A stretch of 35,704 nucleotides of DNA, from IMG/VR virus record IMGVR_UViG_3300025141_000344, positions 1 through 35,704 of that record; one strand, 5' to 3'. Source of the stretch: a virus. Shown here one piece after another: positions 1 through 35,704 of this stretch (positions are counted from its first letter, which is position 1; each line of letters opens with the position of its first letter). The translations under genes were made by a program, and so were the position numbers. The notes below the pieces were generated by a model. It did not search any database. It worked only from the letters and a program-made list of their open reading frames with translations, and had not been told where the DNA came from.

Positions 1-112
1 TGCCGTCCGGGAACTGGTGAAAGACAAGTGGCCTGACAGGGATGTCGAGACCATCGTTTTGCCGGGGATGGACCGCAAGGACGCCAAGCCGGGATACGTG
101 CTTTTCAAATGA
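1..112 (+). CDS. C-terminal end of an unidentified phage protein (partial)
   Basis: Frame 2 is open from the window edge and stops at TGA 110-112, giving 36 residues that end in ...DAKPGYVLFK. The stop overlaps the start of the holin gene in an ATGA arrangement, as seen at most gene junctions here, which supports it as real coding sequence. It is too short to identify; the start lies outside the window. Its position directly before the lysis genes suggests a late or lysis-adjacent gene, but no function can be assigned. Confidence 0.6.
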   Translation, partial: AVRELVKDKWPDRDVETIVLPGMDRKDAKPGYVLFK

Positions 113-513
113 TTGGTTTAGCATCACTGGTCGGCCCCATCGTCAACAAATTTGTTGACCGCATTCCTGATGGGAATGAACGGGCCAGAGCCAAGGAGTC
201 GCTAGAGCGTGAGTTAGTCGATGCGGCGAACTCCGTTATGCTGGCTCAGACGGAAATCAACAAAGCCGAAGCCGCGCATAAATCCATTTTCGTTGCTGGC
301 TGGCGACCGTTTATCGGGTGGGTATGTGGTGTTGGTATTGCGTGGTCGATGGTCGTTCAGCCTGTAGCCCAGTGGGCTATGATTGCGTGGGGTGACGGGA
401 CAGAGTTGCCCACTATAGACACTTCGTATCTGATGGAACTAGTGACCGCTATGCTGGGGATGAGTGGGCTGAGAACATTTGAGAAGATGCGCGGTGTGGC
501 GAGTCGCACATGA
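109..513 (+). CDS. Holin, 3-TM (GTA/phage holin) family
   Basis: 134 residues. The N-terminal half is amphipathic and charged (SLERELVDAANSVMLAQTEI, about residues 31-50) and is followed by the typical SIFVAGWRPFIGW segment (about 59-71). A hydrophobic stretch then runs to about residue 92, and a second one lies near 105-120, ending in MSGLRTFEK. The Ala/Gln/Glu helix followed by a W-R-P-x-x-G-W turn and membrane segments is the pattern of the 3-TM holin family of gene-transfer agents and marine phages. Such holins permeabilise the inner membrane to release or activate the endolysin. It starts at ATG 109, overlapping the previous stop, and is followed after ATGA by a small gene; the endopeptidase lies three genes downstream, making a lysis cassette. 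The family call is by motif recognition from memory. Confidence 0.8.
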   Translation: MIGLASLVGPIVNKFVDRIPDGNERARAKESLERELVDAANSVMLAQTEINKAEAAHKSIFVAGWRPFIGWVCGVGIAWSMVVQPVAQWAMIAWGDGTELPTIDTSYLMELVTAMLGMSGLRTFEKMRGVASRT

Positions 514-668
514 AATGTGTGCGAAACAAGCAGACCGGCGAGATACGCAGAGTGAGCGACGTACAGGCCATGCGGCTGGTCATAGGTGGCCCGTGGAGCT
601 ACGAAAAAAAGAGCGCGTGGAAGGCTCAACAGAGGGCTGGAGCGGAGAGCGAATCGACCGATGAATGA
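510..668 (+). CDS. Small conserved phage protein in the lysis cassette
   Basis: 52 residues, beginning MKCVRNKQTGEIRRVSDVQA and containing GPWSYEKKSAWK. ATG 510 overlaps the holin stop (ATGA) and the TGA at 666-668 overlaps the next start (ATGA again). This tight coupling on both sides is the main evidence, since a longer ORF in another frame (479-664) also covers this stretch but has no such junctions. The MKCxRNKxTGExRRVSD opening followed by a WxYxxKxxWK segment looks like a small protein found near holins in many phages (recognised from memory). It is basic and has no membrane segment. Function unknown. Confidence 0.72.
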   Translation: MKCVRNKQTGEIRRVSDVQAMRLVIGGPWSYEKKSAWKAQQRAGAESESTDE

Positions 669-1036
669 ACCTCAGATACGAGCAGATGTCCCAGAGAGCA
701 TTGGTCCAGCAGTGTTACGAGTTGGAAGAGGAACTCCAGCGCACGCGCGGCACCCTCTCTGACAGCATGTCACGGGCCTCAGACCTGCGCCACAAAAATA
801 CCAAATTGGTCCGGGTCCAGAGGAAGCGAAAAGGGGTCATCGACGCCAAGAGCAAAAAAATCATCGCGAAGTCTGCTTGGAACTCAGTCTTGTCGAATTT
901 TATCGGATTGGGCATAGCCATTCCAGCGTCACTACATGACGGGTCGTTCACGCCATATCTCCTGTTGTCAGGAGTAGTGAGCGGGATATTGGTGCCCCTG
1001 CAGACGTACGTATCAAAACGGAATGAGGAAATCTGA
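665..1036 (+). CDS. Small membrane protein with N-terminal coiled coil
   Basis: 123 residues. Residues about 1-65 are charged and predicted to be helical or coiled coil (EQMSQRALVQQCYELEEELQ), followed by a very basic stretch (RVQRKRKGVIDAKSKK). The C-terminal part has two short hydrophobic segments (NFIGLGIAIPASL and YLLLSGVVSGILVPLQTYV). It sits between the holin and endopeptidase with 1-4 base overlaps, so a role in lysis (second holin, antiholin or spanin-like partner) is a reasonable inference. No spanin lipobox or signal peptide is visible. The start ATG 665 overlaps the preceding stop; the end is TGATG with the endopeptidase gene. Confidence 0.7.
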   Translation: MNLRYEQMSQRALVQQCYELEEELQRTRGTLSDSMSRASDLRHKNTKLVRVQRKRKGVIDAKSKKIIAKSAWNSVLSNFIGLGIAIPASLHDGSFTPYLLLSGVVSGILVPLQTYVSKRNEEI

Positions 1037-1431
1037 TGCCTAAATTTGGTACCGCCTCACTGCGTAGGCTCAGTGAGTGTGACGACAGGATTCAGCTAGT
1101 GCTGAATGAGGTTGTCCGGGTATTTGATTGTTCAGTAATCTGTGGATACAGAGACGAGGAAACGCAAAATGAGCTTTTTAGAACGGGTCGTTCGCACGTT
1201 CAGTGGCCTGATTCAAGGCACAATCAATCACCGTCTCTGGCTGTGGATGTGGTCCCGTATCCTATCGATTGGACTGATCGAGAGCGTTTTAATTATTTTG
1301 CTGGTTACGTTATGGGCGTTGCTGATCAGCATGGCATCACTCTGAGGTGGGGTGGTGATTGGGATCGTGATTGGCGGGTGCGGGATAATAATTTTGACGA
1401 CCTGCCGCATTTTGAACTGGTCGTGTCATAA
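1036..1431 (+). CDS. Phage endolysin, M15-type L-Ala-D-Glu / D-Ala-D-Ala peptidase
   Basis: 131 residues, the usual length of small M15C phage endopeptidases that cut the peptide stems of peptidoglycan at the end of infection. The zinc-site pattern is visible: SRHNQSPSLAVDVVP supplies H62 and D71, and DLPHFEL supplies H125. The internal WGGDWD motif (about 105-110) is typical of the family. SRHNQSPSLAVD deviates slightly from the usual SxHxxGxAxD, with three residues inserted around the expected Gly. ATG 1036 is preceded by GAGGAAATCTG, a good ribosome site, and overlaps the previous stop (TGATG). It is the last gene of the rightward lysis block. No signal peptide is seen, so release through the holin is expected. 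Confidence 0.87.
   Translation: MPKFGTASLRRLSECDDRIQLVLNEVVRVFDCSVICGYRDEETQNELFRTGRSHVQWPDSRHNQSPSLAVDVVPYPIDWTDRERFNYFAGYVMGVADQHGITLRWGGDWDRDWRVRDNNFDDLPHFELVVS
1169..1345 (+). CDS. Possible nested membrane ORF inside the endolysin gene
   Basis: A +1-frame ORF of 58 residues lies entirely inside the endopeptidase gene. It starts at ATG 1169, with GAGGA eight bases upstream. The product begins MSFLERVVRTF and carries a long hydrophobic run (about residues 31-58, including LIESVLIILLVTLWALLIS) that would cross a membrane. Embedded lysis genes of this kind are known (Rz1 within Rz), so a second holin-like peptide is possible. Overlapping frames can produce hydrophobic stretches by chance, and no family match is recognised. 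This is a candidate only. Confidence 0.3.
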   Translation: MSFLERVVRTFSGLIQGTINHRLWLWMWSRILSIGLIESVLIILLVTLWALLISMASL

Positions 1432-1469
1432 CAACATTTTGATACTGCGCAGGATCGAATAAATGCTAC

Positions 1470-1507
1470 GAAGCCCTCAGAGCCGTTTTAAGGCGTCTGA
1501 GGGCTTC
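1470..1507. terminator. Hairpin terminator between convergent operons
   Basis: A perfect 12-bp inverted repeat (GAAGCCCTCAGA at 1470-1481, its complement at 1496-1507) encloses a 14-base loop whose GCC/GGC edges can extend the stem. It lies exactly between the rightward lysis genes and the leftward methyltransferase gene, where a bidirectional terminator is expected. The U-tract is weak on both strands, so efficiency is uncertain. Confidence 0.7.
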
Positions 1508-1553
1508 TTGCGCTCTGGACCCCCGGTCCCCGAGATCGTCTCTCCTGCGCTGC

Positions 1554-2558
1554 CTACACCCTGCCCTCGTCCACAAACGAGGTTTCGTTCATCGCACCCG
1601 CCTCGTTGAGCGCGGATGCGCGGGACCCGACAATGCAGATCGCTGTCCCAAGGATCTCCAAAGTCACCGGCTCGAACTCAACGTCCTCGGCGTCGCGGAT
1701 CTTCAGGAACGTCCTGATCGACCGGTTGATGTAGTCCGGGTCGGGAATGAACTGGATTGGATCCGCTGCCTTCGACGACTCGCCGAAGAGCGAGAGGAAG
1801 GCGACGAGTCCCGGGTCGACCATCATCGCTTCGCAGAGCAGGTCGAGCGCAGCCTGCTCGTTCCCGACCGCAGCCATCGCGTGGACGTAGCTCGCCCAAG
1901 CTGACTCCAGTGTCCACCACCAGTATTCACCGAAGTCGTTCTTCTCGGTCAGCGCGACAGCGTCGTCGAGCATCTCGTCGCAGGCGTGATACGGATAGAT
2001 GTCGTTGTAGCAGAAGTCGAACTCCTCGCCTTCGAGTTCGAGGAAGTCTCCGTGGCGCAGTTCGATCTTGTCGAAGTAGTCACGTTTTGAATGGAGCGCG
2101 GCGAACAGATTGTGCGTATGCATATCGTTATCGTAGACGACCACACTGTCGACGCTCTCCTTCTCTGCCGCTCGCAGCGCGAAGTATCCCAGACCCAGAC
2201 CACCGGCGAGAACCCGACCGTTGGCTTTCCGAATCGGAAGGTAGTGACTCTGCATCTCGAACCAAGTCAGAGACATCCACGGTGCGAAGTCGTCTGTGCT
2301 CGCTCCCAGTCTGGGGTCCGTTCCCCTGACCTGCTCCTCGGTCAACTTCTTGAGGAGCGTCGGCACCGCAACGGATCCGTCTCTCTGTGAGTAGCTGAAG
2401 TATTCGGCGAAGAGCGGATGCTTCGGTCGTCGGTTGAGCAGGAGAACTTTGCCGTCTTCGCTCTGGACCCCCTTGCCATCCTTCACGTCGATCAGTCCGT
2501 AGAAGTCGATCTCCTGCTCCGTGTATGCGTCGTCGAACGGGTTAAGCGTGCTCGCCAT
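1554..2558 (-). CDS. Class I SAM-dependent methyltransferase-like protein
   Basis: 334 residues. The central part has a Rossmann-type signature: VLAGGLGLGYFAL (116-128, glycine-rich SAM loop), VVVYDND (139-145, acidic end of strand 2), HGDFLEL (169-175) and FDFCYNDIYPY (180-190). The last takes the place of the catalytic-loop motif IV but lacks a classic DPPY/NPPY. This order fits a class I methyltransferase or the related spermidine-synthase fold; the substrate is unknown. The N-terminal 110 residues and C-terminal 130 residues are not recognised. ATG 2558 has AGGAGG six bases upstream, inside the 3' end of the preceding gene (17-base overlap). It is the last gene of the leftward block before the convergent hairpin. 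DNA, protein or metabolite modification are all possible. Confidence 0.62.
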   Translation of the reverse strand: MASTLNPFDDAYTEQEIDFYGLIDVKDGKGVQSEDGKVLLLNRRPKHPLFAEYFSYSQRDGSVAVPTLLKKLTEEQVRGTDPRLGASTDDFAPWMSLTWFEMQSHYLPIRKANGRVLAGGLGLGYFALRAAEKESVDSVVVYDNDMHTHNLFAALHSKRDYFDKIELRHGDFLELEGEEFDFCYNDIYPYHACDEMLDDAVALTEKNDFGEYWWWTLESAWASYVHAMAAVGNEQAALDLLCEAMMVDPGLVAFLSLFGESSKAADPIQFIPDPDYINRSIRTFLKIRDAEDVEFEPVTLEILGTAICIVGSRASALNEAGAMNETSFVDEGRV

Positions 2559-2889
2559 TGTGAACCTCCTGTCTGATCTGTTCGAGTCTCTCCTGCGTCA
2601 GTGCGTCCACGACCTTCGGCTCCTTCAGCAGCGTCGCTGCCTTGTCCGCCTTCCAAGGCGACCAGTCTCCGATGCTCCAGATGTCACCCTGATTCAGAAC
2701 CTCCGTGTTGCTCAGCAGCGCGAAGTGTCGGTCGTGAATGTTGCGGTCGACCTCTTCGTAGTGACAGCCGCAGCCATAGCTGCGCGAGCACCGGTTGCGC
2801 TCGTCACCGTGAACTGGGCAGGTCGCCGGGAACTGGTAGAAGTTCTGCGAGCCAAGCTCGCGCATCGTCTTCACTGTGTGCCGGTTCAT
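2542..2889 (-). CDS. Small Cys/His-rich hypothetical protein
   Basis: 115 residues starting MNRHTVKTMRELGSQNFYQF. A cluster CPVHGDERNRC followed by YGCGCHYEE (about residues 24-46) could bind a metal ion. The C-terminal half is charged and helical. The ATG at 2889 overlaps the preceding zinc-ribbon gene's stop in an ATGA, and GAGG lies upstream, so the shorter frame beginning here is preferred over an open frame running back to 3201. It shares an mRNA with the VWA gene upstream and the methyltransferase downstream. No family recognised. Confidence 0.65.
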   Translation of the reverse strand: MNRHTVKTMRELGSQNFYQFPATCPVHGDERNRCSRSYGCGCHYEEVDRNIHDRHFALLSNTEVLNQGDIWSIGDWSPWKADKAATLLKEPKVVDALTQERLEQIRQEVHNGEHA

Positions 2890-3059
2890 CGCTCGCCTCG
2901 CAGGTTCTTTGCAGTCGGTCGGATGTTCTTCAGGTCGCGAACGTAGATCGTTTTTCCGCAGCCGGGGCAAGTCTTCGCTCGCATCATATCGAAGGTGCCT
3001 TCGTAGCCGCAGGGCTTGTGTCTCCAGTGTAGGTCTTTGCTCTTGCTCGTGATCGCCAT
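2886..3059 (-). CDS. 57-residue zinc-ribbon-like protein
   Basis: A small gene starting at ATG 3059 with AGGAGA upstream and ending in ATGA overlap with the next gene. The product, opening MAITSKSKDLHWRHKPCGYE, contains HKPCGYEG and KTCPGCGKTIYV, a layout like a small treble-clef or zinc ribbon with one Cys-rich knuckle CPGC plus an earlier His/Cys. It is basic (many Lys/Arg), consistent with nucleic-acid or protein binding, but this is inference. It sits between the VWA gene and the 115-residue gene. Confidence 0.68.
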   Translation of the reverse strand: MAITSKSKDLHWRHKPCGYEGTFDMMRAKTCPGCGKTIYVRDLKNIRPTAKNLRGER

Positions 3060-3083
3060 CGTCGTCTCTCCTGTTGGTTTTGA

Positions 3084-3107
3084 GGGGAGGAGCCGAAGCC
3101 CCTCCCC
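3084..3107 (-). other. UUCG-capped hairpin between VWA and zinc-ribbon genes
   Basis: On the minus strand GGGGAGG-GGC-TTCG-GCT-CCTCCCC forms a 10-bp stem (one G-U pair) closed by a very stable UUCG tetraloop, six bases after the VWA stop codon. There is no U-tract after it, so it is more likely an mRNA-stability or partial-termination element than a full intrinsic terminator. Confidence 0.6.
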
Positions 3108-3113
3108 GGTGAG

Positions 3114-5018
3114 TTAGTCCTGACCAAGCCAGTCGGTGAACATCTCCTGAATCACCGGGACGTCGTTGCCGTCCCGAAGGTCGTCGAGGTTCAACGACCA
3201 AGCTGCGTCGGCGAACCCATCGTAGGGTCGCTCGTCCTCGCTGCCGTAGTAGGTCGAGCCGGTCTTGATCAGCACGCCCAGTGTGAACCCCTCAAGCTCG
3301 CGCATCTTCGCTTTGAACTGCTCGCCCATCTCGTTGTTGCGAGGATACTCACCGTCGCTGATGAAGACGACGTCGCTCTTCTCCATCCCCGGATTCTCGA
3401 ACGCCTTCAGGCAGGCACCCAGTGCGAGTTCGTAGTCCGTTCCGCCCCGTTGGAAGATGGTGCTGAACTTCATAAACTCAAGCTCCTCGCCCGGGCGACC
3501 GTCGAACTGCCTCACGTCCAGACCGTCGTTCTCTCCCCAACCGCTGCTGAAGTGGATGTAGATGAACGGCTGATTCCGGGCTGCTGCTTCACGGTAGAGC
3601 GCGAGGGCAACAGCCTTCGCCCAGATGATTGCCTTGTGCTTCGTGTTCGCGTTCTTCCGGTAGTAGCTGCCCTGCGTGTAGGAGTGAACGAGCGAGTATG
3701 AACCGGAGTCCATCGACCCGGAGGAGTCGACGCAGCAGATCACCGGACCACGTCCGCAGTCGTCCTTCAGTTCCTTCTTGTAGCTGAGTGCCTTGTGATC
3801 GGCGACGTCCATCAGCAATTGCTTCTTCGCGATGGGATGCGCGAACTTCGCAAGCTCACCGGGAAGGAGACGGTGCAGGTCGCCAGAGGGTTCCACGTCG
3901 ACGATCTGTCCGACTGGGGCCGTCGTATCGTCCTGCTTCGCCTTGCGCGAGATCCGCTCAATGCGACCGGCGAGTTCAGCGATCCACTTCAGTTCCTGAT
4001 TCTGCTCCAGAAGCTGCGCTGCCTCGACCTGCTCCTCATACGAGAGGTGCGTGTGCTCGCCTGCACCCTGACCGCACGAGAATGCATCCATCGCGTCTTC
4101 GAGTTCTTCGGCTTCGTTCGCGCCCTGACGCATCGCTTCGCGCACATCGGATTCGATGTCTTCACGATTCTGATCGAACGCAGCGTTCATTTTCTGCGTG
4201 GCCTCTTCCATCGCCTGCTCTAGATCAGCGACCTCGCTTGCGACTTCCTGACCGCGCTGCTCCACATCCGATTTGCTCGTGCCGTTCCCAGACTGTCCTG
4301 CGCTTCCCTGTGAACCCTCGCTGCCGTCGCCGACGTCTGATGCATCGCCGTCATCGTCTCCGTTCTCTCCTTCGGGTCCAGACTGCGATAACTCAGACGA
4401 ACCATCCGAATCGCCCTCTCCTGATTCAGGCTCGCTGCCTGCATCGCCGCTCTGTGATCCCTCACCGTTCTCGCCCTCGCCATCTTCACCGTCATCAGTC
4501 GTGTCATCGTCGTTCTCCTTTTCCTGATCGTCGAGATCCTGCCAGAGCTTGCGCAGGGATTCGAGTTCGTCCTGCTTCTTGTCGAGTTCGTCGCCGATCT
4601 CGTTCTGGTCGCGAATCGCGTCGAGCATCTCTTCGGGCAACTGCTCGACGACGTCGTTCAGCTTGCACACACCCATCAGGGAGTTGACTCGGTTCCGAAT
4701 CGTGAAGCCGCGCAGCCGGTTGAACTCCTCGGTGCCCTTCGCCGTTTCGATCACTCGCTTGTGCCAGAGCGCACGCTGATCGATCTCGTCGTCATCCTTC
4801 ACGATGGGGTTGCCCTGAAACAGGTAGTTGTATCCGTCGACCTGCAGATCCTGAAAACCGGGAACGAACTCCTCGCCGAAGCGTGCTGCCTTCTTCACGT
4901 CGGAGGAGGCGTCGCGGTCCTTCAGGAACTCGCGACGGTTCCACTCGCTCGACTCCACTGAGTAGTTCCCGTCCGTCGCGATGTGCCGCATCCGCTTGAG
5001 GTCGTCTCTGGTGTTCAT
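3114..5018 (-). CDS. VWA-domain protein with acidic linker (ViaA/CobT/CoxE-like partner of AAA+ ATPase)
   Basis: 634 residues. The N-terminal 150 residues are helical. A long low-complexity acidic Asp/Glu/Gly/Ser linker follows (about 165-250), then a helical part (270-400) with ELKWIAELAGRIERI. The C-terminal von Willebrand A domain has a complete MIDAS: CVDSSGSM (D431, S433, S435), RGGTDYELAL (T527) and VVFISDGEYP (D555). VWA proteins with an acidic linker next to a MoxR AAA+ ATPase are known in chelatases (CobT, BchD/ChlD) and in the ViaA and CoxE groups, where the VWA protein acts as an adaptor for the ATPase. The start is ATG 5018, with AGGAGAG seven bases upstream; a longer frame to 5051 lacks a ribosome site. 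It has its own promoter (5065-5092). The substrate of the pair is unknown. Confidence 0.82.
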   Translation of the reverse strand: MNTRDDLKRMRHIATDGNYSVESSEWNRREFLKDRDASSDVKKAARFGEEFVPGFQDLQVDGYNYLFQGNPIVKDDDEIDQRALWHKRVIETAKGTEEFNRLRGFTIRNRVNSLMGVCKLNDVVEQLPEEMLDAIRDQNEIGDELDKKQDELESLRKLWQDLDDQEKENDDDTTDDGEDGEGENGEGSQSGDAGSEPESGEGDSDGSSELSQSGPEGENGDDDGDASDVGDGSEGSQGSAGQSGNGTSKSDVEQRGQEVASEVADLEQAMEEATQKMNAAFDQNREDIESDVREAMRQGANEAEELEDAMDAFSCGQGAGEHTHLSYEEQVEAAQLLEQNQELKWIAELAGRIERISRKAKQDDTTAPVGQIVDVEPSGDLHRLLPGELAKFAHPIAKKQLLMDVADHKALSYKKELKDDCGRGPVICCVDSSGSMDSGSYSLVHSYTQGSYYRKNANTKHKAIIWAKAVALALYREAAARNQPFIYIHFSSGWGENDGLDVRQFDGRPGEELEFMKFSTIFQRGGTDYELALGACLKAFENPGMEKSDVVFISDGEYPRNNEMGEQFKAKMRELEGFTLGVLIKTGSTYYGSEDERPYDGFADAAWSLNLDDLRDGNDVPVIQEMFTDWLGQD

Positions 5019-5064
5019 CGTGCTCTCCTGTGAACCGGTTAACTGCGTCACTGCCTACGTGTAT

Positions 5065-5092
5065 AGTATACTGGTATACGAAGGATCCGCAA
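5065..5092 (-). promoter_or_regulatory. Leftward sigma70-like promoter of the VWA operon
   Basis: Minus strand: TTGCGG (5092-5087), 16-base spacer, TATACT (5070-5065). An A7 tract ends three bases upstream of the -35, like an UP element. Four bases after the -10 comes ACGTAGG and then GTGACG, a start-region module shared with the promoters at 6502-6530 and 8415-8443. The predicted start is about 40 bases before ATG 5018. Confidence 0.7.
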
Positions 5093-5102
5093 GCGTTTTT
5101 TT

Positions 5103-5195
5103 GGGGGCCGGTTTCGCTCTCCCCCAGAGCTACTCCCGGCCCCCTTGCCCCCTCTGCTCCCCTTATCAGAGGGGGCACTGATCCCCCCGGATCAG
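5103..5195 (-). other. Triple GC-hairpin cluster after the AAA+ gene
   Basis: Three perfect inverted repeats lie in the AAA+/VWA gap. CTGATCC-4-GGATCAG (5178-5195) overlaps the AAA+ stop codon. A 10-bp stem follows (5147-5156 with 5167-5176, 10-base loop), then a 9-bp stem GGGGGCCGG/CCGGCCCCC (5103-5111 with 5136-5144). No U-tract follows on the minus strand. They probably reduce read-through or protect the AAA+ mRNA 3' end before the new promoter at 5065-5092. Confidence 0.6.
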
Positions 5196-6433
5196 CTAGA
5201 GAGTGAGTCCGTGTCGATGTTCATAATCTCGGACAGGATCTTCCGCTTGTATCCCATCACCTGACCGTAGGCTCGCTTGATGCGCTTGCCCGTCTTCGAC
5301 TGGTCGGAGGTCTTGTCGAGCTTCTCCTTCAGCGACTCAAGGATGTTTTCGATCTCTGCGCGGGGATCAGAAGTTGCCTGAATCCGTGCGTCGCTCGCCT
5401 TGACTCCCTGATCGACGAGGTTCTTATACTGCTCTCGTGCGACGCGCAACTGCTGCTTCGCGGAGTCGACCATCGACGCGACCTCTTCGAGCATCGGGTT
5501 GGCGACGCGCAGGATCATCTTGCGAACCGGAGCGATCTCGGCAGGGTCGTTCCAGAGGACGTGCTGCAGGATCTGAAGGTCTTCGGCCTCGACCGTCATC
5601 CGACCGGCGAGCAGTGCCTCTGCCTTCACGATGTCGATGCAGAAGTTCGCTTTGCGGTTCGTGAACTGGATCGACTGCGAGTCGAACTCTTTGCGGAGTG
5701 CCCAGAGCACTTCGAGGATGGAGTCGGGAACCTCGACCTCGTCGCAGGCTGCGTGAGCGGCGTCGATCTCTTCGTCCGTGATCAACTCGAAACCTTCGGG
5801 AAGCTCGAAGCGATTCCCCTCGGAACGGTTGCGGAGCATATCGAGGAAGTTGTCCTTCTCCTGCATCTGGTCGACCCAGAACTTGAGAGCGAGACGGTCG
5901 GCGTGAGCTTCGGCACCGTCCTCGTGCATCTCGTTCGAGGAGCCGACGAGCATCGCGAGCGGGACGTTGATGTCGTCCGGGCCGTTTCGGAACGAACGCT
6001 GCTCGTCCGTGATGTCGAGGATCGCGTTCTGGTTCATCGGACCCATCTTGTTGATCTCGTCGAGGTGAGCCATCCGTGCGGTCGGCAGGAACCCGTCGAC
6101 GTTGCGACGGTAGACACCGGACTCGAACGCCTTCATATCGAACCCGCCCAGAATCTCGTCGGACGGCAGCGTCTTCGACATCAGCTTGCGGAAGTAGGAC
6201 CGGGGGTCGTCCGTGAAGAACTTGAAGAAGCGGACGAACGTGTTCGCTGCGAGCGACTTCGCGGTGCCCGGAGGTCCGACCTGCAGGACGTGCTGACGTG
6301 CGGTGAACCCGACTGCCAGACCGTGGATCCGGTCTTCGCTCTCGCGGACGAAGCCACGGATGGCGGACTCAGCCTGCGTGATCTTCGCGATGAAGCTCGC
6401 TACGAGGTCGACGTTGTTCTTTGTCTTGGTCAT
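5192..6433 (-). CDS. MoxR/RavA-type AAA+ ATPase
   Basis: 413 residues. Walker A is GPPGTAKS (53-60), preceded by HVLQV; GPPGTAKS is typical of RavA-like MoxR ATPases. Walker B is AHLDEINK (D125, E126), followed by the family-typical ...NAILDITDEQRSFRNG. Sensor 1 is GSSNEM (N167), the likely arginine finger is in HADRLALKF (R180), and the C-terminal lid has FTNRKANFCIDIVKAEALLA. MoxR ATPases remodel or load cofactors into client complexes with a VWA partner, which here is the next gene. A C-terminal coiled region (about 310-370) may bind that partner. ATG 6433 has AGGAGAG six bases upstream, in a 16-base leader shared with the VWA gene. CobS-like chelatase subunits are a less likely alternative because of the RavA-like motif spelling. 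Client unknown. Confidence 0.88.
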   Translation of the reverse strand: MTKTKNNVDLVASFIAKITQAESAIRGFVRESEDRIHGLAVGFTARQHVLQVGPPGTAKSLAANTFVRFFKFFTDDPRSYFRKLMSKTLPSDEILGGFDMKAFESGVYRRNVDGFLPTARMAHLDEINKMGPMNQNAILDITDEQRSFRNGPDDINVPLAMLVGSSNEMHEDGAEAHADRLALKFWVDQMQEKDNFLDMLRNRSEGNRFELPEGFELITDEEIDAAHAACDEVEVPDSILEVLWALRKEFDSQSIQFTNRKANFCIDIVKAEALLAGRMTVEAEDLQILQHVLWNDPAEIAPVRKMILRVANPMLEEVASMVDSAKQQLRVAREQYKNLVDQGVKASDARIQATSDPRAEIENILESLKEKLDKTSDQSKTGKRIKRAYGQVMGYKRKILSEIMNIDTDSLSS

Positions 6434-6501
6434 CTGAATCTCTCCTGTGAACCGGGGGGTTGATGTAGGATGTGCTGCTCGTCACCACATCCTGCGTAGA
6501 C

Positions 6502-6530
6502 AATATATAGGTAGACGGTATGTGTGTCAA
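6502..6530 (-). promoter_or_regulatory. Leftward sigma70-like promoter of the AAA+ gene
   Basis: Minus strand: TTGACA (6530-6525), 17-base spacer, TATATT (6507-6502), a near-consensus sigma70 promoter. An A6 tract lies just upstream of the -35. After four bases the start region reads ACGCAGGATGTGGTGACG, matching the module at the two sister promoters. The leader to ATG 6433 is about 60 bases long. Confidence 0.82.
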
Positions 6531-6541
6531 ATCTTTTTTGG

Positions 6542-6635
6542 GATGCGGGAGCGGGGGTCTGACTGCCCGTCTTCCGGGTCTTACTGCCCCTGCTTCCCGA
6601 AGGGTCACCGGAGTCCCGGCTCCCGCACCCGCATC
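6542..6635 (-). other. Long-range hairpin with two alternative pairings
   Basis: The arm at 6542-6552 (GATGCGGGAGC on the plus strand) can pair either with 6619-6627 (9 bp) or with 6628-6635 (8 bp); the two pairings exclude each other. Between them are smaller stems such as CCCG/CGGG. It fills most of the gap between the 378-residue gene and the promoter at 6502-6530. No U-tract follows on the minus strand. Possible attenuator or 3' stabiliser. Confidence 0.45.
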
Positions 6636-6654
6636 TTCTCGACGCTGCGCAGGA

Positions 6655-7791
6655 TTAGAAAGGTGCGTTCAGCGTCTTCTTCTTCGGCTCGGCCTTCGCC
6701 GTCTTCTTCACTGCAGCCTGCTTCGCTTCCTGCAGCTTCGCCTCGACCGACTTCTTCTCGTCGCGTGCTCGCTTCGCTTCGGCCTTCTCCGCCTCACGCT
6801 TCTCGGCACGCTCGACCGCACGCTGCTTCTTGTTCTCTGCTGCCTGCTCCTTGCGCTGCTCGACGACCTTCTTCACCGGCGTGTAGTTCTTGTTCGAGCC
6901 GGTCAGGATGTTGTTCAGCCGCTTCTCGACTTTCGAGATCCCCTCGTGAATGTCCTCTGCCTTGAAGTTCAGGAGATCCTCATACACCTTCGCCTTGTCG
7001 CGCAGGTCGGCGAATCGCTTCAGTCGAGTGTCGAGCTTGAACTGCTTGATCTCGCCGCCCTCGGCACGAGCCTCGTCGAGCAGCGTGTCGATCTCGCGGT
7101 TGATCTTGTGGAACTCGACGAGCAGGTCGTCCTCGACGAAACCGGCTGCGTTGTTCCGCCACGTCGTCGTGTCGAAGACCGGCATCGCGTAGACACTCGA
7201 CCCGCACTTCTCGAACACGGTCTGCAGAGCTTCGAGTTCATCCTGATGCGTGACCGGGACGAATGTCAGGCCACCACCCTGCTTCCGGGCGACGACGCTC
7301 TGGTAGCGATTCAACTCGTATCCCAGATACGCCTGCAGCACCTCTCGCTTGACGTGCTTCACGTAGTCGCTCATCCACGTCGTGAGCTTCATCTTCAGTC
7401 GGCTGTCGTCGCCCTCGACCGTGACCTCGCCGCTCTCTTTGTTGAAGACCGTCCACGCTGTCGCGGAGTATCCCAGAGCCTTCTCGTCGACGATCTCGGA
7501 TTCGATGGTCACCTGATGTCGGATGACACTGGGACCGCTCGCGCTCTTCACCTTGCGAACGAACGTCCGGTAGTCGGAGATGCGGAAGGCGTTCACTGCG
7601 TGATGGTATGCCTTCGACGGTGTCGGCTGCGGAATGAAGTCGGCGTTCAGGATGCCGGTGTCGGCGACGTGCTGCTTCAGGTCGGCGTAGGTCACTGCCT
7701 CGTCGCTGATCTCGCTCCATACGAGGAACCCGATCTTCGGGATGTTGTCAGCTTCGGTCGGGTTCAGGATGCCGGTCAGTTGCGTTGTCAT
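6655..7791 (-). CDS. 378-residue companion of the MoxR-VWA pair, unknown function
   Basis: The protein begins MTTQLTGILNPTEADNIPKI. Residues about 20-280 look like a folded alpha/beta domain; the last 75 residues are a Lys/Ala/Glu-rich helix (KKQRAVERAEKREAEKAEAK) expected to be a coiled coil or nucleic-acid-binding tail. It lies directly upstream of the AAA+ gene and I recall similar proteins accompanying MoxR-VWA pairs in other phages, but cannot verify this. It could be the client or a recruiting subunit. ATG 7791 has AGAGGACGAG upstream. It is likely co-transcribed with the two small genes upstream from the promoter at 8415-8443. No catalytic motif is recognised. Confidence 0.68.
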   Translation of the reverse strand: MTTQLTGILNPTEADNIPKIGFLVWSEISDEAVTYADLKQHVADTGILNADFIPQPTPSKAYHHAVNAFRISDYRTFVRKVKSASGPSVIRHQVTIESEIVDEKALGYSATAWTVFNKESGEVTVEGDDSRLKMKLTTWMSDYVKHVKREVLQAYLGYELNRYQSVVARKQGGGLTFVPVTHQDELEALQTVFEKCGSSVYAMPVFDTTTWRNNAAGFVEDDLLVEFHKINREIDTLLDEARAEGGEIKQFKLDTRLKRFADLRDKAKVYEDLLNFKAEDIHEGISKVEKRLNNILTGSNKNYTPVKKVVEQRKEQAAENKKQRAVERAEKREAEKAEAKRARDEKKSVEAKLQEAKQAAVKKTAKAEPKKKTLNAPF

Positions 7792-7864
7792 TGTCTCGTC
7801 CTCTGGTTTGCCGTATCTTCGGTTTGATGTTCGAGCTTCGCTCGGACTCTCCTGTGTTCCACCC

Positions 7865-7901
7865 GCCCCGGCGGCTCGTCACCGCCGGGGCATCTTTTTT
7901 G
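7865..7901 (+). terminator. Textbook intrinsic terminator facing right, within leftward genes
   Basis: On the plus strand a perfect 10-bp GC stem (7865-7874 with 7882-7891, 7-base loop) is followed by ATCTTTTTT. No rightward gene is visible upstream of it. Read leftward the same hairpin is preceded by A6 and followed by no U-tract, so it could also be an mRNA-processing or stability hairpin between the 72-residue and 378-residue genes. Confidence 0.62.
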
Positions 7902-8120
7902 TTAGCTCTCGTCGTCGCCGTAATCCCACAGGCACTTCGAGCAGGTGACTTCGGCGTCGTCGGCGAGAGGCGTGACCGGCGAGTGTCCGGGTCGGTTCAC
8001 GATGCCTGCACCGCAGAAGCACATATACTCTACCCGACCGTCTTCCTCCACCTTCGTGATGTTATGAATCTTCGCGCCCCGTCCGACCTTGCCAACCATA
8101 TGCGTGATCTTGAGTTCCAT
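7902..8120 (-). CDS. Small Cys-rich protein (possible zinc finger)
   Basis: 72 residues starting MELKITHMVGKVGRGAKIHN. It contains YMCFCGAGIVNRPGHSP and EVTCSKCLWDYG, that is CxC followed 22-25 residues later by CxxC, a possible four-Cys metal site. ATG 8120 has AGGAG nine bases upstream. It lies between the 59-residue gene and the 378-residue companion and shares their mRNA. Function unknown; small zinc proteins of this kind in phages often modify host transcription, but nothing here proves that. Confidence 0.66.
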   Translation of the reverse strand: MELKITHMVGKVGRGAKIHNITKVEEDGRVEYMCFCGAGIVNRPGHSPVTPLADDAEVTCSKCLWDYGDDES

Positions 8121-8183
8121 CGTCGTCTCCTGTGTTTGGGTTACCGTTTATGACCTTCGCGTGGATGTTGTCGTGGAGTCTTG

Positions 8184-8363
8184 TCAACTCTCCTCTGTAA
8201 GTGCTTCAATGGCTTCCTTCTTTGTCGCAAACGTGCTCCAATACTCACCGTCAACGTGCAGATGCCATCCGCCCGACTGCATACCCTCTGAGTGACGGTC
8301 AACTCGTTCAATCTTGACCCGTCCGTCTCTGCTCTCATACAGTCCTGAATCAATCCGCTTCAT
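8184..8363 (-). CDS. 59-residue small hypothetical protein
   Basis: The start chosen is ATG 8363, with GAGAGGA upstream and the promoter at 8415-8443 placing the mRNA start about 45 bases before it; the open frame continues to 8477 but would run through the promoter and terminator. The protein (MKRIDSGLYESRDGRVKIER...) has a pattern GLYxSxDGRVxIExV...GWHLHVDGEYWSTFATKKEA, probably a small beta-sheet followed by a helix. No family is assigned. It is the first gene of a leftward operon. Confidence 0.7.
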   Translation of the reverse strand: MKRIDSGLYESRDGRVKIERVDRHSEGMQSGGWHLHVDGEYWSTFATKKEAIEALTEES

Positions 8364-8414
8364 CGTACGATCCTCTCGTGGTTTGTCTGCCCCGACGTCA
8401 CATCCTTCGTATAC

Positions 8415-8443
8415 AATATATATGTATAAGTAGGGCAACGCAA
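8415..8443 (-). promoter_or_regulatory. Leftward sigma70-like promoter downstream of the early-operon terminator
   Basis: Minus strand: TTGCGT (8443-8438), 17-base spacer, TATATT (8420-8415). The T7 tract of the preceding terminator sits one base before the -35 and may act as an UP element. The start region ACGAAGGATGTGACG repeats the module of the promoters at 5065-5092 and 6502-6530. Confidence 0.76.
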
Positions 8444-8444
8444 C

Positions 8445-8482
8445 AAAAAAAGACCGCGCAGAGGTAAATTTCTGCACGGTCC
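8445..8482 (-). terminator. Intrinsic terminator of the leftward early operon
   Basis: On the minus strand an 11-bp stem GACCGTGCAGA/TCTGCGCGGTC (one G-U pair, 8-base loop) is followed by TTTTTTT. It lies about 25 bases after the last gene of the 8506-14067 operon, and a new promoter starts immediately after the T run. Confidence 0.87.
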
Positions 8483-8505
8483 AAAAGCCAGTCTGGGTGC
8501 GGGTT

Positions 8506-9033
8506 TTAGGGAGTTTCGAGGAACCTGTAGGGAATGAAGATCGCAGGTCGACCCCGGTTGCCCGGATCTCTGGTGAACTTGTCCGCCATCGACTGCGCCC
8601 TGTCGATCCGAATCCATCCGTGGATCTTGAACTGCCGCATCATCCCGACCTCGTGTTCGCCGCCGCTCACCGCGATCACTTTCCATCGCGGGTCATCAGT
8701 CAGCTTGACCTTCGCTGTCGGGTAGCTCGACCACCGGACCTGCCAGTCAGGTTCGATGTCGGCGACGTTGAACGTGTCGACCGTCTCGTCCCATCGGACG
8801 TTCAGGTATTTGCTCGCTGCCAACTCTGCCGCTGCCCCCATCTCGTGGCTTCGTCGGCTGTTGTCGTTTAGGTAGTCTTGCCTTCCCCGGCTGACGGCAG
8901 ACTGAAGCCGACGTCGCCCAACCTCGAAGGCTCGGTTCGTCTCTGTTCGATTGAGCCAGACAGGAACGGGTTCAGGCGTGACCGGTCCTCGTCGAAGGTG
9001 TTTGTATTCCTTGCCTGCATATCCTCTCGGCAT
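8506..9033 (-). CDS. Predicted nuclease-fold phage protein (PD-(D/E)XK-like, tentative)
   Basis: 175 residues. The central region HEMGAAAELAASKYLNV (E70), then FNVADIEPDWQVRW (D92, Q98-V-R100) and WKVIAVSG recalls a common phage protein with the layout G-x-x-x-E...D...QVR...VLVxG, plausibly a restriction-endonuclease fold. This is recognised from memory, and the classic D-x(n)-E/Q-x-K triad is incomplete because R100 would take the Lys place. The N-terminal 60 residues are basic. The start at ATG 9033 has AGAGGT seven bases upstream but gives a 166-base out-of-frame overlap with the preceding gene. A shorter start at the Met before GAAAEL (near 8840) would remove most of that overlap but lacks a ribosome site. 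Last gene of the early operon. Confidence 0.6.
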   Translation of the reverse strand: MPRGYAGKEYKHLRRGPVTPEPVPVWLNRTETNRAFEVGRRRLQSAVSRGRQDYLNDNSRRSHEMGAAAELAASKYLNVRWDETVDTFNVADIEPDWQVRWSSYPTAKVKLTDDPRWKVIAVSGGEHEVGMMRQFKIHGWIRIDRAQSMADKFTRDPGNRGRPAIFIPYRFLETP

Positions 9034-9305
9034 CTTTCTACCTCTGCGCGGATCTCAATTTGTGTGTATCGCTCTGGAGTCTCCAGAACCTTCAGCAGGT
9101 AGAGCGGCGTGTGCGCTCTTTCCAGATACTCGACTGCGACCTCGGCGACGTGCGCCCACTCGTGATGGTCGAGCACTCGCCAGAATCGCTTCACGAAGTT
9201 TCGGTTCGGCGCGAAGCCCCAACCCTTCGCCTCCTCCCAGAGAGACATCAGGTCGAGGAGCTTCGCGCCGACGTAGGGATCGTCAGGCTCCCAGTGATCA
9301 GGCAC
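8868..9305 (-). CDS. Hypothetical early protein
   Basis: 145 residues from a GTG start (9305) with AGAGGG upstream; it overlaps the preceding gene by 8 bases. The first 100 residues are helical and Trp-rich (LMSLWEEAKGWGF, FWRVLDHHEWAHVAEVAVEYL). The last 50 residues (from about ARNTNTFDEDRS) coincide with the out-of-frame start of the nuclease-like gene and look disordered. No family recognised. Confidence 0.6.
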   Translation of the reverse strand: MPDHWEPDDPYVGAKLLDLMSLWEEAKGWGFAPNRNFVKRFWRVLDHHEWAHVAEVAVEYLERAHTPLYLLKVLETPERYTQIEIRAEVERCREDMQARNTNTFDEDRSRLNPFLSGSIEQRRTEPSRLGDVGFSLPSAGEGKTT

Positions 9306-9546
9306 CCTTCACCCTCTTCGACGCCTCTGCCATCTTGCGTCGCGTCTTCAGGAGAGTCCTCGCGTTCGTCGTGTCGACTCGCCCCCGAATCAGTTCGGCT
9401 CGCTCCTTGCGCAGCCTCTTCAGGTAGTCCCGCTGAGAGCGAGTCAGCGAGTCCGGGCTGACGCCCATCGGGTTACTCGGTGACCGCTTCAGCAGTTCGT
9501 CGATCATCGTCTTCAGGTCGCGGATGTCGTCGTCGATGGTGCTCAC
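9298..9546 (-). CDS. Small basic helical protein
   Basis: 82 residues, GTG start at 9546 overlapping the stop of the Gam-like gene as GTGA, so translation is probably coupled. The sequence is helical with a very basic C-terminal half (LKRLRKERAELIRGR, LLKTRRKMAEASKRVKG), suggesting nucleic-acid or protein binding. A short N-terminal acidic segment (DDDIRDLKTMIDELLK) may form a coiled coil. Function unknown. Confidence 0.64.
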   Translation of the reverse strand: MSTIDDDIRDLKTMIDELLKRSPSNPMGVSPDSLTRSQRDYLKRLRKERAELIRGRVDTTNARTLLKTRRKMAEASKRVKGA

Positions 9547-10073
9547 GAAACCTCCACGAGGAACTTGTCATCGTCTCTCACGATGTCGCAGCCGGGAGGG
9601 ATCTCTCCGGTCCTCTTGACCATGTCGAGGATCATCCTCTTGTCAGGCGACCTCTTCATCTCTGTCCGTATCAGGATCGTGCCCCCGACCCTGTCCTCGT
9701 TCGCGAGCAGGAAGGCGTCGACGTCTTCGATGACGACCTTCTCTGGCATCTTCCTGAACCTGATCGTGCCGTTGATCAGGCGCAGCGACTTCCGGTCGAG
9801 CCGGTTCAGGAACGCTTCGAGTCCGTTCGCGTGGAACCTCTCCCGGTCGTTCACATACTTCAACTGGTGACGTTCCCACTCGTCCGCCTTGTTGCGCATC
9901 GTCTGCGCGTGGGACCGGATCCTGTCTTCCTCCGACCTCCAGTGGGCGATAGCACGTAGCGAACGCTCGGCCAGTTCCTGATCCTCGACGTCGAGTTCGC
10001 GACCTTCGGCAATCGCCGTCTCGAACTCAATGTCGTTCGCTGTGTCCTGTATCTCTTCATCTCGACGGGTCAT
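9543..10073 (-). CDS. Gam-like host-nuclease inhibitor or Gp157-like protein
   Basis: 176 residues: a long helical coiled coil (about 10-100, many Glu/Arg) followed by LNRLDRKSLRLINGTIRFRK (about 88-107), then EKVVIEDVDAFLLA and a small C-terminal beta part. A helical hairpin followed by a GTIRFRK..P..V.I.D.DA segment is the layout of Mu Gam and also of siphovirus Gp157. Mu Gam binds DNA ends and blocks host exonucleases. The recT-like gene in the same operon fits a recombination module. ATG 10073 has AAAGGA seven bases upstream. The choice between Gam and Gp157 cannot be settled by eye. Confidence 0.6.
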   Translation of the reverse strand: MTRRDEEIQDTANDIEFETAIAEGRELDVEDQELAERSLRAIAHWRSEEDRIRSHAQTMRNKADEWERHQLKYVNDRERFHANGLEAFLNRLDRKSLRLINGTIRFRKMPEKVVIEDVDAFLLANEDRVGGTILIRTEMKRSPDKRMILDMVKRTGEIPPGCDIVRDDDKFLVEVS

Positions 10074-10272
10074 ACAACAATCCTTTCTCCTGCGCGACCC
10101 ACAGAGCCATCTGTCGATGCACAGGCGATCTGGTTAGACCGACGAACCACCTGTTCGTCGGCTCCCACCACCACGAGTCAGCCGTCTGGCTTCCATACCG
10201 AAGCGTGACGGTTCTGTTATGGTGAAAGTGGTCGATCAGTCTTTCACCGTTGCGGTCAATGCTTGAATTCAA
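10057..10272 (-). CDS. Small hypothetical protein, start uncertain
   Basis: 71 residues if the TTG at 10272 is used; no ATG occurs in the frame before the conserved-looking part (RTVTLRYGSQTADSWWWEPT...). TTG 10272 overlaps the end of the preceding gene by 17 bases and its ribosome site is weak, so the true start may differ. The end overlaps the Gam-like start by 17 bases. The Trp cluster SWWWEPTNRWFVG and the tight neighbours support real coding. No family recognised. Confidence 0.5.
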   Translation of the reverse strand: MNSSIDRNGERLIDHFHHNRTVTLRYGSQTADSWWWEPTNRWFVGLTRSPVHRQMALWVAQEKGLLYDPSR

Positions 10273-10528
10273 CTGAGTAGTCCGATTCGATGTTCTGCCG
10301 TGGCAGTCGCTTCGCGATGGCCTTGCGGTATGGCAGAGGTCTACCGTCGACGATGTAGCCCAGTCCGTGTGATTCGATCAGCTTCACGAGAAGGTAGTCA
10401 TATAGGTCCGGGTGAATCAAGACCTCCGTGATTTTCCCGTTCTGCTTCTCCTCCTCCTCGAACGCGACTCGAAGAGCGTGGAACATTCGCTGCATTCGTT
10501 CTTCCGAATTCTCCTTGAGACTTGCCAT
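10256..10528 (-). CDS. Small helical hypothetical protein
   Basis: 90 residues. The start is set at ATG 10528 (MASLKENSEERMQRMFHALR) because GAGG lies five bases upstream and the previous gene ends in TGATG at this point; the open frame goes back to 10735 without a ribosome site. A helical N-terminal half with EEEEKQNGKITEVLIHPDLY is followed by a mixed part (GYIVDGRPLPYRKAIAKRLP). No family recognised. Confidence 0.64.
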   Translation of the reverse strand: MASLKENSEERMQRMFHALRVAFEEEEKQNGKITEVLIHPDLYDYLLVKLIESHGLGYIVDGRPLPYRKAIAKRLPRQNIESDYSVEFKH

Positions 10529-10641
10529 CAGAACCTCACTGAGAGGAGAGCAATCCAGATCAACAGGAGTGCCCAGTGCAGAAGTTTTTTTCCGCAGGAT
10601 CTTGGCTGCGTATACGGACACTGCCCCACATCTTGTGTCAT
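10528..10641 (-). CDS. 37-residue single-span membrane peptide
   Basis: A very short gene: MTQDVGQCPYTQPRSCGKKL followed by a hydrophobic helix LHWALLLIWIALLSVRF. The start overlaps the preceding stop (ATGA) and the stop overlaps the next start (TGATG), and AGGA lies eight bases upstream, so three independent junction signals agree. A basic pair (KK) before the hydrophobic run predicts Nin-Cout topology. Its role is unknown; small early phage membrane peptides often act in host takeover or superinfection exclusion. Confidence 0.6.
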   Translation of the reverse strand: MTQDVGQCPYTQPRSCGKKLLHWALLLIWIALLSVRF

Positions 10642-10970
10642 GTTTTTGATCCTGCGCAGAAGTAGAAAAGAAATGTTGACCGACTCCCCCTGATGGAGCT
10701 ATCGTCATCATCCCCGGCGACGAACCGGGAAGCATCCATCAGGCGGGACGTCGGCAACCGCATTGTCAAGCCGACCGGATCGGGCACGAGACGCCGCGCA
10801 CCGGAGTCGTCCGTGAGTTGCGAGTCGACCTTGAACGTCGAGGATCGCGTGAAGCGTAGACCCTGAGTCGACTCAACAGCACACAAACTTACGAACGAAC
10901 CGTTGGACCTGTCGAGAGGTCGGAGCAACCTCATCACAATGCTCGGGGATGGGGGAGACTTTAGAACCAT
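10638..10970 (-). CDS. Small hypothetical protein, possibly SH3-like beta-barrel
   Basis: 110 residues from ATG 10970, one base after the recT-like stop, with GGAGAG upstream; it ends in ATGA overlap with the 37-residue gene. The middle part (VSLCAVESTQGLRFTRSSTF, then KVDSQLTDDSGARRLVPDP) resembles short phage proteins of the pattern G..FT.G..Y.V....DDsG.rRLV, which look like small beta-barrels. The last 20 residues (GSRSTFLFYFCAGSKT) are less convincing. It fills the 330-base space otherwise empty in the operon. Confidence 0.58.
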   Translation of the reverse strand: MVLKSPPSPSIVMRLLRPLDRSNGSFVSLCAVESTQGLRFTRSSTFKVDSQLTDDSGARRLVPDPVGLTMRLPTSRLMDASRFVAGDDDDSSIRGSRSTFLFYFCAGSKT

Positions 10971-10971
10971 C

Positions 10972-12372
10972 TCACTCTCCGCCCAGAACCTTACCACTGA
11001 GCCACGAGAACGACTCGCGCACCGCAGCAGCGGGAGCGTCGTGATACGGAAAATCAGACGTCGCTTGCAACGGGATAGACTTGTCGAGCTTGTGCCAGTG
11101 CGTCCGAATCTTCATCCGCATCAGCGTCGCCTGTCCTGCGATCAGAGCGAGCGCATCGATGTTCGCCATCAGCGATTCCCCGATGACGGTGTCGTCTTCC
11201 TTCTCGTCCAACATCATCTGCGTCTCCTCAACCTTCTCCTCCGTTGAGACAGTTCGTCCGCCCGGATCGCCTTCGCCATCACCGGCGTCGCCTTCATCAG
11301 GCTCCCCTTCGGAATCAGCATCCTCTTCAGTCGAGTCACCCTCCACGACAGGTTCACTCTCAGCAGGCGCAGCTTCTGACGTATCACCCCCGGCGTCTGA
11401 CGCATCGTCTCCTCCGATCTGAGCCTTCATCTCGTTGAACGTGGCGAGGTAGTCGGACTTCGCGATGTCGCCCTGAATGTAGCTGAGCGTGACCTCACAG
11501 AAGTCTGCGTCACCTCCGACCTCTTCCATCAACTGGGCGCAGTTCACATCGTTCCACCGCTTGCGCTTCGCTTCCCACTCCGCGACCTTCTTCTCCAGTG
11601 CCGACAGACTGGCAGCATCTTTCCAATCCTGCGCAGCATCGAAAACCTGCGGCTCGATGATCCCGTCTGTCTTCGCCCAGTTCATCAGGTCTTCAAACTC
11701 CTGCTGCAGCGCGACAGTCCGGTCGTCACCTTCGGGTGCGACAGGCGCGGTGTCGATCTTCGCATCAGCGAAGACAGCCTTCGAGACGTCGAGGTCTCCC
11801 TCGTCATTCGTCGGCGCACCGACTTCGTCTGGCGTGTAGATCCGAAGACCTCCGATGGCATCCGGGCAATACCACTTGAACCCGTTCGACATCGCACGAG
11901 CGAACAGCATGTTCCGGGGGAACTTCCTCCAGTTCGAGCCGTCCTTCATCGACACGTTCGCAGCCTTCGCGTCGTCCATGTCGAAGTCGCTGATGCCGAT
12001 GCTCACGAACTCCGAATCCCCGTCAGCGATGCGACCGAAGAATTCGATCTCGCACCTCTGCTTCGTGAACTCGTTGATCTTGTAGTCGTAGTCCGGGTGC
12101 TCCTTCACACACTGGGCCATCAGGTTCGCACCGGCAGTCACCGACACGCGACCTCCTGTTTCGATGACGTGGATCCCGGTCATCGCTGCCATCGGCGCGA
12201 TGCCCATCTCCATCCCGGCCATCACCTTCACGCACGCACGCTCGGCTGTCTTCGCATCAGGGAACATCCCCGACGCTGCCAGTGTGTGTGCGAGCTTGTA
12301 TGCTCCCTCGAACCTCTCCATCGATACGTTGAAGAGTTCGCCTCCCTGATGCTTCACTACTGCTGTTGACAT
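10972..12372 (-). CDS. RecT-like single-strand annealing recombinase with acidic C-terminal region
   Basis: 466 residues from ATG 12372 (MSTAVVKHQGGELFNVSMER). The first 210 residues resemble the phage RecT group: GMFPDAKTAERACVKVMAGM, GIAPMAAMTGIHVIETGGR, VTAGANLMAQ and FPRNMLFARAMSNGFKWYCPD. Such proteins anneal single strands during phage recombination and end repair. Residues about 215-345 are helical, about 345-405 are a strongly acidic Glu/Asp/Gly/Ser stretch, and a folded-looking tail follows (IGESLMANIDALALIAGQAT). AGGAG lies ten bases before the ATG; the frame opens back to a GTG at 12456 but that part overlaps a structured RNA and looks non-coding. The extra C-terminal half is unusual, since typical RecT proteins have about 270-330 residues. 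The Gam-like gene downstream fits the same pathway. Confidence 0.72.
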   Translation of the reverse strand: MSTAVVKHQGGELFNVSMERFEGAYKLAHTLAASGMFPDAKTAERACVKVMAGMEMGIAPMAAMTGIHVIETGGRVSVTAGANLMAQCVKEHPDYDYKINEFTKQRCEIEFFGRIADGDSEFVSIGISDFDMDDAKAANVSMKDGSNWRKFPRNMLFARAMSNGFKWYCPDAIGGLRIYTPDEVGAPTNDEGDLDVSKAVFADAKIDTAPVAPEGDDRTVALQQEFEDLMNWAKTDGIIEPQVFDAAQDWKDAASLSALEKKVAEWEAKRKRWNDVNCAQLMEEVGGDADFCEVTLSYIQGDIAKSDYLATFNEMKAQIGGDDASDAGGDTSEAAPAESEPVVEGDSTEEDADSEGEPDEGDAGDGEGDPGGRTVSTEEKVEETQMMLDEKEDDTVIGESLMANIDALALIAGQATLMRMKIRTHWHKLDKSIPLQATSDFPYHDAPAAAVRESFSWLSGKVLGGE

Positions 12373-12396
12373 TGATCCGGTTCTCCTGAAGTAAAG

Positions 12397-12459
12397 GGGG
12401 TGCGACGCCTGCCATAAGAACCCGCAGGTCCGGTCCCGGTCGGGACGACGCCGCACCCC
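12397..12459 (-). ncRNA. Three-way-junction RNA in the leader of the recT-like gene
   Basis: The 93-base gap before the recT-like ATG holds a compact structure: P1 8 bp (12397-12404 with 12452-12459), P2 5 bp (12408-12412 with 12424-12428, 11-base loop) and P3 5 bp (12433-12437 with 12442-12446, 4-base loop). All stems are perfect Watson-Crick. It ends ten bases before the ribosome site, so a cis-acting regulator is likely. It is too short (63 nt) and has the wrong loops for a tRNA. Confidence 0.52.
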
Positions 12460-12465
12460 ATTGAA

Positions 12466-12681
12466 CTACACTGGTGCTTCTGTCTCTGCTTCCTCGTCGG
12501 CTTCGGCTTCGACCTCCGCCGGTGTCGCGTCGGGTGCGTCGCCGATGTGTGCCTCGACAGACAGCAGCCCCTTCTTCGTCCGGGCGAACTCGCCCAGTGT
12601 GATGTTGTCGTCGCCGAAGTTTGCGGCGAGGTGGTTCTCCACTGCTGCGATGATGTCGTCGTGCTCCAATACGATCTTCAC
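12466..12681 (-). CDS. Small acidic hypothetical protein
   Basis: 71 residues, GTG start at 12681 with GGGAGA eight bases upstream. The N-terminal half (VLEHDDIIAAVENHLAANFG) is helical, with a following strand TKKGLLSVEAHIG; the last 25 residues are almost all Glu, Ala and Asp. It directly precedes the structured leader of the recT-like gene. An acidic tail can bind basic proteins, but no function can be assigned. Confidence 0.62.
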   Translation of the reverse strand: MKIVLEHDDIIAAVENHLAANFGDDNITLGEFARTKKGLLSVEAHIGDAPDATPAEVEAEADEEAETEAPV

Positions 12682-12699
12682 GTTCTATTCTCCCAGAGT

Positions 12700-13047
12700 C
12701 TACGACCGCTTCGACAGTTCGATGATATGCGAGCCGATCACGTCGTTCGTTGCGATCAGGTATGAGCCTTCACGGAATCGCTTCTTCGCCCACGCCTTGA
12801 GAGCGCGACCGACCGCGATCTGAAAACCGATCTTCCTGCTGAACTGATCGGGTGCGACGCAGGTCGCTTTCGCATCTGCACCGACACCTTCCTTCGAGAG
12901 GGTGCACGTCGTGTAAGCGACGACCTCTGCTCCCCGGTCAGTCCTTCCGATGGCGACAGGTCGGTCGTCATCGTCGGGCACAGGTCCGATGTGGTTGACG
13001 TGGACCTCGAACCCCGCTGCTGCCAGTTCCTCCTGTATGAGCTTCAT
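12700..13047 (-). CDS. Hypothetical early protein
   Basis: 115 residues. ATG 13047 overlaps the preceding stop (ATGA). The layout is helix (LIQEELAAAGFEVHV), strand-rich middle (RPVAIGRTDRGAEVVAYTTC) and a C-terminal helix (FQIAVGRALKAWAKKRFREG). It looks like a small folded alpha/beta protein. No motif of a known family is recognised. Confidence 0.63.
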   Translation of the reverse strand: MKLIQEELAAAGFEVHVNHIGPVPDDDDRPVAIGRTDRGAEVVAYTTCTLSKEGVGADAKATCVAPDQFSRKIGFQIAVGRALKAWAKKRFREGSYLIATNDVIGSHIIELSKRS

Positions 13048-13325
13048 AGCTCGTCTCCCGGTTTGTTCAATCCTTCACGAATCTCGGCGAGCTTCTTCAT
13101 CTCTGTCTCGAACGCAGTCTTCTGAATCTCGACGACCTTGTTGTATTGATCGACAGCGTCCTTCGTCTGCTCCCTCGACTCACGCAGGAACTCCTGATGT
13201 GATTCGAGGTCGTCCTCTACTTCGTGGACGCACTTGTGTGCGCTCCGCACCTCGTGAATGCAGAGGACGAGCATCGCCACGAACAGCGCGGACATAAACG
13301 CTACGAGCACCAGTGCAGTCTCCAA
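13044..13325 (-). CDS. Single-span membrane protein with coiled coil
   Basis: 93 residues. A TTG start at 13325 is preferred because AGAGGGA lies six bases upstream and the previous stop is one base away. An N-terminal membrane helix (ALVLVAFMSALFVAMLVLCI) is followed by a long charged coiled coil (EVEDDLESHQEFLRESREQT ... KKLAEIREGL), placing the coil in the cytoplasm or periplasm according to topology. It resembles in layout the gene at 13813-14067. Function unknown. Confidence 0.62.
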   Translation of the reverse strand: METALVLVAFMSALFVAMLVLCIHEVRSAHKCVHEVEDDLESHQEFLRESREQTKDAVDQYNKVVEIQKTAFETEMKKLAEIREGLNKPGDEL

Positions 13326-13326
13326 G

Positions 13327-13581
13327 TCAATTCCCTCTTGCTGGAATGAACGGCATCCATTCGATCTCAGGGATGAACTTCGTCACCCCGATATACTCCA
13401 CGTCCTCCTCCTTGAATCCGATCCAGTGGTGTTCGCAGTTCGCTCCGACCAATGCACCGATGTGTGTCCCGTCGTTGCCGTCGTGATTCGCAACCATCAC
13501 GACGATGATGCAGCCGTGGTAGTTCACGTTGTCGATGTCGGGAGACATCTGGACAACGTCACCCCTCTTGAGGTTTGCCAT
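13327..13581 (-). CDS. Small beta-rich hypothetical phage protein
   Basis: 84 residues. MANLKRGDVVQMSPDIDNVN...GCIIVVMVANH recalls short phage proteins beginning with GDVVQLSPD that look like small beta-barrels (from memory). ATG 13581 has AGGAG ten bases upstream and overlaps the repressor gene by 23 bases. It contains two Trp in C-terminal WIGF and WMPF. Function unknown. Confidence 0.64.
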   Translation of the reverse strand: MANLKRGDVVQMSPDIDNVNYHGCIIVVMVANHDGNDGTHIGALVGANCEHHWIGFKEEDVEYIGVTKFIPEIEWMPFIPARGN

Positions 13582-13798
13582 ACTCGAAGAACTCCTGTGG
13601 TGTTATGTCGAGCAACTGGCAGAGCCTCTCCATCGAATCAATTCGGATCCACTGGACACGACCCCGGAAGATGTTCATCACCGTGTTGTATCCGAAGTCG
13701 CCCTGCCTCGCGACGTCAGCCTTCGTAAGACCCGACTTCTTCAGCGCGGCGTTCAGCCGCTTCACGTTCACCCGGATTTGTCTCTTCTTCTTCGACAC
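13559..13798 (-). CDS. XRE/Cro-type helix-turn-helix regulator
   Basis: 79 residues from GTG 13798, preceded by AGGAGGTGATT, an almost perfect match to the 16S rRNA 3' end, so high translation is expected despite the GTG. A basic N-terminus (KKKRQIRVNVKRL) is followed by the HTH: LTKADVARQGDFGYNTVMNI (recognition helix) and then a closing segment RIDSMERLCQLLDITPQEFF typical of Cro/C1 proteins. It lacks a C-terminal dimerisation or protease domain, so it is a Cro-like rather than LexA-like protein. Its place near the divergent promoters (14111-14205) suggests it controls the early-late switch; no operator repeats were found by eye. Confidence 0.85.
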   Translation of the reverse strand: MSKKKRQIRVNVKRLNAALKKSGLTKADVARQGDFGYNTVMNIFRGRVQWIRIDSMERLCQLLDITPQEFFEYGKPQEG

Positions 13799-13812
13799 CG
13801 AATCACCTCCTC

Positions 13813-14067
13813 TCAGTTCATACTGGGACCGCCGAAGTCGTCGCCCATGTCCTTCTGGATGTCCTCCATCATCTTCGTGACGGAATCTGCCATCTTCTGG
13901 GTCGAGGCGAGGATCGCGTCGCTCTTGCCACGGAGGAGTTCGGTCGTCACTGCCTCAAGCTGCCCGACCCTCCGCTTCAGATCCGCACGCTGCTTCCTCT
14001 CCCAGATCACATAGGCGAGACTGACGACCGCGCTGATCGCCCAGACCTCGAACATTGTCACTACCAT
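13813..14067 (-). CDS. Small membrane-anchored coiled-coil protein, first early gene
   Basis: 84 residues from ATG 14067 (MVVTMFEVWAISAVVSLAYV), with GGAGAGGGAGAG just upstream; a later ATG four codons on is also possible and a longer frame to 14139 would cover the putative promoter. One membrane span (VWAISAVVSLAYVIW) is followed by a coiled coil (ERKQRADLKRRVGQLEAVTT and ILASTQKMADSVTKMMEDIQ). First gene of the leftward early operon. Function unknown. Confidence 0.62.
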   Translation of the reverse strand: MVVTMFEVWAISAVVSLAYVIWERKQRADLKRRVGQLEAVTTELLRGKSDAILASTQKMADSVTKMMEDIQKDMGDDFGGPSMN

Positions 14068-14110
14068 CTCTCCCTCTCCTTTCGTTAGTGTAGCGTGATA
14101 AGGTATACCG

Positions 14111-14139
14111 AACTTACTCACTCCGAATCGCCACGTCAA
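14111..14139 (-). promoter_or_regulatory. Possible leftward early promoter
   Basis: Minus strand: TTGACG (14139-14134), 17-base spacer, TAAGTT (14116-14111). The -35 is good but the -10 is poor; an AT-rich stretch TATACCTTAT lies just downstream. A promoter is needed here for the early operon, so the site is reasonable but not certain. Confidence 0.4.
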
Positions 14140-14176
14140 CCGTTATCTTCAAACGCTGCGCAGGATCAGATTCGTG

Positions 14177-14205
14177 TTGACTCCTGCATTCAACTCAGTT
14201 AAAAT
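14177..14205 (+). promoter_or_regulatory. Strong rightward sigma70 promoter of the late operon
   Basis: TTGACT (14177-14182), a 17-base spacer and TAAAAT (14200-14205) make a near-consensus sigma70 site. It is the only clear promoter ahead of the terminase genes, about 115 bases before ATG 14320. The leader holds the long hairpin at 14236-14293. Confidence 0.85.
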
Positions 14206-14235
14206 CACCGTGACCTCTCGACGGGTCCGGTTCTG

Positions 14236-14293
14236 GGGGGGCCGGTTCTGATCGGCTACTTCTCTCAGAGTATGCCGACAGGACTGGCCCCCC
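14236..14293 (+). promoter_or_regulatory. Long hairpin in the late-operon leader
   Basis: A 15-bp stem (14236-14250 with 14279-14293, two G-U pairs) continues, after one bulged A (14251), into TCGGC/GCCGA (14252-14256 with 14274-14278) and further weak pairing, so about 20 bp are stacked in a 58-base element. No U-tract follows; it ends 15 bases before the ribosome site of the 14320 gene. Possible attenuator, RNase III site or antiterminator-type element. Confidence 0.6.
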
Positions 14294-14319
14294 TTCCATT
14301 TGCTCACAGGGGAGACGAG

Positions 14320-14661
14320 ATGTTTGCACGAGGACAACTCATCGCGATCAACGACGCACTCAAGATCGCCATACAGCACGGATGCCCACGGCTCGGACTC
14401 ATACAAGACGTCATCAAGCGCAACGACGAACACATCGACTACATGCACGAGGCGTGCGAAGGTCGGGGGTTCATCGTCGTCATTGACGGGAGTGGCGAGG
14501 AGGAGATGCAGCACTGCCCCCAGTGCTACGGACACGGAGTCAACCCGAAGTATCTCGACCCGACGTCTGGACTGATCGCCGTCAGGAAAAGATTCGCACC
14601 GGAGTCTGGAGCACTCGACCCTGTTTCACAGGACGACGACGATGGCAACGATCAAGAGTAA
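14320..14661 (+). CDS. Small Cys-rich protein, first gene of the late operon
   Basis: 113 residues from ATG 14320, chosen because AGGGGAGA lies five bases upstream (the frame opens earlier inside the hairpin leader). EACEGRGF and QHCPQCYGHG (about residues 45-73) form a CxGxG / CPxCxGxG pair like half of a DnaJ zinc-finger module. The N-terminal part is helical (IAINDALKIAIQHG) and the C-terminus is acidic (SQDDDDGNDQE). The role is unknown; it may be a small regulator. The end overlaps the next gene by 20 bases. Confidence 0.68.
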   Translation: MFARGQLIAINDALKIAIQHGCPRLGLIQDVIKRNDEHIDYMHEACEGRGFIVVIDGSGEEEMQHCPQCYGHGVNPKYLDPTSGLIAVRKRFAPESGALDPVSQDDDDGNDQE

Positions 14662-14860
14662 CTACACCTCCGCAGCAGGCGCAGTGCCCAGTGCTGATGC
14701 GTGGAACAAGCTGAAGGACCCCATCCTCAACTCACCACCGCTGCTCAACTCACTGAACGTGGACAAGACTGAAACAGTGGACCCGAAATCCCGACCACAG
14801 TTCTGGGACGACCCACTGGGACCGAACAATGGCAAAGCGCAAGACACACAACCCGACTGA
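14642..14860 (+). CDS. Small hypothetical protein before terminase small subunit
   Basis: 72 residues beginning MATIKSNYTSAAGAVPSADA. It overlaps the preceding gene by 20 bases and the small-terminase gene by 32 bases. The ribosome site is weak (AGGA, ten bases away). Pro/Asn/Asp-rich and probably largely unstructured (LNSPPLLNSLNVDKTETVDP). Kept because it fills the gap and has a normal composition; unidentified. Confidence 0.5.
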   Translation: MATIKSNYTSAAGAVPSADAWNKLKDPILNSPPLLNSLNVDKTETVDPKSRPQFWDDPLGPNNGKAQDTQPD

Positions 14861-15503
14861 TCGACTCCGACATCTTGATCGCGTCGCCGACTACCGTGGT
14901 CAGGGCTACAGCATCTCGGAGATCGCCGCTCTCACTCAGAGGTCGCGTGGTCAGATCTGCAAAGACCTCAAGGCGTGCGATGCTTTCTACAAGAAGGCGA
15001 TTGCCGACAAGCGTGAGGTGTTCCACCGCAACGCACTAGTCGGTCACGAACACATTCTGAAAGAGGCGTGGCGTTCGTTTCGTGCAAGCAAGCAACGGGT
15101 CACAGAGACGACGACCACGGATCCGAACACCGGCGAGGAGGTCGTCTCTGTCTCCGTTGAAGACGACGTCCTTCCGGGCGACCCTCGCTTTCTGCAAACT
15201 GGTCTACAGGCGTGGAAGGGGCTGCGCGACCTGATGGGTCTGGACGAACCGACGAAGACTGAGAACTCGACCACGGTGACCGTCGTGCGTGAAGACGACG
15301 AACTCAGCGACGACGACCTCAAGGAGATCATCAGTGGAAACTACACAGAGCAGGCGAATGGCCTACGCCTCGGAAGCGGCACGCTTGTCCCTTTCTCGAC
15401 GCTTGGCGCGAACGGAACTGATCCCGTTCGTCGAGTGGACGATGCCGAACTACGAAACGGCACTGCACCATCGGATGATCGCGCAGCATCTGGAGAAGGT
15501 TGA
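14829..15503 (+). CDS. terS: Terminase small subunit (predicted)
   Basis: 224 residues. An N-terminal helix-turn-helix-like region YRGQGYSISEIAALTQRSRG (about 21-41) would bind the packaging site, followed by helices (KACDAFYKKAIADKREVFHR) and a charged C-terminal tail (VVREDDELSDDDLKEII). Assignment rests on this layout and on its position immediately before the large terminase. The last 170 bases overlap terL in another frame; the tail from about NYTEQANG is probably disordered. The HTH plus helical oligomerisation part fits the small-terminase group, though sequence identity in this group is always low. Confidence 0.72.
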   Translation: MAKRKTHNPTDRLRHLDRVADYRGQGYSISEIAALTQRSRGQICKDLKACDAFYKKAIADKREVFHRNALVGHEHILKEAWRSFRASKQRVTETTTTDPNTGEEVVSVSVEDDVLPGDPRFLQTGLQAWKGLRDLMGLDEPTKTENSTTVTVVREDDELSDDDLKEIISGNYTEQANGLRLGSGTLVPFSTLGANGTDPVRRVDDAELRNGTAPSDDRAASGEG

Positions 15504-16854
15504 ACGTGGAGAGATCACAAGGCTCATCATTGAAGCACCTCCGCGACACGGCAAGAGCGAGCTATGCTCGAAGAGGTTCCCGGCGTGGTTCATCGGGCGC
15601 AACCCGGAGAAGCAGATCATATGTGCTTCTTACTCAGGTGACCTTGCCTCTGGCTTCGGACGAGATGTTCGGAACATTGTGGATAGCCAGAGGTATCGCG
15701 CCCTCTTCCCTTCCGTCTCACTTGCAGCAGACTCACAGGCGGCTTCTCGTTGGCACACTGAGCACGGAGGCGTTTACGTCTCAAGCGGCGTTGGCGGAAC
15801 TATCGGCGGACGGGGTGCCGACCTCTTCGTCATCGACGACCCTATCCGTGGAAGAGAGGAGGCTGATTCTGAAACCATCAGAGACAAGCTGTGGGACTGG
15901 TATCGTTCCGTAGTCTACACTCGCCAGATGTTCGACGACCCGCGCATCGTTGTGATGACGACGCGATGGCACGAGGACGACCTCGTCGGTCGTCTCCTGT
16001 CTCTGGCTGACGACGGTGGTGATCAGTGGACACGACTGCAGCTCCCGGCGATCAAGCAGCACGACAACAGGCTCTACGCACTGTGGCCTGAGAAGTTTCC
16101 GCTCGACCGACTCGAACGGATCAAGACGAACGTCGGGCCTCGCGAGTGGCGAGCACTCTACCAGCAGGAGCCGACGCCAGATGAAGGTGCCTTCTTTCAG
16201 AAGAGTTGGTTCCGTCCGTATCACCGCGCTGATGCTCCCTCCAAAGAGCGGCTCGCGATTTTTGGTAGTAGCGACTGGGCACTCACCGCAGATGGAGGTG
16301 ACTACACAGTTCACTGCGTCTTTGGCGTCGATGATAAGAACGACGTCTGGCTCCTCGACTGGTATCGCGGTCAAGTCGAAGCACTTGAAGGGATGGAGCA
16401 GTGGCTCCTGATGGTCGCACGTTGGGAGCCGTTGCGTTGGTTCGACGAGTCAATCTCAATCACGAAGGCTGTCGGATCCTTGCGGCAGCGGATGAAGAGT
16501 GAGCACGGAATCAATGTCACCGAAGAACTCATTGTCCCTTCGCACGACAAGGCTACGCGTGCCCGTTCGATACAAGCCAGAGCGCAACAAGGTGCTGTTC
16601 ATATCCCTTTCTACGAACCGTGGAGCAGCGACCTTCTCGGCGAGCTTCTTAGCTTCCCGACTGGGAAGAACGACGACCAAGTTGACACCCTATCCCTTAT
16701 CGGGCAGGGACTTGATCTCCTCCACGGCAAGATGACGCCGAGGCAGACGCAGCCTCTGGGACTCGGCGCACCGGAGCAGATCCTGAAGTTGCTTGAGGGG
16801 CCGTCTAAGGGACGATATGGAGACAAGGGGTCCAAGCTCCCTCGCCCAGTGTAA
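15334..16854 (+). CDS. terL: Terminase large subunit, ATPase and nuclease
   Basis: 506 residues from GTG 15334, chosen because AAGGAG lies seven bases upstream; an ATG 24 bases later is an alternative. ATPase: APPRHGKS (68-75, Walker A), LFVIDDP (164-170, Walker B), VVMTTRWHEDD (206-216, coupling motif). Nuclease: FGSSDWAL (D314) and KNDDQVDTLSLI (near 465-475) supply the acidic residues. It pumps phage DNA into the prohead and cuts it. It overlaps the small-subunit gene by 170 bases, longer than usual. The length and motif order are standard; this is the clearest packaging gene in the window. Confidence 0.93.
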   Translation: METTQSRRMAYASEAARLSLSRRLARTELIPFVEWTMPNYETALHHRMIAQHLEKVERGEITRLIIEAPPRHGKSELCSKRFPAWFIGRNPEKQIICASYSGDLASGFGRDVRNIVDSQRYRALFPSVSLAADSQAASRWHTEHGGVYVSSGVGGTIGGRGADLFVIDDPIRGREEADSETIRDKLWDWYRSVVYTRQMFDDPRIVVMTTRWHEDDLVGRLLSLADDGGDQWTRLQLPAIKQHDNRLYALWPEKFPLDRLERIKTNVGPREWRALYQQEPTPDEGAFFQKSWFRPYHRADAPSKERLAIFGSSDWALTADGGDYTVHCVFGVDDKNDVWLLDWYRGQVEALEGMEQWLLMVARWEPLRWFDESISITKAVGSLRQRMKSEHGINVTEELIVPSHDKATRARSIQARAQQGAVHIPFYEPWSSDLLGELLSFPTGKNDDQVDTLSLIGQGLDLLHGKMTPRQTQPLGLGAPEQILKLLEGPSKGRYGDKGSKLPRPV

Positions 16855-17002
16855 CGGGCTGTCGTGGCTCTGGGAGCGCGATGACACGGTGAACTGGTGT
16901 CACTGGGGCTGGGGGCCGATCCAGTGTGCGCCGGTTTCCATGAGCGTGAGCCTGACGACGCAGAACCCGCGACGCCTCGGAGTGCTGACCGGAGTGACTT
17001 GA
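16817..17002 (+). CDS. Possible small Trp-rich protein between terminase and portal
   Basis: 61 residues from ATG 16817 (AAGGGA five bases upstream), overlapping the terL end by 38 bases and ending at TGA 17000-17002, inside the promoter at 16999-17027. The sequence NGLSWLWERDDTVNWCHWGWG is rich in Trp, unlike random frames of this GC content. No family is recognised and no membrane span is visible. It may be a real small gene or a chance frame. Confidence 0.42.
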   Translation: METRGPSSLAQCNGLSWLWERDDTVNWCHWGWGPIQCAPVSMSVSLTTQNPRRLGVLTGVT

Positions 17003-17027
17003 CAGGAATTCGATTCTACGCTAAAGT
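16999..17027 (+). promoter_or_regulatory. Rightward sigma70 promoter before the portal gene
   Basis: TTGACA (16999-17004), 17-base spacer, TAAAGT (17022-17027): a consensus -35 and good -10, in an otherwise sparse 80-base gap. The predicted start is about 50 bases before ATG 17083. It would boost capsid-gene expression independently of the terminase mRNA. Confidence 0.82.
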
Positions 17028-17082
17028 CATAACATGCGAACCGGTGGACCCGTCGAGATTCACCTGACCACTGGGATTCGCA

Positions 17083-19140
17083 ATGCGCGAGAAGACTCGA
17101 CAGTATTGGCGCAAGACCATCGACGCGACGAAGACGTGGATGCAGCCGCACCACGATTCGTGGAACGAACTGCTCGAAGCGTATTCGATGGAGTATGGTG
17201 ACGTCCGGGGAATCGACGAAGACGACGTCGTGAAGCTCTCACGCTTCGTCCCGAAGGTCCGCAAGATCATCGCAGCAACAGCCTACCACTACCCCAAGGT
17301 CTTCATCAAGACCGACAAGCCTCCCATCGATCCGCAGACAGGCGCACGCTTCGAGGACGTCGACGAAGCACTGCAGCGTGCAGCCAATCGCGGCATCAAG
17401 ATTATGAACTGCAAGAACGAAGTGCATCAGGCGATCTTCGATGCGCTGTTCAAGTATCGCGGCTTCATCAAGCTCGGATACAATCCAGAGGGCGACGATG
17501 CCATCCCTCCCTACGTCAGCAACGACTACCTCGAACCCGACTTCACATACTGCCGTCACGTTCCATCTGAGAACCTCCTCGTGGATCCGATGGCATCGCC
17601 ATCGAACATGGCGACGGCTCGCTACATCATCGAAGAGATGATGGTGCCGTTGGAGTTCGCGAAGAAGGACGAGCGGTTCGTTCACCGCAACAGGATGCGT
17701 CCGTTCGAGGGAGAGAAGAAGCAGGACCACCTGAAGCAGATGACAGAGCGCATCTCCCAGTCGAACAACGACGAGGAGAAGGAACGCCTGCGCGAGATCC
17801 TCGAACTTGGAGAGTATGTCCTGCTCCACGAGATTCACGACAGGATCCACCGCAAGCAGATCACGTTCGCCAACGATGTCGAGGAGCCGGTCGAGGACGT
17901 CGACCATCCCTACGCATTCAAAGGCAACGCGCTCTTCGAGGATGACCCTCTCGCAGTGCCCCCACGACAACTCTTCACAGGATTCGATGACGACGAGAGC
18001 GTGTCCGGGTTCCTCTGCGAGGGGGGCTTCTGCTATCACTCCTTCCGCTTCGACATCAGCGACAAGTTCTGGGGCGTGCCGATGATGGGCTACCAGAGCG
18101 ACCTACAGAAGCTCGTGATCGAATCCCTCACGCGCAGCGTCGACATCGTCGGTCGAGGTAAGACCATCGTCACCGTCACCGAAGCAGAGGTCACCGCGAA
18201 CCCGGACGTCGAAGACGAACTGGCGAACGCGAACGACTTGTCGACCGTGAAGGTGTCGAGTCAGGATGGCGTGCAGGAGCGCGTGCTCGGCGTCGTCCCG
18301 CCAGAGCAGAAAGAGATCGAAGCTCGCGCACTGAGCTACGAAGCGGAGATGCTCGAAGTCGGTCAGGTTAACACGGAGACGGCGACGGAGGCGGCAGGAT
18401 TCCAAGCCGACGCGCAACTCAATCGCGAGTGGATGCAGCAGGCGACACAGGGCTGCTATGAATACATCACGCGCTCAATGCTGTCGATCATCAGCGACCC
18501 GCGCTACACGCCAGAGAACTTCTTCGTCAACGTCGCGAAGGAGGGCGAGCCGCCGGTCGAGCAGAGCCTCGCGAACTGGTGGACCGGCGGGAAGTATGAG
18601 GTCGAGGTCGAAGCCGGTTCGATGCAGATCCTCGTCGAGCAGCTACGCAAGAACGACACACTGGAGATGGCGAACTTCCTGTCCGGTCGTCCCGGCATCA
18701 ACGAGCGCAAGCTCACGGAGATGATCGTCGACGCCTTCAACGTAAAGGACGCACAGGATCTCTTCGACGACGAAGTGAACGCCGACGCCATCGCTGCTGC
18801 TGATCTTGAGTTCACCCAGATAATGGGAGGGCAGGCACCGCAGGTCACGCAGGGGATGGATCACCGAACCCATCTCAACCGGCACAACGAACAGCGTGCT
18901 CAGCTTGAGCAGGCAGTGCAGAGCGGTCAGGTCGCGCCACAGATCCTGCAGGTTTTCGACCAACATGTCGCTCTCCACAATCAGGCACTCGAACAGGGAG
19001 CGCAGCAGTTCGGCGCACCACAGGGACAGCAGGCAACGCCCGAGGGACCGCAGTCAATTCTAGGAGCCGTGAGCAGCGCAGGCCAGATGTTCGGCGAAGC
19101 TGTCAAGGCTACAGCCGCAGCACAAACTGGGAGAGGCTAA
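17083..19140 (+). CDS. Portal protein
   Basis: 685 residues, a length usual for podovirus-type portals. The N-terminus (MREKTRQYWRKTIDATKTWM ... HHDSWNELLEAYS) and the following RFVPKVRKIIAATAYHYPKV region are typical. SENLLVDPMASPSNMATARY (about 166-185) matches the common VP...ML.DP.A....DARY portal signature. The C-terminal 90 residues are Gln/Ala-rich and helical (barrel-like). The portal is the dodecameric channel through which DNA enters and leaves and joins head and tail. It follows the terminase genes and a promoter (16999-17027); the ribosome site is weak (GGGA). Confidence 0.87.
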   Translation: MREKTRQYWRKTIDATKTWMQPHHDSWNELLEAYSMEYGDVRGIDEDDVVKLSRFVPKVRKIIAATAYHYPKVFIKTDKPPIDPQTGARFEDVDEALQRAANRGIKIMNCKNEVHQAIFDALFKYRGFIKLGYNPEGDDAIPPYVSNDYLEPDFTYCRHVPSENLLVDPMASPSNMATARYIIEEMMVPLEFAKKDERFVHRNRMRPFEGEKKQDHLKQMTERISQSNNDEEKERLREILELGEYVLLHEIHDRIHRKQITFANDVEEPVEDVDHPYAFKGNALFEDDPLAVPPRQLFTGFDDDESVSGFLCEGGFCYHSFRFDISDKFWGVPMMGYQSDLQKLVIESLTRSVDIVGRGKTIVTVTEAEVTANPDVEDELANANDLSTVKVSSQDGVQERVLGVVPPEQKEIEARALSYEAEMLEVGQVNTETATEAAGFQADAQLNREWMQQATQGCYEYITRSMLSIISDPRYTPENFFVNVAKEGEPPVEQSLANWWTGGKYEVEVEAGSMQILVEQLRKNDTLEMANFLSGRPGINERKLTEMIVDAFNVKDAQDLFDDEVNADAIAAADLEFTQIMGGQAPQVTQGMDHRTHLNRHNEQRAQLEQAVQSGQVAPQILQVFDQHVALHNQALEQGAQQFGAPQGQQATPEGPQSILGAVSSAGQMFGEAVKATAAAQTGRG

Positions 19141-19143
19141 CGA

Positions 19144-19512
19144 ATGGCACACGATCCAAACAAGGGCACCGTCGATTGGATAGGTGAAGCGGAAGAGGCA
19201 CTGAAGCACGTCGACCTCGACAGCGCGGAGGACATCAACGCACTGAAGGCGCAGATGGAAGCGGAGATGGCAATGCCGCGACGGCAGCAGCAAGCACTTG
19301 CTCAGCAGCAATTCAATCCTCCGCAGAATCCGTTTCCTGCGACGTCATCGGTAGGACTCAACGATGCAGTCGAAGAACTGCGAACGAAGATCAGCCTCAT
19401 AAGCGACAAGGTGGATCTCATACTTCAACTCTTTGCAGCGAGGACACAGGATGCGGTCGCAGAAGACGAGTCAGCTACAGAAGGATCTGAAGACGTGCGA
19501 AATTCCGATTGA
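19144..19512 (+). CDS. Small hypothetical virion-region protein
   Basis: 122 residues, three bases after the portal stop, with AGAGG six bases upstream. Acidic N-terminal helices (EAEEALKHVDLDSAEDINAL), a Gln/Pro-rich linker and a C-terminal helix (DAVEELRTKISLISDKVDLI) suggest a small helical protein, perhaps assembly-related. The last 60 bases overlap the next gene in another frame. No family recognised. Confidence 0.66.
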   Translation: MAHDPNKGTVDWIGEAEEALKHVDLDSAEDINALKAQMEAEMAMPRRQQQALAQQQFNPPQNPFPATSSVGLNDAVEELRTKISLISDKVDLILQLFAARTQDAVAEDESATEGSEDVRNSD

Positions 19513-19723
19513 CCCCTTCTCGAAGAACGGTCGGGAGTTTCACTCGGAGATGGTGACGGTTCAGCTTCGCGGTCGCGACCAAGGTCGGCGAGCGAAGCGA
19601 GTGATCAAGCACTGGATGCGCAAGGGACTGGTGACGGTCAAGGTCGGTGTTGTTGCGGGTCGCCCAGTGAATATGTTCGCGGACATCCGTGGAACGTGGA
19701 GGACGATCTACTGTGCGGTATGA
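19451..19723 (+). CDS. Small basic hypothetical protein
   Basis: 90 residues from ATG 19451, with GAGG seven bases upstream. The protein (MRSQKTSQLQKDLKTCEIPI ...) is basic, with RGRDQGRRAKRVIKHWMRKG as a strongly charged helix, then a beta-like C-terminus (TVKVGVVAGRPVNMFADIRG). It overlaps both neighbours. The basic character suggests nucleic-acid contact, but no family is recognised. Confidence 0.64.
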   Translation: MRSQKTSQLQKDLKTCEIPIDPFSKNGREFHSEMVTVQLRGRDQGRRAKRVIKHWMRKGLVTVKVGVVAGRPVNMFADIRGTWRTIYCAV

Positions 19724-20165
19724 CCTGCAGTGCCTCGAATGCGATAACGTCCACGAGGTGACGTGCAGCTACTCACGTATGCACGTCGACGCGAAGATCC
19801 CCGGTCCTTGGAAGACGCCTCGCTTCAAAGGTCCGTGTCCGAAGTGTGAGCGCGAGACGATTCAGGTGCAGCACTACGGTCTGGGTCAGGAGCGTAACCA
19901 CATCCATCCGTCGCACTCTGGGATGTATGGCAAGTTCCATCCCGGCTTCGGCTGCGTTGTTCGCGACTACGGTCACAAGCAGGAACTGCTGAAGCGTTAC
20001 GACCTGAAGGAGTCGCACGACAAGGTCGACGGTGCGCCCGGAGGATGGGGCGACAGCGACGAGGGAACGAACTTCGACATCAACCGGCCAGACGAAGTCA
20101 AACGTGCTGCCAAGACCGAAGCGTCACGCAAAGAGGCAGCACTCAACTCAATCGCTTGGAGGTGA
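19713..20165 (+). CDS. Zinc-ribbon (FmdB-like) phage protein
   Basis: 150 residues from GTG 19713, placed by GGAGGA nine bases upstream. An N-terminal CLECDNVHEVTC and then CPKCERETIQV give a four-Cys zinc ribbon (about residues 7-55). HSGMYGKFHPGFG and DYGHKQELLKRYDLKES match a common phage protein of the FmdB-like type (from memory). It is found near portal and scaffold genes in several phages; role unknown. The C-terminus is Lys/Ala-rich. Confidence 0.7.
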   Translation: MRYDLQCLECDNVHEVTCSYSRMHVDAKIPGPWKTPRFKGPCPKCERETIQVQHYGLGQERNHIHPSHSGMYGKFHPGFGCVVRDYGHKQELLKRYDLKESHDKVDGAPGGWGDSDEGTNFDINRPDEVKRAAKTEASRKEAALNSIAWR

Positions 20166-20168
20166 TCC

Positions 20169-20384
20169 TTGGCGAAGCGAGCAGCAAAGAAGGCAGCAAA
20201 GAAGGCAGAGGTCAGCCTCACTGCCTCGAAGGTCTGGGCACGCAACCGTGACCGCGATGACCTTCGAGTGAAGACGTTCGACCCGAAGACCGGCGATCCA
20301 GTTCTCGGCGAAGTCGACCTCAACGCAGTGACTATCGCGCTTGGACCTGCCGTTGCTGCGGCAGCAGCAGCAGACGCGAAGTAG
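20169..20384 (+). CDS. Small Lys/Ala-rich protein
   Basis: 71 residues, TTG start at 20169 preceded by GGAGGTGAT, a very strong ribosome site, which decides the start. The N-terminus is a Lys/Ala repeat (KRAAKKAAKKAE) like a DNA-binding tail; the middle part (VWARNRDRDDLRVKTFDPKT) looks folded; the C-terminus is an Ala run. It precedes the scaffold gene. Function unknown. Confidence 0.66.
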   Translation: MAKRAAKKAAKKAEVSLTASKVWARNRDRDDLRVKTFDPKTGDPVLGEVDLNAVTIALGPAVAAAAAADAK

Positions 20385-20423
20385 ACGAACAGCATCTTTT
20401 CATTTTAGCGCAGGAGTCAATTG

Positions 20424-21389
20424 ATGGAAGAGGGAATGGAAGAAGCACCGGTAGGACTGGTGGACGAAACACCTACCCCTGAGTCTGTCGAAAGCGGTGA
20501 CGAATTCGCCTCAGATATGTGGCCCGACGCCGGTTCCGAAGACAACGATCAGGGAGAGGATTCGACAACAGCCCCGGCACCTTCTGAAGCTCCGTCATTC
20601 GATCCGTCCAGTGTGAACCTTGCACGGACAACCGAAGACGAGGTGCCCGAAGAGTATCGTCCGATGTTCTCTGAGATGCAGAAGCAGTTCAAGGGACTGC
20701 AGACGACACTCAACGAACGCAACCGCGAATTCGAGGAGTTGAGCGCGCAGCAGGCACCGGCTCAGCCGCAGGAGCCGCCCCGACTCGCGCCTCAACCGAA
20801 CCAAGATCCGAACTCGCTGCCGACCACGCAGCAGAATCCGTATCCGTTCCTCGAAGAACGAGTGCAGACAGCAATCAACAACGGACAGATCACCTACGAG
20901 CAGGCTGCGGGTGTTCGACAGGAGATGATCGATGGTGCTCAGCAGGTCGAGCAGATCGTCAACCATCTCTTCACTCCGTATCTGCCATACCTCAACGTCC
21001 TGCCGCAGATGGCGGACTACCTCGGCAACATGATCCAGTTGCAGCAGAACGAAGCAACAGCGACTATGGACTCAGACTTTGCAGAGGCATCCGCAGTCTA
21101 CGGTGAAGCGGTCGAGGCGTGGAAGCCGATGATTCAAGCACTCGTCGGTCAGGTGAATCCCGTCACGAATCAGCCGTTCACGGTTGATACGGCGACGCAG
21201 CATCACCTCGGCATCACGGCAGTTCAGGCTGAAGAGCTTCGCGAGAAGCACAAAGCCGCAGTGAGCGGAGCGCGGAGGAAACTGGGCAAGCCCGGAGCAC
21301 CGAAGGCACCAGTGGCTGCACCGAATGGTCGGCACCTAACTGAAGAGCAAGCTGATCGCCAGATGGCGCAAGCCGGTTGGGATCGGTAG
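20424..21389 (+). CDS. Predicted scaffolding protein
   Basis: 321 residues from ATG 20424 with AGGAG eight bases upstream. It has an acidic disordered N-terminus (about 1-70), then a helical part (YRPMFSEMQKQFKGLQTTLN), a Pro/Gln linker (about 110-150), a helical core (YEQAAGVRQEMIDGAQQVEQ) and a basic C-terminus (KAAVSGARRKLGKPGAP). This layout, with its position directly before the major capsid gene, fits an assembly scaffold that is lost on DNA packaging. Such proteins are recognised by composition and position, not by motifs. Confidence 0.76.
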   Translation: MEEGMEEAPVGLVDETPTPESVESGDEFASDMWPDAGSEDNDQGEDSTTAPAPSEAPSFDPSSVNLARTTEDEVPEEYRPMFSEMQKQFKGLQTTLNERNREFEELSAQQAPAQPQEPPRLAPQPNQDPNSLPTTQQNPYPFLEERVQTAINNGQITYEQAAGVRQEMIDGAQQVEQIVNHLFTPYLPYLNVLPQMADYLGNMIQLQQNEATATMDSDFAEASAVYGEAVEAWKPMIQALVGQVNPVTNQPFTVDTATQHHLGITAVQAEELREKHKAAVSGARRKLGKPGAPKAPVAAPNGRHLTEEQADRQMAQAGWDR

Positions 21390-21408
21390 TGAATAGGAGC
21401 CGCCACTA

Positions 21409-22395
21409 ATGGCACCAACATCTCAGACAAGAAACTGGGATCTCGCTTGGACGACGTCGATGGACGTCCATCGCAAGCGGATCACCGACAACATTAACAA
21501 CCAGAACACCACGCTCGAAGTGATGCGCGGCTCTGGTCGTGTTGAAGTTGATCGCGGTGGTAGGATCATCCGCGAGGATCTTTACTACGCCAATGGCACG
21601 ATGGAGTGGATGTCCGGTCGACAGCCGGTCAGCACCGACGAGCCTGATGGCGTGACTGCCGCTTTCTACGAGACACGTTATGCGGTCGTGCCGCTCGTGA
21701 TCTCGTGGACGGAGCAGCAGGAAGCGCAGACGAAAGAGTCGGCGATGTCGCTTCTGGCGACGAAGACGATTCAGGCTCGCAACACCCTGCAGGCAGGCAT
21801 CAACGCTGCTCTCTGGGCCGCGCAGTCTGACAAGTCGATGCTCGGCTTTCAGGATCTGATCGACTCGACTCCCGCAGTCGGGACGCTCGGTGGAATCAAT
21901 CGGGCGGACGAATCGTGGTGGAGAAATATCGCTGACACGTCTTCGACGCCAAACTGGGACAACAAAACGGGTGACATCTACGACGGCTTCACAGCCTTGT
22001 CGGCGAACTACAACAATGCCAGTGATGGGAACGACGAAATCACTGACATCTTCATGGGCCTTACGCTGTATGGCGAAACCCAGAACATCCTTGAGTCGAC
22101 GGGCTATGCACGTCTGACTGCAGGCAGCGGCGGAACGTCGAAGGTCGACGCCGGTAAGCCTGCGTTCCGCAGTGCTGTGATCCACAAGGATCGTGACGTG
22201 CCTTCGGGTTCCGTCTACGGCATCAACTCGAAGTATTATAAGCTGAAAATTCAGCGCGGTGCCAACTTCGCGAAGACGGAGTTCGTGAAGGGTGATGCCG
22301 CCGGTCAGCTTGCGCGTGTCTCGTTTATGGTTGCCGGTCTGCAGCTTGTGACCAACAACCCGCGCCGGGGCTTCGTGATCACGGGCATCACCTAA
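21409..22395 (+). CDS. Major capsid protein (predicted)
   Basis: 328 residues. The start ATG 21409 has AGGAG upstream, 20 bases after the scaffold stop. It is a mixed alpha/beta protein without charged repeats: MAPTSQTRNWDLAWTTSMDV, the hydrophilic loop VSTDEPDGVTAAFYETRYAV, WTEQQEAQTKESAMSLLATK, and a C-terminal FMVAGLQLVTNNPRRGF (a common end in HK97-fold capsid proteins). Position between scaffold and decoration-like gene and size agree with a major capsid protein. A strong hairpin follows the gene (22422-22458), which may protect its mRNA. A long open frame on the other strand is a GC shadow. Confidence 0.82.
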   Translation: MAPTSQTRNWDLAWTTSMDVHRKRITDNINNQNTTLEVMRGSGRVEVDRGGRIIREDLYYANGTMEWMSGRQPVSTDEPDGVTAAFYETRYAVVPLVISWTEQQEAQTKESAMSLLATKTIQARNTLQAGINAALWAAQSDKSMLGFQDLIDSTPAVGTLGGINRADESWWRNIADTSSTPNWDNKTGDIYDGFTALSANYNNASDGNDEITDIFMGLTLYGETQNILESTGYARLTAGSGGTSKVDAGKPAFRSAVIHKDRDVPSGSVYGINSKYYKLKIQRGANFAKTEFVKGDAAGQLARVSFMVAGLQLVTNNPRRGFVITGIT

Positions 22396-22421
22396 GATAC
22401 AGGTGGTGACATCATTCAACT

Positions 22422-22458
22422 GCTGCGTGGGATTCAAATCCAGCGAATCCCACGCAGC
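22422..22458 (+). other. 14-bp perfect hairpin after the major capsid gene
   Basis: GCTGCGTGGGATTC (22422-22435) is perfectly repeated as its complement at 22445-22458 with a 9-base loop. It lies 27 bases after the capsid stop. There is no U-tract, so it probably acts as a partial terminator or 3' stabiliser that raises the capsid mRNA level relative to downstream genes. Confidence 0.75.
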
Positions 22459-22522
22459 GCAATTCTCCGGGTGGCTCGTGTGATCTCATCATTCACGCGA
22501 AGCGAGGAGAGAGGAGCAAACG

Positions 22523-23314
22523 ATGGGTAAAGATTTTGGGAACGGATACGACGGCAACCCGAAGCGTTACTTCGGGAACATCAGCCGTGGATATGTGCAG
22601 GGCATCTATGAGGTCGGCACGACTCAGAACGCTCCGCTCGGTGCCGTAATCGAATACATGGACGGGCGCAAGTATGTCTACACGCTCGCCAACGGAACGG
22701 CTGCGGCAGGCGTGCTCGTAGCACGCGACCAGAGCGCACAGAGCGTGGTTGAGATCGATGGAGCGATGACGGCTGCGGCCATCGGCGACACGGAGGTCAC
22801 GATCACGAACGCCGCGCTCGACGGTGTCGTAGCAAACCAGTTTGCCGGTGGACTCCTGCAGATCACCGACGACGCCGGTGAGGGTCACCAGTATTACATC
22901 ATGTCGAACACTGCCGATGGCGGGTCGGACGACGTGGTGTTCACACTGGCAGATGGTCTGGTCGTCGCAGTGACGACCGCTTCTGACTGTGCCATCGTCG
23001 GCAACCGGTCGAACGAGGTCGTCATCGCTTCGGCGGGGACGGACTACAACGTGGTCGGTGTCACGCCGGTCGCAGTTGCAGACGGTGAGTATTTCTGGCG
23101 GCAGGTCGCCGGTGATGCTCTCGTGCTCGTCGACGGCACCATCGCTGCCGGGGATCAGGTGTCCCTGTCCGATGACACCAACGGTGCGGTTCAGGTTCTG
23201 GGTGGTGGTGGATCCGCTGCTGCGGACATCCTCGCCGAACAGGACATCGGAACGATGCTCTACGCACCGGACTCGACCGGTCACGGTGGTGTGATGCTCA
23301 AGCCGCTCGGCTAG
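22523..23314 (+). CDS. Head decoration or head-fibre-like protein
   Basis: 263 residues with GGAG upstream of ATG 22523. It is almost entirely beta: repeated short strands with Gly/Ala/Asp turns (NGTAAAGVLVARDQSAQ, VTITNAALDGVVANQFAGGL, TDYNVVGVTPVAVADGEYFW). The position after the major capsid gene and the acidic, Gly-rich beta sequence fit a head decoration protein. No signature proves this; a capsid vertex or fibre protein is an alternative. Confidence 0.6.
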   Translation: MGKDFGNGYDGNPKRYFGNISRGYVQGIYEVGTTQNAPLGAVIEYMDGRKYVYTLANGTAAAGVLVARDQSAQSVVEIDGAMTAAAIGDTEVTITNAALDGVVANQFAGGLLQITDDAGEGHQYYIMSNTADGGSDDVVFTLADGLVVAVTTASDCAIVGNRSNEVVIASAGTDYNVVGVTPVAVADGEYFWRQVAGDALVLVDGTIAAGDQVSLSDDTNGAVQVLGGGGSAAADILAEQDIGTMLYAPDSTGHGGVMLKPLG

Positions 23315-23393
23315 TTTCTTGAGGACCGGGGGAAGGGGTGGGCTGGGAGTAGCTGTCGCGCCATCGGGAGAGATGCCGCGAGAACGTCAGCAC

Positions 23394-23413
23394 CCGGAGG
23401 AACCTTCCTCCGG
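23394..23413 (+). other. Perfect 8-bp hairpin in the 151-base gap after the decoration gene
   Basis: CCGGAGGA-ACCT-TCCTCCGG (23394-23413) is a perfect stem with a 4-base loop, followed by TCTTC only. The rest of the gap (23315-23465) is GC-rich with no clear gene, although one frame stays open from 23319. Possible weak terminator or processing site before the next gene. Confidence 0.55.
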
Positions 23414-23465
23414 TCTTCAACACATCAAAGGCCCGACGCAAGTCGAACGCCTGAAAGGAACACAG

Positions 23466-24020
23466 ATGGCAAAGGCACCAGTGAAACGATCAACAGCGAG
23501 TTCAGCACCGCAGTCGATGATCCTGCAGTTGAAGGAAGCATTCGACACCGGGACTGACGAAGAGAAGCAGGCGATGCGGGAGATGTTTCCCGGTATGCAG
23601 ACGGCTGACCAGAAGGTCGTCGTCGACCGAACGAACTTGTCTCTCGACGAGCAGCTTCAGATCGCTCGCTCCCAGACGAACAAGAAGCAAGGCACGACCT
23701 CTGCGCAGATGATCGTGATGACGCAGGGCAGCGTGACGCATCCTGATGGATGGGAGCCACGTCCGCCAGAGCACGTCACAGAGATGGGCGAAGAGGCAGA
23801 GAAGCTCTGGCTCCTGAGATGGCATCAGGGCAAAGCCGGTGGATCGATGGAGATGTTCCGACGTGAACTCGGAAGCGGAAACGCCGACATCGGTGAGAGC
23901 GTGATCGAAAACCTCGAAGCGAATGCCGACGCAATCCCGGTCGGTGGTGACGGTGCGCCGGTTCTTCAGGAAGCAGGCAGCTACCTGTCGATGGAGAACG
24001 AGAGCGGACCATCTGAGTGA
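23466..24020 (+). CDS. Hypothetical virion-region protein
   Basis: 184 residues from ATG 23466 (AAGGA six bases upstream); the frame extends back to 23319 but that part has no ribosome site and contains the hairpin. The protein is helical with Lys/Ala-rich N-terminus (MAKAPVKRSTASSAPQSMIL), then KEAFDTGTDEEKQAMREMFP, and an acidic C-terminus. No family recognised; a head-completion or assembly role is possible from position. Confidence 0.64.
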   Translation: MAKAPVKRSTASSAPQSMILQLKEAFDTGTDEEKQAMREMFPGMQTADQKVVVDRTNLSLDEQLQIARSQTNKKQGTTSAQMIVMTQGSVTHPDGWEPRPPEHVTEMGEEAEKLWLLRWHQGKAGGSMEMFRRELGSGNADIGESVIENLEANADAIPVGGDGAPVLQEAGSYLSMENESGPSE

Positions 24021-24328
24021 TGGTAGACCGTGAGACACAGGATGCGATTGACCGCGCTGTCGATGGAGTCAGGGACCAGTTCCTTGTGCTCCTTCGGCAG
24101 GTGTCGGTCAGCCGCTTTGACGAGCCGGTTCACGCACCGGCGTTTGTAGGCATCGGCGACCTCTTGACGCACGGTGTCGTTCGCATTTCAGAGTCGTCGA
24201 CACCGGACGACCCTGCGTCGGGCGAGGGCGTTATCTACATCAACTCGTCGACCGGCGACCTGATGGCGAAGCTCAACTTCGGTGGAACGGTGAAGACCGG
24301 GACAATCCTAGACTGGAGCGCACTGTAG
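24020..24328 (+). CDS. Small structural protein with fibre-like C-terminus
   Basis: 102 residues; ATG 24020 overlaps the preceding stop (TGATG). An N-terminal helical part (DRETQDAIDRAVDGVRDQFL) is followed by GEGVIYINSSTGDLMAKLNF, a beta segment of the type found at the ends of phage fibre and virion proteins, closing with TVKTGTILDWSAL. The helix-plus-beta layout suggests a small attached virion protein. No family assigned. Confidence 0.62.
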   Translation: MVDRETQDAIDRAVDGVRDQFLVLLRQVSVSRFDEPVHAPAFVGIGDLLTHGVVRISESSTPDDPASGEGVIYINSSTGDLMAKLNFGGTVKTGTILDWSAL

Positions 24329-26881
24329 ATGCCAGAAGGAATCGGATACAGCCCCCTGAACAAATTGAGTGCTGCGCAGCGTCGAAGACGTGTTGGATTG
24401 CGTTTGGATGATCTCGACCTTGAGTCGATGGTCGCAGAACCCGACGCGACAATGGTCCCTTCGGATATGAGAACCGAAGGTGCGAAGCAGCACGACGCGC
24501 AACTCGCTCAGATCGAATCTGAGAGGCGTAGAGCGCAGTTCCCGACAGCCCAGTCGATGATCCCCGGCAAGCAGATGTTCGGCCAGACGTCCAAGGAGAG
24601 CGGCGACATCGCACGTTCGATGCTCCCCTACTTCGGAGGGGCGGAGGACGCACAGGCCATCGCGCAGTCGGAGACGCCAACCGAACTCGCGATCAACACC
24701 GGACTCGGCGCACTGGGTCAGCTTGGACCCATCGGCAAGATCAGCGGTGCGGCACTCGGACCTGCAGCGTTCGCGCTCTCCCGGTTCTTCGGTCGGGCAC
24801 CCGGACAGATGGGAGCTATCCCGGCAGGCGAGGCAGCGGAGGGCGCAGCCGACCTGACTCGCGTCGGGATACCAGACGACGCAGCGAGGGGTCTGTCGCT
24901 CGGTCTGGGGCGCGAGAACGCCGGGAACTTCGCTCAGCGGATTCAGGAGCGGATGCGACGGAAGCAGACGTCAGGGACGCTCTATCGCGGCCGGAGCGAA
25001 GCAGGCGAAGAGATCTACACGGCACCGATGGAAGGCGACCTCCTGAACCTGCCGCACGGAACGGTCGAGGACGCTTACGAGCTTGCGATCCTGAACGCAC
25101 GAGCCGATGGACGCAAGTGGCCGACGAACGCAGAGATCGCAGGCTTCATCGACCTCGTCACCCGTCAGGGACGTGGCGCGAACGGCAGCGGACTTTCGGC
25201 GCAGACTCGGCGGCTCCTCGTGAAGGGATCCGACGTTCCGATCAGTCAGCAGCCCGTCCTTCGGTCTGGGCATAGCAACCTCGTCGGAAGGCAGGCACCT
25301 CTGACCGGAGATCCGAATCGTCCGGGCGGAGGGATCGACACGAGCGGACCTCGCGCACGGACGAAGGCAGGCGTGCCGAAGGGAACGACCGCGCAGGTCG
25401 GCGACCGGATGTCGATTGAGAGCATCGCGGACTTCCTCGAAGACACAATCGACAACGCAGAGGCGAAAGACCTCCAGTGGTATAGGTTCTTCAGTAAGGA
25501 TGTCGGAGATATTATCGGTAAGCAGCACACTCCAGAGTTCGGCGCAGTGTTCGCCATCCTGTCGCCGCAGTCGCCGGTCGAGACGAACCTGCGTGATGCC
25601 ATTGAGACGATGATCTGGGTCCGCGAGTATGCGGACAAGGTCGGTGCTCAGAACATCACTCGCGCAGGATTTATCAGGGACTACCGTCGCGCATTCCGCG
25701 AGGAAGGCGAAGAAGGATTCAAGGGGATGATCGGTGCGCCTCTGGCTGACAGGAAGAAGATCGGTGGACGGAAGATCGGCGAAGCGTTCTGGTCTACCGA
25801 TGGCGACCGCCTGCAGAAAGCAAAGTCACCTGACGAAGCGATCGGCAAGCTCGCCGACTTCTATCTCGAAGGCGTGATGAAGGGCGACCTGAAGACCCGC
25901 ACGTTCGCTCTCAGCGTTCACGAGAAGGAGCGGCTCGGTTCGATTGCCGGGACGGTGAACGATGTGATGATCGCGCAGTTCCTCGACATCGGAAACGTGT
26001 TCGGGTCCGAGTCGGTCAGCGCAGCGACAGGCTTTGTCTTGCCGCAGTCGGCGCAGGCGTATCGTGCAGCGCAGGCACACATCGCTCTGGCAGCGCGAGA
26101 GGTTTCGGATCGGCTCGGAAAAGAGATAACACCGGACGAAGTTCAGGCCATCGCGTGGGCAGTCATCAAGCGAGGCGAGTCGCCGCAGACAGGCGTTCCC
26201 GGTCAGCAAATCTTCCCGCCGCGAGATCCCGCGATCCTCGGTGCAGGATTCCGCGAACTGAATCCGGGAGTCACTCCGGGCACACTGGAGTCGGCGAAGA
26301 TGTTCAGCAGGAACGCCATCGACAGGTATCGCGCACTCGGCATTCAGGATCACCAGACACTGATCCCGACCGACGACGCAGGACGGATGGTCACCGAAAC
26401 TCCTCCGGGCGGATTCCCGGCAACGGCTGAGACGTTCGAGAAGTATGCGACGGACCAGACGTTCGGGGCAAACCCAGTCAGGCAACTCGGCGGAGCCGTA
26501 AAAAAAAACGCTAGTTCGCTAGAGGTGTCCGAACTGGACTCGAACGGGTTTATGCACATCACCGGGAAGTCAGGAGAACGCCAGAGCATCCGACCGACGA
26601 TGGCAGACTTCCCCGGAGAGAGGAGCAGCCCGACCAGAGGCGAGTTGTATTTCGGAGAGGTGCCAGAAGAGCATCGCGGCAAAGGACTGGGAACGGCAAT
26701 GGTTGGAGAGGCACTCGACGTTATGGTCAGGCACGGAGCGACGACGGTCGTGACATCTCCAACGTCGCAGTCAGGAGCGGGACTCATCAACAAGGCGATC
26801 AAGAACGGTTGGATCAGTAAGCCCATACGAACGTCAGAGACTGGGAAGACTGAGCACAACATCCTGAAGGGCATACGATGA
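24329..26881 (+). CDS. Large virion protein with DUF7178-like central domain and C-terminal GNAT fold
   Basis: 850 residues. Residues 1-110 are charged and helical; about 115-170 is Gly/Ala-rich and hydrophobic (INTGLGALGQLGPIGKISGA). About 361-620 holds a helical domain with QWYRFFSKDVGDIIG, VFAILSPQSPVETNLRDAIE and GRKIGEAFW; the LSPQxPxxxNLRxA motif resembles phage DUF7178-type domains (from memory). The last 115 residues (after an A9 tract at 26500-26508) carry a GNAT-type end: FGEVPEEHRGKGLGTAMVGE, with RGKGLGTAMV as the acetyl-CoA loop. As a late gene it is probably packaged or ejected; the catalytic role is inference. Alternatives are a polyvalent protein or a virion-delivered toxin-like enzyme. 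It ends in ATGA with the connector gene. Confidence 0.66.
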   Translation: MPEGIGYSPLNKLSAAQRRRRVGLRLDDLDLESMVAEPDATMVPSDMRTEGAKQHDAQLAQIESERRRAQFPTAQSMIPGKQMFGQTSKESGDIARSMLPYFGGAEDAQAIAQSETPTELAINTGLGALGQLGPIGKISGAALGPAAFALSRFFGRAPGQMGAIPAGEAAEGAADLTRVGIPDDAARGLSLGLGRENAGNFAQRIQERMRRKQTSGTLYRGRSEAGEEIYTAPMEGDLLNLPHGTVEDAYELAILNARADGRKWPTNAEIAGFIDLVTRQGRGANGSGLSAQTRRLLVKGSDVPISQQPVLRSGHSNLVGRQAPLTGDPNRPGGGIDTSGPRARTKAGVPKGTTAQVGDRMSIESIADFLEDTIDNAEAKDLQWYRFFSKDVGDIIGKQHTPEFGAVFAILSPQSPVETNLRDAIETMIWVREYADKVGAQNITRAGFIRDYRRAFREEGEEGFKGMIGAPLADRKKIGGRKIGEAFWSTDGDRLQKAKSPDEAIGKLADFYLEGVMKGDLKTRTFALSVHEKERLGSIAGTVNDVMIAQFLDIGNVFGSESVSAATGFVLPQSAQAYRAAQAHIALAAREVSDRLGKEITPDEVQAIAWAVIKRGESPQTGVPGQQIFPPRDPAILGAGFRELNPGVTPGTLESAKMFSRNAIDRYRALGIQDHQTLIPTDDAGRMVTETPPGGFPATAETFEKYATDQTFGANPVRQLGGAVKKNASSLEVSELDSNGFMHITGKSGERQSIRPTMADFPGERSSPTRGELYFGEVPEEHRGKGLGTAMVGEALDVMVRHGATTVVTSPTSQSGAGLINKAIKNGWISKPIRTSETGKTEHNILKGIR
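26500..26508 (+). other. A9 tract, possible transcriptional or ribosomal slippage site
   Basis: Nine A in a row (26500-26508) in an otherwise GC-rich gene, at the border of the DUF7178-like part and the GNAT end. In frame it reads GTA AAA AAA AAC. A one-base slip either way meets a stop at once: one extra A gives CGC TAG, one missing A gives ACG CTA GTT CGC TAG. Confidence 0.5.
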
Positions 26882-27585
26882 CACTACTCGCATCACTGCA
26901 GGAGTCGCTCGAAGATGCAGGTCTGTCGAAGTCGACGTCGGACTACCAGACCTACGCGCTGAACTTCTGGAACAGGGCGAAGGACGACCTCTCTTCGCGC
27001 AACCGGTGGACGTGGCTGCGGACGAAGAGCAGCACCTTCGACACTGTCGCCTCCCAGAGGAACTACTCGCTCGCGAGCGACGTGCTCTACCCTATCGCGT
27101 TTTATCACAAGGACGACGACTTCCGGGTTCGCGTGGTCACGCCAGAGCACACATACGAGATTGACCCGGGCGACGACACGACAGGTCGCGGTGACGCTGT
27201 CGCCATCGCGGGACTCGACTCGTCGGGGAATTGGGAGATCGAATTCTCGAACATCCCAGACACAGCCGGTGACACCTACTTCTACTCGTATCAGGCGAGG
27301 ATCGCGAACAAGACGTCAAGCAACTACAACACGTCGCTTGACTCAGAGCTCCCGCTCCACATTCAGCAGACGCTCGGCCACTACGTGACGTCGAGGCTGA
27401 TGGTCCTGTTCGGCGGACACGACGTCGACAGCGAGAAAGAGATGGAGATGTATGAGAAGCGCATCGCGATGGCAATGAAGAACCAAGCGAACCTGAAGGG
27501 CAACCAGAGGACACGGATGCTTCGTCGCAACTCAAAGATGTCACCGGCACCGACACCGGTGGTTAACTGGCCGATCTCAAGCTGA
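26878..27585 (+). CDS. Tail connector / tail tubular protein A-like
   Basis: 235 residues starting MTLLASLQESLEDAGLSKST, with the helical N-terminus, a Trp-rich RNRWTWLRTKSSTFDTVASQ segment and YSLASDVLYPIAFYHKDDDF typical of the T7 gp11-like connector of podoviruses. The sequence from DVLYPI through VRVVTPEHTYEID to ETYFYSYQARI-like strands fits the family's beta part. It forms the ring joining portal and nozzle. ATG 26878 overlaps the preceding stop (ATGA); TGATG joins it to the nozzle gene. Size is slightly larger than T7 gp11 (196 residues). Confidence 0.76.
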   Translation: MTLLASLQESLEDAGLSKSTSDYQTYALNFWNRAKDDLSSRNRWTWLRTKSSTFDTVASQRNYSLASDVLYPIAFYHKDDDFRVRVVTPEHTYEIDPGDDTTGRGDAVAIAGLDSSGNWEIEFSNIPDTAGDTYFYSYQARIANKTSSNYNTSLDSELPLHIQQTLGHYVTSRLMVLFGGHDVDSEKEMEMYEKRIAMAMKNQANLKGNQRTRMLRRNSKMSPAPTPVVNWPISS

Positions 27586-29138
27586 TGGCAAAGAACGTAG
27601 AGCCACATCTACTGGGACCGTGGTATGGCGGAGTCGACTACTCGAAGCCTGCCGAAGAGCTACGACCAGATCAACTCTTCTCAATGCAGAACACCTTCGT
27701 CGGTCAGGGCGGCGAGGTCACTCAGCGAGATGGGTTCGAGAGGTTGGTCGCAACTTCACTGGGTGCGTCCGCCGGTGTCACCGCAGTCGGCAAACAGAAA
27801 TTCAGTTCTACGTCGAACAAAGAATATGTAATTGCCGGGGGTGCTCTCTACGAGCTTATGTCGGGAACGTGGACCGACCGTGTTCCGGGTTCGGGTGTCA
27901 CGATCTCCGACGACGACACTTTTCCGTGGTCGCTTGTGAACGCCAACGGCACGCTCTGCGGTCACAACGGGAAGACCGGCGACACGATCATCAAGTGGGC
28001 AGCGTCGGGCGCGGACTGCGCTGCGCTGTCGATGGGTTCGAGCAGCGTGACGCGGGCGAAGCACTGGGAGTGGTGGGACGGTCGTCTCTGGTGCGGCAAC
28101 AGCAACCAAGGGAACGATCAGGTCAACTACTCCGACGACACCAACATCGAAACGTGGGGAGCCAATGACCTGTTCTTTATCGGCGAAGAGCTTACGGGAG
28201 TCAAAGCATTCGGACGAAGAGCACTCGCTCTTCATGGCGAGAATGGGATCACCCTGCTCCGTAGCACAGGTAGTGCAAGCATCCCCTACTCCAAGGATGG
28301 CGTTTCAGCAAGAGGGACGGTTTCTCATCGGAGTATCGTTGCTGTTCGAGGTCAGCAGAGTGCGAACCTGCAGTTGTTCGTGAGGGAGGATGGCATCTAC
28401 GCCTTCAACGGCGGAGAGGCGGAGAAGATCTCGCAGCCCCTCGACGGTGACCGCTTCTGGAAGAACGTGAACCACGATGCTCTCGACACTGGCAGCTTCG
28501 CCATCGCGCACGGAGAGAAGGACGAGGCGTGGTTCTTCATCCCATACGGATCCGGGCAGACCATCGCGAACCGCATCGTCGTCTACGACTACGTTCGGAA
28601 CATCTGGTTCGGACCTTACCTCAGTGCCGCAGCGACAAGCGAGTGGTTGACCGGCGGGATCGTCGGCAGGACCCCTCACGCCGGTGGTGCTGACGGATAC
28701 ATCCTGAAGCTCGACGACACAGAGAGGACGAACGACGAGGACAACTCCGCCATCGTCGCAGAGATGGTGACCGGCGCACCTCCGCCGCTCGGCATGGACT
28801 ATACGAACCGGTGGATGTATGCACTCCACGCCTTCGACGTTCAGGGAGACTACGACGTCACCGTGTCTCACTTCGGGCAGAGGATCCCAAGCGAGACAGT
28901 CATCGTCCCACAGGGCGGAGGATACGACGCCATTGAGGCGGGGTTCGAGATTGAGTCGTCGAAGATCGCAGGCGAAGATCTGATGGCGACGGTTGGAACG
29001 AAGCTCAGTGGATACGACAGCAGCATCCAGATGAAGTATGTGAACACTGGCGCAAGCGAAACCTACACGATGCGTCGCACCGCAGTGATGTATAAACCGA
29101 AGGGTCGTTTAACACTCAGAGGACCGGGAGTAATCTGA
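27585..29138 (+). CDS. Tail nozzle / stabilisation protein
   Basis: 517 residues, all beta, with repeated blades: FSMQNTFVGQGGEVTQRDGF, EYVIAGGALYELMSGTWTDR, LWCGNSNQGNDQVNYSDDTN, GRRALALHGENGITLLRSTG and WFFIPYGSGQTIANRIVVYD. This repeat pattern matches beta-propeller nozzle proteins of podoviruses (P22 gp10-like). They close the tail channel and bind fibres. The N-terminal PWYGGVDYSKPAEELRPDQL is the usual beginning of this group. It is coupled to both neighbours by TGATG. No tape-measure gene is present, which agrees with a short tail. Confidence 0.76.
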   Translation: MAKNVEPHLLGPWYGGVDYSKPAEELRPDQLFSMQNTFVGQGGEVTQRDGFERLVATSLGASAGVTAVGKQKFSSTSNKEYVIAGGALYELMSGTWTDRVPGSGVTISDDDTFPWSLVNANGTLCGHNGKTGDTIIKWAASGADCAALSMGSSSVTRAKHWEWWDGRLWCGNSNQGNDQVNYSDDTNIETWGANDLFFIGEELTGVKAFGRRALALHGENGITLLRSTGSASIPYSKDGVSARGTVSHRSIVAVRGQQSANLQLFVREDGIYAFNGGEAEKISQPLDGDRFWKNVNHDALDTGSFAIAHGEKDEAWFFIPYGSGQTIANRIVVYDYVRNIWFGPYLSAAATSEWLTGGIVGRTPHAGGADGYILKLDDTERTNDEDNSAIVAEMVTGAPPPLGMDYTNRWMYALHAFDVQGDYDVTVSHFGQRIPSETVIVPQGGGYDAIEAGFEIESSKIAGEDLMATVGTKLSGYDSSIQMKYVNTGASETYTMRRTAVMYKPKGRLTLRGPGVI

Positions 29139-31666
29139 TGGCATTCACAGGCGCACAGCGCGATGCATTCTATGGGCGTGTCAAGAAGGAGCGGGGTGCC
29201 GACTTCTTCAACCAGAACCGCAAGGGAATCACCGGTCTGCTTCGTCAGCACGGTGGTGCTGACATGAACAAGCTGATGGGCGGACTCAACAGCCTTCCCC
29301 AGTCTGGTCCTGCGGCAACGGTGCAGACGAGCGGGAACAGGCAGGCACTGTCAAGGCCAAACTTGGCTCGGCAGAATCAGCAGTCGACATCTCCGACGCA
29401 GCCGGTGGTCCCAGAGTCTCACGCTGCGAGCCTCGGCGACTTCCAGTCGTCGTTCAATGCGACTCAGGGTCAGCAGAACTACAACCCGCAGTGGGACTAC
29501 AACAAAGATGGTGTGATCAATTTCACGGACTTCCTGCAGTATCGCGAGAACCCACAGGGAGTGCAGCCCGATCCTGTTGTGGATCCTCCGGGTCCGACGA
29601 GTCCGGTCCAGCCCGTCGTCGCTCCTCCGACTCCGACGACTCGCGATATGAACGTCGTGAAGCACGAGAACGCATTCACGAGACCGCTCGAAAATCTCGG
29701 CCAGCAGCAGGCGGACCTCGCGAACCGGTTCGACAATCTGTCGGCGACACTCCTGAAGCTGCAGGAGGAACGCAACAGACCGGACGTAGACATAAATGCA
29801 CTTCTGCAGGGATTCCAGAACACACTGAGCGATGCGAACAAGCCGTACATCGATCAGCTTGAGCAGCATCGTCTCGCCCAGAATCAGTTCATCAACGACT
29901 TCCAAGCGAGGCAGCAGCATCGCGAAGGTCAGTTGAACACAGAAGCGCAGAACGAGCGCGCGAGGAATCAGGCACTGAACCAACAGCTTGAGCAGCACCT
30001 CGCCCAGAGGTTCGCGCAGCAGGGTCAGCCCGACGCAATTACGCAGGCGGAACTTCTTCGCCTCGGAACGCAGAAGGGCGACGCAGAGGCTGCGCTCACG
30101 CAGAGGCTGAAGAGCCTCGGTGTCCTTCGCGGATCCGGTGCGCCCATCGACCGCTTCGGTGAACTGGAGGGAGGGTTCGCTCAGGCAGAGGCAGACATCC
30201 GTGGTCAGGGTCAGCTTCGAGACGAACGCGCCTTCGACGCCGGTCGTCAGCTTCTCGGAGACAGGCGTGCGACTCGTGCGGACGAGGCGAGGATCAGAGA
30301 GGCTGCGCTAGGTCGAGGTGTGCAGGAGATGGGACTCGGACTCAACGCGAATCAGCAGCTACAGAACCAAGTGTCCCAGAGCCGTCAGCAGGCACTGCAG
30401 GGTCTGACGAACATCGGTGCGCAGCTTGGGAACATCGGCGGACAGGACACGCTGGAGAACGTCTTCGGGTCGGCGGACAGGTCGGGCCAGTTCAACGGTG
30501 CGGACACGCTCGACCAACAGCGAGTGAGCAATGCGCTCAACCTTGGTCAGCAGCAGATCGACACGACACGTCGCGGTCAGGACATCAACCAGAGCAACTT
30601 CATCGGTCAGCAGGTCGGACGCTTCGGCGACCAGAACACCGTCGCTCGTGACCGTCTCGACATGGAGCAGGCAGCAGGCATCGCCGGTGGTGGACTCGAC
30701 ATCCTGTCACGGTTCGGTGTCATCCCCGGACCCGTCGGACAAAACGGCAACGGTGGTGGTGGTGACAGCCTCGTTGAGCGCGGCGTCAGAGGACTGTGGA
30801 ATCGATTCGGCCCCGGAGGAGAAGGTGGCGGAGGGTTCCCCGGACTCGACAACCTGCTCGCCCTCGACAACCCCTTCGCAGGTGGAGGTGATCTCGTCTC
30901 CGGGTTTACCAACGCATTCGGAGGCGGAGGTGGTATCGGGTTCCGTCCGGGTAGCGGAGGGTTTCCCGGCTCTGGCCTGATGACGGGCGGAGGCGGAGGA
31001 GCGGGACTCTCCAACGTCGCCAGTGCCGGTGGAAGGGGGGTGGGGTTCAACCCGCTTGGCGGAAGTGGGTTCGGCGCAGGCAACTTCGGAACTCAGGGTC
31101 CGGGCAGTCTCGTAAATTTCGGTGGCGGGAGTAGCGGTGCCGGTGGTCTAGGGTCCGCTGCTTCCGGTGGTGCTTCTGGCCTGACGAACGCAGCGTCGGC
31201 GACAACGCACGGTCCACTGAACCTCTCACAGGGAGCACTGCAGCAGGCAGGACTCGCGATGGGTGCCGGTCAGCTTGGCAACTACGCCTTCGACCAGTTG
31301 GGTCTGGAGTCGCTCGGCAACGCATCGAAGTGGGCGGGACGGGGTGCTGCACTGGGCAGCGTCGTTCCGGGTCTGGGAACGCTCGCCGGTGGACTTGCCG
31401 GTGGTGCGTTCGGGTTGGCGACCGGTCTGTTCGGCGGAGGAACCGATCCTGCGTCGATGGACAACAATCAGTTGTTGCGACAGATCCACAGGGCGAACCA
31501 AGGTCAGGGTCCGCGAGCGCGAGGGATCAATGCTCCCCTCGTCGCTGAGCTTGCGCGTCGCGGTGTCACCGACATCCCGGCAGCACTCGCCGCACTCGCC
31601 AACACTGAAAGACGGTTTGCGTCGAATCCCGGAGATCTGGAGATGGTGGGGCAGGAGACAGCGTAA
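29138..31666 (+). CDS. Large Gln/Gly-rich internal virion protein with an EF-hand-like loop
   Basis: 842 residues. The N-terminus (MAFTGAQRDAFYGRVKKERG) is followed by a Gln/Ser-rich region and DYNKDGVINFTD (120-131), a full EF-hand or dockerin-type calcium loop (D120, N122, D124, G125, I127, D131). After a Pro-rich linker comes a long Gln-rich coiled coil (about 190-500) and then a Gly-rich region with many GGGG runs (about 535-700). The C-terminus has a hydrophobic Gly/Ala stretch (LGSVVPGLGTLAGGLAGGAF), possibly membrane-inserting. This layout suits an ejected internal protein. No catalytic motif seen. Confidence 0.66.
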   Translation: MAFTGAQRDAFYGRVKKERGADFFNQNRKGITGLLRQHGGADMNKLMGGLNSLPQSGPAATVQTSGNRQALSRPNLARQNQQSTSPTQPVVPESHAASLGDFQSSFNATQGQQNYNPQWDYNKDGVINFTDFLQYRENPQGVQPDPVVDPPGPTSPVQPVVAPPTPTTRDMNVVKHENAFTRPLENLGQQQADLANRFDNLSATLLKLQEERNRPDVDINALLQGFQNTLSDANKPYIDQLEQHRLAQNQFINDFQARQQHREGQLNTEAQNERARNQALNQQLEQHLAQRFAQQGQPDAITQAELLRLGTQKGDAEAALTQRLKSLGVLRGSGAPIDRFGELEGGFAQAEADIRGQGQLRDERAFDAGRQLLGDRRATRADEARIREAALGRGVQEMGLGLNANQQLQNQVSQSRQQALQGLTNIGAQLGNIGGQDTLENVFGSADRSGQFNGADTLDQQRVSNALNLGQQQIDTTRRGQDINQSNFIGQQVGRFGDQNTVARDRLDMEQAAGIAGGGLDILSRFGVIPGPVGQNGNGGGGDSLVERGVRGLWNRFGPGGEGGGGFPGLDNLLALDNPFAGGGDLVSGFTNAFGGGGGIGFRPGSGGFPGSGLMTGGGGGAGLSNVASAGGRGVGFNPLGGSGFGAGNFGTQGPGSLVNFGGGSSGAGGLGSAASGGASGLTNAASATTHGPLNLSQGALQQAGLAMGAGQLGNYAFDQLGLESLGNASKWAGRGAALGSVVPGLGTLAGGLAGGAFGLATGLFGGGTDPASMDNNQLLRQIHRANQGQGPRARGINAPLVAELARRGVTDIPAALAALANTERRFASNPGDLEMVGQETA

Positions 31667-31697
31667 CACTTTCTGAATCCTACGCAGGAGTGAGAAG

Positions 31698-32870
31698 ATG
31701 GCACTGGGCGGAATCCTAAGAGCACTGACACCAAGCAAGGCTACACTCGCAGGCGCGGGTATGGCTGCGTCCGACTTCATCGAAGAAGAGCGGAAGCGTG
31801 GAGAGACGATGGCGACAAAGCAGTTCGTCGCCGCACTCCAACGTGCGCAGGCATCGGGCGACCAGAACGAAGTGAGGAACGTGCTCAGCGATCCCACGTT
31901 CAACAATGTCGACCCGGAGGTCAGGCAGCGTGCGATGTCGCAGCTACAGGACTCCGTTCAGGCGGGTCAGGCTCGCGAACTCAGACTGCAGGGACTCGAA
32001 GCCCAGAGGGAGCAGGCGCACGCAGACACGCTCCTCGAAGCCGACAAGCTGAAGGCGGAAGGCTTCAACGTCGAGATCGCAAACGAAGACACCGGTCTTC
32101 CATCCGGTCGTCCCGCTATCGGCACGCCACGCGCAGGCATCCGAATCCTCGGCAAGGGTCCGAACCTCAAGGCACTCGAAGCAGCCGAACTCGCGAACAA
32201 GGAGGCGCAGGCTGCGCTTACTGCGCAGAACGTCAAGCTGCGAGAGAAGCAGAACGAAGAACTACAGAACGAACTCGACGAGATCGACAGGCGAGCAGAG
32301 AACGATGCACGACACCTCCGGTCCATCGCTCGTGACCGTGGAGCACTCGACTTCCTGCGACCAGAGACGAAGGAGCGGCTGATGCCGCACCTTGTCGAGA
32401 TGGGCGTGAGCTTGACGAAGCCGCGCAGGATGCCACAGGCGTTCGTGAAGCAGATCGCCGAATACAACTCGGCCATCGAAGAGTTGAAGGCACTCGACGG
32501 GACGCTGAAGAAGTTCGGAGGAACGCACCCAGTCACCGGTGCGTGGAGTTGGATTCCCGGCACGCAAGAGCAGAAGGCACTCGCTGCGATCAATAGGTCG
32601 CGCCAGAGGATCGGTAAGACGCTCGAAGGTGGTGTGCTGCGGAAAGAGGACGAGGAGAAATACAAGAAGATCCTCCCTCACGTGTTCGACGCAAACAACA
32701 TCGCACAGTTCAAGATCGACGAGATGATGGCGACGCTCATCCGCGACAAGGAGATCCTGATGCAGACGTGGCAGGAGCTTGGCGCGGGTGCAGGCGAAGA
32801 CCCTGAACTCAACGCGCTGATCGAAGAGAAGGCTGCGCTGATGGGACTCTATCGACCGGAGAACTTCTAA
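31698..32870 (+). CDS. Coiled-coil virion protein
   Basis: 390 residues from ATG 31698; AGGAG lies seven bases upstream. The N-terminus is short and hydrophobic (LAGAGMAASDF), then long charged helices follow: ELRLQGLEAQREQAHADTLL, LREKQNEELQNELDEIDRRA. The C-terminal half is folded (LTKPRRMPQAFVKQIAEYNS, THPVTGAWSWIPGTQEQKAL). It is likely an internal or ejection protein like its neighbours; no family is recognised. The 31-base gap before it carries ACGCAGGAGTGAG, similar to the promoter start module. Stop and next start overlap (TAATG). Confidence 0.66.
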   Translation: MALGGILRALTPSKATLAGAGMAASDFIEEERKRGETMATKQFVAALQRAQASGDQNEVRNVLSDPTFNNVDPEVRQRAMSQLQDSVQAGQARELRLQGLEAQREQAHADTLLEADKLKAEGFNVEIANEDTGLPSGRPAIGTPRAGIRILGKGPNLKALEAAELANKEAQAALTAQNVKLREKQNEELQNELDEIDRRAENDARHLRSIARDRGALDFLRPETKERLMPHLVEMGVSLTKPRRMPQAFVKQIAEYNSAIEELKALDGTLKKFGGTHPVTGAWSWIPGTQEQKALAAINRSRQRIGKTLEGGVLRKEDEEKYKKILPHVFDANNIAQFKIDEMMATLIRDKEILMQTWQELGAGAGEDPELNALIEEKAALMGLYRPENF

Positions 32871-34972
32871 TGGCAGGGATGACCGAAGAGCAGAGACAGA
32901 AGCGTCTCGCCGAACTCGACTTGCTGATCGACAACCGACGAAAGCAGTTGCAGATTCAGACAGCGCAGCCAGTGACGTCGGGCGTCCAAACGACACCGAC
33001 TCCGCCGAACGAGTCGCCGGTCGGGTTCGGGACACGGATGGCTGCGTCGTTCCTCCGAGGAGATCAGCGCGACAACTACCTGAGCCGAAACCTGCCAGAG
33101 GGATTCACACTGGATCCCGGCGGACAGACAGCCACAGGACCGCAGGGACCGCAGCCGATTGACCCGTCCGGGTTCGACGTCGGTGACCTTGCCGATGTCG
33201 TCGGAGACGTCCCTGAGATCGCAGGAGGGGCGACTGCAGGGACAGCAGGAACTCTGTTCGGTCTTGGACTCGGCATTCCCACTGGTCCCGGTGCTGCGCT
33301 CACAGGTGCGACGATTGGGATGGGTTCTGCTGCCGCAGGATCTGCAGCAGGCGATGCGTTCAGGCAGGGGGTCGGCCAGATGATTGAGCCTGCTCCTTTT
33401 GACTACGGCTCTGTGGGCGACGCTGCGATGATGGGTGGGGCAGGCGAGGCTCTGGGTCCAGTTGCAGGGAAGGTCGCCGCAGAGGGCGTAGGGTTGGGTC
33501 TGAGAGGTCTTCGTCGTATGACCGGCGGACACCAACTCAGCGACATCGGGCAGCAGGCAGTGACCGACGCTCAGCGTCTCGGCATCCCAGAGCATCAGCT
33601 ACCTATCGGCACAACGACCGACTCTCGAATGACACTGGGACTCGACTCGCAACTTCGACGTTCGCCGATCACCGGCGGGATGTTCGACGAGGGCAACCAA
33701 GTTCTCCAGACGTCGATGGAGGAAGGACTCCAAGGTGTCCGTCGGAAGGTCGGCGGATCAATCGCCGACAACGCTGTCCTCGAATCAGGAATCGAACCGG
33801 CCATCGTTCGCGATGCGCTGATCGTGAACCACGCGCAACAGACTCAGGCAATTGATCGGGCACTGGATGTTGCGCACGAACAGTTCACTAACGCAGTCGG
33901 TCGTCCGCTGAACCAGATACAGATTCCTACTCCTGCGCTAGAAGCAGTTCGTGACGAAGCGGCTCGCGACCTCGCGTCGCAACCGGCACTGTCGCAGCTT
34001 CCAGAGTTCGGGGCTATGAAGAGGTTCTTCGCCGGTGCCCAGTTTGACAACCTCGACCAAGTGATGGAGCTTCGTCGCATCGCAGGTCAGATGATTGAGA
34101 ACCCGTCGACGGCAGATACCGGTCGACGTCTCTACGCTGCAGTGCTCGACGACCTTGAGCACGGACTGCTGTCCGAACTCTCCCTGCTCAAGGGGTCGAC
34201 TGCGGTGACGTCCTACAAGAAGATGCTGAACACCGCACGTCGGCAGTTCGAGGTCGGGCAGTCGACACTGGTGAAGCGTCTGTTCCCGAATGGCGAGCCG
34301 AACGTGTTCGTCCTCGGAGAAGTCGCCGACCGGATCTCCGGGTCGGGCGTGGGCGTCGACGACATCAAGCTCCTGAAGGAACGGCTCGGACTCGGAGCGC
34401 AAGGGCAGACCGGCATCGACATGGCGAATCGGCTGAAGGTCGGTCGCGAGCGCGTGCCCCTCCCGAAGACGGAGAAGGGTGAGTTCCTGTTCGACCAGAT
34501 CAAGCAGTTGTATCTCGACAACCTCCTCGCGAAGCACGCGACCGGTGACACTGGTGCGCTGAAGACGGCAGGCCGACAGTTCTACAAGACGCTGTTCGGA
34601 ACTCCGAAGGCAATGGCAGTGAGCAAAGAGATCTTCGGCGACGCAACGGAAGACGTGCGAGCATTCGCGAACCTCCTGCGCGACGTCGGGGTGTCTGAGA
34701 GGTTCTTCGCCGGTTCGCCGACCGCACCGCTCACAGAGATGCGCGACCTCATCTCTGTGCCGGGAGCCGTGGGCGCAGCGAGTCGCATCGGCGTCGCAAG
34801 GCAGTTCGTCTCGCCGCACCTCGGAGGCAAGGGTGCGATGATCGGTCGAGAGTTCTTCCAACGTGGTGAGCTACCAGACCTTCAGGCGTGGCTGCACCGG
34901 CATCGCAAACTCGCAGCGGCGACGCGAGTCACATCTCAAACAGCAGTGAGGGGATCCGATGGGAGCCGTTAG
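32870..34972 (+). CDS. Large internal/ejection virion protein
   Basis: 700 residues. The N-terminus is helical (MTEEQRQKRLAELDLLIDNR). A Gly/Ala-rich hydrophobic stretch near 120-165 (GTLFGLGLGIPTGPGAALTG) could insert in membranes. The remainder is mostly helical (EAVRDEAARDLASQPALSQL, LDDLEHGLLSELSLLKGSTA) and ends in a basic tail. Such large helical proteins with a hydrophobic segment, placed after the nozzle genes, fit podovirus ejection proteins. No lysozyme-type motif is visible. ATG 32870 overlaps the preceding stop (TAATG); the end overlaps the fibre gene by 14 bases. Confidence 0.66.
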   Translation: MAGMTEEQRQKRLAELDLLIDNRRKQLQIQTAQPVTSGVQTTPTPPNESPVGFGTRMAASFLRGDQRDNYLSRNLPEGFTLDPGGQTATGPQGPQPIDPSGFDVGDLADVVGDVPEIAGGATAGTAGTLFGLGLGIPTGPGAALTGATIGMGSAAAGSAAGDAFRQGVGQMIEPAPFDYGSVGDAAMMGGAGEALGPVAGKVAAEGVGLGLRGLRRMTGGHQLSDIGQQAVTDAQRLGIPEHQLPIGTTTDSRMTLGLDSQLRRSPITGGMFDEGNQVLQTSMEEGLQGVRRKVGGSIADNAVLESGIEPAIVRDALIVNHAQQTQAIDRALDVAHEQFTNAVGRPLNQIQIPTPALEAVRDEAARDLASQPALSQLPEFGAMKRFFAGAQFDNLDQVMELRRIAGQMIENPSTADTGRRLYAAVLDDLEHGLLSELSLLKGSTAVTSYKKMLNTARRQFEVGQSTLVKRLFPNGEPNVFVLGEVADRISGSGVGVDDIKLLKERLGLGAQGQTGIDMANRLKVGRERVPLPKTEKGEFLFDQIKQLYLDNLLAKHATGDTGALKTAGRQFYKTLFGTPKAMAVSKEIFGDATEDVRAFANLLRDVGVSERFFAGSPTAPLTEMRDLISVPGAVGAASRIGVARQFVSPHLGGKGAMIGREFFQRGELPDLQAWLHRHRKLAAATRVTSQTAVRGSDGSR

Positions 34973-35704
34973 TCAGCTTTACACGTTCGTTGCCGGTGCG
35001 GTTCCTACGGCAGCGCAGTGGAACTCAGACCCTGCCCAACTCTATGCACTGGTCAGCGGTCAGATCGACGAGGCGAATGTAGACAATGCTGGGTCGGACG
35101 GAATAGTTGGGATGTCGGTTGCCCAGACGGTTGCTGGAGGAAATCCGATAACGGGTGCGAAGGATTTTACTGCTGCGGTAAACCTAAATGGTGCTGTAGT
35201 GGCTGCAGGCGGCGTTACAATCAAAGACACGGACAACGCTGCGGGAAGCATACAGACGAACCTGACGCTAGAGTGGGACCCAGCCGATGGCAACCAGATG
35301 ACCGACAACTCGTCTGGTGTAGGCATAGACTTCAAGATGCCCGATGCGTCAGACAACCAGACGGTGTTTGCATCTCTTGATGTGCTATGTCTTGATGACT
35401 CTGCCAGTTCTGAAGATGGTGAGTTCAGTTTCAAGACTGTGGTAAATGCGTCTGAAACAGAGGTGCTAACTCTGTCAGGGGCTGCTGCTACGTTTACAGT
35501 TCCGATTGACCTTGCAGACAATGTGCAGATACAATTCGGTGACGCAGACGATGCTTCAATTAAGTGGGATGCTACAAATCTTGCGATTGCCGCTGGTTCC
35601 GCTGATGTAAAAATTACAGCAAGCAATGTCATACCAGCAACGAATGACGGGTCTGCTCTTGGGGTTTCTGGAACTGCGTGGTCTGACCTGTTTCTCGCGT
35701 CTGG
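34959..35704 (+). CDS. Tail fibre protein (partial, runs past window end)
   Basis: ATG 34959 has GAGGGG six bases upstream; the frame stays open to the last base (248 residues visible). It opens with MGAVSQLYTFVAGAVPTAAQ and an AxxWNSDPAQLYALVSGQID segment used by many fibre N-termini to attach to the tail. Repeats of beta elements follow, including NGSALGVSGTAWSDLFLASG-like sequence (about 230-248, here DGSALGVSGTAWSDLFLASG) known from marine phage fibres. From about 35100 on, base composition falls in GC and T/A-ending codons rise, unlike the upstream genes, which suggests a recently exchanged receptor-binding part. Confidence 0.8.
   Translation, partial: MGAVSQLYTFVAGAVPTAAQWNSDPAQLYALVSGQIDEANVDNAGSDGIVGMSVAQTVAGGNPITGAKDFTAAVNLNGAVVAAGGVTIKDTDNAAGSIQTNLTLEWDPADGNQMTDNSSGVGIDFKMPDASDNQTVFASLDVLCLDDSASSEDGEFSFKTVVNASETEVLTLSGAAATFTVPIDLADNVQIQFGDADDASIKWDATNLAIAAGSADVKITASNVIPATNDGSALGVSGTAWSDLFLAS

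Follow-up and report, generated by a model that had tools for sequence, protein, structure and literature searches.

A DUF6744 protein accompanies a MoxR ATPase and a VWA protein in a widespread gene trio of phages and plasmids

A gene trio encoding a MoxR AAA+ ATPase, a VWA protein and a protein of the DUF6744 family appears to be a previously undescribed system. It is real and widespread, because DUF6744 accompanies the other two proteins across many otherwise unrelated phages and plasmids. We propose, with a probability of roughly 45%, that the three proteins form an ATP-driven remodelling machine of mobile elements, in which DUF6744 is the fixed, target-recognising part, and that the machine most likely acts on the element's replication or recombination complex. 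The trio was analysed in a window of 35,704 nt, the whole stretch of DNA under study (IMG/VR record IMGVR_UViG_3300025141_000344), where it comprises three open frames and one promoter-like site:

6655..7791, minus strand, DUF6744 family protein (PF20529), 378 aa, with a globular core (about residues 1-300) and a lineage-specific Lys/Arg-rich helix
5192..6433, minus strand, MoxR AAA+ ATPase, 413 aa, RavA-like without the LARA region
3114..5018, minus strand, VWA protein, 634 aa, with a helical N-terminal half, an acidic linker, a finger-like insert and a C-terminal VWA domain
6530-6502, minus strand, sigma-70-type promoter-like site before moxR, TTGACA-17-TATATT, 11/12 consensus matches, called from the consensus match alone

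An earlier, sequence-only reading had described a three-gene cassette at 3114-7791, and the frames, motifs and Pfam matches bear it out. The DUF6744 gene lies upstream of moxR and vwa. A frame of 435 aa, longer than that of DUF6744, runs antisense to it; the DUF6744 frame is taken as the coding one because it has homologs and its GC3 (0.84) matches that of MoxR (0.83), while GC3 of the antisense frame is lower (0.58). For vwa, the ATG at 5018, which has AGGAGA ahead of it, is preferred over the GTG at 5051. Three dedicated promoters had also been assigned to the region, of which only that of moxR stands: a scan of the minus strand found this one strong promoter-like site and none before the DUF6744 gene, and the only candidate ahead of vwa, TTGCGG-16-TATACT, was spotted by eye.

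The ATPase has the Walker A and B motifs, sensor 1, Arg finger, sensor 2 (R260) and AAA lid of a MoxR protein, with Pfam matches to bpMoxR (5.9e-25) and AAA_lid_8 (about 3e-14):

6254..6277, minus strand, Walker A, GPPGTAKS, residues 53-60
6083..6148, minus strand, putative helix-2 insert between Walker A and B, placed by alignment; as in NorQ (PMC13036017), it may face the pore and touch the VWA finger
6047..6070, minus strand, Walker B, AHLDEINK, residues 122-129
5930..5944, minus strand, sensor 1, GSSNE, residues 164-168
5882..5902, minus strand, Arg finger, ADRLALK (R180)

Thus, the description of a RavA-like ATPase with intact Walker A, Walker B, sensor 1 and Arg finger proved correct in every motif. 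RavA is the best solved relative (E 7e-84 in a PDB profile search with a profile made without RavA). The profile reaches RavA only up to 331-333, and the 413-aa protein has no region that aligns with the LARA domain.

The VWA protein likewise has the complete MIDAS and acidic linker that had been read from the sequence:

4281..4514, minus strand, acidic disordered linker, 78 residues with 26 D/E and no K/R
3843..3890, minus strand, conserved motif PSGDLHRLLPGELAKF directly ahead of the VWA core, candidate AAA+ pore-entering finger
3711..3728, minus strand, MIDAS motif 1, DSSGSM (DxSxS, residues 431-436), invariant
3348..3449, minus strand, MIDAS Thr (RGGTDYE, 524-530) and Asp (ISDGE, 553-557)

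The MIDAS (DxSxS, T, D) lies in a VWA fold and is invariant or nearly so among 32 relatives. Pfam matches to VWA_2 and VWA_CoxE fall below the cut-off; the AF2 model (pLDDT 81) matches the MDN1 MIDAS and the NorD VWA domain, and its pLDDT is below 50 across most of the linker. An alignment shows that PSGDLHRLLPGELAKF is common to ViaA (GDDILRLLPPELATLG), and a profile built without ViaA matches Salmonella ViaA at about 2e-35; the ViaA N-terminal chain was not found by a PDB profile search with VWA alignments free of RavA and ViaA. The VWA domain forms the end of the protein, with no fused effector domain in Pfam or the AF2 model, and the Pfam scan gave no match to an N-terminal metallopeptidase (DUF2201_N), nor to the CobT family or cobaltochelatase of CobS-CobT systems.

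DUF6744 is a Pfam family of unknown function. The third protein matches its profile (PF20529) over positions 7-307 of 314, at 58.3 bits against a cut-off of 27 (E 8.2e-16), and is 24% identical to CDS0119 of Moorella phage MTATph1 (E 2e-11). Three features stand out in it:

7468..7503, minus strand, conserved acidic hairpin loop (E99, D102), candidate MIDAS ligand
7252..7278, minus strand, signature motif, KQGGGLTFVP in the window, family consensus RPxGGVYFVP
6694..6876, minus strand, Lys/Arg-rich helical tail, residues 306-366, 21 K/R of 61

The loop sits between strands 89-97 and 108-117 of a confident AF2 model (pLDDT 86.6), and its two positions are acidic in 91% (E99) and 82% (D102) of 45 relatives. 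The Lys-rich coiled tail noticed earlier is real and is a helix in the model, although most relatives do not have this extension. A fold search with the model gave no PDB match at E <= 0.001; nominal matches to Mre11-Rad50 were dismissed as noise (TM about 0.1). One frame elsewhere (L084) joins the ends of DUF6744 and MoxR; it has the appearance of a deletion or misassembly, and a fusion reading was rejected. DUF6744 is mentioned nowhere in the open-licence PMC papers to which the literature search was limited.

Co-occurrence of the three genes had been set beforehand as the test on which the idea could fail, and it came out favourably. Among 49 GTDB loci found through DUF6744 alone, 41 have MoxR and VWA alongside and 5 more have one of the two, in a survey that is biased to Bacillota and Actinomycetota because its pattern scan of genome contigs used DUF6744 alignment A6, alignments A1 and A4 being too divergent. 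Conversely, non-redundant viral loci found through MoxR alone include DUF6744 in 39/50 (profile made without them) or 44/50 (wider profile), on the same strand in 38 of the 39 and with a median gap of 134 bases. No DUF6744 is seen at the remaining 6/50 MoxR-VWA loci, and the pair is thus not strictly tied to it, although some of these records may be fragments. The trio is also found at 12 of 13 plasmid loci, with all three genes of the 13th aboard one plasmid about 42 kb apart, and Moorella phage MTATph1 carries it in the gene order of the window. As a control, 14 well-known genomes contain no DUF6744 match, and 12 of them have bpMoxR. RavA and ViaA matches also came from records labelled “phage” for Salmonella, Escherichia and Campylobacter; these are bacterial DNA and do not enter the counts. 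When the MoxR and DUF6744 proteins of the window were used singly to scan viral contigs, no matches came back; the window's own lineage is thus remote, and alignments were needed as queries.

Phages and plasmids that carry the trio come from Bacillota, Actinomycetota and Cyanobacteria. There are two gene orders, the trio being kept in both, and pairwise distances are correlated among the three proteins, with r of 0.83-0.90 against a maximum of 0.26 in permutations, for which co-inheritance alone could suffice as a cause. Co-occurrence across phyla, the two orders and the correlated distances contradict the notion that these are chance neighbours without joint function, which is highly improbable. 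Rather, the recurrence of all three genes across unrelated phages, plasmids and bacterial contigs, together with correlated divergence, strongly supports the part of the earlier one-machine proposal that treats the three genes as one unit.

What is this unit likely to do? NorQD provides the template for a mechanism (PMC13036017). In the remodelling machine that we propose, a MoxR hexamer would be the motor. The VWA protein would couple it to its partner, inserting a finger into the MoxR pore while its MIDAS holds that partner. DUF6744, as the constant third part, would recognise the target and probably dock on the MIDAS via its conserved acidic loop. The sequence-only reading had left open whether the 378-residue protein is a client or a targeting subunit; targeting fits better, because DUF6744 is constant across elements that share no other family in more than 12 loci (one antisense-frame cluster set aside). 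There is precedent for a third partner: p387 and p892 of Acidianus two-tailed virus (ATV) each raise the ATPase activity of p618 (PMC4124505). In phages, such a machine would belong to the non-structural programme. There, as on plasmids, its most likely substrate would be a protein complex that sits on the DNA of the carrying element and serves replication or recombination.

Genomic context bears on the target. In the window, RecT and Gam lie upstream of the trio in the same arm, and structural genes are on the opposite strand. Recurring neighbours across elements include a PD-(D/E)XK nuclease, AAA_24, dnaN, a DUF6094 methyltransferase and helicases; they do not single out replication, because phage early regions are generally rich in DNA-metabolism genes. 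A role as a virion assembly chaperone has been proposed for the MoxR-vWA pair of group 2.2 jumbo phages (PMC7824862) and inferred for Acidianus two-tailed virus (PMC4124505), and the window is indeed a tailed phage, with TerL and MCP detected. Nevertheless, the trio lies apart from the structural genes and occurs on 12 plasmids in which neither PF03237 nor phrog_38 detected a TerL (phrog_2 gave only weak partial matches), making assembly unlikely as its general role. Counter-defence or host take-over is less likely than the replication or recombination reading but is the more serious rival. Here the trio would dismantle a host immune or restriction complex recognised by DUF6744, which would fit its presence in a non-structural arm, on phages and plasmids that are both prey of bacterial defence and have hardly any other gene in common; GmrSD_N and DUF6094 methyltransferase genes adjoin it in some elements. 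However, DUF6744 is constant and recognisable across phyla rather than fast-changing, as might be expected from known anti-defence proteins, and PADLOC found no match among the window proteins scanned.

The trio can also be set beside known MoxR-VWA systems. First, MoxR-vWA ternary conflict systems (PMC7159879) have the same layout, with a constant and distinctive third part (VMAP, iSTAND, FtsH or beta-propeller), and the Pfam family with which the window ATPase scores, bpMoxR, takes its name from one of them. This similarity suggests element-borne defence or superinfection exclusion, a reading that is improbable, though slightly less so than virion assembly: the third part here is DUF6744, the trio is phage- and plasmid-borne, and no VWA-fused effector, VMAP, STAND, FtsH, beta-propeller or PADLOC match occurs among the window proteins scanned, in which small ORFs were partly covered. 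Second, RavA-ViaA of Escherichia coli and Salmonella includes the nearest solved relative of the ATPase and shares the VWA motif GDDxxRLLPxEL, but differs in its LARA region, in having no adjoining DUF6744 and in lacking the disordered acidic linker. Third, NorQ-NorD and CbbQ-CbbO likewise combine a MoxR hexamer (predicted for the window cassette) with a MIDAS-bearing VWA partner, NorD being the one that the VWA model matches; the trio differs in having no NOR or rubisco context and an extra DUF6744. These homologies would be consistent with a role in maturing a respiratory or metal-containing enzyme of the host, or in inserting its metal, as for CoxD-CoxE, NorQ-NorD and RavA-ViaA. Such a role is very unlikely, since the neighbour survey turned up no recurrent metalloenzyme gene next to the trio and it is difficult to square with a trio carried by both phages and plasmids in phyla as different as Bacillota, Actinomycetota and Cyanobacteria. 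Hence, among the targets originally left open, respiration and metal enzymes are not favoured, virion assembly is argued against, and host defence and DNA metabolism remain candidates.

Phage MoxR-VWA pairs have been noted since 2007. For example, N4 gp24/gp25 is such a pair, encoded by core genes of N4-like phages (PMC4193335). In these and the group 2.2 jumbo phages, the pair is of the DUF2201 type (PMC7824862; PMC4193335); the window VWA protein differs in having no metallopeptidase domain. Two DUF6744 loci (L027, L028) adjoin this other MoxR-VWA type, with its metallopeptidase-fused VWA protein, and tested genes near the pair in KPP21, phiFa and 121Q show no DUF6744 likeness. In HVTV-1, about 15 kb separate DUF6744 (gp25) from a VWA/AAA pair that falls outside this MoxR type. 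The Acidianus two-tailed virus also combines a viral MoxR (p618) with a VWA protein (p892) and a third partner that raises ATPase activity, although this is a spindle virus of archaea whose p618 and p387 are parts of the virion, tied to tail growth (PMC4124505).

What would such a system mean for the elements that carry it? A constant third component that is also found on plasmids makes a general role in virion assembly less likely, and DUF6744 is the protein to take as bait for finding the target. Cultivable models are available in plasmids of Brevibacillus, Alicyclobacillus, Streptomyces and Pseudanabaena, and in Moorella phage MTATph1. More broadly, and at somewhat less than even odds, DUF6744-MoxR-VWA may be a general machine of mobile elements, found in large plasmids as well as in tailed phages that infect bacteria and, in part, archaea. 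DUF6744 would then be a new kind of adaptor, not restricted to a single MoxR-VWA lineage, and the machine would remodel either the element's own replication or recombination complex or a host defence complex.

The three minus-strand cassette genes lie where the sequence-only reading had placed them, and their catalytic and metal-site motifs are all intact. The third protein is no orphan, being a member of the DUF6744 family (PF20529), and the most likely start of the VWA protein is the ATG at 5018, giving 634 aa, which corrects that reading. Three dedicated promoters had also been claimed; one is a strong consensus match and the remaining two are not. The window, a single IMG/VR virus record of 35,704 bases with 58.9% G+C and no terminal repeats found in it, is a tailed phage as judged from its large terminase, major head protein and SU10-type adaptor. 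Structural genes run rightward, whereas the cassette runs leftward and shares its arm with RecT- and Gam-like genes.

Principal features of the window
3114-5018, minus strand: VWA protein
5192-6433, minus strand: MoxR AAA+ ATPase
6655-7791, minus strand: DUF6744 protein
9543-10073, leftward arm with the cassette: Gam-like gene
10972-12456, leftward arm with the cassette: RecT-like gene
15289-16854: large terminase (phrog_38, 3.6e-111)
21409-22395: major head protein (phrog_9953)
26878-27585: SU10-type adaptor

Among isolates, Pseudanabaena phage Pam1 has the closest terminase, at 50% identity, a likeness that hints at the host without fixing it. Two further proteins have weak matches. The 334-aa product of 1554-2558 (-), downstream of the VWA gene, has a below-cut-off methyltransferase likeness (E 0.076) and no family was found for it; the 850-aa product of 24329-26881 (+), in the structural arm, weakly matches GNAT acetyltransferases at its C-terminal end (E 2.8e-4), barely above the Pfam cut-off.

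Does the third gene belong with the pair? Co-occurrence had been set beforehand as the test that could refute a three-gene machine, and it holds in three surveys (isolate phage, plasmids and GTDB). First, Moorella phage MTATph1, the only isolate phage record found by tblastn with all parts, has the order DUF6744, three small genes, MoxR, VWA. Second, tblastn with its DUF6744 retrieved 20 plasmids of Bacillota, Actinomycetota and Cyanobacteria; MoxR and VWA adjoin DUF6744 in 12 of the 13 loci opened, and in the thirteenth (Subdoligranulum) all three lie on one 168-kb plasmid, ~42 kb apart. Third, both partners lie within 8 kb in 41 of 49 GTDB loci (several of them near-copies) found by DUF6744 alone; five have one partner only (short contigs or broken genes), and three, contigs carrying one identical DUF6744, have neither. 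Searching the other way, from a MoxR alignment, gave 50 non-redundant viral loci, of which 49 have VWA and 39 have DUF6744 by a profile built without those loci, or 44 by a wider profile. As a control, bpMoxR, the Pfam family matching the ATPase, is found in 12 of 14 well-known genomes and DUF6744 in none of the 14. Across 46 non-redundant sets, pairwise distances of the three proteins correlate at 0.83-0.90 (permuted maximum 0.26), which shows joint inheritance, not contact. No other family occurs in more than 12 loci once a group of frames lying antisense to the cassette is set aside, and there are two main gene orders, DUF6744-MoxR-VWA and MoxR-VWA-DUF6744; hence, the trio is not a mere passenger of a fixed neighborhood. 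We consider it a true three-component system, with a probability of about 0.9. At one locus (L084:6955-7803), the first portion of DUF6744 runs on in a single frame into the C-terminal portion of MoxR, apparently through an in-frame deletion or a misassembly.

The AlphaFold2 model of DUF6744 (mean pLDDT 86.6) has an alpha/beta core and helices up to residue 296, and ends in a long basic helix that is missing from most relatives; no solved structure resembling it was found. Among 45 relatives, E99 is acidic in 91% and D102 in 82%; both sit in the modeled loop joining two strands. For the VWA protein, the model (pLDDT 81) gives matches to the MIDAS domain of midasin and to the NorD VWA. In the NorQD complex, the VWA protein inserts a finger into the AAA+ pore; it has been proposed that ATP turnover twists the VWA domain and that the MIDAS is contacted by acidic residues on the client's surface (PMC13036017). 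In the window's VWA protein, a conserved stretch shared with ViaA, GDLHRLLPGEL, is by analogy a candidate for this finger.

What might the machine act on? The recurrent neighbors are mostly DNA-metabolism genes: PD-(D/E)XK nuclease (12 loci), AAA_24 (10), dnaN (9), DUF6094 methyltransferase (9), helicase (7) and, in a few loci, single-stranded DNA-binding protein and RadC, although these are raw counts of kinds common in phage early regions anyway. Such neighbors fit a replication or recombination target, and the element's own DNA metabolism is our tentative preference, at somewhat under even odds. They also fit an early anti-host role; counter-defense is on balance unlikely, and exclusion or defense considerably more so. 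Virion assembly is the least probable of these: the trio also occurs on 12 plasmids with no terminase by PF03237 or phrog_38 (with phrog_2, three of them showed weak, partial matches), while 11 of 29 viral records have a phrog_38 terminase, which speaks against assembly as the common role. Separately, nine loci, mainly from Paenibacillus and including several copies, have a GmrSD_N-domain gene directly 3' of the VWA gene.

DUF6744 also occurs beside a second VWA type. In two viral loci without bpMoxR (L027:4767-8891, where a weak AAA is also present, and L028:7962-10391), the VWA protein adjoining it bears a DUF2201 metallopeptidase domain, matching proteins reported from jumbo phages (PMC7824862); this is the MoxR-VWA type that jumbo and N4-like phages carry. 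In haloarchaeal virus HVTV-1, gp25 is a DUF6744 protein (fold match; profile E 4e-31), ~15 kb from a VWA/AAA pair of another type than the window's. KPP21 gp76 (L141:2934-3776; 280 aa), directly upstream of the ATPase of an N4-like pair, is not DUF6744-like and could be an equivalent third component. In many database records of N4-like and jumbo phages (e.g., NC_055784, NC_029017), the DUF2201-type VWA/metallopeptidase gene is labeled “HNH endonuclease” or “homing endonuclease”, probably a propagated misannotation. The “Campylobacter phage” records A11a and A18a (MG065691, MG065686) contain enterobacterial ravA-viaA DNA and so seem to include another host's bacterial DNA; A11a is flagged UNVERIFIED and also has kup- and asnA-like genes.

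MoxR-VWA pairs, including those of viruses, are already known (PMC2147016, PMC4124505, PMC7911831, PMC7824862), and ternary systems that use a different third protein have been described as well (PMC7159879). The present system differs in having DUF6744 as its third component, and is newly recognized within the literature searched, which omits most subscription journals and in which no description of DUF6744 was found. Because the two metallopeptidase-type loci pair DUF6744 with a second VWA lineage, the family appears to be common to two MoxR-VWA lineages.
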